Position numbers and translations under genes: made by a program | Shown here: in pieces, positions 1 through 36,099 of the stretch | Layout: each line of letters opens with the position of its first letter | Numbering within the stretch: position 1 is the first letter of the stretch | The notes under the pieces: generated by a model | The model's input: only the letters and a program-made list of their open reading frames with translations | The model's database searches: none | Told to the model about the DNA's origin: nothing | IMG/VR virus record: IMGVR_UViG_3300007344_000092 | Coordinates: 1 to 36,099 of that record | Length of the DNA: 36,099 bases | Reading direction: 5' to 3' (one strand) | From: a virus

Positions 1-2
1 AC

Positions 3-1793
3 ATGATGCTTCAGTGGAGCAAGATAGATATTGGCTATCCTAGTTTCCTAGACTTCCAACGGAAGCTCTTCATCCATCAGGCCGCGTGTGAGGCTGACCC
101 CAGGTGCCTTGGTCAACTGTATACCAAGTGTCGCCGCTCTGGGTACACAAACATGTCCGCCTGCGTTCTTGTAGATGAAGCCACACAGGTCAAGGATAAA
201 CTTTTGGGTATCCAGTCGAAGACGGGTAAGGACGCGCAAGAAAACGTCTTCATGAAGAAGGTCGTTGCTATCTTCAAGTCCTACCCGTTCTTCTTTAAGC
301 CTATCCAGGATGGTACTACGAACCCACGCATGGAGCTTGCGTTTAGAGAACCATCTAAAAGGATTACCAAGAACAACAAGACCTCTGTGAAGGGTGATGC
401 CCTGAACACAATCATCAACTGGAAGAACACCACCAACAACGCATACGATGGTGAGAAGCTCCACATACTTTACCTCGATGAGGCAGGCAAATGGGAGAAG
501 CCAACAGACATCAGAGAAGCCTGGAGGATACAGCGCACCTGCTTAATTGTGGGACGCCGGGTCATCGGCAAAGCACTCGTAGGGAGCACAGTAAATCCTA
601 TGGACAAAGGAGGTCAAGAATACAAAGAACTTTGGAAAGATTCAGACCCACAAGAACGCAACAAAAACGGAAGGACAACCTCAGGATTGTACAGAATCTT
701 CATTCCGGCCTACGAAGCCTTAGAGGGATTCTTCGACAAGCACGGGATGCCAATCATCGAAACCCCGGAGATGCACACGGAAACTCTGGATGGAGAAACC
801 GTAGAGATAGGCGCAAAGGAGTTTCTAAAAAACGAAAGGGAGGCTCTTAAGCATGACGCTAGGGAGATGAACGAGATTGTTCGTCAGTTCCCGTTCACCA
901 CAGATGAAGCATTTCGTGATAGCGTTGAGGGTTCACTGTTCAACATCGGAAAGATTTACGAGCAGATGGACCATAATGAGAACATGTATCCAGACCCTGT
1001 GGTGCGTGGTAACTTCACATGGAGAGGCGGTGTAAGAGATTCTGAAGTGGTGTTTGTTCCTAGCTCAGAAGGCAGGTGGTTTGTGTCTTGGATGCCACCT
1101 ATTGATATGAGAAATCAAAAGCATAAGGAGGGCGGAAGTCTTGTAGCACCGAACAAACTTATGGGGTGTGGAGGTGTTGACTCTTATGACATCGACGCTA
1201 CCACGGACGGTAGGGGCTCAAAAGGTGCGTGTCACATCTACAACAAATTCAACATGGCGGTCCCGTCAAACATGTTTGTTGCAGAGTATTGTTCGCGTCC
1301 TCCGATGGCTAAGATTTTCTATGAGGACATATTGATGGCATCCTACTTTTACGGGTACCCTCTGCTCGTTGAGAACAACAAGTACGGTATCGTGAGGTAC
1401 TTTGAAACTCGTGGATACGATGGCTACCTGTTGGACAGACCGTCACATCTCACCACCTCCGGCTCTGTTGCGGTGAAGACCAAGGGCATCCCATCGAACT
1501 CTCAAGACGTCATCCATACACATGCACAAGCCATTGAAGACTACATACATAACCATGTGGGAATCAATGAGAAAGGAGAGGCGGGTAGGATGTATTTCAA
1601 CAGGACCCTTGAGGACTGGATTGGGTACCGCATCGACAACCGAACTAAGTTTGACTTGACCATCAGTGCTGGCCTAGCTTTGCTGGCCGCACAGACTGTA
1701 GTACAGAAAAAGAAGACTGCTGATTTCTCAGGAAAAAAGTTCTTCCGCAAGTATAGCTACAACCCTGGAGGGGTGTCAAAACCCTCTAAGTGA
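3..1793 (+). CDS. terL: Terminase large subunit (packaging ATPase/nuclease), probably 5'-partial
   Basis: DNA-packaging motor that hydrolyses ATP to drive DNA into the prohead and cuts the concatemer. The ATPase half shows a degenerate Walker A-like stretch, KCRRSGYT (residues 42-49), a Walker B with catalytic acid, ILYLDEAG (about 155-162), and a coupling-motif-like GSTVN (194-198). The nuclease half begins at GGVDSYDID (D393), with a second acidic cluster at LLVENN (E457) and an Asp/His-rich segment DVIHTHAQAIEDY near the C-terminus, the usual order of RNase H-like terminase nucleases. The reading frame is open to the window edge and the Walker A lies unusually close to the first Met, so the true start is probably upstream and the ATM at position 3 is only the first Met visible. 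It is followed by a promoter and the portal gene, the expected neighbour. Confidence 0.9.
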   Translation: MMLQWSKIDIGYPSFLDFQRKLFIHQAACEADPRCLGQLYTKCRRSGYTNMSACVLVDEATQVKDKLLGIQSKTGKDAQENVFMKKVVAIFKSYPFFFKPIQDGTTNPRMELAFREPSKRITKNNKTSVKGDALNTIINWKNTTNNAYDGEKLHILYLDEAGKWEKPTDIREAWRIQRTCLIVGRRVIGKALVGSTVNPMDKGGQEYKELWKDSDPQERNKNGRTTSGLYRIFIPAYEALEGFFDKHGMPIIETPEMHTETLDGETVEIGAKEFLKNEREALKHDAREMNEIVRQFPFTTDEAFRDSVEGSLFNIGKIYEQMDHNENMYPDPVVRGNFTWRGGVRDSEVVFVPSSEGRWFVSWMPPIDMRNQKHKEGGSLVAPNKLMGCGGVDSYDIDATTDGRGSKGACHIYNKFNMAVPSNMFVAEYCSRPPMAKIFYEDILMASYFYGYPLLVENNKYGIVRYFETRGYDGYLLDRPSHLTTSGSVAVKTKGIPSNSQDVIHTHAQAIEDYIHNHVGINEKGEAGRMYFNRTLEDWIGYRIDNRTKFDLTISAGLALLAAQTVVQKKKTADFSGKKFFRKYSYNPGGVSKPSK

Positions 1794-1800
1794 TTTTGTT

Positions 1801-1808
1801 TATATTTG
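1801..1808 (+). promoter_or_regulatory. Bacteroidetes-type -7 box before the portal gene
   Basis: TATATTTG matches the Bacteroidetes housekeeping -7 consensus TAnnTTTG exactly. It lies just after the terminase stop codon and 25 bases before the portal ATG at 1834. I see no TTTG -33 element at the usual spacing. The same octamer recurs before other genes in the window, which supports a real promoter class. Confidence 0.6.
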
Positions 1809-1833
1809 CACATTGCCTGTAATACAGTAAGTA

Positions 1834-4275
1834 ATGAAGGGTCATCATAAGCCTAAGTCGTACGCACAATTTCCAGACCCTATGGCCCCCGCCAGTGTTA
1901 AGGCGAGTCACGACTATGGAGTGCAGTACGCGAAGTCGATTGAGGCGCAGTGGGGTGGGTTGGATGATTTCTCAACTGGCTTTGGCAAGCGCCTTGTAGA
2001 GTTTAACAGAAACAGGGATTACGCAAACGGAACTCAAGATACTGCAGTATACAAGCAGATTCTTAGCAGCATGGATACGCAGGGCGGTGATGGAACACTG
2101 CTCAATCTCGACTGGTCTCCCGTACCAATCGTCCCCAAGTTTGTTCGCATTGTTGTTAACAAAATTCTGTCTCGAAGATTCAGTCCTAACGTGGAGGCAG
2201 TGGACCCCATGTCCAAGGATGAGAAGGAAAAGAAGAAGGTTCTAGCTAAACTTGCTGTTGAGGAAAAGGAAGTTATTGATGAAGCTAAGGAACTTGGCCT
2301 TAATACTCACATCAGTACAGAGGGTTTGCCAGACAACTCTGAAGAAGCTGAGATTTATCTTTCTGACAGCATCAAGACTAGTTCTGAAATTGCAGCTCAA
2401 CTTGCAACCAGACTCACTCTTGACTGGAATGACTTTGATGAAAACACTTTCCGTCGTGCTGTTGAAGACCTTGTTGTTAACGGCATGGCTGTGGTTAAGC
2501 GCAACAATGACCCGTCTTACGGAATCAAAACGGAGTATGTAGACCCTGCTCAGTTCATTCACTCTAGCACTGAGGACCCAAATTTTTCTGACATTGTCTA
2601 CGGAGGCCATGTAAAGCGAGTTTCTATTCAGGAGCTAAAGCGCATGGCTGGAACGGAAATCCCTGAGGAAGAGTACAAGAAGATTGCTAAGGCTGTCATG
2701 AACCGCAGCTACAACAATGCTGCTCAGTTTAATCAGACAGTCTATGACCGTAGCCGAGGAACACACGTCTACGGTTACGACGAATACCTGGTCGACGTAC
2801 TGGACTTTGAGTTCATCGGTGTCGATGACATGATTTACGAGGAGAAGGAGTCTCGCTTCGGCAATGTGGGATTCTACTACAAGGGCGACATCTACAAGGC
2901 TCCAAGCGATTCTGTCTATGAGCGCACCATCCACAGCATGCCTAACATGTGCGTGTACGGAGGCTCGTATGTTATCGGAAGTCAGCTTCTCTTTAACTAC
3001 GGTATGAAGCGTGACGTACCTAAGAACATGCACGACCTAACTCGTGCTCGTCTCTCTTACAGCGTTGTAGCTACAAACTTCAGACGTCAGATGCCTAAGT
3101 CAATGGTGTCGTCTGTCATCGGGTTTGCTGACCAGCTTCAGCTTACTCACCTCAAGATTCAGCAGGCCATTGCTAAGGCCAAGCCTGACGGATTGATTGT
3201 GGACATTGAGGGATTGGAAAACGTCCAGCTTGGGTCTGGTGGCGAGCTTCAACCGCTTGACATCCAGGACATCTACGAGCAGACTGGTGTCTTCTACTAC
3301 AGAAGCAAGAACCCAGAGGGTGGATTCCAAAACCCACCAGTGCGTCCGCTGGATAACACAATTCGGAACATCAACGAGCTGATTGGTTTGTATAACCACT
3401 ATCTGCGTATGATTCGTGATGTCACAGGAGTGAACGAGGTTCTCGATGGCAGCACACCTAAATCTGACGCGCTCGTAGGCGTGCGCCAACAGCAGCTTGC
3501 TGCGGGCAACAACGCCATCAACGACATTACAAATGCAGCCTCTGTTATCTATCGCAGAGTCTGTGAGGACATCGTTAAGTGTGTGCAGGTGCTGCCACCA
3601 GAGTCCATCATCTATCAGGCTTACGAAAGAGCCATTGGTCGAACCAGCATGGAGATTGTCTCCTCGTTTGCTTCTCTCCCACTGTACAACTACGGTGTGA
3701 TTATTGACAGAGAGATGTCTGATGAAGATAAGATTCTCCTAGAGCAAAACATCCAACAGTCCCTTGCGCAAAGAGAAATTGACCTGGAAGACGTTATGGC
3801 AATCCGTCGCCTCAAGGATTTGGACCAAGCGGAAAGACTGCTTATTGTCCGACGGAAAAAGCGCATTGCCATGCTGCAACAACAACAGCAGCAAAACATG
3901 CAGATGCAAGCTCAGCTGAACCAACAGTCACAACAGAGTGCCGCTCAGATGCGCATGCAGGAGATTCAACTCAAGGCTCAGTCAGACATGCAGAAGATTC
4001 AGGTTCAAGGCCAGATTGAAATGCAGCTGCTTCAAATGAGACAGAATCTCGAAGCCCAAATGATGGCCGCTAAGTTGCAGGCACAGGCTCAAGGCTCTAC
4101 GTCAGACAAGCAGTTCCGGATGGACCTCGAGAATCAGAAAGACAACCGGAAGGACTCCCGCGTAAACAAGCAGGCTGAAGCTCAGTCAAAGCTTATCTCT
4201 CAGCGTAAAGGCACCAGGCCTGAGCTACAGGAGAGCGAAGAGCAGGACATCATAAAGGAACTTATGAGCCGATGA
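1834..4275 (+). CDS. Portal protein
   Basis: Forms the dodecameric ring at the capsid vertex through which DNA enters and leaves. Recognised by position directly after the terminase, by size (813 aa, typical of podovirus and crAss-like portals), and by a C-terminal-half signature: a long helical region with IRDVTGVNEVLDGS followed by ALVGVRQQQLAAGNNAIN, as in the stem and clip helices of portal families. Residues about 685-775 are a very Gln/Met/Ala-rich coiled coil with a run of glutamines, comparable to the C-terminal barrel or crown helices that project into the capsid. The N-terminal 60 residues include a basic, His-rich start. The stop codon overlaps the next gene's start (ATGA), so the two are probably translationally coupled. 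The family call is by pattern and context; no single residue is diagnostic. Confidence 0.85.
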   Translation: MKGHHKPKSYAQFPDPMAPASVKASHDYGVQYAKSIEAQWGGLDDFSTGFGKRLVEFNRNRDYANGTQDTAVYKQILSSMDTQGGDGTLLNLDWSPVPIVPKFVRIVVNKILSRRFSPNVEAVDPMSKDEKEKKKVLAKLAVEEKEVIDEAKELGLNTHISTEGLPDNSEEAEIYLSDSIKTSSEIAAQLATRLTLDWNDFDENTFRRAVEDLVVNGMAVVKRNNDPSYGIKTEYVDPAQFIHSSTEDPNFSDIVYGGHVKRVSIQELKRMAGTEIPEEEYKKIAKAVMNRSYNNAAQFNQTVYDRSRGTHVYGYDEYLVDVLDFEFIGVDDMIYEEKESRFGNVGFYYKGDIYKAPSDSVYERTIHSMPNMCVYGGSYVIGSQLLFNYGMKRDVPKNMHDLTRARLSYSVVATNFRRQMPKSMVSSVIGFADQLQLTHLKIQQAIAKAKPDGLIVDIEGLENVQLGSGGELQPLDIQDIYEQTGVFYYRSKNPEGGFQNPPVRPLDNTIRNINELIGLYNHYLRMIRDVTGVNEVLDGSTPKSDALVGVRQQQLAAGNNAINDITNAASVIYRRVCEDIVKCVQVLPPESIIYQAYERAIGRTSMEIVSSFASLPLYNYGVIIDREMSDEDKILLEQNIQQSLAQREIDLEDVMAIRRLKDLDQAERLLIVRRKKRIAMLQQQQQQNMQMQAQLNQQSQQSAAQMRMQEIQLKAQSDMQKIQVQGQIEMQLLQMRQNLEAQMMAAKLQAQAQGSTSDKQFRMDLENQKDNRKDSRVNKQAEAQSKLISQRKGTRPELQESEEQDIIKELMSR

Positions 4276-4577
4276 GCAAGGAGGCAATGAGAGAGCGCGT
4301 GAAGCGCATGCTCAAAAAGCACGGACTCAGCGGTGTCAACAAGCCCAAGAAGACGCCTAGTCACGCTAAGAAGTCACACATGGTGTTGGCCAAGGAGGGA
4401 GACAAGGTGAAGCTCATCCGCTTTGGTGAGCAGGGCGCAAAGACCGCAGGCAAACCTAAAGCCGGGGAGTCTGACAAGATGAAGAAGAAGCGTGCAAGCT
4501 TTAAGTCTAGGCACGGTAAGAATATCAAAAAAGGCAAGATGAGCGCTGCGTACTGGGCTGACAAAGTCAAGTGGTAA
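4272..4577 (+). CDS. Small, highly basic conserved phage protein
   Basis: A 101-aa Lys-rich protein, with its start overlapping the portal stop by ATGA. The conserved-looking core is VKLIRFGEQGAKTAG, followed by a basic stretch and a C-terminus of the type FKSRHGKNIKKGKMSAAYW. I recognise this RFGEQG...SRH...KG..SAAYWA pattern as one that recurs in many marine phages next to portal or terminase genes, where it has no established function. The strong positive charge (Lys/Arg throughout) and its position in the head operon suggest DNA or portal binding during packaging, but that is inference. It has no membrane segment and no cysteines. Confidence 0.85.
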   Translation: MSKEAMRERVKRMLKKHGLSGVNKPKKTPSHAKKSHMVLAKEGDKVKLIRFGEQGAKTAGKPKAGESDKMKKKRASFKSRHGKNIKKGKMSAAYWADKVKW

Positions 4578-4584
4578 TGTTTCA

Positions 4585-4592
4585 TATATTTG
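4585..4592 (+). promoter_or_regulatory. Bacteroidetes-type -7 box before the 130-aa virion gene
   Basis: TATATTTG followed by C, the same octamer as at 1801, lies in the 31-base gap between the basic protein and the next gene. The ATG is 16 bases downstream at 4609, so the leader would be only about ten bases long. No clear -33 TTTG is seen. Confidence 0.6.
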
Positions 4593-4608
4593 CATCAAAG
4601 AATAACAA

Positions 4609-5001
4609 ATGGCAACAGTAACCGCACAGATTTCTTTGACGAGCACAGACCTCCTGTCTGACAGCTTGTCTATTAGTGTGTCTACAGATGTCACTGCAGC
4701 AAACACTACAGGTTTGGCGCGTAGACCCGTCACGGCTACGGCGGTTGGTAGTAGTGCTACTACATTGTTTGAAGCCTCGGACTTCAGCGCCCCAGCCTAC
4801 CTGTACATCAAAAACACCGACAGCACCGCCTCAGACTTTATCTATGTGTATGACGACACAACTTCTGGCGACCCTGTCATTTTGAAGTTGGCTGGTGGTG
4901 ACTGGGCATTCATGCCTCTCAACGCTGGATTGACACTCAAAGCATACGCAACAACAAACCCAACACTCGTTGAGTTCATGGTAATCGGAACTGACGCCTA
5001 A
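4609..5001 (+). CDS. Small beta-rich virion protein (possible capsid decoration)
   Basis: A 130-aa Thr/Ser/Ala-rich, acidic protein without cysteines, signal peptide or membrane segment. The composition and the run of short alternating hydrophobic strands (for example PAYLYIKNTD, FIYVYDD, LKAYATTNPT) suggest an all-beta fold. It lies in the head module, behind its own promoter-like box, and resembles the small beta-sandwich proteins that marine phages encode between portal and capsid genes. Its role as a decoration or head-fibre subunit is inferred from context only. Confidence 0.75.
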   Translation: MATVTAQISLTSTDLLSDSLSISVSTDVTAANTTGLARRPVTATAVGSSATTLFEASDFSAPAYLYIKNTDSTASDFIYVYDDTTSGDPVILKLAGGDWAFMPLNAGLTLKAYATTNPTLVEFMVIGTDA

Positions 5002-5011
5002 TATCTAAGAC

Positions 5012-5839
5012 ATGGGATTTCAACAAAGTAACGGCGGAAACAGCAGCAAGTTCTTAGGCAGAGATGCCAACACGAACCGTATGCTCACTGGCGCCACCCA
5101 AACTATTGTACTTCGCGGAAACACTGACGGTGAAGCCGCCTTTCAAGCTGGCTTGGTACTGGCAGGTGAGACTATTTTGCACAGCGCTGCGTCAGGTTCA
5201 GGTTTTAAGTATAACACGAGTAATGATTACTACGAGCTTAGAATTGGAAGAGACGACGCGGTTTTTGCTGTAAACATGTACGGTGAGTCAGTGACCATCA
5301 CTGCCGCCACATTCTTGAAGGGTACAAAGGTGGTATTGTCTTCTGCTACTTTCCCTCAAGTTGACGGTACCTACAGCTTGGTAGGCACTGATGTTAGCAC
5401 AAATATCATCACTCTACAAATTGCCCCTGACTCACCCAACTTTGTGTTTGGTGATGCAGACTTGAGTAGAGAAATTGCTGACATTACAGGAGATTCGACA
5501 GACGGCAAAATCAATGTGACGGTATTGCCTTTCGCCCCAGCCTTTGCGGTTGAGATGCTCGGTGTAGACAACGTTGATGCTGGTACTGACGCCGCGCGTA
5601 TGACCCCCGCAAAGTTCAGAATGAGCAATGTGGCGGGAACAAACATCCAGCCTGTCGACTACCCCGACGGCCAGGTGGTGTACGGTGAGATTACTCACTT
5701 CACGCCTCCGACGGCGAACACGAACTACGCCATCCTTTACTGTCAGGCAAAGCCTTCATTGGAGTTCTCTCCATACAACAACTTGGCAAGCGTAAAGTTG
5801 GCCTCTAGCCTTAGAAAGGGCGGGCCTGTAGCACGATAA
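5012..5839 (+). CDS. Virion structural protein, beta-rich, unassigned
   Basis: A 275-aa protein beginning ten bases after the preceding gene. It has a Gly/Ser/Asn-rich N-terminus and then mainly predicted beta strands; no enzymatic motif, signal peptide or membrane helix is visible. Its position between the small beta-rich protein and the scaffold-like protein suggests a head or head-surface component (fibre or decoration). I do not recognise a named family. The C-terminus SLRKGGPVAR is basic and could anchor to another subunit; that is speculation. Confidence 0.75.
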   Translation: MGFQQSNGGNSSKFLGRDANTNRMLTGATQTIVLRGNTDGEAAFQAGLVLAGETILHSAASGSGFKYNTSNDYYELRIGRDDAVFAVNMYGESVTITAATFLKGTKVVLSSATFPQVDGTYSLVGTDVSTNIITLQIAPDSPNFVFGDADLSREIADITGDSTDGKINVTVLPFAPAFAVEMLGVDNVDAGTDAARMTPAKFRMSNVAGTNIQPVDYPDGQVVYGEITHFTPPTANTNYAILYCQAKPSLEFSPYNNLASVKLASSLRKGGPVAR

Positions 5840-5863
5840 GAAACAACCCCTTAATTAAATACA

Positions 5864-7024
5864 ATGGCTAAGCATGAAATGGAAATTGCAGCTGAAGCCC
5901 AGGGTATCTCAATAAGTGATACCCCTGACTTCTTGAACGAACCTCAGGACGCTCCCGCACCCTCGCCGGAGCCCGAACCCTCGGAGCCACAAGCGACACA
6001 ACCTGTAGCGGAAGAAGCTCCCGAGCCTGTGCAGGAAGCTCCTGAGCCTGCTCCACAACCGGAGCCGGAAACTCAAGAAGTTGTCTTCAAGCAACAATAT
6101 ACAGAGCCTCAGGCTCAACCAACGCAACCCGTTGAACGGCAAACAATCGACGAAGATTCTATTGCGCTTCAGAAACTCAGCGAAAGGCTGAACATGAAGT
6201 TCGATAGCTTCGACCAAGTGAGTGAGCAATTTAACAGGCAGGCTGACATCGACCCCAGGGTCGCAGCGATTAACGAGTTCGTCACCGAGACGGGACGTTC
6301 TGTCGATGACTGGTACAAGTATCAGACCTTGGATACTTCCGAAATGGATGACCAAAAGGCTGTTCGTATGCAGATGGAGATGGACTTCCCTAAGCTGACC
6401 TCAGCAGAGATTGATACGCTTATGAAAAATAAGTACAAGCTCGACTCTGAGAGACACACGGAAGAAGAAGTCGCCACATCGTCTGTGGAACTGAAGATGC
6501 AAGCCGAGAAGGCTCGTCAATCTATCGAGGAGATTCGTGAGGCATTCCGTACACCGGACCCCTCGCAAGCCACCGAAGATGAATTTATGAGCCCGATTGA
6601 TGACCAGTGGGTCGCAAGCATGTCCAAAGAGGTGGACAATCTGGACGGTATTTCATTTGATTTGCCCACGGGTAAGACATTTACCTACGGCCTCGCCGAC
6701 CAGTACAAGGACACCTTGAAGGAGAAGAATGCGAAACTCGAGTCATTTTTTGATTCCTATGTCTCTGATGATGGCAAGTGGGACTACGACCTTCTTAATT
6801 CTCATCGAGCAGTTACGGACAACATTGACCAAATCGTCAGCGCAGTGTACCGACAGGGTATGAGCGATGGCCAGCGTCGCGTTGTTCAAAACGCAGCTAA
6901 CGTTCGACCAGCTACGCCACAGGCGCAGAAGGTAGACAACAATGCTGAAGCTCAAAGAAATAAGATTATCGACCAGCTCGCAGGAGCTCTCGGAGGTGAC
7001 AAAGGAATGACTTTTAACTTTTAA
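5864..7024 (+). CDS. Putative scaffolding protein
   Basis: A 386-aa, very acidic protein immediately upstream of the major capsid gene, the classical place for a scaffold. The N-terminus (residues about 20-75) is a disordered Pro/Glu/Ala/Gln tract (repeats of the type PEPxPEP), followed by long charged helical segments and a Gln/Asn-rich C-terminus (RPATPQAQKVDNNAEAQRNK) ending in DKGMTFNF. T7 gp9-type scaffolds are similarly acidic and helical, with a C-terminal helix that binds the capsid protein. No protease active site is visible. The call is based on position and composition, not on recognised homology. Confidence 0.7.
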   Translation: MAKHEMEIAAEAQGISISDTPDFLNEPQDAPAPSPEPEPSEPQATQPVAEEAPEPVQEAPEPAPQPEPETQEVVFKQQYTEPQAQPTQPVERQTIDEDSIALQKLSERLNMKFDSFDQVSEQFNRQADIDPRVAAINEFVTETGRSVDDWYKYQTLDTSEMDDQKAVRMQMEMDFPKLTSAEIDTLMKNKYKLDSERHTEEEVATSSVELKMQAEKARQSIEEIREAFRTPDPSQATEDEFMSPIDDQWVASMSKEVDNLDGISFDLPTGKTFTYGLADQYKDTLKEKNAKLESFFDSYVSDDGKWDYDLLNSHRAVTDNIDQIVSAVYRQGMSDGQRRVVQNAANVRPATPQAQKVDNNAEAQRNKIIDQLAGALGGDKGMTFNF

Positions 7025-7046
7025 CGATTCTTAAAAAGAAAACATT

Positions 7047-8492
7047 ATGAGCAACATTACAGCTCCAAATGTTCATGGTCAACTCGGTGGTTCTACCGGG
7101 GGAGGCGCTTCAGCTATTGGCTTGGCAACTCCTGAGAAGTACTCTTCTCTGGGTGATTTCATGAGCACCATTAACGCCCTTGACGTTCGTCCAGAACTGA
7201 TTAAAGCTTACGGTAACCAAGGCATTACCGGATTTTTGCGTATGACAGGAGCCGTCAAGGCTGCTGGTTCTGCTGAGAAAGTAACCTACTACGAGGAGGC
7301 TCGTTTGCACCAGAAGGTTCGTGCCACGACAAAGAACGATTCAAGTGGTGCTGCTTCTATTGCCGCTAACCAAACTCTTGTGTTTGTGGCGGATGCTAAC
7401 GCCGCAATTTCCACTCCGCTTGTCGATGTGAAGCAAAACACTCCTATCAAGGGTGACATCCTTTTGCTTAACGGCAAGGACCGCGTGGTTGTGACTGCAA
7501 CTTCTTCGCTCAACAGTGGCACAGAATTTACTGTGGCATTCATGAATCAGCCAACCACTACAGTTGCTCAGAACAATACGTTCGATATGCCAGTGATTGG
7601 TAACATCTTCGACGAAGGTGAAGACCAGCCAGACCGTTTCGTTGAGTCTAACGTGGTTCGCTACCAGAAGCCTTACGCTATCGTGAAGGGTAACTTTGAG
7701 GTGTCTGGTTCACAGGCCACCAACATTGGTTACATTGACGTGGGCGGCGGCGACTACCGCTGGTACATCAAGGGCGAAATGGACGCCCGTCAGCGTTTCT
7801 TGGACAAGCGCGAGATGACTCTCTTGTTTGGACAAGAAGTGGCAGACCAAACTAACTTGTCAATGAGCGGTAACGAGGGCTACATCACTGCTCTCGAAGA
7901 CCGTGGCTTGGTTACTTCAGGCTTGCTCGGTAACGACGGTGGCTTCGCTGACTTGGACGACCTCATCATTGAGTTCGACAAGCAGGGTTCTGCTCCTGAG
8001 TACGCTATCTACGCTAACACTGCACAGAACTTGCGCCTCGACGACATGGTCGCTCAGGGTGGTGGTTCCTCTAAGGCTGGTATTGCTGGTGTCACCGCTT
8101 CTTACGGTGCCTTCCAGAACTCACCAGACATGGCCGTGCAGCTCGGATTCTCCTCATTCTCTCGCGGTGGATACACATTCCACAAGCACAGCTGGAAGTT
8201 GCTGAACGACCCAACTCTCTTGGGTGCTGACGCAGACGTCCAATCTAAGCTCGTTGCTGGTGTGATGTGCCCATTGGCTACCGTCACTGACCCAACTACT
8301 GGTGACCGCTCTCCTGCTTTGGAGTTGAACTACAAGGCTGCAGGTGGATACTCTCGTGAGTTGGAGCACTGGGTGACTGGTTCTATTCTCGGTTTCCGTA
8401 ACGATACCAAGGATGTTGCCAAGTTCAACTACCGTTCTGAGTGTGCATTGGTGACTCGTGCTGCTAACCAACACGTGTTGATTAAGGCCTAA
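7047..8492 (+). CDS. Major capsid protein
   Basis: A 481-aa protein, the expected length for a crAss-like or other HK97-fold capsid subunit, directly after the scaffold-like gene. The N-terminus is Gly/Ser-rich (residues about 10-25), like a flexible N-arm, followed by TPEKYSSLGDFMSTINALDVRPELI and mixed alpha/beta sequence. Arginine is encoded only by CGT/CGC throughout, with no AGA/AGG codons, whereas the long tail genes use AGA/AGG freely; this bias fits the most highly expressed gene of the phage. I assign it from position, length, composition and codon bias; no single motif is diagnostic. Confidence 0.85.
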   Translation: MSNITAPNVHGQLGGSTGGGASAIGLATPEKYSSLGDFMSTINALDVRPELIKAYGNQGITGFLRMTGAVKAAGSAEKVTYYEEARLHQKVRATTKNDSSGAASIAANQTLVFVADANAAISTPLVDVKQNTPIKGDILLLNGKDRVVVTATSSLNSGTEFTVAFMNQPTTTVAQNNTFDMPVIGNIFDEGEDQPDRFVESNVVRYQKPYAIVKGNFEVSGSQATNIGYIDVGGGDYRWYIKGEMDARQRFLDKREMTLLFGQEVADQTNLSMSGNEGYITALEDRGLVTSGLLGNDGGFADLDDLIIEFDKQGSAPEYAIYANTAQNLRLDDMVAQGGGSSKAGIAGVTASYGAFQNSPDMAVQLGFSSFSRGGYTFHKHSWKLLNDPTLLGADADVQSKLVAGVMCPLATVTDPTTGDRSPALELNYKAAGGYSRELEHWVTGSILGFRNDTKDVAKFNYRSECALVTRAANQHVLIKA

Positions 8493-8519
8493 TCATTAAC
8501 CATTAAACACTAAGAAACT

Positions 8520-9239
8520 ATGATTATCGTAAAAACTGCCTCTAACGCAGGGGCAATCTTTAACCCAACCGCGTTTGAGTCTATGAACGTCGCCGCCGAA
8601 CTGGTGACTGCAAACTTTGCCACAGTAGATTCGGGGGATACACCAACCCGTGATTCTATCGCATTGACTTGCGCTGCAGGTACAGAGCACGTAGTCGCCC
8701 GTGGAATGTCGGACCTCATCAGAAGTGAGCGTACAGTCATTCTTGACGTTCCTAACCTAGACTTTGCTGGCCTCTCTGACGTTTCAGATGTCGCCGCGTC
8801 GTTGGACGGCACGCCTGTTGTGAATGAGCAAAAAGTCATCAATGTCGCTACTGCTACTAGAACTCTGCTCGACTCAGAGTCTGGAAGCTTGGTGGTGCTT
8901 GACAGAGACGGATGCGCTATTACCATGCCTCAGTGTGATGCTGCGGCAGTTGGTCAGTTCTACGACTTCGTTGTCGGAACAAGCCAGACGAGTTCCAACG
9001 TGGCTACTATTACGTTGAATGCAGCTGATGACTACAAGGGTTGCTTGACGCTTTCAAAAGCCGACGGCTCAACCGTTCAGTTCCACTCTGACGGCACTGA
9101 TACCATTATCACCTTGAACGCCACCACCAAGGGTGGTCTCGAGGGAGGACGTATCAGGTTGTACTACGGTGAAGTTGCTAAAGTTTACGCAACAGGTTCA
9201 ATCCTGGGTAGCGGCACTTTGGCTACCTCCTTCAGCTAA
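8520..9239 (+). CDS. Beta-rich head protein (possible head fibre/decoration)
   Basis: A 239-aa protein following the capsid gene after 27 bases. Residues about 1-110 are mixed. Residues 115-239 contain a beta-sandwich-like pattern, SLVVLDRDGCAITMP, then FYDFVVG, then repeated strands, and end GSILGSGTLATSFS. This 'residual-free reader' pattern (value resting on DxxGxxITLP, then a Gly-rich strand set and a GSG...TxFS end) is one I associate with head-fibre or surface proteins of marine phages, which supports a virion-surface role. No enzymatic residues are apparent. It is followed by a strong hairpin. Confidence 0.75.
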   Translation: MIIVKTASNAGAIFNPTAFESMNVAAELVTANFATVDSGDTPTRDSIALTCAAGTEHVVARGMSDLIRSERTVILDVPNLDFAGLSDVSDVAASLDGTPVVNEQKVINVATATRTLLDSESGSLVVLDRDGCAITMPQCDAAAVGQFYDFVVGTSQTSSNVATITLNAADDYKGCLTLSKADGSTVQFHSDGTDTIITLNATTKGGLEGGRIRLYYGEVAKVYATGSILGSGTLATSFS

Positions 9240-9256
9240 TAGCTGATTAACCTACG

Positions 9257-9290
9257 GTAAGGGGAGGGGGAAAGGCCTCCTCCCGCTTAC
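9257..9290 (+). terminator. Strong hairpin after the capsid/head-fibre genes
   Basis: GTAAG-GGGAGG pairs with CCTCCC-G-CTTAC, giving an 11-bp GC-rich stem with one bulged G around a short purine-rich loop. It lies 18 bases after the stop codon of the 239-aa gene. There is no U-tract, only 'tactcgtttg', so it may act as a partial terminator, an mRNA 3'-end stabiliser or a processing site for the abundant capsid message rather than as a full intrinsic terminator. Confidence 0.55.
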
Positions 9291-9319
9291 TACTCGTTTG
9301 ACTTTAATTTCTTTTAATC

Positions 9320-10186
9320 ATGTCTACAGAAACTATCCAGCGGAAACCCGCTAAGAAGTCCGCGCCTAAGGCTGCGGCAAAGCCTGTTGTTGAAACACAG
9401 GAAATTGTCGATGCTATCCCATCGGCACCACGTCCAGCTCGCCCCACCATTAAGCGAGACATCAAGGACAAATCAAAATCAGATAAGTTTTACTTCTCCA
9501 ACATGGGGGGTATCTATCTCAAGCTGGCTAACAGCAAAGTCAACATCTATGACGAAGAGCAAGGACGCATTCGCCAGATTAGATACTGCGCGGGTGAGCC
9601 TTCAATCTTTGTGGATGAACAGTCCGAGGCCGCTACACGCAGCCAAGTTGTGTTCCGCCGTAATGTTCTTTCTGTGCCTTACACCAAGCCAAACCTCATC
9701 GAGTTTTTGGATAAGCACCCTGAGAACTACGCAAACGGAGGCAACACATTTAGAATCAATGACGTTGAGGAAAAGGTTCAAGAGAACATTGATATGGACT
9801 TCCTCGTCACCGATGCTATTCAGATGATTAAGTCTCGTTCTATTGAGGAGCTTCTACCTGTGGCCATCAGCCTTAACATCAATACGGACCAAGAGAACCT
9901 GGCCATTAAGCGCGAGCTCGTTCAGGCTGCAAAGCGCAAGCCACAAGAGTTCATCGAGATGTTTGACAACCCAATCGTTCAGACTCGTGTGTCTGTGATG
10001 CAAGGGTTCGACTTCCAGATTGTGCGATACAAGGGAGGGGCTATCACATGGTTCGACAGCGGCGCCGTAATCGTCGGTGTGCCTGTCGGACAGGACGAAG
10101 TGGACGTATTGACCCGCTTCTGTCTCACCGATAAAGGTGCTGGTGTACTTACTGAAATTGAAAGGCAGCTCAGCGAGATTGCCTAA
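9320..10186 (+). CDS. Head-associated virion protein, unassigned
   Basis: A 288-aa protein. Residues about 1-50 are a Lys/Ala/Pro-rich, probably disordered tail (KPAKKSAPKAAAKP), followed by a folded part beginning DKFYFSNMGGIYLKLANS and containing RQIRYCAGEPSIFVDEQ and a segment FLDKHPENYANGGNTFRIND, then helices to the C-terminus. The pattern of a charged extended N-tail plus 'HPxNxxNGG' is one I have seen in conserved phage virion proteins located between capsid and connector genes, but I cannot name the family. A head-completion or auxiliary capsid role is inferred. An intrinsic terminator follows at 10204. Confidence 0.8.
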   Translation: MSTETIQRKPAKKSAPKAAAKPVVETQEIVDAIPSAPRPARPTIKRDIKDKSKSDKFYFSNMGGIYLKLANSKVNIYDEEQGRIRQIRYCAGEPSIFVDEQSEAATRSQVVFRRNVLSVPYTKPNLIEFLDKHPENYANGGNTFRINDVEEKVQENIDMDFLVTDAIQMIKSRSIEELLPVAISLNINTDQENLAIKRELVQAAKRKPQEFIEMFDNPIVQTRVSVMQGFDFQIVRYKGGAITWFDSGAVIVGVPVGQDEVDVLTRFCLTDKGAGVLTEIERQLSEIA

Positions 10187-10203
10187 TCCTGCACCACTCC
10201 AAC

Positions 10204-10232
10204 AAGGGGCTGCCTTAGGGCGGCCCTTTTTT
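10204..10232 (+). terminator. Intrinsic terminator after the head genes
   Basis: AAGGG(G)CTGCC pairs with GGCGGCCCTT (one bulged G and one G-U pair) around a TTAG loop, followed directly by a run of six T. It lies 17 bases after the 288-aa gene. The T-run leads straight into the next promoter-like box at 10236, so termination of the head transcript and initiation of the tail transcript are packed into about 40 bases. Confidence 0.8.
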
Positions 10233-10235
10233 GTT

Positions 10236-10243
10236 TATATTTG
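10236..10243 (+). promoter_or_regulatory. Bacteroidetes-type -7 box before the connector genes
   Basis: TATATTTG followed by C, the same element as at 1801 and 4585, lies three bases after the terminator's T-run and 20 bases before the ATG at 10264. It probably starts transcription of the tail operon. The upstream -33 region is occupied by the terminator stem, so no TTTG is present there. Confidence 0.65.
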
Positions 10244-10263
10244 CTGATAGTAATATCAACACC

Positions 10264-11112
10264 ATGGCCAGCGTAAGAGAGGTCTATACAACACTTCAGG
10301 GATTAGCAAACAAAGACGAGAGAGGTTTCGTCACCCCTGCCGTCTTCAACCAGTTTGCAGGCACAGCACAACAGAAGGTTTACAATAACATCTGGATGGA
10401 GCTGGAGCGAGCTATGGCTGCACGCCTTCGCGGCACAGACCCGGGGCTGTCAGAGTCTCGCGTCCGTGGATTGAAGCAAGACCTCTCGAGGTTTGCTACC
10501 AGGGTAGACTTGGTTGCTACAACTGACTCAACGTATCCTAGACGAAGCTCTAACCTCAGCCTTCCAACAAACTTCAATAGGGTTATTGAGGTAAACTATC
10601 TGCCAAGAAGGGTTAATTATACTGTAAGCGGGGTGGCAGGCACTGCAACCAAAAATAGTGAGCACATCCCTATTGAGATTATTGACGACGCAAATAAGCT
10701 TCAAGCTATTTTGTCTAGTACTTTGTCTAGGCCTACAACATCTTTCCCGGCATGCTACATAACAGGGTTGACCATGGAGGTGTACCCTGACAGTCTTCCG
10801 CTAAACGATGATACAGATGGTGACGGTAGCTCTGGGGTAGCAGACCGACTGTTGATTGAGATGATGTACTACAAGAACCCCGAGGGGCTCACCACAGCGG
10901 GAGCTTTGAGTGCATCGTTCCCCAAGTTTGTGTTTACTGCCACCAACAACAAGGAGGTGTATGATGACACAAACAGTATTGATTTTGAATTGCCAGACCA
11001 CTACGTGATGGACCTGGTAATTGAGATAGCTATGCTCATCGGAGTAAACCTGAAAGACAGGGAGGTTTACCAACACGCAGCCCAAGAGGACGTGAAAGAA
11101 AAAAGACAGTAA
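10264..11112 (+). CDS. Head-tail connector / ring protein 1
   Basis: I choose the ATG at 10264 (282 aa, MASVREVYTT...) because the in-frame codons upstream overlap the promoter box at 10236. The N-terminal half is helical, VFNQFAGTAQQKVYNNIWMELERAM, and contains an LPTNF strand motif, as in adaptor and ring proteins that sit under the portal. The C-terminus, FELPDHYVMDLVIEIAMLIG, followed by VNLKDREVYQHAAQED, is a helix pair typical of this type of connector. It is the first of three genes (282, 265 and 1896 aa) that together resemble a short-tail assembly: two ring proteins and a nozzle. The name is by analogy with crAss-like/podovirus tails. Confidence 0.75.
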   Translation: MASVREVYTTLQGLANKDERGFVTPAVFNQFAGTAQQKVYNNIWMELERAMAARLRGTDPGLSESRVRGLKQDLSRFATRVDLVATTDSTYPRRSSNLSLPTNFNRVIEVNYLPRRVNYTVSGVAGTATKNSEHIPIEIIDDANKLQAILSSTLSRPTTSFPACYITGLTMEVYPDSLPLNDDTDGDGSSGVADRLLIEMMYYKNPEGLTTAGALSASFPKFVFTATNNKEVYDDTNSIDFELPDHYVMDLVIEIAMLIGVNLKDREVYQHAAQEDVKEKRQ

Positions 11113-11115
11113 GAG

Positions 11116-11913
11116 ATGGCACACAACCTAGTAGACATAGATGACATCATCAACGACTTCCTCATATCTGTTGAGGGCGATGATTATGCAAGCAATGTAA
11201 CACGCACCTTCTTGCGCCAAGCAGCCCTTCGCGGAATCCGTGAGTTTGGCTTTGACATCTCTGGTAAGGTTCGCTCGCTCAAGATTACACCAGAGTCAAA
11301 CGGCACATACACCTTGCCCGATGACTTTGCAAGCATCACGCGGGTAGGACTTGCAGGCTCTGATGGTATGGTGTACCCTCTTGCCCACAACGTCAACCTG
11401 AACATGTCTCAGGCATACACCAATGTCACCGACCCCGTTGACAGCGACAGTGACGGATTCTTCGACAGAGTTGACGACACTACTGGTTCAGGTGGCGGTA
11501 TCCTTGGGGAGACTGAGGCGCTTATCTTTAACAACTACGCATACAACCAGGCCACAGGAAGAACTTACGGATTGGGTGGGGGTATCTACGCAGGTGAGTA
11601 CAGGCTGAACAGAGACCAGAACAGGTTGGAAACTGACTCAGGTGTCAGCGGTGTCATTGTGGTGGAGTATGTAGCAGATGAGGCAAGAGCCAAGAACAAG
11701 CAAGTGCCCGTAGAAGCTGAGGAGGCTTTGCGGTCTTACATGTACTACAAAATCATCGAGCGTAAGCGCGGTGTGCCTATGTCTGAAAAAGCAAGAGCTA
11801 GACAAGAATACTACAACGAAAGACGCAAGGCCAACGCACGTATTAAGACATTCAACAAAGATGAGGCCTTCCGCGTGATTCGCAAGAACTTCAAGCAAGC
11901 TCCTAAGTACTGA
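11116..11913 (+). CDS. Tail tubular / ring protein (gp11-like)
   Basis: A 265-aa protein starting three bases after the preceding gene. The N-terminus, a helix with DIDDIINDFLIS...TRTFLRQAALRGIREFGFDI, then GTYTLPDDFASITRVGLA, is the classic pattern of T7 tail-tubular A / crAss-like ring proteins (helix pair, then the 'YxLPxDFxxixxV' strand). The C-terminal half has a helical region VEAEEALRSYMYYKIIERKR rich in basic residues, and ends FKQAPKY. It binds between the upper ring protein and the nozzle. Its stop overlaps the next ATG (TGATG), so it is coupled to the 1896-aa gene. Confidence 0.8.
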   Translation: MAHNLVDIDDIINDFLISVEGDDYASNVTRTFLRQAALRGIREFGFDISGKVRSLKITPESNGTYTLPDDFASITRVGLAGSDGMVYPLAHNVNLNMSQAYTNVTDPVDSDSDGFFDRVDDTTGSGGGILGETEALIFNNYAYNQATGRTYGLGGGIYAGEYRLNRDQNRLETDSGVSGVIVVEYVADEARAKNKQVPVEAEEALRSYMYYKIIERKRGVPMSEKARARQEYYNERRKANARIKTFNKDEAFRVIRKNFKQAPKY

Positions 11914-14900
11914 TGGCTATTGACAAGCTCATACCTCGTTATCTAAATCTAGATGACGATGAACGCCTGGTGAAGTCTATGGAGATGACGGACGCGAAAA
12001 ACGTTCACATCTCTACAGATGATGACAACAATGCTGGGGTGGTTAAGCAGGCCTTTGGCAACGCTCAGGTAAGTCCCGCAACAACTGCCGACACTGTACC
12101 GTCTAGCGGAAACAACAGCATCCTTGGCACAGTAAGCTTTGATGCAGAGGGTGTGGTATTCTTTTTCTTGTTCAACTCTGGCAATGCGCACGGCGTCTAC
12201 ATGTACATGTCCGAGAACAATGTATATGTTAAAATTTTTCAGAATGATGCTCTTGAGTTTTTTGAGAACTCTCACGTTCAGGGTGAAGTTGTAAAGACAG
12301 GTAAGGGAGAGACGTTGCTGTACTTTACAGACGGTCACAGTGAGCCAAAAAAGATTAACGTAACAAGATTCCTCACAGGAAGGTACGAGGAGCTGGCCAA
12401 CGACTCCACGGATACAGCGGTGAGCAACTACATCACTGTCTGCAAGAGGCCGCCTGTCATTCCGCCCACCTTTAGCTTTATTACATCTTCTGAAGGAAGC
12501 GCCAACAATAGAGTCATTGACCGCGCGTTTCAGTTCGCATGTCAGTACGTTTACGTAGACGGTGAGGTTTCTGCCATCGGCCCGTACTCCAAACTGACTT
12601 ACTCTGACGACCACTTCAATGTGGACGGCACGATGTCGGACTTGTACTCTACTACCTTTGATTCAATCGACGTAGTACTTACCAAGGCGACTGACAGCTC
12701 AGCTAACGACCTTCTTGATGGCGATGTGAAGGCAGTTCGTTTCTTGGCAAGGGCTGGAAACTCTGGCTCCTTTGTGGTGTTCGATGAAATAAGAACAAAC
12801 CAAGAGCAGCCCGATGTAACGACGAACTTCACAAATGCTCTAGCGTATAGGTTTGTTGCTGACCAGGAGGTCAACAAGCTTTACGACGCTGTGCCACTGA
12901 AGGCTAAGGCTCTTTGCATCTCTGACAACAGATTGTTCTTCGGCAACTACGTCGATGGATTTGATATTCCTAAATGGCCGGAAACGATTGACAAAAGCGC
13001 TGAGCTTAGAACTCAATCATTCCCCGTCACTTCTGGTATTGCTACAGGAAGCTTCACTGCGGCAGAGGGGCAGTACACAGTCACTACGAGCTTAAGTGGA
13101 AATGAGACGGAGTCTGGTACTGCGTTCAGCGAGAACATCACTGCAGGCAGCTCTAGTGAATCTAACCTTATTCACTTCTCACCAAACGTCAACGGGACTT
13201 CCTTGGACTACTTTGGCGGTCATGGATACTACGGCTACCAGTCTCAGTGGGCGCACGGTGTTGCAGAGGATGTTTATGGACACCCTAAGTGGCACATTAC
13301 GTCTGATGGAGACACTAACATTGAGAGCGGAGAGCATTCTGGAAGAATCGGAAACTCCTCTGTTCAACCTCTATCTGTAGAGATTGACCTGTCTTCTATA
13401 CCGACTGAAGGTTTTGGAGTGCCAGTTGACCTCAATCTGAACTACACCGTTCACTACGGGAGGACGTACATTGTTCCAACAAAGCCTGAAAGAGAGGGGG
13501 CATTGAGGAAGCAAATAAAGTACAAGCCAGCGTATGGTGTATTTAACGCACTAAACCCAACCAGAGACGTCGACGTAGATTTTCTGGCAGGAGGAGATTC
13601 TTATGGAGAAAACACAAGTGCCTCGGGCTCAAATGCTCATATTTTTCGGGTAGCAAGTGTTTGCTATGTAGGAGATTCTGAAGACTTTAATGGGCAATCA
13701 AACATCTCTGTCGGGATAAACGTACAGAGTGCAGATACTCGTGAGACCATTGCTCAAAAAATTAGAGACGCAATCTACGAGGACCAAACCGAGATTGATA
13801 TAAGTGGAAACGGCGGAGGAACGGCTCACGGGAACTTCTTTCAATACACTACTGTCGGGGGCGGAGCGCTTCTGGACGAGAGGTCGGATAGCGCAAACAG
13901 CAGATATTACTTTAAGGGGCTGGGCTCTCAATCTCCTTCTTACATTAAGCTCAAGCCCAAGCAGCCGACAGTCCTTGAGCAGGGAGCTAAGATTGTGGTT
14001 GAGTATGTGGGTCGTTCAGCATATTTTGAGTACCATACAGTAGCTCATAATGGCCCCATGGTTACCGACAGGGACGTTGCACTTTTATCTCAAGACATAG
14101 GCATCCCGGGTGAGAGAAACAGGCAGACCATCTCAGGCGGACCTGTTAGCTTTAGTTTGCAAGAAGGTCAGAGCGGCATTGACGGTGACGACAGCGCAAC
14201 TGGAGCGGGAGATTTGTACAGAACATTCTGCCTCAACTGGGGCAGCGAGTCAAGCACTACGGAGATTACCGTATCCACAGGCGGAGGTGTTCTAGGAAGT
14301 GATGTTGGTGACAATCGCATGACATTTCGTTCAGGGTCTCACCACCCACTTGGCGTCGTATTCTATGACCACAGAAACAGGAGTTCGTCTGTCAACTTGT
14401 TGCCAGAATCGTATGTCCCATTCAGTGGTACGCCTACCTCTGTGGTGGGTAACGAAGTTCAACAACTAGTACCCTACGATATTGATGTTGTATTTGATGA
14501 CTCTTACATCCCGACTTGGGCTGAGAGGTACCAAATTGTATACCCAGGAAACTCTCTCTACGAGTCCACGCTGACCCACAGCGTACCCGAGGCGCTTGTT
14601 GCTGACATGACCAAGGTTGTTATTCGTGACCCATCATTCGATGACGGCGAAAACCTGGAGGAAACATTGGAATCTAGCGATGCGCAAGGCACAGACGCTA
14701 CAGCCCAAACCAACTTCCCGAGTCTTGCGGCTGCTGAGTCAGCAGGTATCGTGAGCAATGCTTTGTACATTCCATTCAGATTCTTTGAAGGCAAAGTAGA
14801 TTCGTACAAAGAGTCCAAGAGTGCCAAGTTAAACTACGAGTTCCGCCCCGGAGATAAGCTCCGTATTGTAAGCTACTCTGCTGGTGATGGAGAAGGACCA

Positions 14901-17603
14901 GACATCGTATTCCCCAATGAGTTTTTCTTTGAAATCATTGACTACAAGTACTTTGAAAATAACTCAGACAAGAATGTACTCGTTCTCCCTAATGGAGAGG
15001 ACGGAAACTTCACCAGTGACGGAGAGTACAGGCGCTCTGGGTGGATGCTTATTATTAAGGACAACTCCCGTTTCGGAGGCTTCAGAGCTCAAGACGTGCG
15101 CCGTTCTGATGGTGAAGCTAGTGAAAGAAACAACTGGAGCGACAACGTCGTTGTAGAAATCCTTAGGCCAAAGATTCAGCCAGACAAGGATGAGGTTGTC
15201 TACTACGAGATTGGTGAGTCCTACCCGGTAAACGATGATTCAAGGCTTGACTCCGTCTATACCGCTGACGCAACCAACGGGCCAGTCGCGTTTGTTGAAC
15301 CTGGAATAATTCAAACTAAGCAACGCCTCTTTGCAGGAGACACCATATTGCCGTCTAGCTTTCCAGGAAACGTAAGCTCTGGAGACGACCTAGAGCAGTT
15401 CTTTGGTGTGGGCGGTTTTGAGTCGGGTGCGAGCTTTAGTTCAGGCTTCACCTCGCATACGGTGGTAAGGATTCTTGGAGAGTTCTACCAGTCCACTTCT
15501 TCTGGTGGATTCACTTACTACAGATATAGGGTAACTCCTAATAGCGGACAACCCTTAAATGGATTTACAGGTAGCACGCCTACCTACGGCGAGGTCACAA
15601 CAGCGTCTGCTTTCTGCACCTTTAGCAAGCCTAATGCTAAAGCTGTGCACCTGGGCAATCAGGGCGACACTTACTTCCGCAAGAGAGACATGAGGGCTTC
15701 TGCCTACACAACCGCTGCTGGTTATGACCCATCAGACTTGTCGTCAAGCACCTCGTCGAACTACAGGCTTACGAACATCGAGGACCCAGGGTTTAACGAT
15801 TTCTTGCCAACTACTGTTACAAGAAACTATCACTACGGCAGACCTCACGTTTTTAATCCGGACTTCCGCACCAGCGAAAGAGGGTCTTCAGTGACCTACA
15901 GTGACGTGTATGCTTCTGACGGAGAGTTGCTCGCGCTGTCTAGCTTCAACCCTTCGCTGTTCCCATTCAAGGATTACTCCCTAAGGAATGGAGCTATTGC
16001 GAAGATGTATGACGAGGGCTCATCTATCATGGTCCTTCAGCAAAGAAAGGTGTCAAGAACACCTATCAGCAGAGACTACATCCAAACAGCTGAAGGTGGT
16101 ATGCTCATCACATCTCAAAACGTCATGGGCACAGAAACCTACCTGCCTTCTGAATATGGTCCAGGTATGTTCTCTCGCGGGATTACAGAGTACGATGGTA
16201 TCGTCTACTTTACCGATGTAGAAAGAGGCGTAGTGTGTGCTGTATCCGGCGGGCAGCTCAGGGTCATCAGTGACGCTAAAGTCAGCAACTTTTTTGCGGA
16301 GAAGCTGGCTACCGTACAGAGCAGTAACAATGTCAACGGTGCAATTCTTGGCATTCACCCAGACCAAGACGAGCTTATCTGTTCTTTCCAGACCTTTGTT
16401 AGAAGAACCATTAGCTCAGGCGGAAGTGTACGGGGACGTACGTTGCCCATGTCCAAGAGCGACAATACTAAGTTTGACCTCTCTGGACTCAAGCTTGTGT
16501 ATGAAACTGCGGGCAGTGCGTTGGATATTGTTAACGAAAGTCAAACGTGGAACGGTCACCTGCTGGAGTGGGAAGAGGCAGGCAAGGGCGTGGTTTACAC
16601 CGACAGCCCCACAGAGCTTGGTTTCATTGATTCCACCGTGCCTTTTGACAAGAGTACATCAGACCTGCTTGTCACGAACCAAAGAAATGACTTCTTTGCC
16701 AAGATGACTCGAGCTCAGGGTAAACAGTCCTTGGGCACACTTGATGAAGGTGGCTCTTCAGGTAGAGGCGGTGGCTCTGACGTTCAGATTGAAAAGAGCG
16801 CTACAACTTCGTCTATTGACAACAACATTGCTTACAACTACAAGCAAGGCGTGTGGACCACGAAGTACGACTTTGTCCCTGATGGCATTGCTCCGTGCTT
16901 CGAGAACATGGTCACCTTTAAGAACGGAGTCCCTTGGCTGCACAGCCCAAGTGCTTCAATAGCAAGTTTTTACGGGGTATCTAACAATGTGATTGTTGAG
17001 GTTATTTCTAAGATTAACCCCTCAATGGTGAAGCTGTACAAAGCCTTGAGTCTTGAGGGTGACTCTGTGTGGACAGCAGCTTTGAGCAATAGGGAGCAGG
17101 CGTCCTCGATTACCGCGAACATGTGGAAGGACCAGGCCATCGATGGTAACGTTAGAGCAGGCGATGGGTTCCGTGAAGGAATGCTGTATTGCGACATGCC
17201 TGGTGACACTAGCAGCACTAGCCATCTTGATGAAATTGTTTTGGGCAAGGTGGCTTCAGTGGATGCAGGAAATAACAAAATCACATTTGTAGGTAGAGTC
17301 AACAATATACCTTTCAACATAGGTGACAAGATTTTCAAAAGCGACGGCACTGACACAACCCGAACCGTAAGTAGCGTCGACAGCAGAAACACTTTGATTG
17401 TGAGCTCTACGACAGGTATTTCAGCGAGTGACGTTCTGATTGCCAGGTCAGCAATCGACAGCGGTTTTATTACTGGTGACCACCTCCGTGACTACTACCT
17501 GAAGATTAGACTCACCAATACAAACACGAGCACCAGAAACGAGCTGTACGCTATCAACGCTATCTTCGAGAGGTCTCGTCTTCATAACGACAGAGTTAAC
17601 TAA
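11913..17603 (+). CDS. Tail nozzle / stabilisation protein (giant)
   Basis: A 1896-aa beta-rich protein, coupled to the ring protein by a TGATG overlap. The N-terminus reads IDKLIPRYLNLDDDERLVKS, then MTDAKNVHISTDDDNNAGVV, a signature I know from phage 'stabilisation' or nozzle/muzzle proteins (DERLV...DAxNxxxST...G.V). Further on, LLYFTDGHSEPKKINVTRF fits the same family ('FTD..xEPxKIN'). The rest is mostly Ser/Thr/Gly-rich strand sequence with few helices. It probably forms the distal tail tube and its closing lid. It is larger than the nozzle proteins of well-studied short-tailed phages (T7 gp12 is about 800 aa; crAss-like muzzles about 1400). Arginine is often AGA/AGG, unlike in the capsid gene. 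Confidence 0.8.
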   Translation: MAIDKLIPRYLNLDDDERLVKSMEMTDAKNVHISTDDDNNAGVVKQAFGNAQVSPATTADTVPSSGNNSILGTVSFDAEGVVFFFLFNSGNAHGVYMYMSENNVYVKIFQNDALEFFENSHVQGEVVKTGKGETLLYFTDGHSEPKKINVTRFLTGRYEELANDSTDTAVSNYITVCKRPPVIPPTFSFITSSEGSANNRVIDRAFQFACQYVYVDGEVSAIGPYSKLTYSDDHFNVDGTMSDLYSTTFDSIDVVLTKATDSSANDLLDGDVKAVRFLARAGNSGSFVVFDEIRTNQEQPDVTTNFTNALAYRFVADQEVNKLYDAVPLKAKALCISDNRLFFGNYVDGFDIPKWPETIDKSAELRTQSFPVTSGIATGSFTAAEGQYTVTTSLSGNETESGTAFSENITAGSSSESNLIHFSPNVNGTSLDYFGGHGYYGYQSQWAHGVAEDVYGHPKWHITSDGDTNIESGEHSGRIGNSSVQPLSVEIDLSSIPTEGFGVPVDLNLNYTVHYGRTYIVPTKPEREGALRKQIKYKPAYGVFNALNPTRDVDVDFLAGGDSYGENTSASGSNAHIFRVASVCYVGDSEDFNGQSNISVGINVQSADTRETIAQKIRDAIYEDQTEIDISGNGGGTAHGNFFQYTTVGGGALLDERSDSANSRYYFKGLGSQSPSYIKLKPKQPTVLEQGAKIVVEYVGRSAYFEYHTVAHNGPMVTDRDVALLSQDIGIPGERNRQTISGGPVSFSLQEGQSGIDGDDSATGAGDLYRTFCLNWGSESSTTEITVSTGGGVLGSDVGDNRMTFRSGSHHPLGVVFYDHRNRSSSVNLLPESYVPFSGTPTSVVGNEVQQLVPYDIDVVFDDSYIPTWAERYQIVYPGNSLYESTLTHSVPEALVADMTKVVIRDPSFDDGENLEETLESSDAQGTDATAQTNFPSLAAAESAGIVSNALYIPFRFFEGKVDSYKESKSAKLNYEFRPGDKLRIVSYSAGDGEGPDIVFPNEFFFEIIDYKYFENNSDKNVLVLPNGEDGNFTSDGEYRRSGWMLIIKDNSRFGGFRAQDVRRSDGEASERNNWSDNVVVEILRPKIQPDKDEVVYYEIGESYPVNDDSRLDSVYTADATNGPVAFVEPGIIQTKQRLFAGDTILPSSFPGNVSSGDDLEQFFGVGGFESGASFSSGFTSHTVVRILGEFYQSTSSGGFTYYRYRVTPNSGQPLNGFTGSTPTYGEVTTASAFCTFSKPNAKAVHLGNQGDTYFRKRDMRASAYTTAAGYDPSDLSSSTSSNYRLTNIEDPGFNDFLPTTVTRNYHYGRPHVFNPDFRTSERGSSVTYSDVYASDGELLALSSFNPSLFPFKDYSLRNGAIAKMYDEGSSIMVLQQRKVSRTPISRDYIQTAEGGMLITSQNVMGTETYLPSEYGPGMFSRGITEYDGIVYFTDVERGVVCAVSGGQLRVISDAKVSNFFAEKLATVQSSNNVNGAILGIHPDQDELICSFQTFVRRTISSGGSVRGRTLPMSKSDNTKFDLSGLKLVYETAGSALDIVNESQTWNGHLLEWEEAGKGVVYTDSPTELGFIDSTVPFDKSTSDLLVTNQRNDFFAKMTRAQGKQSLGTLDEGGSSGRGGGSDVQIEKSATTSSIDNNIAYNYKQGVWTTKYDFVPDGIAPCFENMVTFKNGVPWLHSPSASIASFYGVSNNVIVEVISKINPSMVKLYKALSLEGDSVWTAALSNREQASSITANMWKDQAIDGNVRAGDGFREGMLYCDMPGDTSSTSHLDEIVLGKVASVDAGNNKITFVGRVNNIPFNIGDKIFKSDGTDTTRTVSSVDSRNTLIVSSTTGISASDVLIARSAIDSGFITGDHLRDYYLKIRLTNTNTSTRNELYAINAIFERSRLHNDRVN

Positions 17604-17608
17604 ATTTG
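17601..17608 (+). promoter_or_regulatory. Bacteroidetes-type -7 box before the internal virion protein
   Basis: TAAATTTG followed by C matches TAnnTTTG exactly and overlaps the stop codon of the nozzle gene. Only six bases separate it from the ATG at 17615, so a transcript starting here would have almost no leader. The overlap with a stop codon means part of the match could be chance. Confidence 0.5.
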
Positions 17609-17614
17609 CAACAG

Positions 17615-18904
17615 ATGAACGGGAATCCATATACACCAGGCACACCAGAGTACCTTGCCTATCAAAGAGCCGATGTGGCTTCTGATTACGGCTATAACAT
17701 GTCACCAAGAATTGCAGGTCCGTATACCGACCCCGCTGATGTAATGGCTCCAGGCGTAATAGGCTCTCCTTCAATGTATCCCAACCCCGGAGGTATTGAC
17801 TTTGGTCGAGACCTTCCTGTGGTTCCAGGAGCACCTGTAAATGCTCCCGCTGGCGCTCAGTTTGGGTATGCTTCTTTAGGTGCACCGACGATGGGTGTTA
17901 CCCCTGGGTTAACAGGCGTGGCCGGGCCAACAAGGGCAGACATCCCTGGAGAGTACGAAACACTTCAGGGCATTCAGGAAATCCCCCTGGCAGAAGAGGC
18001 AGACATTCCTTTGGGCTTTGGCGAATCAGAGATAGGTGCAGCGGTAACAGAAACTCCGGCTGACGCCGCCGCCGCAGCGGCTTCAACAAAGTCGAATAGG
18101 GTTGGAGGTATGGACACTATCGCTGGCGCAGCAAGTGGTATTGGTCAGATTGCAGGCGGAATCATGAATATCACTCAGGGTGCTCGCGCTTTGAAGGATG
18201 TGGACATCGCAGGTGCAGAGGCGGGTGTTGACGCAGCCTACGCTACACGTCCAGGACTTAGTACTCCTGCAGAGTTTTATGACATGCAGAAGGAGGCGTA
18301 CGACCAGCGCTTGCTGGCTATGCGTACTGAAGACATAAACAGAGGACTAGCAACTAACGTAGCTGCAGCGCAGCAGTACGGCGCTCGGGGGCTGGGCACT
18401 AACCTGGCTGCAGCAGCTCAGGCACAGAGAGCTCAACAGCAGGAGGTTCTTCAGCAGCAACGTCTGCAAACTCAAGCACTCGGCTCCCTTGCCCAGGCCA
18501 GAGAGCGAGAGATTCAGAGAAGAGAGCAGCGTGCTACGTTCGACATTGGTATCGCCTACGACGAGCTCAAAGGTGAGCAAGCGAGAGAAGCATACGCAAG
18601 ACAGCAAATTAGTCAGGGTATTGTGGGGACTACTGCAGGCCTTGCTCGTACAGCCCTTACGTTTGGAGCAGAGCAGGGTGCCAAGGTTACGCCCGGTGAG
18701 TTTTCTCACGACAGCAACCCTATCGACATAGTACAAGATGGTGCTAAGATTGGAGAGATGACCGGAGGCGAGTACATCTTCAACCCAACGCAGGCTAAGA
18801 AGATGATGAAGGAGGCTAACGGCGGAAACACTGAGCTTCACAAGTTTGTACGCAAGACATTGAATAGATTCCATAAAGACGCAGCCAAGCATGAAGGTAA
18901 GTAA
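17615..18904 (+). CDS. Internal virion / cargo protein 1
   Basis: I choose the ATG at 17615 (429 aa, MNGNPYTPGT...); a TTG at 17606 is inside the promoter-like box. Residues 1-150 are Pro/Gly/Ala-rich and probably disordered. Residues about 165-190 (GMDTIAGAASGIGQIAGGIM) form a Gly/Ala hydrophobic segment that could enter a membrane. Residues 200-340 are Gln/Ala/Arg-rich coiled coil. The C-terminal segment, about 359-400, has PGEFSHDSNPIDIV and MTGGEYIFNPTQAKKMM; this 'TGGE...NP.Q' unit recurs in virion proteins of Bacteroidetes phages. An ejected internal protein, like the T7 gp14 class, fits best by position between nozzle and giant protein. No enzymatic residue is visible. Confidence 0.7.
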   Translation: MNGNPYTPGTPEYLAYQRADVASDYGYNMSPRIAGPYTDPADVMAPGVIGSPSMYPNPGGIDFGRDLPVVPGAPVNAPAGAQFGYASLGAPTMGVTPGLTGVAGPTRADIPGEYETLQGIQEIPLAEEADIPLGFGESEIGAAVTETPADAAAAAASTKSNRVGGMDTIAGAASGIGQIAGGIMNITQGARALKDVDIAGAEAGVDAAYATRPGLSTPAEFYDMQKEAYDQRLLAMRTEDINRGLATNVAAAQQYGARGLGTNLAAAAQAQRAQQQEVLQQQRLQTQALGSLAQAREREIQRREQRATFDIGIAYDELKGEQAREAYARQQISQGIVGTTAGLARTALTFGAEQGAKVTPGEFSHDSNPIDIVQDGAKIGEMTGGEYIFNPTQAKKMMKEANGGNTELHKFVRKTLNRFHKDAAKHEGK

Positions 18905-20696
18905 GAGAAACTTCCAGAGAGGAGGATACTACGAGAACAAGACAGATTTTGTTCTCGCACCACAAGACTATGCTGCTCTCGGTGCGGCGTATGATAGTAC
19001 CACGCAAAAGTATTTGGCCGCCCAGGACAAAGCCAAGAAGGATGCAAACACAAAAGCAAAGGAGGGAATCCAAGCTTTTGAGAATCGCACCAAGGTTATG
19101 GACAGGCATAATGGCCTACTTCAGGGAGCGTACGACGTTTGGTTTGATGCAAGGACAGCAGCAATTTCTGACCCCAATGCCGAGAACAAGCAGAAGGCTG
19201 AACAAGCCTACTCTCAATACTCTGTAATCAAGGAGAATGCAACAGCTATTACTGCGGAGTACCAAAAAGAAGTTAACGCCCTCAACAAGGGTGAACTGGA
19301 TAAGACGCTGATTGACAACCGGGCTGGAGCTTTGATTGACGCTCAAGAATTTAACAAGGAGATTCCATTCCAAGTACAGAACGGCAGGATTATGGTGCCT
19401 GGGGCCGACGGAGAACCAGTAGATTGGTCTCAGTCTACGTTCTACAACGAGAGCGTATTCGGGCAAAATGGAAGAAACTTCATCGCAACACGCAAGGCTC
19501 CAGGTACAGACTTTATGTTCGCACCTAAGTCAGACGAGTACTCGCAACAGTTGCAGGGCAGTGCCGACATCTTCCTTATGGAGGGTGAGAGAAAGAAGGG
19601 TATTGATGCTGTAGCTGTGGGGGCGCAGGTGGAGCAGCGCTTTAGAACTAGTATGCTGTCAGAGTCAGCTGCAGTGGTAGATGCTATATCACAGGAGTAC
19701 GGCGCCTTCAGCCAAAACGTGGAGAATCTGACTGTCGAGGGGATGCTCAAGGCGGACGCAGACTTCGGCGGAACAGAGCTCTACACAAGCAAAGACAACA
19801 AGTTTTTGACAGACTGGAGTCTTAGCTTTGTCCCAGGAGAGGACGAGAACTCTCCGGGTGAGTACAAGGTTAGCTTCATGAACCCTGACGAAGCGATTAG
19901 TTCTGGAGACCTGAACCCTAACACGGCTGCAGCAATCAAGAACAGACAGAATGCTTTGGGCTTCCACATCGAGAACCTTGCCAACCAGACGCTGTACAAG
20001 CTGAAGTCTCAGGTGCAGCCTGACCCTAAAGGCAGTAGCTTAAGCTTTGGTTCTGGATTTAAGAAGGGAGACATTCTTCCAGTGACTCAAGAGGTAACAC
20101 TATTTACAGAAGAAGGAGAAGTAACTGATGCCGAGGGCAATAAGGTCAAGGGTGAGCGCATGAACTTCCGAAATAAGCCTTTGAACTTGAGGTACAAGGA
20201 TGAGTCTGCTAAGATTACAAACATCCAGTACGACGAGCAGGGCAACCCATTTGCATTTGTGATTGAGTCTAATGCGATGAAAAACGATATTGCTTCTTCT
20301 TACACAGACCAAATTTCTGCACTAAACCGCCGCGCTGACAGAGTGTCTAGGCAGCTTTCAGGCACTACTTCTGTTGCTGAAAAAACCTCCCTTAAGTCTC
20401 AACTGTCAGAAATAGAATCAGACATTGACTCGTACACAAACGCCAGGACAAACATTAAGAAGTCCAAGGAAGGATTCATCATCGACAGGGACAACAAGTA
20501 CATGCGTGCAGACATTTTCTTGGGAGGGACACCGCAAGACGTACCTGGGTTTGAGGAAATCTTAACTTCTCTTATGAGTCAGGAACCTGCTTTGATGTCT
20601 GCTATTGACAGAGAGCTTGGAGGTTCACTGTTCCAAGGGTCATCCCCATCTCCCACTCCAGCCCCGAGCGCAGGTGTGGGGTCGAAGTACAACTAA
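18891..20696 (+). CDS. Internal virion / cargo protein 2
   Basis: A 601-aa soluble protein whose start overlaps the previous gene by 14 bases. The N-terminus is basic (MKVSKRNFQRGGYY). Residues about 25-130 are long Ala/Lys/Gln-rich helices, followed by mixed sequence, and the C-terminus is a Ser/Pro linker ending GVGSKYN. No catalytic motif, membrane helix or signal peptide is seen. Position and helical character fit an internal or ejected protein of the T7 gp15 type, assembled with its neighbours. The family is not recognised. Confidence 0.65.
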   Translation: MKVSKRNFQRGGYYENKTDFVLAPQDYAALGAAYDSTTQKYLAAQDKAKKDANTKAKEGIQAFENRTKVMDRHNGLLQGAYDVWFDARTAAISDPNAENKQKAEQAYSQYSVIKENATAITAEYQKEVNALNKGELDKTLIDNRAGALIDAQEFNKEIPFQVQNGRIMVPGADGEPVDWSQSTFYNESVFGQNGRNFIATRKAPGTDFMFAPKSDEYSQQLQGSADIFLMEGERKKGIDAVAVGAQVEQRFRTSMLSESAAVVDAISQEYGAFSQNVENLTVEGMLKADADFGGTELYTSKDNKFLTDWSLSFVPGEDENSPGEYKVSFMNPDEAISSGDLNPNTAAAIKNRQNALGFHIENLANQTLYKLKSQVQPDPKGSSLSFGSGFKKGDILPVTQEVTLFTEEGEVTDAEGNKVKGERMNFRNKPLNLRYKDESAKITNIQYDEQGNPFAFVIESNAMKNDIASSYTDQISALNRRADRVSRQLSGTTSVAEKTSLKSQLSEIESDIDSYTNARTNIKKSKEGFIIDRDNKYMRADIFLGGTPQDVPGFEEILTSLMSQEPALMSAIDRELGGSLFQGSSPSPTPAPSAGVGSKYN

Positions 20697-20701
20697 TTTA
20701 G

Positions 20702-20709
20702 TATTTTTA
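20702..20709 (+). promoter_or_regulatory. Weak -7-like box before the giant gene
   Basis: TATTTTTA matches seven of the eight positions of TAnnTTTG (final G replaced by A) and lies four bases before the ATG at 20714, the same spacing as the box before 32230. A one-mismatch A/T-rich octamer can arise by chance, so this is a weak call. Confidence 0.3.
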
Positions 20710-20713
20710 CAGA

Positions 20714-23700
20714 ATGAACGAACAGGCACTACAGGACGCTTATACTCTGTTCCAGCAGGAAGGGTACAACAATTCGTTTGACGAGTTTGTCAACTTGATT
20801 AACAGTAATGACCAAGCTCTTCAAGATGTCTACAACCTGTTCTCTCAGACAGGCTATAACAAAAGCTTTGATGAGTTCAACACCTTGATTGGTGTAAAAA
20901 AAAAAGACGATACTTCGGAGTTGGTCTCTCCTTTGGAAACGGTTTCTACGGAGTCTACCTCTCCTACGGTTCCACCACAGCAGGACGTTCCTGGAGATTC
21001 GGCTTCTCAAGTAACTGAGCCTGACTTCGCCGAGCTCGCTATGGGCTTGGAGGTGGGTGTTGAGACCCAACCATCTTACATGCAGGCACCCGGTATTAGA
21101 CCGGAGAAGGCACAGCAACAAGCAGTAGACCAACTTGCAGAGGAGCAGGGTTGGTCCAAGATGCCAACTGCCCCTCAGGATTTAGAAGAGTACTTCAGTA
21201 AGATTACGTCTCTACAGCAAGATGACCCGGACTCTATGTTTGAGGGAATCATTGCTGGAGGTCTCCTTGAGATGCCTGAGCTGGAGAAAGAAAAGCTTTC
21301 ACGTATTGCTGAAGGGGAGTCTTACTTCCTGGACCAGGAGAAGGCAAACGCGGCCCTGCAATACGACGAGGAGTACCGGGCAAAAGCTGCAGACGCGGCT
21401 AAGGGCCTAGTTCTCATTGAAGACGATGTCACAAATGTGTTCTTGAACGCTCAAGCGTTGAATACCGACGGGCTTGATGTCAACGCTTTGATGGACCTGA
21501 AGGAGCAATACACCCAAGAGCTCCCTAAAAAGAGAAGGGCCACTGTGGAGGCGATGGACCTCGAGGACTTTGTGCAGTACACAGCTGAGACCCGTATGCG
21601 CCGACAGTTTGCGGAAGCATTCATGGGCATGTCCGGCCTTACTGAAATGGACTTGCAGGTCAAAGTCGGCACAATGCGAGGCGAGATTGACGCAGCTCAA
21701 AGTTTTCAGGAAGACGGCAGCTGGGCGGCAAAAAAGTGGAGCAACTCCTGGAACACAAAAATGGGGGAGTGGGGTAGCGGAGGTAAGTTTGCTAGAGCCA
21801 AAGCCAGCGTAGAGCTTCTTGACGAAGACCTGAAGGATATTGACACAGTCCTCGGTATGTACGGGAGAGCTCCGTCTGAGGATGAGCTTATCCAGATTGG
21901 ACGTATGGTCTACAAGGGAGACACGTCTGACCTGGCTGGAGACCTGGGCGATGAAATCTCCACCAGGCAAATGCCACTGTCAGGGCCTAACTCTGATGCA
22001 GGACGTAAGGCATTGATTGAGCAGGGGATGAAAGCTTTTAAGCTCAACAGGGATTGGTGGGAGTCAAAGAAGAAGGAGCTGGAGGAGCTTCGAGAAAAGA
22101 AGCAGAAGGTTGGTGAGTACTATGCAAAAGACTTTGCAGAGATTCAATCCTTCAGGGATGTGACATCTAAGCTTATTGACCAGAAGGTTATGAGCGAAGA
22201 AGACCTTAATAAGGGAGCTATTGAAAGTTTGTTTGAGGGAGACTACAAGCTCTTCGGGTACAAGACTGTTGGTTTGATTTTCGACATTGCTCCGGACATG
22301 GCGAAAGGTATGGGAGCTGCTACTGTAGGTTCTCTTGTTGCCGGGCCACAAGGCGGAGCGTTAGCCATGAGTTTGGCTTTTGGCGTTCAGACGGCAGACC
22401 AAGCAGCGGGGGAATACGCATCACGGCCAGAGGTGACAGGAATTGAAGCGCTAGAGATGGCGGGGAAAGAAGGGTCTATTGAGGCTGGCATTTCTCTTCT
22501 ATTTGCTGGGCTTCAAACAAAGCAGGCAGCAATCGTTACAAAGGCTTCTGAGGAGGTTGCAGAGGCGTTTGTAAAGGGTGGGTCCAGAGAGTCTTTACGA
22601 GCGGCTAGAGAAGCCGTACAGGCGTTTGCGAAGACAGATGCTGGTATTAAAATTCTAGACGTTTTAGGTGAGGGCGCCGAGGAAGGATTGATTACAGGAC
22701 TGTCTCAGTATACCAGAGCTGTAAACGAGGTGGGCCAGGGTCGCATGACCGCAGAAGAAGCAAAGGCGGAGTACTACAACAGGTCAGAGATATTTGACAG
22801 CATTTACGCAGGTGTTCTTGGTGGTGGGGTGTCTTCTATTCCGTTTGTGCTTAGCAGAGGCGGCAGTGCTATCGGGTCTAAGTTCACCATGTTTGACCGA
22901 ATCAAAATCCAGACTGAAATGGAGGAGATTCGCACCAAGCTTGCAGACTCCAATACTACAGCTGAGGAGAAGAAAGAGTTGAATGCTAGGTTCACCAAGC
23001 TTCATGACGACGCCAACAGTCTCTCAAGAAAGGATATTGAGTTCTATCAGAACATGACGGAGGAGGACCAGAACCGACTGGTCGAACTCAACCAAAGAAT
23101 CAGCAATGTTCGCAGGGCTTCAAGACAAGCGGTCACCAGCCTTTCTGCGCTAAGGAATAGAATCCGTCGTGCTGAGTCTCCAGAGCAAAGAAGAGTCATG
23201 GAGGCTGAGCTCAATCAGCTTACGTCTGCAGAAGCCCAGAGAAGGACCGCCGCTGAGGCTGACATCAGGTCTCTCATGCAAGAGAAGCTCGAGATTGAAA
23301 ACAAGTATGGCTCTGCTGATTCTGGATTTGACGTCGACGTAGAGAGAGAGCAAAGAAATCGTGCTGAGGTTGAGCGCATGGTGAATGAAGTGCTCAACGT
23401 GGACAAAGGATTTGAGGGGTTATTTTCAGCTTTGGGCGTCAAGGGTATCAAGAAGGGGAGCATCAAGCTTACAGCAGAAAACGTAGAGGTTGTTCTTCAG
23501 CGCCTACTCTCTGGGGAGATTAAGGGCACACGATTTGCTACTGCAGAACAGATTAGAGACGGTATTGTAAGCGCGTTTGGAATGGCTAAAGCTGTCATTG
23601 CGGATAACCCTGACGCAGAGGTGGTGCTTGTCGACAGCCTCACGCAGTGGAAGAAGGAGACACGCGATGCCAAGAATCCAGATGGATACAGTGTCAGCTT

Positions 23701-26700
23701 GGGTATCCATATTCCTACAGATGGAGGTAAGATTGTATTGTACGCCCCTGCGTTAAAGTCTAACACTGCTTACCACGAGGGATTCCACCAGATGGTGTTC
23801 CGGATGATGCAGAAGAGCGGCGTTGACAGAGGGGCTGCCATGATTAGACTTGCCTCTGTAATTAGAAAGGGCATGAGTCCAGAGCTGTTGGAGAGATACG
23901 GGAGGTTTGTTGGAATGTACAAGGACCCCAACGACGCATTTAATGACGCGCTGTTGGCCGAGGAGTTCTTGGCTGAGGTGTTTGGCGACCTTGCCGACGG
24001 CGCTATCGACATCAAGTTCCAGAAGGGTATCGTCAGTTCGTTTTTGCAGTTCTTGAACCAGGCACTCAAGGAGAGAAACATCAGAGTTACTGGTACGCCC
24101 CTGACACAGGACATCGCTGTTGCGATTAGGGATGCGGCAAATGCTTTTAGGGATGGTGAAGGCGGGGCACAAGAGAACATTCTCCTAGCATTTGATGCAG
24201 CCGACAACATTGTGTTGACCCCAGGGCTTGAAGCTCTTCGGGCCAAGCTGGAGGTACGACGCCACAGGAGGGCAATAGCGCAAGCATTGAGCGAGCTGAC
24301 ATCCGACGACAGTCAGGATAGCAGGGCGCATGCTCAGAGAATCGAGGAGCCAAGTGTGCTTGGAGACTGGGCGAATGAGTTCCTGCGTTATGACAGCAAA
24401 GGCAACGTGAGGCTGTTCCATGTGGGGCCAGAAAATCTTGAGGGCAACTTCATTGACCCACGCCGCTTTGGACAGCAGCCGTACACCAAGGACAAGAGAG
24501 GGGACAAGGTTTCTATGTTCTACGTGAGGCCAGAAGACCGTGAGCGCATGGTGCTGGGTAGAACGTACGACGTAACCATTCCGCCTCAGATGCTTTACGA
24601 CCTGTTCAAGGACCCACTTAACCTGTACGATACTGCGAAGGCTGAGTTCCAGAAGAAGCATAGCATTGCGTTCGATGGCAATAGGCAGGCAGAGTGGATT
24701 GGATACGAAGCGAGAAAGCTCGGCTTCGACGGTATCGTTGTAAAGTGGAGAAACACAGCTCGCGTAGACATGTGGGCTCCTGTGACTCCAGATGAGTTCG
24801 GTGGGTACACACCTCAGGGTAGCCGAATCGGTGAGGCAGACATCAGGGTTATCAGTGAGAAGGACAAGTACGGCATGTGGCGCAACCTGTCAGGCCGCTA
24901 CAAGGCCAATACAGATGCTCACGTTCGTATGACTACGGGTGCTGAAAACCAAGTCACAGAATTGTCAGAAGAGGAAGTGAGCAAGCTCTTTGATGAGGGT
25001 GCTAAGTTCGTAACCGCTAACGCGCTGGGTGTCAATGCAATAGGTTACGTAACCGCTGACGGATACATCGGAGGTCTCAGTAAGAATCCAGAGGGTGTTG
25101 GTAGAGGTGTTCAAGCGGCTCTTCTTGGTAAGCGTGTAGAGCTTGGGGGTACACACCTTGAGTGCTTTGCAACCTACCTCGAAGGCAACAACATTAAGGA
25201 AGGATTTGTGCCTGTCGCTAGGATTCCATTTAACGTGGAGCTTGCTCCTAAGGGATGGGACGCAGAGACGTCTTTGCTGAAGGATAAGCCGGACCTAGTG
25301 TTCATGGCTCACGACCCCGCAGCCGCGAAGAATGCCAAGCCTGGTGATGGCGCACGCCTTGACGACTATATGGAGGCGCTTAACATGGCCATCGACAGAG
25401 TGTCTAGGGCAGAGGAGCAGCAAGACGTTGACGAACAGTTCATCACAAAGAAGAAGCCGGGAGAGAGGGTGAAGGCTCAGGCGATGGAGCGGTCATGGCT
25501 TTCATCAAACACGCCTAAGCTTGTAAACGCTGGAATCCTCATGCACGGAACCAGTGCAGACTTCACTGAGTTCTCTATGCGCAAAGCAACTGAGTCAACG
25601 GGCATGTACGGCAAGGGCGTGTACCTGACCCACAACGTCGATAAGGCGTTGTCTTACGGGGGTAACTTTGTCTTTGTTGACGGTGAGAGATTAGACCTTG
25701 CCAACCTTCAAAGCAAGGAGGTAGCCGACAAATTCTTGAACTCTGTTCTTGCTAAGGAAACAGAAGGAGGCCTCGGTCTTGCTGCTATTGCTGCTGGTAA
25801 AGCAAAGCGTCCCGTAGGCCTTGTGGGCAAGTACGATTTGTTTAGCCTTGAATACCAAGTGCTCTTGATGTACTCTGGCTTGGACCTGGAGCGCGTTATA
25901 GGTACTGATGAATTGCGTCCTAGATATGACTTTGACAGACTTCAGGACCCAGTAGAATTTGTAGAGTCAATCTACGAAGAGATGTACAAGCTGGCTGAGG
26001 GAGTAAACATCCCGATGAGCTCCGCTGAACAACTGTCTTCATTTGGTCTAAACGGTATAAGGTCTCACATGACTGGCAGGTCAATGGGTATGGTACCTGG
26101 ACTCGGAGGCTTCGTTAGGAATGTATTTAGAACATACAACAACAGGCTTTCTGAGCGAAGAATAGACCCCAAGGACTTTGAGAATGACGAGTTGAAGTAC
26201 GATGTTGCAATAGCCCTAATCGAGGGCGCATACATGACTCAGGTTATCCGGGCAGGATATGACGGTGTGTACGTATCTCGTGAGTTTGACTATGGAGGCA
26301 GCATGGAAAGACTCGACGACAACAGGTTTGAAAAGTCAGGTGTGGATGGCGGTCTCGCTCAAGAAGCAATCATATTCAACAACACACTGCTAAACCAAAG
26401 CATCGTTGAGTTTGAAGATGTAATCCCTCTTGCTGACTCTCGTATTTCTCAAGGAAGAACGCGCACGGAGAAAGGTGGAGAGCTCGGCACTGACCTCTTG
26501 CTCAACGACAGAATGAAAGCCTTGGGCGCTGTCAAGAGACAAGGGCCAGCGCTCAATGAATACATGGACAACTACGACTCAGAGGTCGCAGACTTTGTAG
26601 ATTCAGATAGCATCCCGGTCAAGGTTCGTTCAGAGCAGGACCTGTCTCGCATGGAGTCAATCATGCTTGATGTCCTTGAGTTCTTCTACGACAAGTTCTA

Positions 26701-29482
26701 CAAGGCACTGCGAATCCAGAGAGAGATTCAAAAGGCTCGTGGTGGTCGCCGTGTCATGCGTGAGCAAGACTACGAGATGGCCCTGGCACTTATTGATGGT
26801 AAGGCGTCAGGCAGGCTGCAAAGCGTAGACAAGTTTATGGAGCAGCTTGCTGGAGTCATGAACAAGTACGGCATTCTGCACGACCAGCTTGGTCAGTTCC
26901 TGTACGCCATGCACGCCCCCAATCGTAACGCTGTCATTGCGGAGCGAATGGCCAATTCACTCAACGCTATCAGAAGCGAAATTGAACAGCTGCAGGAGCA
27001 AGTCAACAGAGAGGAGGACGTTGAGGAGAAGGGTAAGCTTCAGAAGAAACTCAAAGACAAAAGAGACAAGGCTCAGGAGATTGAAGCTCGCATGGAGGGG
27101 GGCAACTTCTCAGGTATGACTGACCAAGAGGCCCTCGAGTTGGTGGAAGCATTGGACTCAGAAGGCATGCGTGAAGCATACCAGATGGTCATGGACTTCC
27201 AGAAAGAGACACGACAGCTCATCGTAGAGTACGGACTGGAGACCCAGCAGACTATCGACATGCTCGAGGCCGTGTACCCAAGCTATGTACCACTCAGTGG
27301 ATTTGCTATGGACGAGGACGCCAACGAAGTAGGTTATGCGAACATGCACCAGGCACGTGTCTTCAGGGGTATCCGCCGAGCTGAGGGTAGAACGTCAGAG
27401 GCACGCAACCCACTCGACCACATCTTTGAAAGAAGATACCAGACTGTCCTTGCCGGGGAGAAAAACGTGGCAAACACCCGCCTGCTCAACCTGCTTTCTG
27501 CAAACCCTGACCCATCTATGTACCAAATCTTCGGACCAAAGGACAAGCTGCCTGGTGTCGTAGGAAGAAAGGGTCGCATGACTGAGTCCGAAGCTCGTAG
27601 AGATGAACGTTTTGTTGAGGTTGTTGTGAATGGTGAGACTTTCTTCATTCGCTTCGAGAGTGAAGCTGTGGCCAGAGCAGTCAACAAGCACAATATCACA
27701 AGGCTTGGTGACGGTGTCCACAAGTACGTTCAGAAAACGTTCCAGATGATTCGCAGCTTTGGAAGGTTTATGTCTATGTCGTTCACCAGCTGGTCGCCAG
27801 ACTTCGTTGGACAAAACTTTATCCGTGACTTGCAGTTCGGTTTGGGCTCACTGCTGGCAGAGCAGGAGATTGCTGGAGGTCAGGCGTATGGGGAGAAGAT
27901 TGTTAAGGACGCAGCGAAGGGTGTGTATCCAGCGCTGAAGTTCCTGGGCAAGACAATCGTCGGTGGAGTTGAGGACACTTCAGACCCACTGTACAGGTAC
28001 TACAAGGAGTTTTCAGAGAGAGGTGCAACAACTGACTGGCCGTACCAAAAGAACGCAGACCAGTTCAGGAGCGACATCGAGACTCTGACCAATGCACAGA
28101 ATCCAAACCTCAAGACCAAAGCCACGACCCTACTCAAGGCTACAGGTCGGTTGGTTGATGGCGTCAACAAGTCTGTTGAAAACGCTGTAAGATTCGCGGC
28201 GTTCGTGGCCGCACGTAAGGCTGGTGTGGATGCAGAAGCAGCGGCATACTTGGCCAAAGAACTCACCATCAACTTCAACAGAAGTGGCAGTGGAGGCTCA
28301 GTTGTCAATGCAATCTACCTGTTCTTCAACGCAGGTGTGCAGGGTACAGCCAAGTTTGTTCGCACCATGGGTACATTGAAGAAGGTGCCTGATGGTCGTG
28401 GAGGATACTACAAGACGTTGAACTCCGCGCAGATGGTTGCTGCTGGCATGTCAGGGTTTGCATTCCTGATGGCCTTCGTAAACGAGGCGATGTCTGGTGA
28501 GGACGAGGACGGAAGAAGCCACTACGAAAAGATTCCGGACTACGTCAAGGAGCGCAACATGATTTTCATGAACCCGTTCGACGAGGAAGGGAAAGACCGC
28601 TTCATAATCCCACTCCCTTACGGTTACAACATCTTCCACAACGCAGGTACTGTTGGGGCTGAGGTTGCCATGGGTATCCGCAGCGCGGGTAGCGCGGGTA
28701 TGTTCTTGACCGGAGGCATGGTGAACTCGTTCATCCCGGTGTCATTCGGTCAATCATCTAGCGTAGCCAAGAAGACTGTCAAGGCATTCACACCAACGTT
28801 CCTGAGACCTTGGATGGAGTGGGCCATCAACGAAAGCTACTTCGGTACACCTGTGTACAACGAGAACTTCCCTGGACAGAACCTGCCTGCATCGTCGCTC
28901 GCATCTCGTTCACCTGAGTGGTTGAGAGAGACAGCCAAGTTCCTCAACGAGGCTACAGGCGGTAACGAGTTCGAGGCGGGGTGGCTTGATGCCGACCCAG
29001 ACGTGGCGGCCTACATTTTCCAGTACTACACTGGTGGAACAGGTAGATTCTTGGAGAAGGTATCTAAGTCTGTAGACAACTCCATCAGTCTGTTGGCTGG
29101 TGAGTCTGACATCAGAGCTGGAGAAATTGCATCTGACCTGCCACTGTTTGGAAAGCTTTACGGCACACCTAATGCAAGGCAGGACGTTGCTGACTACTAC
29201 AAGTTCAGAACAAACGTTAGAACCAAAGCCAAAGCGGCCAAGGAGCTCGGTCTCGATGATGAGAAGTACAGGAACTCTGTTGTCCTAAACGAAATCGGAG
29301 TCAACGCCGACCGTCAGCTGAAGGAGAACAGAAGGCTGATGCGCGCTGTGCAGAACAACGACAAGCTAGACCCTCAGGTCAAGGCTAGAGACATCGAGAC
29401 CCTCGAAAGAGAGCGCATGCAAATTATCTATAACTTTAACCGCGAATATCTCAAGTACTATGAAAGAAGAAAAACAGATTAA
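20714..29482 (+). CDS. Giant polyvalent virion protein with zincin, two ART-like modules and LPD38-like region
   Basis: A 2922-aa protein, probably packaged and ejected with the genome. Order: two helical repeats (residues 4-60); A/T/P-rich linker; long helical region with a Gly/Ala-rich hydrophobic segment (about 515-565); coiled coil (about 726-870); zinc-peptidase motif H1021-E-G-F-H1025 with a downstream acidic EEFLAEVFGDL (E1083-E1088); an ART-like start at RLFHVG (H1236); a GNAT-like segment (about 1430-1535; GGTHLECFATYLEGNN...GFVPVARIPF); a second ART with H1611-G-T, G-K-G-V-Y1637 and QEAIIFN (E1884), a full H-Y-E triad; a second coiled coil (about 2080-2130); and an LPD38-like region (about 2330-2560) with FTSWSPDFVGQNFIRD and FFNAGVQGT. 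This matches the 'polyvalent protein' architecture described for phages and conjugative elements. Host targets are unknown. Confidence 0.85.
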   Translation: MNEQALQDAYTLFQQEGYNNSFDEFVNLINSNDQALQDVYNLFSQTGYNKSFDEFNTLIGVKKKDDTSELVSPLETVSTESTSPTVPPQQDVPGDSASQVTEPDFAELAMGLEVGVETQPSYMQAPGIRPEKAQQQAVDQLAEEQGWSKMPTAPQDLEEYFSKITSLQQDDPDSMFEGIIAGGLLEMPELEKEKLSRIAEGESYFLDQEKANAALQYDEEYRAKAADAAKGLVLIEDDVTNVFLNAQALNTDGLDVNALMDLKEQYTQELPKKRRATVEAMDLEDFVQYTAETRMRRQFAEAFMGMSGLTEMDLQVKVGTMRGEIDAAQSFQEDGSWAAKKWSNSWNTKMGEWGSGGKFARAKASVELLDEDLKDIDTVLGMYGRAPSEDELIQIGRMVYKGDTSDLAGDLGDEISTRQMPLSGPNSDAGRKALIEQGMKAFKLNRDWWESKKKELEELREKKQKVGEYYAKDFAEIQSFRDVTSKLIDQKVMSEEDLNKGAIESLFEGDYKLFGYKTVGLIFDIAPDMAKGMGAATVGSLVAGPQGGALAMSLAFGVQTADQAAGEYASRPEVTGIEALEMAGKEGSIEAGISLLFAGLQTKQAAIVTKASEEVAEAFVKGGSRESLRAAREAVQAFAKTDAGIKILDVLGEGAEEGLITGLSQYTRAVNEVGQGRMTAEEAKAEYYNRSEIFDSIYAGVLGGGVSSIPFVLSRGGSAIGSKFTMFDRIKIQTEMEEIRTKLADSNTTAEEKKELNARFTKLHDDANSLSRKDIEFYQNMTEEDQNRLVELNQRISNVRRASRQAVTSLSALRNRIRRAESPEQRRVMEAELNQLTSAEAQRRTAAEADIRSLMQEKLEIENKYGSADSGFDVDVEREQRNRAEVERMVNEVLNVDKGFEGLFSALGVKGIKKGSIKLTAENVEVVLQRLLSGEIKGTRFATAEQIRDGIVSAFGMAKAVIADNPDAEVVLVDSLTQWKKETRDAKNPDGYSVSLGIHIPTDGGKIVLYAPALKSNTAYHEGFHQMVFRMMQKSGVDRGAAMIRLASVIRKGMSPELLERYGRFVGMYKDPNDAFNDALLAEEFLAEVFGDLADGAIDIKFQKGIVSSFLQFLNQALKERNIRVTGTPLTQDIAVAIRDAANAFRDGEGGAQENILLAFDAADNIVLTPGLEALRAKLEVRRHRRAIAQALSELTSDDSQDSRAHAQRIEEPSVLGDWANEFLRYDSKGNVRLFHVGPENLEGNFIDPRRFGQQPYTKDKRGDKVSMFYVRPEDRERMVLGRTYDVTIPPQMLYDLFKDPLNLYDTAKAEFQKKHSIAFDGNRQAEWIGYEARKLGFDGIVVKWRNTARVDMWAPVTPDEFGGYTPQGSRIGEADIRVISEKDKYGMWRNLSGRYKANTDAHVRMTTGAENQVTELSEEEVSKLFDEGAKFVTANALGVNAIGYVTADGYIGGLSKNPEGVGRGVQAALLGKRVELGGTHLECFATYLEGNNIKEGFVPVARIPFNVELAPKGWDAETSLLKDKPDLVFMAHDPAAAKNAKPGDGARLDDYMEALNMAIDRVSRAEEQQDVDEQFITKKKPGERVKAQAMERSWLSSNTPKLVNAGILMHGTSADFTEFSMRKATESTGMYGKGVYLTHNVDKALSYGGNFVFVDGERLDLANLQSKEVADKFLNSVLAKETEGGLGLAAIAAGKAKRPVGLVGKYDLFSLEYQVLLMYSGLDLERVIGTDELRPRYDFDRLQDPVEFVESIYEEMYKLAEGVNIPMSSAEQLSSFGLNGIRSHMTGRSMGMVPGLGGFVRNVFRTYNNRLSERRIDPKDFENDELKYDVAIALIEGAYMTQVIRAGYDGVYVSREFDYGGSMERLDDNRFEKSGVDGGLAQEAIIFNNTLLNQSIVEFEDVIPLADSRISQGRTRTEKGGELGTDLLLNDRMKALGAVKRQGPALNEYMDNYDSEVADFVDSDSIPVKVRSEQDLSRMESIMLDVLEFFYDKFYKALRIQREIQKARGGRRVMREQDYEMALALIDGKASGRLQSVDKFMEQLAGVMNKYGILHDQLGQFLYAMHAPNRNAVIAERMANSLNAIRSEIEQLQEQVNREEDVEEKGKLQKKLKDKRDKAQEIEARMEGGNFSGMTDQEALELVEALDSEGMREAYQMVMDFQKETRQLIVEYGLETQQTIDMLEAVYPSYVPLSGFAMDEDANEVGYANMHQARVFRGIRRAEGRTSEARNPLDHIFERRYQTVLAGEKNVANTRLLNLLSANPDPSMYQIFGPKDKLPGVVGRKGRMTESEARRDERFVEVVVNGETFFIRFESEAVARAVNKHNITRLGDGVHKYVQKTFQMIRSFGRFMSMSFTSWSPDFVGQNFIRDLQFGLGSLLAEQEIAGGQAYGEKIVKDAAKGVYPALKFLGKTIVGGVEDTSDPLYRYYKEFSERGATTDWPYQKNADQFRSDIETLTNAQNPNLKTKATTLLKATGRLVDGVNKSVENAVRFAAFVAARKAGVDAEAAAYLAKELTINFNRSGSGGSVVNAIYLFFNAGVQGTAKFVRTMGTLKKVPDGRGGYYKTLNSAQMVAAGMSGFAFLMAFVNEAMSGEDEDGRSHYEKIPDYVKERNMIFMNPFDEEGKDRFIIPLPYGYNIFHNAGTVGAEVAMGIRSAGSAGMFLTGGMVNSFIPVSFGQSSSVAKKTVKAFTPTFLRPWMEWAINESYFGTPVYNENFPGQNLPASSLASRSPEWLRETAKFLNEATGGNEFEAGWLDADPDVAAYIFQYYTGGTGRFLEKVSKSVDNSISLLAGESDIRAGEIASDLPLFGKLYGTPNARQDVADYYKFRTNVRTKAKAAKELGLDDEKYRNSVVLNEIGVNADRQLKENRRLMRAVQNNDKLDPQVKARDIETLERERMQIIYNFNREYLKYYERRKTD
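20723..20893 (+). repeat. Two tandem 30-residue helical repeats at the giant protein's N-terminus
   Basis: Residues 4-33 and 34-60 of the giant protein are a direct protein repeat: QALQDAYTLFQQEGYNNSFD... and QALQDVYNLFSQTGYNKSFD..., identical at 19 of 26 aligned positions. The conserved frame is QALQD.Y.LF.Q.GYN.SFDEF..LI. Similar short 'Y.LF...GY.GSFDEF' units occur at the ends of other large marine phage virion proteins, where a packaging or targeting tag is a reasonable but unproven role. The repeats end directly before the A10 run. Confidence 0.85.
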
Positions 29483-29897
29483 GGACACCGCCCTTGGGGG
29501 GTGGATGAAAGACAAGGCTCCTGATGTCTTGAAGGTTGTTGGTCACATGCTGCCTGACAGAGGTATGCTGGGCATTGTTAAGGGCTTGCTGCATAAGGAC
29601 CCTCAAGTCAAAAACGATGAGGCTGATGCGATGGTAGACGCAGAGGTTCACTTCCAAAACAATGTGACTGAAAGGTGGAAGGCGGACATGGGCAGCGATG
29701 TAAAACTTGCAAAGCTTATTAGACCTGTAACCCTGATTGCTCTTATGTCAATGTTCATGGTTACCATGGTCATGGATAGCCTTGATAACCTGCCATTTAA
29801 CGTAAAAGATTCGTACGTATCTTTGCTCGAAATCCTTATGCTGACTGCATTTGGTGCATACTTCGCAGGTAGAACAATCGAGAAATCTAAAAAATGA
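29460..29897 (+). CDS. Holin (GTA_holin_3TM-like)
   Basis: A 145-aa protein overlapping the giant gene's end by 23 bases. A helical N-terminus is followed by the signature NVTERWKADMGSDVKLAKLIRP (about 69-89), just before hydrophobic segments at about 88-106 and 120-138, and a basic C-terminus (RTIEKSKK). The 'RW.aDm.sd..LakliRP' block before the first membrane helix is characteristic of the holin family known from gene transfer agents (GTA_holin_3TM). It would form inner-membrane pores at the end of infection. No endolysin is recognised beside it. The stop overlaps the next ATG (ATGA). Confidence 0.75.
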   Translation: MKEEKQIKDTALGGWMKDKAPDVLKVVGHMLPDRGMLGIVKGLLHKDPQVKNDEADAMVDAEVHFQNNVTERWKADMGSDVKLAKLIRPVTLIALMSMFMVTMVMDSLDNLPFNVKDSYVSLLEILMLTAFGAYFAGRTIEKSKK

Positions 29898-30028
29898 ACG
29901 AAGACGATTTTGGAGACGTCAGCTTCTTGGACAAGAGTAAGTTAAAGAAGCAAGAAGAAAAGATTGAATCGGGTGAAATTACTTGCAACATCGAGAATCC
30001 AGAAGATTGTGAGTCTTGTAGCGGATAA
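29894..30028 (+). CDS. Small acidic Cys-containing protein, unassigned
   Basis: A 44-aa protein starting at the ATGA overlap with the holin gene. It is acidic and Lys/Glu-rich, with three cysteines near the C-terminus (TCNIENPEDCESCSG). Coupling to the holin and to the following barrel gene (which starts about 20 bases before this stop, if the GTG start is right) supports a real gene. The C-terminal Cys spacing (C-x7-C-x2-C) could bind metal, but nothing proves this. No signal peptide. Confidence 0.6.
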   Translation: MNEDDFGDVSFLDKSKLKKQEEKIESGEITCNIENPEDCESCSG

Positions 30029-31055
30029 ATCGCTGAGGCTATTCATTGCTTTCTTATTGTTAAGCGTAGCTACTGTCGCTCAAGGACAGTTGCTGCGCTT
30101 TTCTACGTTGTATGGTAGCCTTAGCGGCAACGCACCACTCGTAGAGAACTCCAGGTACAGGGTCAATGGTGTAGCTGGTTCTGGATACCTTGAAGAAATC
30201 ACAGAGGTAAACAAGCCCAACTACATCCTTACCCTGGGGCTTCGTAAGCTTGCTAGATTTGACTATCAAGTAAAGCAGGGACAGTTCTACACCGGGCAAG
30301 AGAATGAAATTAGCGACAACGCTACTGTTTCTAACGCGCCTGGGCTTGAATATCTTTTAGAATACTCTGCTGCTAGAAATAGGGGTGATGTATTCAAGCA
30401 ACAACAGTACGGAATAAGGTACATTAGCAACTGGTTTACTGTAAAGGGAAGCTATATCAGCGATGGGTTAATAAACCTGAAGTATACACAGGCAGAGGTA
30501 AGGCTAAGAAAAAGGTTTGGTGACTTTGACCTGACAATAGGAGCGGCTCACAGAGCTCACCCGGTTTACGGTTACTCCCCTATTGAGGCTTGGTTTGACG
30601 ACCCGGCCAATAAGCACTGGTGGCAGCTTGCAAATGAGTTCGGATTCTCTAGCGACGAGAATGAGGTTTGGACATTAAATGGTGACGTCGTTGCTCAGTC
30701 AGACGTAGAGTTTTATGGGTATCACTTTGGTCATATCGTTAATGACTACAACAGGAGGGAATTAGAAGAGTTTGGGCTACAGCAAGAGGTGTCTGGTGTG
30801 TTGGGGTTAGACTACTACAAGTACACAGAGCAGTCTTGGATACACACTTGGTGCTCAATCTACTCCATGCACGAGGGGCTTGATGAGTTTTCATTTGAGT
30901 ACGAAGACGAGATGGATATTGAGTGGGACGCCGGGCTCATCATTGGAGCAAAGGTTAACAAACATCTTAGTATATTTGTAGAAGCCAGACACTTACAGTA
31001 CTGGCAAATCACATCATACGCTGGCAGATGCGGCTTTAATTATTTATTCTTTTAA
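30009..31055 (+). CDS. Putative outer-membrane beta-barrel protein
   Basis: I choose GTG at 30009 (348 aa), which gives a standard signal peptide: basic start, hydrophobic core LFIAFLLLSVATVA, cleavage near QGQ. In-frame TTG (29964) or GTG (29973) would leave an unusually long n-region; none is certain. The mature protein is full of alternating aromatic/hydrophobic strands (for example YQVKQGQFYTG, FTVKGSYISDG, FDLTIGAAHRAH) and ends in FNYLFF, with a terminal Phe as in barrel signals read by the BAM complex. Tyr, Trp and Asp are abundant. An outer-membrane protein in a phage lysis region might disrupt or modify the outer membrane, or block superinfection; the function is unknown. Confidence 0.7.
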   Translation: MSLVADKSLRLFIAFLLLSVATVAQGQLLRFSTLYGSLSGNAPLVENSRYRVNGVAGSGYLEEITEVNKPNYILTLGLRKLARFDYQVKQGQFYTGQENEISDNATVSNAPGLEYLLEYSAARNRGDVFKQQQYGIRYISNWFTVKGSYISDGLINLKYTQAEVRLRKRFGDFDLTIGAAHRAHPVYGYSPIEAWFDDPANKHWWQLANEFGFSSDENEVWTLNGDVVAQSDVEFYGYHFGHIVNDYNRRELEEFGLQQEVSGVLGLDYYKYTEQSWIHTWCSIYSMHEGLDEFSFEYEDEMDIEWDAGLIIGAKVNKHLSIFVEARHLQYWQITSYAGRCGFNYLFF

Positions 31056-31057
31056 GA

Positions 31058-31333
31058 ATGGCAAAGGTTGGAGAGAACACGGAGGTAACACTTGACCTCA
31101 AGACGTTGGGAATGGTGGCTGCCGGGGTAGCAAGCATGGTTGCCATGTGGTTCTCGCTCCAAGCCGACATTGCCGTCGCAAAAGAACTACCCGCCCCGGT
31201 TGCTCCAGAGATTACTCGCATGGAGTTTGACATGAAAGACCAGTTGGTCCGTCAAACAATCATGACGACACAAGAGGATGTTACCGAGATGAAGGAAGAC
31301 ATCAAGATGATTAAGGAAAAGCTCTATGAATAA
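31058..31333 (+). CDS. Single-TM plus coiled-coil protein (possible inner-membrane spanin)
   Basis: A 91-aa protein. An N-terminal cytoplasmic stretch is followed by one hydrophobic segment (about 17-35, GMVAAGVASMVAMWFSL), then a Pro-rich linker (ELPAPVAP) and a charged, heptad-like C-terminal half (about 52-91) rich in Glu/Lys/Met. This topology (N-in, TM, periplasmic coiled coil) is that of i-spanins and of some phage holin-like proteins. It lies between the barrel and the thioredoxin-fold gene, two bases after the barrel stop. I cannot assign a family from sequence. Confidence 0.7.
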   Translation: MAKVGENTEVTLDLKTLGMVAAGVASMVAMWFSLQADIAVAKELPAPVAPEITRMEFDMKDQLVRQTIMTTQEDVTEMKEDIKMIKEKLYE

Positions 31334-31697
31334 GCTGCTCTTTTTACTGCTCTTGATTCCCACGACGGCGTTCTCTCAGAGCTTTATCAAACTCAAAGAG
31401 CTCGATGCCAAGAAGTCTAAAGGCATCACCATCGTTGAGTTCTGGGCTTCCTTCAATCAATCAAATGAGGTTGCATTTATGAAGGACCTCGATGATTGCA
31501 GAGCTTATAGGTTAGACATCTCTACCAACCCTGCAGCGTCATCTCAGTATTCAGTAATGAGTGTCCCTACTGTTGTTGTATTTGACAACGGTGCAGAAGC
31601 ACTAAGATACACACCAAACATCTTGATGCAGCTCGTGGCTACGCAGAGAGAAGTTCAATCAGATATTGACAATATTATTCTTAAAAAGTTTCAATGA
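31326..31697 (+). CDS. Exported thioredoxin-fold protein lacking both catalytic cysteines
   Basis: A 123-aa protein with a signal peptide (LLFLLLLIPTTAFSQ). The rest is a thioredoxin fold: VEFWASFNQSN (residues 37-47) takes the place of the thioredoxin VDFWAEWCGPC, and YRLDISTNPAASSQYSVMSV (61-80) then PTVVVFDNG matches the beta-3/helix/cis-Pro part of thioredoxin (P81 = the cis-Pro). Both catalytic cysteines are asparagine (N44, N47) and there is only one Cys (C58), so a redox role is unlikely. It may bind or fold peptides in the periplasm, or decoy a host thioredoxin partner. It overlaps the upstream gene by eight bases and the next by ATGA. Confidence 0.85.
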   Translation: MNKLLFLLLLIPTTAFSQSFIKLKELDAKKSKGITIVEFWASFNQSNEVAFMKDLDDCRAYRLDISTNPAASSQYSVMSVPTVVVFDNGAEALRYTPNILMQLVATQREVQSDIDNIILKKFQ

Positions 31698-32215
31698 AAA
31701 ATTTAGCAGCAATCGTTCTGGCATTGTTCTCATTGTGCGCTTGTGCACAGCCGAACCTCACGCCTGTTTTTGTTGAGTGCACCGATGGAGATTACCCTAA
31801 CGAAATTACGTGGGAGATTATGACGTGCGACAGCATGATTATTTTGGGAGGCGGGGCGCCATACTTTGGTGCAGCGTTGATGCCAGACCCCGACAGGTAT
31901 ATCCTTCACATGATGGATAGCTACGGTGACGGATGGAATGGTGCATATCTTATCGTGGGTCAAGAAGAGTACGGATTCTTGTCGGACGTAGATTGGATTG
32001 ATTCACTCGGTACCTGGCCACAGGACAATCCAGAACAGTGGGTGACTGTGGGTTGCGGTCAGCCCGTCACAAGCATTCAAGAGATTGTCGAAGAAGTGTT
32101 TGTTCCTAATCAGTATTACAACCTGTCTGGACAGCAAGTACAGTTTGACAGAGAGGGGTACTACATTGCAACAGATGGACTTCGCTCTCGATTGATTTAC
32201 AGAAGAGAAGAATAA
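31694..32215 (+). CDS. Secreted or lipo-protein with DSYGDGWNG domain and T9SS-like tail
   Basis: A 173-aa protein starting in an ATGA overlap. The N-terminus MKNLAAIVLALFSLCACAQ is a signal peptide; cysteines 15/17 could be a lipobox, or cleavage could follow CAQ. The middle carries a domain found in flavobacterial and marine proteins: YPNEITWEI (about 34-42) and DSYGDGWNG (75-83). The last about 35 residues, beginning YYNLSGQQVQFDREGYYIA, look like a T9SS sorting domain ('yNlsGq.v......gyYi...g...rliyr'). Phage-encoded, it would be delivered to the outer surface, perhaps for superinfection control or host modification. The family name is by eye; a lipoprotein is a real alternative. Confidence 0.75.
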   Translation: MKNLAAIVLALFSLCACAQPNLTPVFVECTDGDYPNEITWEIMTCDSMIILGGGAPYFGAALMPDPDRYILHMMDSYGDGWNGAYLIVGQEEYGFLSDVDWIDSLGTWPQDNPEQWVTVGCGQPVTSIQEIVEEVFVPNQYYNLSGQQVQFDREGYYIATDGLRSRLIYRREE

Positions 32216-32217
32216 CT

Positions 32218-32225
32218 TATATTTG
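32218..32225 (+). promoter_or_regulatory. Bacteroidetes-type -7 box before the Met-rich gene
   Basis: TATATTTG followed by C, the octamer also seen at 1801, 4585 and 10236, lies just after the preceding stop. Only four bases (CCTT) separate it from the ATG at 32230, so a transcript starting at the usual distance would be leaderless or nearly so. An ATTG about 23 bases upstream could serve as a weak -33 element. Confidence 0.65.
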
Positions 32226-32229
32226 CCTT

Positions 32230-32658
32230 ATGGAACACGGAAAAAAGAAAGCCATGATGGCGCAAGGCGGCATGATGGACGACGATATGAAGATGATGCC
32301 CGGTGGTGGGCACATGAAAGAGATGCAGGATGGTGGCATGGCCACTGAGAAAGCAGGGCGTGATAACGACATGGGTGGCCGCCCACCTATTGACGAGAAG
32401 AAGAAGGCTCAAGTGATGAAGATGCTCGACGGCCTCAAGGAGATGCCACCTGAAGAGCAACTCGTTGGTATGATTGCCAAGGCCGTAAGGGTCAGTGAAG
32501 ACGAAGCTCAGATGATTGTCGACGAGTACAAGGCATCAAAGAAGATGGGCATGGGCGGCGCCATGGAGTACGAAGGCGGCGGCATGATGAAGATGATGAA
32601 GGACCCTAAGGACATGGTTGGAATGACCATGGCTGGAGGAGCCAAGATTATCAGCTGA
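32230..32658 (+). CDS. Met/Gly-rich protein, unassigned
   Basis: A 142-aa protein, 27 of whose residues are methionine. The ends (1-50 and 105-142) are low-complexity Met/Gly/Asp/Lys (GGMM, MGMGGAM, GGGMMKMM), surrounding a helical core (about 54-105: KKKAQVMKMLDGLKEMPPEEQ...VSEDEAQMIVDEYKASKK). It is the last gene of the plus-strand unit and has its own promoter box. Met/Gly-rich small proteins are seen in many marine phages without assigned function; metal binding or a virion role are guesses. Its stop codon lies in the palindrome shared with the convergent gene. Confidence 0.75.
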   Translation: MEHGKKKAMMAQGGMMDDDMKMMPGGGHMKEMQDGGMATEKAGRDNDMGGRPPIDEKKKAQVMKMLDGLKEMPPEEQLVGMIAKAVRVSEDEAQMIVDEYKASKKMGMGGAMEYEGGGMMKMMKDPKDMVGMTMAGGAKIIS

Positions 32659-32660
32659 TA
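32649..32660. repeat. 12-bp palindrome shared by two convergent stop codons
   Basis: TATCAGCTGATA is a perfect palindrome. Read on either strand it encodes ...Ile-Ser-stop, so the plus-strand Met-rich protein and the minus-strand 66-aa protein both end IS* in it and overlap by eight bases. It is the boundary between the structural and replication units. No GC-rich terminator with a U-tract is seen beside it. Confidence 0.8.
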
Positions 32661-32851
32661 GACTTAAAGAAGTCTTCGTCCAAGTCTTTAATGGGGAGGA
32701 TGAACTGCTCGTAACAGTAGCGGTTCACCTCCTCTTTTTCTTTTGGGGTAGTTCCTTTCCCGATATGCTGAGCCTGGTACGAGGCGTTAGACCTCAGTAA
32801 GGCATCGACTTCCTGCTTCAAGCAGCGACAGTTGCGATAACGTTGTTTCAT
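32651..32851 (-). CDS. Small basic-start protein, unassigned
   Basis: A 66-aa protein, the last of the minus-strand unit. The N-terminus is basic with two cysteines (MKQRYRNCRCLKQE), followed by a helical, Lys/Glu-rich middle and an acidic C-terminus (DLDEDFFKSIS). A third cysteine is at RYCYEQF. Its first 65 bases lie inside the 3' end of the nuclease gene in another frame, a larger overlap than usual, so the true start could be an internal codon or the gene may be spurious. No family is recognised. Confidence 0.5.
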   Translation of the reverse strand: MKQRYRNCRCLKQEVDALLRSNASYQAQHIGKGTTPKEKEEVNRYCYEQFILPIKDLDEDFFKSIS

Positions 32852-33371
32852 TGGACTTGTTTAACAGAAACATAGGGAGCACAATCAACTTTAAGAAGCC
32901 TGAATCCTTGTCGTTTACGAGCTCGTGAACTGGTGGCGTCCACCCATTCACATTACCAGTACCGTTGATGAAAGGAGTCTTGACAGGAAATGTTTTGTAA
33001 TTGTGCTTCTCCCAAAGATACGGACGAAGCACGTCGAGGTCAAAGGTGTATGCGATGTGGAGTTTCTCCGGGTTCCTTATTATGTACACCAGGTACTTCG
33101 CACTCGTCTTCATAATCCCACATGGTTTCTGGGATTTAGTTGTCTCATACTCAAGGAAGAAGTTGATTGGCTGGTCATACTTCTTGGCCCACTTATACGC
33201 CTGGATGTCTGTCTTGACTTCGTAGTACACATCCTTGGTTGTGTCGTGTACATCCCAGTCGCACTTGCCTGTTGAGATAGTGCACTCCCCTCCCTTGGCT
33301 TCGACCCATGCAGCCCACATCTGCTCTCCAAGGTCGCCAATCTCCATGTCGGCTAGGAAGTTCTTGCTCAT
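32787..33371 (-). CDS. PD-(D/E)XK nuclease
   Basis: A 194-aa protein of the restriction-endonuclease-like fold. An N-terminal helix GDLGEQMWAAWVEAKGG (E16) is followed by the motif KCDWDVHDTTKDVYYEVKTD, that is D40 and E51-x-K53, then FFLEYETTKS (about 71-80) and a strand set YLVYII. The order (helix Glu, D, ExK) is that of phage PD-(D/E)XK nucleases used in DNA repair, recombination or host DNA degradation. It starts in an ATGA overlap with the 70-aa gene and its last 65 bases overlap the 66-aa gene. Which DNA structure it cuts cannot be told. Confidence 0.75.
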   Translation of the reverse strand: MSKNFLADMEIGDLGEQMWAAWVEAKGGECTISTGKCDWDVHDTTKDVYYEVKTDIQAYKWAKKYDQPINFFLEYETTKSQKPCGIMKTSAKYLVYIIRNPEKLHIAYTFDLDVLRPYLWEKHNYKTFPVKTPFINGTGNVNGWTPPVHELVNDKDSGFLKLIVLPMFLLNKSNETTLSQLSLLEAGSRCLTEV

Positions 33372-33580
33372 TGTTCAACGTATTCAAGGCAAGCATCCTT
33401 GACAGTGAGGACTTCAATGTTAACTTTCATTCTGAAATCCTTCACTAACTCTGAGACTTCTTCCGTCGAATGGATAGGACTGCCAGCATCATCATGCAAC
33501 GATTCGTAAAGCTCCGTAGTGAGCCTCTGAATTTCTTGGGTAGAAAATGAGTATACCTCACTTAGCTTTCTTAAGTTCAT
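33368..33580 (-). CDS. Small acidic protein between two nuclease genes, unassigned
   Basis: A 70-aa, helical, acidic protein (MNLRKLSEVYSFSTQEIQRL...). One cysteine is near the C-terminus. The start overlaps endonuclease I by 23 bases and the stop overlaps the next start by ATGA, so it is coupled on both sides. Coupling to two nucleases suggests a role in the same step (for example as an accessory subunit), but no homology is recognised. Confidence 0.6.
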   Translation of the reverse strand: MNLRKLSEVYSFSTQEIQRLTTELYESLHDDAGSPIHSTEEVSELVKDFRMKVNIEVLTVKDACLEYVEQ

Positions 33581-33995
33581 CTTTAATTATTTGTACGACT
33601 TTGTCGACTTGTTTGCTATTCTTTGGCACGAACAACATGTAGTCTCCGTTTCCTGTCTCAACCATCTGCCTCAGGAAAAGCTTCCACCTGAGCGGGAAGC
33701 CGTGCTGTGTGCGTTGGTAGCCCTTAGTTTCGATGATGAACTTGTGCTCATGAGACACGAAGTCCGGAGTGTACTCCATCTTCCTAACGAACTTACCCGA
33801 GTAATCAATCATGTCAGACCTCTTATTGGTCGACTTGAAATAGATACCCGGGTAAATGAATCGGTCAACGAGCAGGAAGCTCTCAGGTTCATACTCGAAC
33901 TTGAGCTTAGCTTCCTTTAACTTGTCATAGCAATACACCTCAAGACCTGACTTGAGCTTCTTGCCACCACGGTTCATGCTTTTACGCCGTGCCAT
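33558..33995 (-). CDS. Endonuclease I (T7 gp3-like Holliday-junction resolvase)
   Basis: A 145-aa protein. Basic N-terminus, then KSGLEVYCYDKLKEAKLKFE (E19), and after an insertion MEYTPDFVSHEHKFIIETKG with D78, E89 and K91. T7 endonuclease I has E20, D55, E65, K67 in the same order and the same SGLE and YTPDF...ETKG motifs, so the four catalytic residues are all present. It resolves branched DNA during replication and packaging, and in T7 it also breaks down host DNA. A weak promoter-like pair lies directly upstream (34001-34031). Confidence 0.9.
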   Translation of the reverse strand: MARRKSMNRGGKKLKSGLEVYCYDKLKEAKLKFEYEPESFLLVDRFIYPGIYFKSTNKRSDMIDYSGKFVRKMEYTPDFVSHEHKFIIETKGYQRTQHGFPLRWKLFLRQMVETGNGDYMLFVPKNSKQVDKVVQIIKDELKKAK

Positions 33996-34000
33996 GGGTG

Positions 34001-34031
34001 CAAGATACTGTCACGTCAAGGTAAAATCAAA
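34001..34031 (-). promoter_or_regulatory. Possible promoter for endonuclease I
   Basis: Read on the minus strand: TTTG (34031-34028), then 20 bases, then TATCTTG (34007-34001), five bases before the ATG at 33995. The 20-base spacing matches the Bacteroidetes -33/-7 arrangement, but the -7 box deviates from TAnnTTTG. It fills the 37-base gap after the primase-helicase, the only intergenic space in the minus-strand unit. Confidence 0.35.
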
Positions 34032-34032
34032 G

Positions 34033-35820
34033 TCAAAGCTCCAACTGTTTACCCACTTTTAATTCACATAGAGGTGTTAATACCTTGGGGTGAGGATGCA
34101 CCATGCTGAATCCAGACATCTGCTGATTGAACTCAAATCTCAATGGGAAGTCGTGCGGTGTAGGGGTGCCACCAGTCTCGGTCATACGAACTTTACGTAC
34201 GTGCATCTCGATTGTCCTTCTTTCAGAGTGCTCTTGGTGCTGAACCTTTCTGTGCAATGTCACAAAACAGTCAGCTCTATTAACGAACTTACCTCCACCC
34301 TCTGTGTCCTCAGCGTACGGAGCCATTGATAAACCATCAGGACCCTTGCGGCGTTGAGCTTCAGTAAAGGCGTGAGCGTTCACCCACACAGCCATGTTCT
34401 GTTTATTGCTGAATGTCAGGAACTCACTGGCTGCCTCGTAATGGTACTCATGAGTGTTGATGTTTCTGTTGTGACTAAGGTCAATACGCAGTGCGTTGTA
34501 CGGGTCAACAAGAAGTCCGTCAATACCATCCATGTTCTTGAGCTTCTCAGCAAACACCATGATGTCATGAACGCTGTAGTTCTTGTGGTTGTCCACGAAA
34601 ACAAAGTGGTCATTGACCCACTGGTATGCTGTCTTCAGCTCCTTGTGGTTCATGCGCTGAAGCGGCATGTCCATTGCGAACTGCATAATCTTTACCCGGT
34701 TAGTCCAGGTGGGGTTCTCAGCACTGTACACCATCCACTTCCATCCATGATTTAGAGCGGAGATGGTCATCAGCCACAGTGTGAATGTTGTTTTACCCAC
34801 ATTACTGTGACCGTTTATCATGAGGAACTCTCGCTTAAACCTAAAGTGCTCGTCAAACTTTTCATGCCCACTGCCTAAGCCTAGCTGAATCTGACCGCCA
34901 ATAAACTTTTGAATCCACTCATAGTCACGCTCATCGGAAGAGATAAAAGACATGTCGCCATCCATCACGCGCATCTCATGACGCACCTTCTCCATCTCTC
35001 TTACTGTCTCACCCAATGGTGCGAGCTTGCCTTGCTCAATACCATCAACGATAGTCTTTCTTGCGTGGTCGAGGTCGAGGGGATTCCTTGCCTCAATCTC
35101 ACGGACCAAGACACGGAAAGCCTCCTCTTCCTCTACTTTGCCTGCAGCGATATACCCTCCAATGAGGCGGGATGCACGCAATAGGGTCGCATGCTTTTCC
35201 CCTTCGGGGGCGTACCGAATCATTTGAGATGCAATCTGTAGCTTCTCGTAGTCAGTACGCCCCGTCGCCTCGGTAGGGCTCGGCTCTGCATGCTTATCAT
35301 TTAACATACCACCAAATCGGGTATGTGTTTTCTTGATGCAGATATTCTCATCATAAGACTCGAAGCAGGCACGGGATTCGTTAATCCCTGAGGGGTCTAC
35401 CTCGAGCTCGTATTTTCTTTCAAAGTAATCGCAGAGAGAACGGAAGTGGTCACGATGTCTTTCTGGATTGCTAATTTCTACCAGTGCCTTGACACCATCC
35501 CCACTGGGTGATGTCCAGCACGCTGCCACATGGTCGTCGAATGCCAGCCTAGTCTTGGCGTCATCAACATCTCCAACGTGGTCGAAGTCAAGAACGATAA
35601 GACCGCTATGCTTCTGAAGCGAGCCATCCTTACGTTCACGAAACCGCCCGCTCCAAAGGACAACGGGCAGGTTCTTCTTAAGTTCTTTGTCTCCGTTACG
35701 TACTAGGTCAATCCTCTGCCTCTGTTTGCCAGATTGAATGCGTTGCAGTGCTGTTTCCGCTGTAATGTACGTGGGTTTCGTCGAGTATAGGTCCTCGAAT
35801 ATCGTTACTACTTGTGTCAT
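34033..35820 (-). CDS. Fused primase-helicase (VirE_N/BT4734-like plus DnaB-like ATPase)
   Basis: A 595-aa replication protein. Residues 1-165 match the BT4734/VirE_N-type domain: LKKNLPVVLWSGRFRER, HSGLIVLDFDHV (DFD 78-80), TSPSGDGVKALVEI (103-116) and VDPSG...SRACFESYD (141-157). These resemble archaeo-eukaryotic primase motifs (hDhD, then sGxG), with Lys where a His is usual. Residues about 195-265 look like a primase C-terminal helical domain. The second half is a RecA-like helicase: Walker A GHSNVGKTT (337-345), Walker B GLLVDPYN (435-442), and VNAHAF (480-485). It is analogous to T7 gp4 but with an unrelated primase half and no zinc-binding domain. The first 37 codons overlap the Nmad1 gene in another frame. 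Confidence 0.85.
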   Translation of the reverse strand: MTQVVTIFEDLYSTKPTYITAETALQRIQSGKQRQRIDLVRNGDKELKKNLPVVLWSGRFRERKDGSLQKHSGLIVLDFDHVGDVDDAKTRLAFDDHVAACWTSPSGDGVKALVEISNPERHRDHFRSLCDYFERKYELEVDPSGINESRACFESYDENICIKKTHTRFGGMLNDKHAEPSPTEATGRTDYEKLQIASQMIRYAPEGEKHATLLRASRLIGGYIAAGKVEEEEAFRVLVREIEARNPLDLDHARKTIVDGIEQGKLAPLGETVREMEKVRHEMRVMDGDMSFISSDERDYEWIQKFIGGQIQLGLGSGHEKFDEHFRFKREFLMINGHSNVGKTTFTLWLMTISALNHGWKWMVYSAENPTWTNRVKIMQFAMDMPLQRMNHKELKTAYQWVNDHFVFVDNHKNYSVHDIMVFAEKLKNMDGIDGLLVDPYNALRIDLSHNRNINTHEYHYEAASEFLTFSNKQNMAVWVNAHAFTEAQRRKGPDGLSMAPYAEDTEGGGKFVNRADCFVTLHRKVQHQEHSERRTIEMHVRKVRMTETGGTPTPHDFPLRFEFNQQMSGFSMVHPHPKVLTPLCELKVGKQLEL

Positions 35821-36094
35821 GTTTCATGTTAATCCTAAGTAATACCAGGTAACCCATCAGGTCCAGCAATGTGTCCTCATCCACATCCTGCTTGCCCCAG
35901 TTTTTTATTCTGTTAAGCTTGTCGTCAATCCTTACCAGCAGTTGCTCGTGAGCATTTGCTTTGCTGAAGATGCGAGATGGCTCTAGTGCAGAGTTACCAT
36001 ACTTCACGTTCTTCTTTACCAGCAGTTGCTGTACTTCCTTCAGAGCTGCATCGACTGAGATGCAAAACTCCTCATGCTTCAAGAGCTTCGACAT
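35708..36094 (-). CDS. Nmad1-like protein (nucleotide-modification-associated domain)
   Basis: A 128-aa protein. The central block KKNVKYGNSALEPSRIFSKA (about 28-47) followed by LLVRIDDKLNRIKNWGKQD and DEDTLLDLMGYLVLLRIN (about 73-90) is the pattern I know from 'nucleotide modification associated domain 1' proteins of phages (KYGNSALEP...R.DDKL.Ri...dED...DL.GY). The all-helical fold and acidic residues resemble MazG-like nucleotide pyrophosphatases, but the activity is not established. The C-terminal 37 residues (after the conserved DLMGYLVLL block) are translated from DNA that also encodes the primase start. It is the first minus-strand gene inside the window; only five bases upstream are visible. 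Confidence 0.75.
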   Translation of the reverse strand: MSKLLKHEEFCISVDAALKEVQQLLVKKNVKYGNSALEPSRIFSKANAHEQLLVRIDDKLNRIKNWGKQDVDEDTLLDLMGYLVLLRINMKHDTSSNDIRGPILDETHVHYSGNSTATHSIWQTEAED

Positions 36095-36099
36095 ATTGC

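What the first reader, a model, noticed from the sequence alone, without database searches (positions are those of the whole stretch)
23600..26460. Zincin plus two ART-like modules and a GNAT-like segment in one ejected-type protein
In the giant protein I can see HEGFH (1021-1025) with a downstream Glu, an ART-like RLFHVG (H1236), a GNAT-like segment (about 1430-1535) and a second ART with H1611, Y1637 and E1884 in the right order and context (HGTS..F; GKGVY; QEAIIFN). From established knowledge of phage polyvalent proteins, such domains are effectors delivered to the host. Four potential effector activities in one 2922-aa chain, between cargo-type genes and the holin, would make it a multi-weapon injection protein. 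The triad of the second ART has about 245 residues between Tyr and Glu, which is a large insertion and worth checking.
Basis: partly seen in the sequence, partly recalled or inferred. Interest (0 to 1): 0.8.

Follow-up and report, generated by a model that had tools for sequence, protein, structure and literature searches.

The report
Multi-enzyme giant phage ejection-type protein
This is a 2,922-residue phage protein whose middle third carries a protease-like domain, two unrelated ADP-ribosyltransferase-type domains and an acetyltransferase-type domain; it is a new, well-stocked example of a known class (polyvalent proteins) that phages are thought to inject into their hosts.

Summary
The finding is real. 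Residues 1930-2922 are a phage core with LPD38 (E 3.6e-33), shared with Stx, Vibrio and 'DarB-like' Burkholderia phages. The middle third is a cassette of mobile modules.
(1) Zincin-type peptidase, about 925-1150: HEGFH plus E1083/E1084/E1088 conserved; fold match weak.
(2) ART1, 1210-1360: well modelled (pLDDT about 88-93). Its best structural matches are ARTs, led by the anti-CRISPR AcrIF11 (Foldseek prob 0.97; Z 6.7). H1236 and Y1270 are invariant in 25 homologues.
(3) GNAT fold, 1420-1556: 49 of 50 listed structural matches carry GNAT-type titles. The acetyl-CoA P-loop consensus is missing.
(4) ART2, 1600-1905: weak ART-PolyVal match, below cut-off. H1611, Y1637, E1884 and also D1850 are invariant in 10 sequences. 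The Tyr-Glu insert is real (208-259 residues) and fast-evolving, but ART2's model is too poor to test the triad's geometry.
Iyer et al. 2017 described this class: zincin, ART and GNAT domains in virion-delivered polyvalent proteins. Packaging, delivery and catalysis are unproven here. New member of a known kind.

The parts
20714..29482 (+). Giant polyvalent protein, 2922 aa, ATG start, stop included
23486..24163 (+). Zincin-like metallopeptidase domain, residues about 925-1150
   Evidence: HEGFH 1021-1025 and EEFLAE (E1083, E1084, E1088) conserved; AF2 pLDDT roughly 50-85 over 920-1105; aligned by VIA to the first domain of anthrax lethal factor, Z 3.7-4.4
23774..23788 (+). HEGFH motif, residues 1021-1025
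24341..24793 (+). ART1, ADP-ribosyltransferase-fold domain, residues 1210-1360; H1236, Y1270, acids D1339 and D1352
   Evidence: AF2 pLDDT about 88-93 over most of it; AcrIF11 6kyf prob 0.97, Z 6.7, followed by ParT, RES, MbcT and other ARTs; H and Y invariant in 25 rows
24971..25381 (+). GNAT-fold domain, residues 1420-1556
   Evidence: AF2 pLDDT up to 97; VIA Z 8.6, 49 of 50 listed rows titled as GNAT-type acetyltransferases; homologues in phages and plasmids
25511..26428 (+). ART2, predicted ADP-ribosyltransferase, residues 1600-1905; H1611, Y1637, D1850, E1884
   Evidence: Pfam ART-PolyVal 25.6 bits for the segment alone, below the 31.2 cut-off, weak match in all 6 relatives scanned; four residues invariant in 10 rows
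25709..26203 (+). Variable insertion inside ART2, residues 1666-1830, predicted helical at low confidence
   Evidence: 15% mean identity to relatives against 46-51% in the first and last catalytic segments
26501..29479 (+). Conserved C-terminal core, residues 1930-2922
   Evidence: tblastn E down to about 1e-96 to Stx, Vibrio, Ruegeria, Burkholderia, Methanosarcina and Bacteroides phages; alignment A1; phrog_14770 and phrog_616
28520..29110 (+). LPD38 (PF18857), residues 2603-2799
   Evidence: E 3.6e-33, 115.7 bits, cut-off 27
17606..18904 (+). Upstream 432-aa late protein (P0003); C-terminal segment conserved beside giant ORFs in distant phages
18891..20696 (+). Upstream 601-aa late protein (P0004), conserved next to the giant gene in close relatives
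29460..29897 (+). Holin gene directly downstream
   Evidence: phrog_3427, 2.2e-21

Best explanation
The gene encodes a polyvalent internal-virion (ejection-type) protein of a podovirus-like phage. The conserved C-terminal core with LPD38 most likely serves packaging and ejection. The N-terminal two thirds carry exchangeable effector modules: a zincin peptidase, an AcrIF11-like-fold ADP-ribosyltransferase (ART1), a compact GNAT and a second ART of PolyVal/PARP-like motif type (ART2) with a fast-evolving insertion that could be its target-recognition lobe. At infection the protein would enter the host with the DNA; the zincin would cut the chain or release modules, and the ARTs would modify host or defence proteins before phage genes are expressed. 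Shown here: gene, module boundaries, homology, folds of ART1 and GNAT, mobility of modules, synteny. Inferred: packaging, delivery, cleavage, catalysis, targets.
For: LPD38 E 3.6e-33 and a C-terminal core shared with phages of distant hosts. ART1 fold. GNAT fold. Zincin ligands conserved. ART2 weak Pfam match, invariant H, Y, D, E. Modules recur singly and in new orders in other phage proteins, for example ART1-GNAT-zincin in L123 and zincin-GNAT in L151/L159; ART1 is undetected in L095, and a block of roughly 720-850 aa between GNAT and ART2 is present in relatives but not here. Synteny tail gene - P0003 - P0004 - giant - holin is kept in relatives. The GNAT also forms the C-terminus of a phage minor capsid protein encoded between portal and scaffold. 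Iyer et al. 2017 (PMC5512222) describe the class and its precedents P1 DarB, P1 DdrB and N4 virion RNA polymerase.
Against: No proteomics or activity for this phage or its close relatives. ART2 model unusable. Zincin fold match is weak (Z at most 4.4). The GNAT P-loop is degenerate. D1339 of ART1 is replaced in 5 of 25 homologues.
Confidence: 0.68

Rival explanations
1. The chain is mainly a structural/DNA-ejection protein, and the enzyme-like modules are decayed or purely structural leftovers.
For: GNAT P-loop consensus absent and not conserved in the family. The core, not the modules, is the most widely shared part. One module family is carried in a minor capsid protein.
Against: Zincin HExxH+E, ART1 H/Y and ART2 H/Y/D/E are invariant while surrounding sequence diverges to 15-50%. 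ART1 is one of the better conserved parts of the N-terminal region (up to 71% against about 47% for residues 1-1572).
Confidence: 0.15
2. The zincin is not an effector but an assembly-stage autoprotease that trims the protein before or after packaging, so only some modules reach the host. (Compatible with the best explanation on the other modules.)
For: Precedent: P1 DdrB is cut before packaging, and Iyer et al. favour processing as one role of these zincins (PMC5512222). Here the zincin lies upstream of the other modules.
Against: N4 virion RNA polymerase is packaged uncut (same source). No cleavage site could be identified; a KAQ repeat at linkers was not significant. In L123 the zincin follows ART1 and GNAT.
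Confidence: 0.4
3. ART2 is not an ART; the HGTS/GKGVY/QEAIIFN match is coincidental.
For: Pfam score below the gathering cut-off; low-confidence model; no profile-profile match to ART1.
Against: ART-PolyVal found in all 6 relatives scanned and as the only match of that family in this record; four residues invariant in 10 sequences with a variable insert between them; a scan of 2020 ORFs for the pattern gave 12 hits, 8 of them this family.
Confidence: 0.1

Closest known systems
Phage polyvalent proteins (Iyer et al. 2017, PMC5512222)
   Same: Giant multidomain protein in the late module; zincin, ART and GNAT domains in one chain; LPD38 domain; GNAT next to an ART, as reported there
   Different: Two ART modules with no detectable similarity to each other, one of them without any Pfam or NCBIfam match; no delivery evidence for this phage
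Giant proteins of Stx phages (phrog_616, about 2793 aa) and DarB-like proteins of Burkholderia phages
   Same: C-terminal core of about 900 residues, 24-29% identity; HExxH motifs further N-terminal in both
   Different: No detectable ART1, GNAT or ART2 similarity in the proteins compared by BLAST
Flavobacterium elemo phage 3667-aa 'structural protein'
   Same: ART1-type domain (1e-7) and zincin region (1e-4) in the same order; top BFVD structure match
   Different: No LPD38-core match; basis of the 'structural' annotation not known to me
AcrIF11 (anti-CRISPR ADP-ribosyltransferase, 6kyf)
   Same: ART fold; His and Tyr as in AcrIF11Pae2 H20/Y46 (PMC12421852)
   Different: 12% identity over 122 aligned residues, rmsd 3.9 A; AcrIF11 is a small free protein; no evidence that ART1 acts on CRISPR
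ART-PolyVal (PF18760)
   Same: ART2 shows the HGT, GxGxY and GxDG elements seen in members that pass the cut-off
   Different: Below the curated cut-off; about 165-residue insertion; E1884 present in addition to D1850

Membership tests
Polyvalent proteins (Iyer et al. 2017) | Several unrelated conflict-type enzymatic domains in one polypeptide | tested here: met
   Zincin, ART1, GNAT by homology or fold; ART2 by motif
Polyvalent proteins (Iyer et al. 2017) | Encoded in phage late/packaging gene neighbourhood | tested here: met
   Terminase, portal and virion structural genes upstream, holin downstream
Polyvalent proteins (Iyer et al. 2017) | Large-polyvalent-protein-associated (LPD) domain | tested here: met
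   LPD38, 115.7 bits against cut-off 27
Polyvalent proteins (Iyer et al. 2017) | Delivered to the host with the DNA | not testable with these tools
   Needs virion and infection proteomics
Zincin-like metallopeptidase | HExxH plus a downstream Glu ligand on a following helix | tested here: met
   Conserved in the rows that cover it; helices predicted over HExxH and EEFLAE
Zincin-like metallopeptidase | Zincin fold | tested here: inconclusive
   Match to lethal factor first domain, Z 4.4 at most
ADP-ribosyltransferase superfamily (ART1) | ART fold | tested here: met
   Foldseek prob 0.97 to AcrIF11; VIA Z 6.7; ART1-range rows are ARTs or ART-fold enzymes
ADP-ribosyltransferase superfamily (ART1) | H-Y-acid catalytic set | tested here: met
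   H1236 and Y1270 invariant; D1339 in window, replaced in 5 of 25, 4 of which carry Glu at the 1352 position
ART-PolyVal PF18760 (ART2) | Score over the curated gathering cut-off | tested here: not met
   25.6 bits for the segment, cut-off 31.2
ART-PolyVal PF18760 (ART2) | H in strand 1, Y in strand 2, D in strand 5 | tested here: inconclusive
   H1611, Y1637, D1850 invariant in 10 rows, but strands at these places are predicted only at low confidence
ART-PolyVal PF18760 (ART2) | ART fold with the triad in one pocket | tested here: inconclusive
   ART2 pLDDT mostly 25-57
GNAT superfamily | GNAT fold | tested here: met
   VIA Z 8.6, 49 of 50 listed rows titled as GNAT-type acetyltransferases
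GNAT superfamily | Q/R-x-x-G-x-G/A acetyl-CoA loop | tested here: not met
   Window EGVGRG (1460-1465); loop not conserved in relatives
AcrIF11 family | Recognisable sequence homology and anti-CRISPR activity | tested here: inconclusive
   No PDB sequence match for the ART1 profile and no NCBIfam match; activity not testable here

The most novel reading that the evidence does not exclude
ART1 founds an uncurated, virion-delivered ART family that works like AcrIF11 but arrives with the DNA, disabling a host defence complex before any phage gene is expressed, while ART2 uses its fast-evolving 165-residue insertion as an exchangeable target-recognition lobe; both are supplied as modules of one ejected chain.
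Probability: 0.1. Interest if true: 0.75.

Novelty: new member of a known kind. Interest (0 to 1): 0.4.

Why it matters
If the modules are active, one packaged chain would bring up to four chemistries into the host at the moment of infection, and the shuffled module orders found here give a direct way to ask which module acts against which host function. The ART1 and GNAT families have no Pfam or NCBIfam model that detects them and recur in dozens of phage proteins, so naming them would annotate many 'hypothetical' virion-type giants. The general concept is already published.

Tried and rejected
(1) AF2 for ART2: only 10 rows of alignment, pLDDT mostly 25-57; no distances could be used. (2) First mixed alignment A6 pulled ART1 fragments onto the GNAT, and A10 misplaced ART2 rows; replaced by A9 and A11 after checking register. 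(3) Repeated KAQ linkers as protease sites: not significant after allowing for the number of tri-peptides tested. (4) Profile comparison ART1 versus ART2: no relation. (5) Sequence-profile search of the PDB with ART1, ART2 and zincin profiles: no meaningful hits. (6) Direct search of IMG/VR with the window segment alone: none; relatives came only through alignments. (8) The elemo 'structural protein' label: the one paper I checked (PMC7077304) does not name elemo phages or report virion proteomics of them in its main text.
Full report
What was checked. The window is a 36,099-base virus record with a podovirus-like late module: terminase large subunit, portal, virion structural proteins (including one with a weak SU10-adaptor match) and an 1896-aa virion structural protein, followed by two late proteins, the giant gene and a holin. 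The giant ORF is 20714-29482, 2922 aa, uninterrupted.

C-terminal core. Residues 2603-2799 are LPD38 (E 3.6e-33). The last ~990 residues match giant proteins of Stx, Vibrio, Ruegeria, Burkholderia ('DarB-like antirestriction'), Methanosarcina and Bacteroides phages and phrog_14770, phrog_616 and others. An alignment of this core fetched 80 viral contigs; five (L012-L016) are close (57-58% identity), and later scans added L092, L093, L095 and L099. The two relatives with complete genes in that first set align at 47% over residues 1-1572.

Zincin. HEGFH at 1021-1025 and E1083/E1084/E1088 (EEFLAE) are conserved in relatives down to about 25% identity. The AF2 model of 880-1419 gives the region moderate confidence. 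VIA aligns it to the first domain of anthrax lethal factor at Z 3.7-4.4. That is a weak match, but it agrees with the unification of polyvalent zincins with lethal factor by Iyer et al. 2017 (PMC5512222).

ART1. Residues 1210-1360 are mostly modelled at pLDDT 86-93. Best Foldseek match is AcrIF11, 6kyf (prob 0.97, TM 0.53 by target). VIA gives AcrIF11 and VPA0770 Z 6.7, then ParT, MbcT, a RES toxin, a second AcrIF11, diphtheria toxin, exotoxin A and tankyrases. Z values of this size can be common, but ART-fold enzymes fill the rows of this range. H1236 and Y1270 are invariant in 25 homologues; D1339 is kept or Glu in 20, and four of the five others carry Glu at position 1352, where the window has Asp. 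H and Y match H20/Y46 of AcrIF11Pae2, whose double mutant H20A/Y46A is inactive (PMC12421852). No Pfam or NCBIfam model detects ART1.

GNAT. Residues 1420-1556 are modelled at pLDDT up to 97; 49 of the 50 listed VIA rows are titled as GNAT-type acetyltransferases, with RimI and Nat-type N-terminal acetyltransferases prominent (best Z 8.6). The single exception is a pre-ribosome chain whose title does not name it. Sequence relatives are in Microbacterium phage minor capsid proteins and Rhodococcus plasmids and, through L163, Streptomyces phage 'acetyltransferases'. The acetyl-CoA loop is EGVGRG here and is not conserved in the family, so transfer activity is uncertain.

ART2. Residues 1600-1905 give ART-PolyVal 25.6 bits, below the 31.2 cut-off; all six members scanned match weakly, and the window and five relatives match in the genome search. 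H1611, Y1637, D1850 and E1884 are invariant in ten sequences; Tyr-Glu spacing is 208-259; the insert 1666-1830 shows 15% identity against 46-51% in the first and last catalytic segments. By eye, five ART-PolyVal matches from other phages have the GxDG Asp in four of five and a Glu at the following strand in two of five (the automatic alignment did not register this part). A second phage ART-like sequence (L225/L042) also shows a gap of roughly 230 residues between the GxGxY motif and the next catalytic-type strand (my count). The AF2 model cannot test the geometry.

Modularity. In other phage proteins the modules occur alone, paired, or in a different order (L123: ART1, GNAT, zincin); in L095 no ART1 is detected and zincin and GNAT are close together. 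Close relatives have a block of roughly 720-850 aa between GNAT and ART2, with a weak second GNAT match and DUF7178 (over its cut-off in L095 only), which the window does not have. Synteny around the gene is conserved.

Mechanism. Most likely the protein is packaged and ejected with the DNA; its core serves the virion, and its modules act in the host, with the zincin processing the chain. This follows precedents named in PMC5512222 (P1 DarB in the head; DdrB processed; N4 RNA polymerase packaged uncut; T4 Alt injected). None of these steps was shown for this phage. A role for the ART2 insert in target choice is an inference by analogy with the variable helical region of AcrIF11 (PMC12421852).

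Verdict. Observation confirmed; interpretation partly supported. New member of a known kind, with two domain families that no current Pfam or NCBIfam model detects and one unresolved active site.

Noticed in passing
L014 about 1545-2350 and L016 about 1535-2385 (residues of the giant proteins): Close relatives carry a block of roughly 720-850 aa between GNAT and ART2 with a weak second GNAT (Acetyltransf_7) match and DUF7178 (over cut-off only in L095); the window does not have it.
   Followed up: partly
window 17606-18904: The C-terminal 60-70 residues of P0003 are conserved in genes upstream of giant ORFs in otherwise distant phages (L026, L142, L146), suggesting a shared internal-virion protein set.
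   Followed up: partly
L002 2816-4390: A Microbacterium phage minor capsid protein (between portal and scaffold) carries the same GNAT domain at its C-terminus, which hints at virion-borne use of this domain.
   Followed up: no
L123 6334-15591: The same three modules occur in permuted order: ART1, GNAT, zincin.
   Followed up: no
window giant residues 1206 and 1587; linkers in L014/L016: [VL]KAQ or similar recurs at module boundaries; enrichment of KAQ was not significant, but the placement before and after ART2 in relatives is noticeable.
   Followed up: partly
window 31326-31697: Small thioredoxin-like ORF near the lysis genes (PF00085, 22.2 bits, just below cut-off).
   Followed up: no
window 34033-35820 (-): Primase-helicase with BT4734-like N-terminal domain and DnaB C-terminal domain, perhaps pointing to a Bacteroidota host.
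   Followed up: no

Follow-up and report, generated by a model that had tools for sequence, protein, structure and literature searches.

Phage-encoded cargo of the host type IX secretion system (T9SS) was reported in 2019 and 2020 (PMC6949934, PMC7468147), which overtakes the remark in the original prediction that no common phage example was known. According to the available part of the Cryophage paper (PMC7468147), three variable genes are proposed as T9SS cargo; their products, enzymes and a PA14 protein, carry recognised T9SS type A sorting domains and are proposed to hijack the T9SS of the host. The available part of the report on crAss-BACON gut phages (PMC6949934) likewise describes phage genes with T9SS sorting domains, one of them on a BACON protein, with the cargo lying by the head genes. 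The protein studied here, p173, is also phage-encoded, but it is a single small, conserved protein whose short tail goes unrecognised, it belongs to a lysis cassette, and its payload is unrelated to that of the crAss-BACON cargo. When searching the literature on phages and the T9SS, we found no paper describing such a short tail within the lysis cassette of a phage. Thus phage-encoded T9SS cargo has already been proposed, and what is new is the conserved family, the minimal tail that escapes the models, its likeness to short tails of host proteins, and its place in a lysis cassette.

T9SS type A cargo proteins resemble p173 in having a signal peptide, a sorting signal in C-terminal position, a GR/GQ loop motif and a hairpin with a hydrophobic-basic end. 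However, the type A C-terminal domain (CTD) is a seven-strand Ig-like beta-sandwich of about 70–100 residues, whereas the tail of p173, at about 35 residues, does not form such a sandwich, lacks the first strands and strand 5, and falls below model detection.

The window, the whole stretch of DNA analysed here, is a 36 kb virus record (36,099 nucleotides; IMGVR_UViG_3300007344_000092). The ORF of p173, its signal peptide, its DSYGDGWNG domain and its C-terminal tail are all present as first described, and the features of p173 and its neighbours are collected in Table 1. The start of p173 overlaps the stop of the upstream gene (ATGA, 31694–31697). The signal peptide, recognised by eye, reads MKNLAAIVLALFSLCACA and is followed by Q after the cleavage site, and the tail reads YYNLSGQQVQFDREGYYIATDGLRSRLIYRREE from residue 141 to residue 173. 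Judging from sequence, we consider it likely that p173 is phage-encoded cargo of the host T9SS, set in a late cassette, whose core ends on the cell surface or outside the cell. The protein would be exported by Sec via its N-terminal signal peptide, the tail, with its loop motif and C-terminal hairpin, would act as a minimal type A-like signal for the PorV/SprA route of the host, and the core would then be displayed on the cell surface or released outside.

Table 1 Features of p173 and of the genes upstream of it, in window coordinates.
Feature	Coordinates	Strand	Basis
Holin, upstream of p363	29460..29897	+	phrog_3427, E 2.2e-21
p363, signal sequence and outer-membrane beta-barrel ending in Phe	29964..31055	+	AlphaFold2 (low-confidence model, pLDDT 64); porin and autotransporter-barrel fold matches
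p91, one N-terminal transmembrane segment and coiled-coil-like tail	31058..31333	+	By eye; conserved order
p123, signal peptide and thioredoxin fold without CXXC active site	31326..31697	+	PDB sequence search with alignment, giving thioredoxins
p173, putative Sec-exported protein with short T9SS-type tail	31694..32215	+	ORF of 173 aa, ATG to TAA; relatives; alignments
p173 signal peptide, residues 1–18, signal peptidase I type	31694..31747	+	By eye; cleavage site inferred
p173 core beta-sandwich domain, residues 22–121	31757..32056	+	AlphaFold2 strands 23–119; alignments
p173 DSYGDGWNG motif, residues 75–83	31916..31942	+	20-member alignment; motif also in host secreted proteins
p173 variable linker, residues 122–138, low-confidence	32057..32107	+	pLDDT <50 at 124–133
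p173 putative short T9SS type A-like sorting tail, residues 139–173	32108..32212	+	Profiles, hhalign, conservation
p173 YYNLSGQQV, residues 141–149	32114..32140	+	Counterpart of CTD loop motif Lb3b4 (RgpB FDMNGRR) in the long-CTD alignment; motif from the available part of PMC11285876
p173 predicted C-terminal beta-hairpin, residues 155–170	32156..32203	+	AlphaFold2 strands 155–160 and 165–170

Relatives of p173 were found in 5 viral loci with the protein as query and in 29 and 51 loci with alignment queries, the 51-locus tblastn set including a few that match the DSYGDGWNG stretch only; named phage records gave a single weak partial match. Of the 29 loci, 19 were aligned with the window in 20 rows, after duplicates and two cut loci had been left out. 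In this alignment the core, which contains cysteines, and the tail are conserved, and the linker between them is variable (identity 0.32 within the DSYGDGWNG group). Cysteines C45 and C121 of the core are invariant, and C29 is kept in the DSYGDGWNG group only, while G146, G155, Y157, G162 and Y169 are invariant in the tail; the same G, G, Y, G, Y series is invariant across 27 phage tails. An N-terminal Sec signal peptide was recognised by eye in the window protein and the 19 relatives.

An AlphaFold2 model built with the 20 sequences (mean pLDDT 74) contains the core sandwich, the low-confidence linker and the terminal hairpin, with the tail strands predicted at 140–142, 155–160 and 165–170. 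Fold matches of the model were weak: the top PDB match in a fold search was an MmpS-type protein complex (E 0.014), and a PDB sequence search with the p173 alignment returned nothing. Calcium-dependent carbohydrate-binding modules found by VIA-align (best Z 5.4) lie under the noise level stated for the tool, and no function was drawn from them. Two T9SS-related chains also appeared, 8glk_D (Z 4.5) and 4ief_D (Z 4.0); they resembled the core and not the tail, and were set aside as common beta-sandwich likeness.

The DSYGDGWNG domain also occurs in cellular proteins, including host secreted proteins. A first genome scan for cellular relatives of p173 gave none, and the relatives obtained in a second scan matched mainly in this domain. 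The closest cellular matches to the core (loci L035–L038, L042 and L043) are large tail-less proteins on contigs labelled SAR92/Porticoccaceae and related proteobacteria.

A diverged p173 homologue with a DFNGDAWGG core occupies the same slot in six loci. Between the two groups (8 and 5 sequences compared), core identity is 0.26 and tail identity 0.48, while tail identity within the first group is 50%. A tail that outlasts its payload in this way behaves as expected of a sorting signal.

In 26 of the 28 loci examined, the genes p363, p91, p123 and p173 follow one another on one strand; contig ends cut the remaining two. A scan with p363 gave 58 loci, 49 of which have at least 2.5 kb downstream; all 49 of these contain p123 and 48 contain p91, an M15 endolysin is encoded in 37, and 43 have a holin on either side. 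Full-length p173 is encoded in 38 of the 49 (32 of the first group and 6 of the second), the second-group figure being what remains of 11 loci first counted after subtraction of five with a 39-residue N-terminal peptide only (L283, L285, L286, L287 and L297). The other 11 of the 49 loci lack p173 or retain an N-terminal segment of it. The peptide in the p173 slot of these five loci, and a similar one in L284 and L288, has about 30–39 residues and one hydrophobic segment, and resembles the N-terminus of the diverged p173. While no endolysin was found within the window itself, the window has the adjacent holin and its relatives have the M15 endolysin (Peptidase_M15_3, E 5.5e-17), as in a lysis cassette. 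p173 is accordingly an accessory member of a late, lysis-associated neighbourhood.

The barrel gene p363 invites comparison with type B cargo that has an adjacent PorP/SprF barrel shuttle, a system in which, in the available part of PMC12618676, the cargo gene also lies near an outer-membrane barrel gene. However, neither Pfam nor NCBIfam matches p363 to PorP/SprF, and p363 persists in cassettes without p173. The fold matches listed for p363 do not include PorV or PorP/SprF barrels. Searches of named phages and Pfam with p363, and of the phage collection with p91, gave no match. OMPLA appears in the fold list of p363, but a phospholipase of this type was rejected, as the H-x-S that we take to be the OMPLA pattern is not kept by eye (A198 in the window). 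In p123 the CXXC site is replaced (FWASFNQSN in the window); by eye, 24 homologues also lack CXXC, and the KFQ ending is conserved. A non-redox role of p123 is likely. In one relative (L254, 5289–5591) a DUF2279-type lipoprotein gene stands between p91 and p123.

Two roles for p173 were weighed against this neighbourhood. In the first, a guess from location and gene order, p173 may be a late-infection accessory factor that covers or modifies the cell's outer surface; by masking receptors, for instance, it could keep phage that superinfect or have just been released from being lost on a dying cell; we hold this role to be possible, with considerable doubt. Small phage proteins acting at the outer membrane are known from superinfection exclusion by T5 Llp and Cor, but these are periplasmic-side lipoproteins, while p173 would reach the outer side by the T9SS. 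In the second, p173 would form with p363, p91 and p123 a complex that breaches the outer membrane in place of spanins, with p173 outside or in the outer leaflet. This role is compatible with T9SS export and competes with surface masking. The late cassette adjoins the holin and the M15 endolysin, and p91 is i-spanin-like by shape only, both of which speak for such a complex; the presence of full-length p173 in 38 of 49 loci, on the other hand, means that p173 is not indispensable, and we regard a breaching complex as rather unlikely. The dispensability of p173 and its late position would suit a part in surface masking or release better than one essential to lysis. It also seems unlikely, taken as a whole, that p91, the redox-dead p123, p363 and a T9SS-exported p173 make up an envelope-spanning set that acts as a spanin substitute or exit device partly from outside, with a minimal T9SS signal of 35 residues that current models miss in phages and hosts.

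The original prediction had proposed a search against the T9SS sorting-domain families, and had named the lack of a hit as grounds for giving the T9SS reading up; the search gave no match. TIGR04183 and PF18962 (NCBIfam and Pfam) matched neither the window protein nor its family members, searched in sets of 6 and of 20, PHROGs assigned no sorting domain to p173, and the 29 viral records of the family or cassette, each searched alone, contained no sorting-domain match. Without a curated-model match, p173 was not filed in TIGR04183. Weak matches of the family to other models were deemed chance, namely tRNA-synt_1c_C2 (E 0.035), T9SS_sortase_N (2 of 20 members, best E 0.18), MotB_plug and others. 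These sorting-domain models have 72–75 positions, against about 35 residues in the p173 tail. TIGR04183 touches 4 of 19 host short-tail proteins (best E 0.0053), more of them than any other family does; since the same models detect short tails of the host hardly better, we discount the miss of the p173 tail. In the same search, three other viral records from IMG/VR, candidate phage genomes, contain long ORFs with a type A domain above the TIGR04183 cut-off (L152 of G064, L153 of G065 and L155 of G066; E 2.3e-14, 7.7e-15 and 2e-5).

To compare the tail with host proteins, a profile was made from 27 distinct phage tails, namely that of the window and 26 from the 51 viral loci and earlier copies. 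Run on 28 Bacteroidota genomes, which were chosen for DSYGDGWNG proteins rather than at random and include many MAGs, it gave 42 matches, 34 of which are the final residues of long ORFs. The first 13 genomes contributed 20 matches at E ≤ 1, with 19 ending at most 22 residues from the stop; a signal peptide was recognised by eye in all 11 of these 19 whose N-terminus was in view. The next 15 genomes contributed 22, of which 15 lie in ORFs of 100 aa or longer and passed the same C-terminal standard; the remaining seven comprise one contig-end ORF, two matches ending 30 and 41 residues short of the stop, two tiny ORFs and two unconvincing C-termini. Seven proteobacterial genomes gave two matches, neither of them C-terminal. 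A column-shuffled profile run on the same 28 Bacteroidota genomes gave 12 matches, none at the C-terminal standard, with a best E of 0.038 against 9e-5 for the real profile. The closest host tails are those of L208 (TQYYDVMGRKVSNPSKGLYI...STKRFILK, E 9e-5) and then L209 (E 4.7e-4). Type A CTDs are present in 13 of 13 genomes of the first set and SprA in 7 of 7 tested, 6 of which have a tail-profile match at E ≤ 1. From their position, their weak TIGR04183 matches and the presence of the T9SS, we infer that the host short tails are T9SS signals.

Short tails of the DILGRE...YDDGTVEKK type on secreted proteins of marine Flavobacteriales (L208, L158) have the same length and position as the p173 tail, while p173 differs from the proteins bearing them in being phage-carried, small and single-domain. 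An hhalign comparison of phage tails with host short tails gave E 5.5e-10 and a score of 40.9, the highest of 200 column shuffles scoring 13.7. This E value is partly circular, the host tails having been found with the phage profile; the cleaner test is the genome scan with the column-shuffled profile. Against 30 long type A CTDs, taken as the best matches and not as a random draw, the phage tails gave E 9.5e-4, a score of 17.9 and a probability of 22%, the highest of 200 shuffles reaching 16.5. This alignment places YNLSGQQV on the CTD loop and keeps G-x-Y and the C-terminus in register. Host short tails compared with full CTDs gave E 1e-4 and a probability of 58%.

The available parts of the Porphyromonas literature indicate which portions of a CTD matter: the last 22 residues of the HBP35 CTD direct GFP out of the cell (PMC4804311), and the loop and the C-terminus are needed in the Porphyromonas CTD, although the integrity of the whole CTD matters for RgpB and signals can be species-specific (PMC11285876). 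The phage tail retains both of these parts, a loop of the FDMNGRR type (YNLSGQQ) and a predicted C-terminal hairpin. The Gly of the YNLSGQQ loop is invariant in 27 of 27 tails, and the loop and C-terminal motif of type A are both present. The tail of p173 is best read, from these sequence comparisons, as a minimal T9SS type A-like tag.

It is quite improbable that the tail is instead a plain terminal beta-hairpin with a chance likeness to T9SS signals, p173 then being periplasmic after Sec export. The silence of the curated models is what such a hairpin would give, and the likeness to full-length CTDs is weak, with the shuffles beaten narrowly. Yet the profile finds the C-termini of secreted proteins (34 of 42, against 0 of 12 when shuffled), and the tail is conserved despite a diverged core and a variable linker. 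The claim of a T9SS-type tail is supported in part: the C-terminal profile matches and the hhalign comparison with host tails favour it, and the curated models give it no backing.

We think it very improbable that p173 is a lipoprotein or a virion protein. A lipobox-dependent periplasmic location had been raised at the outset, and the window p173 does match the lipobox pattern, with C15 and C17 near the end of its signal peptide; the pattern is atypical (L14-C15-A16-C17), however, and it occurs in this one of 20 members, the lipobox being absent from the other 19. A single member of the group could be exceptional in this respect. As to a virion protein, a Sec signal peptide is unusual for such proteins.

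The terminase, portal and capsid-type genes of the window match PHROG families, and the window also has primase/helicase genes. The portal has 87 relatives in the phage collection, and all but one Caudoviricetes record are phages of Flavobacterium, Cellulophaga, Tenacibaculum and Maribacter; a Bacteroidetes host is therefore likely. A 2922-aa polyvalent protein (20714–29482) is also encoded in the window; it contains an LPD38 domain (E 3.6e-33) and matches an ADP-ribosyltransferase weakly. That p173 comes from a host genome, through misassembly or a chimeric contig, has a negligible probability, for although its DSYGDGWNG domain is common to cellular proteins, the window carries the phage genes just named, the gene order recurs across the viral loci, and the cellular relatives match mainly in that domain.

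In marine Flavobacteriales (G007, G024 and others), many secreted proteins end in DILGRE...YIYDDGTVEKKI and are mostly missed by T9SS models, and T9SS cargo may be undercounted in these bacteria. If p173 is indeed T9SS cargo with a minimal tag, annotation would miss many short-tailed host cargo proteins, and the minimal T9SS signal would be directly testable with a natural 35-residue tag. The cassette offers a view of how Bacteroidetes phages may handle the outer membrane at lysis. The earlier suggestions linking phages with the T9SS that we found concern, in the available parts of the two reports (PMC7468147, PMC6949934), few cargo genes only, whereas p173 represents one conserved family in many marine phages; if the reading holds, use of the T9SS would belong to the ordinary course of infection by these Bacteroidetes phages.
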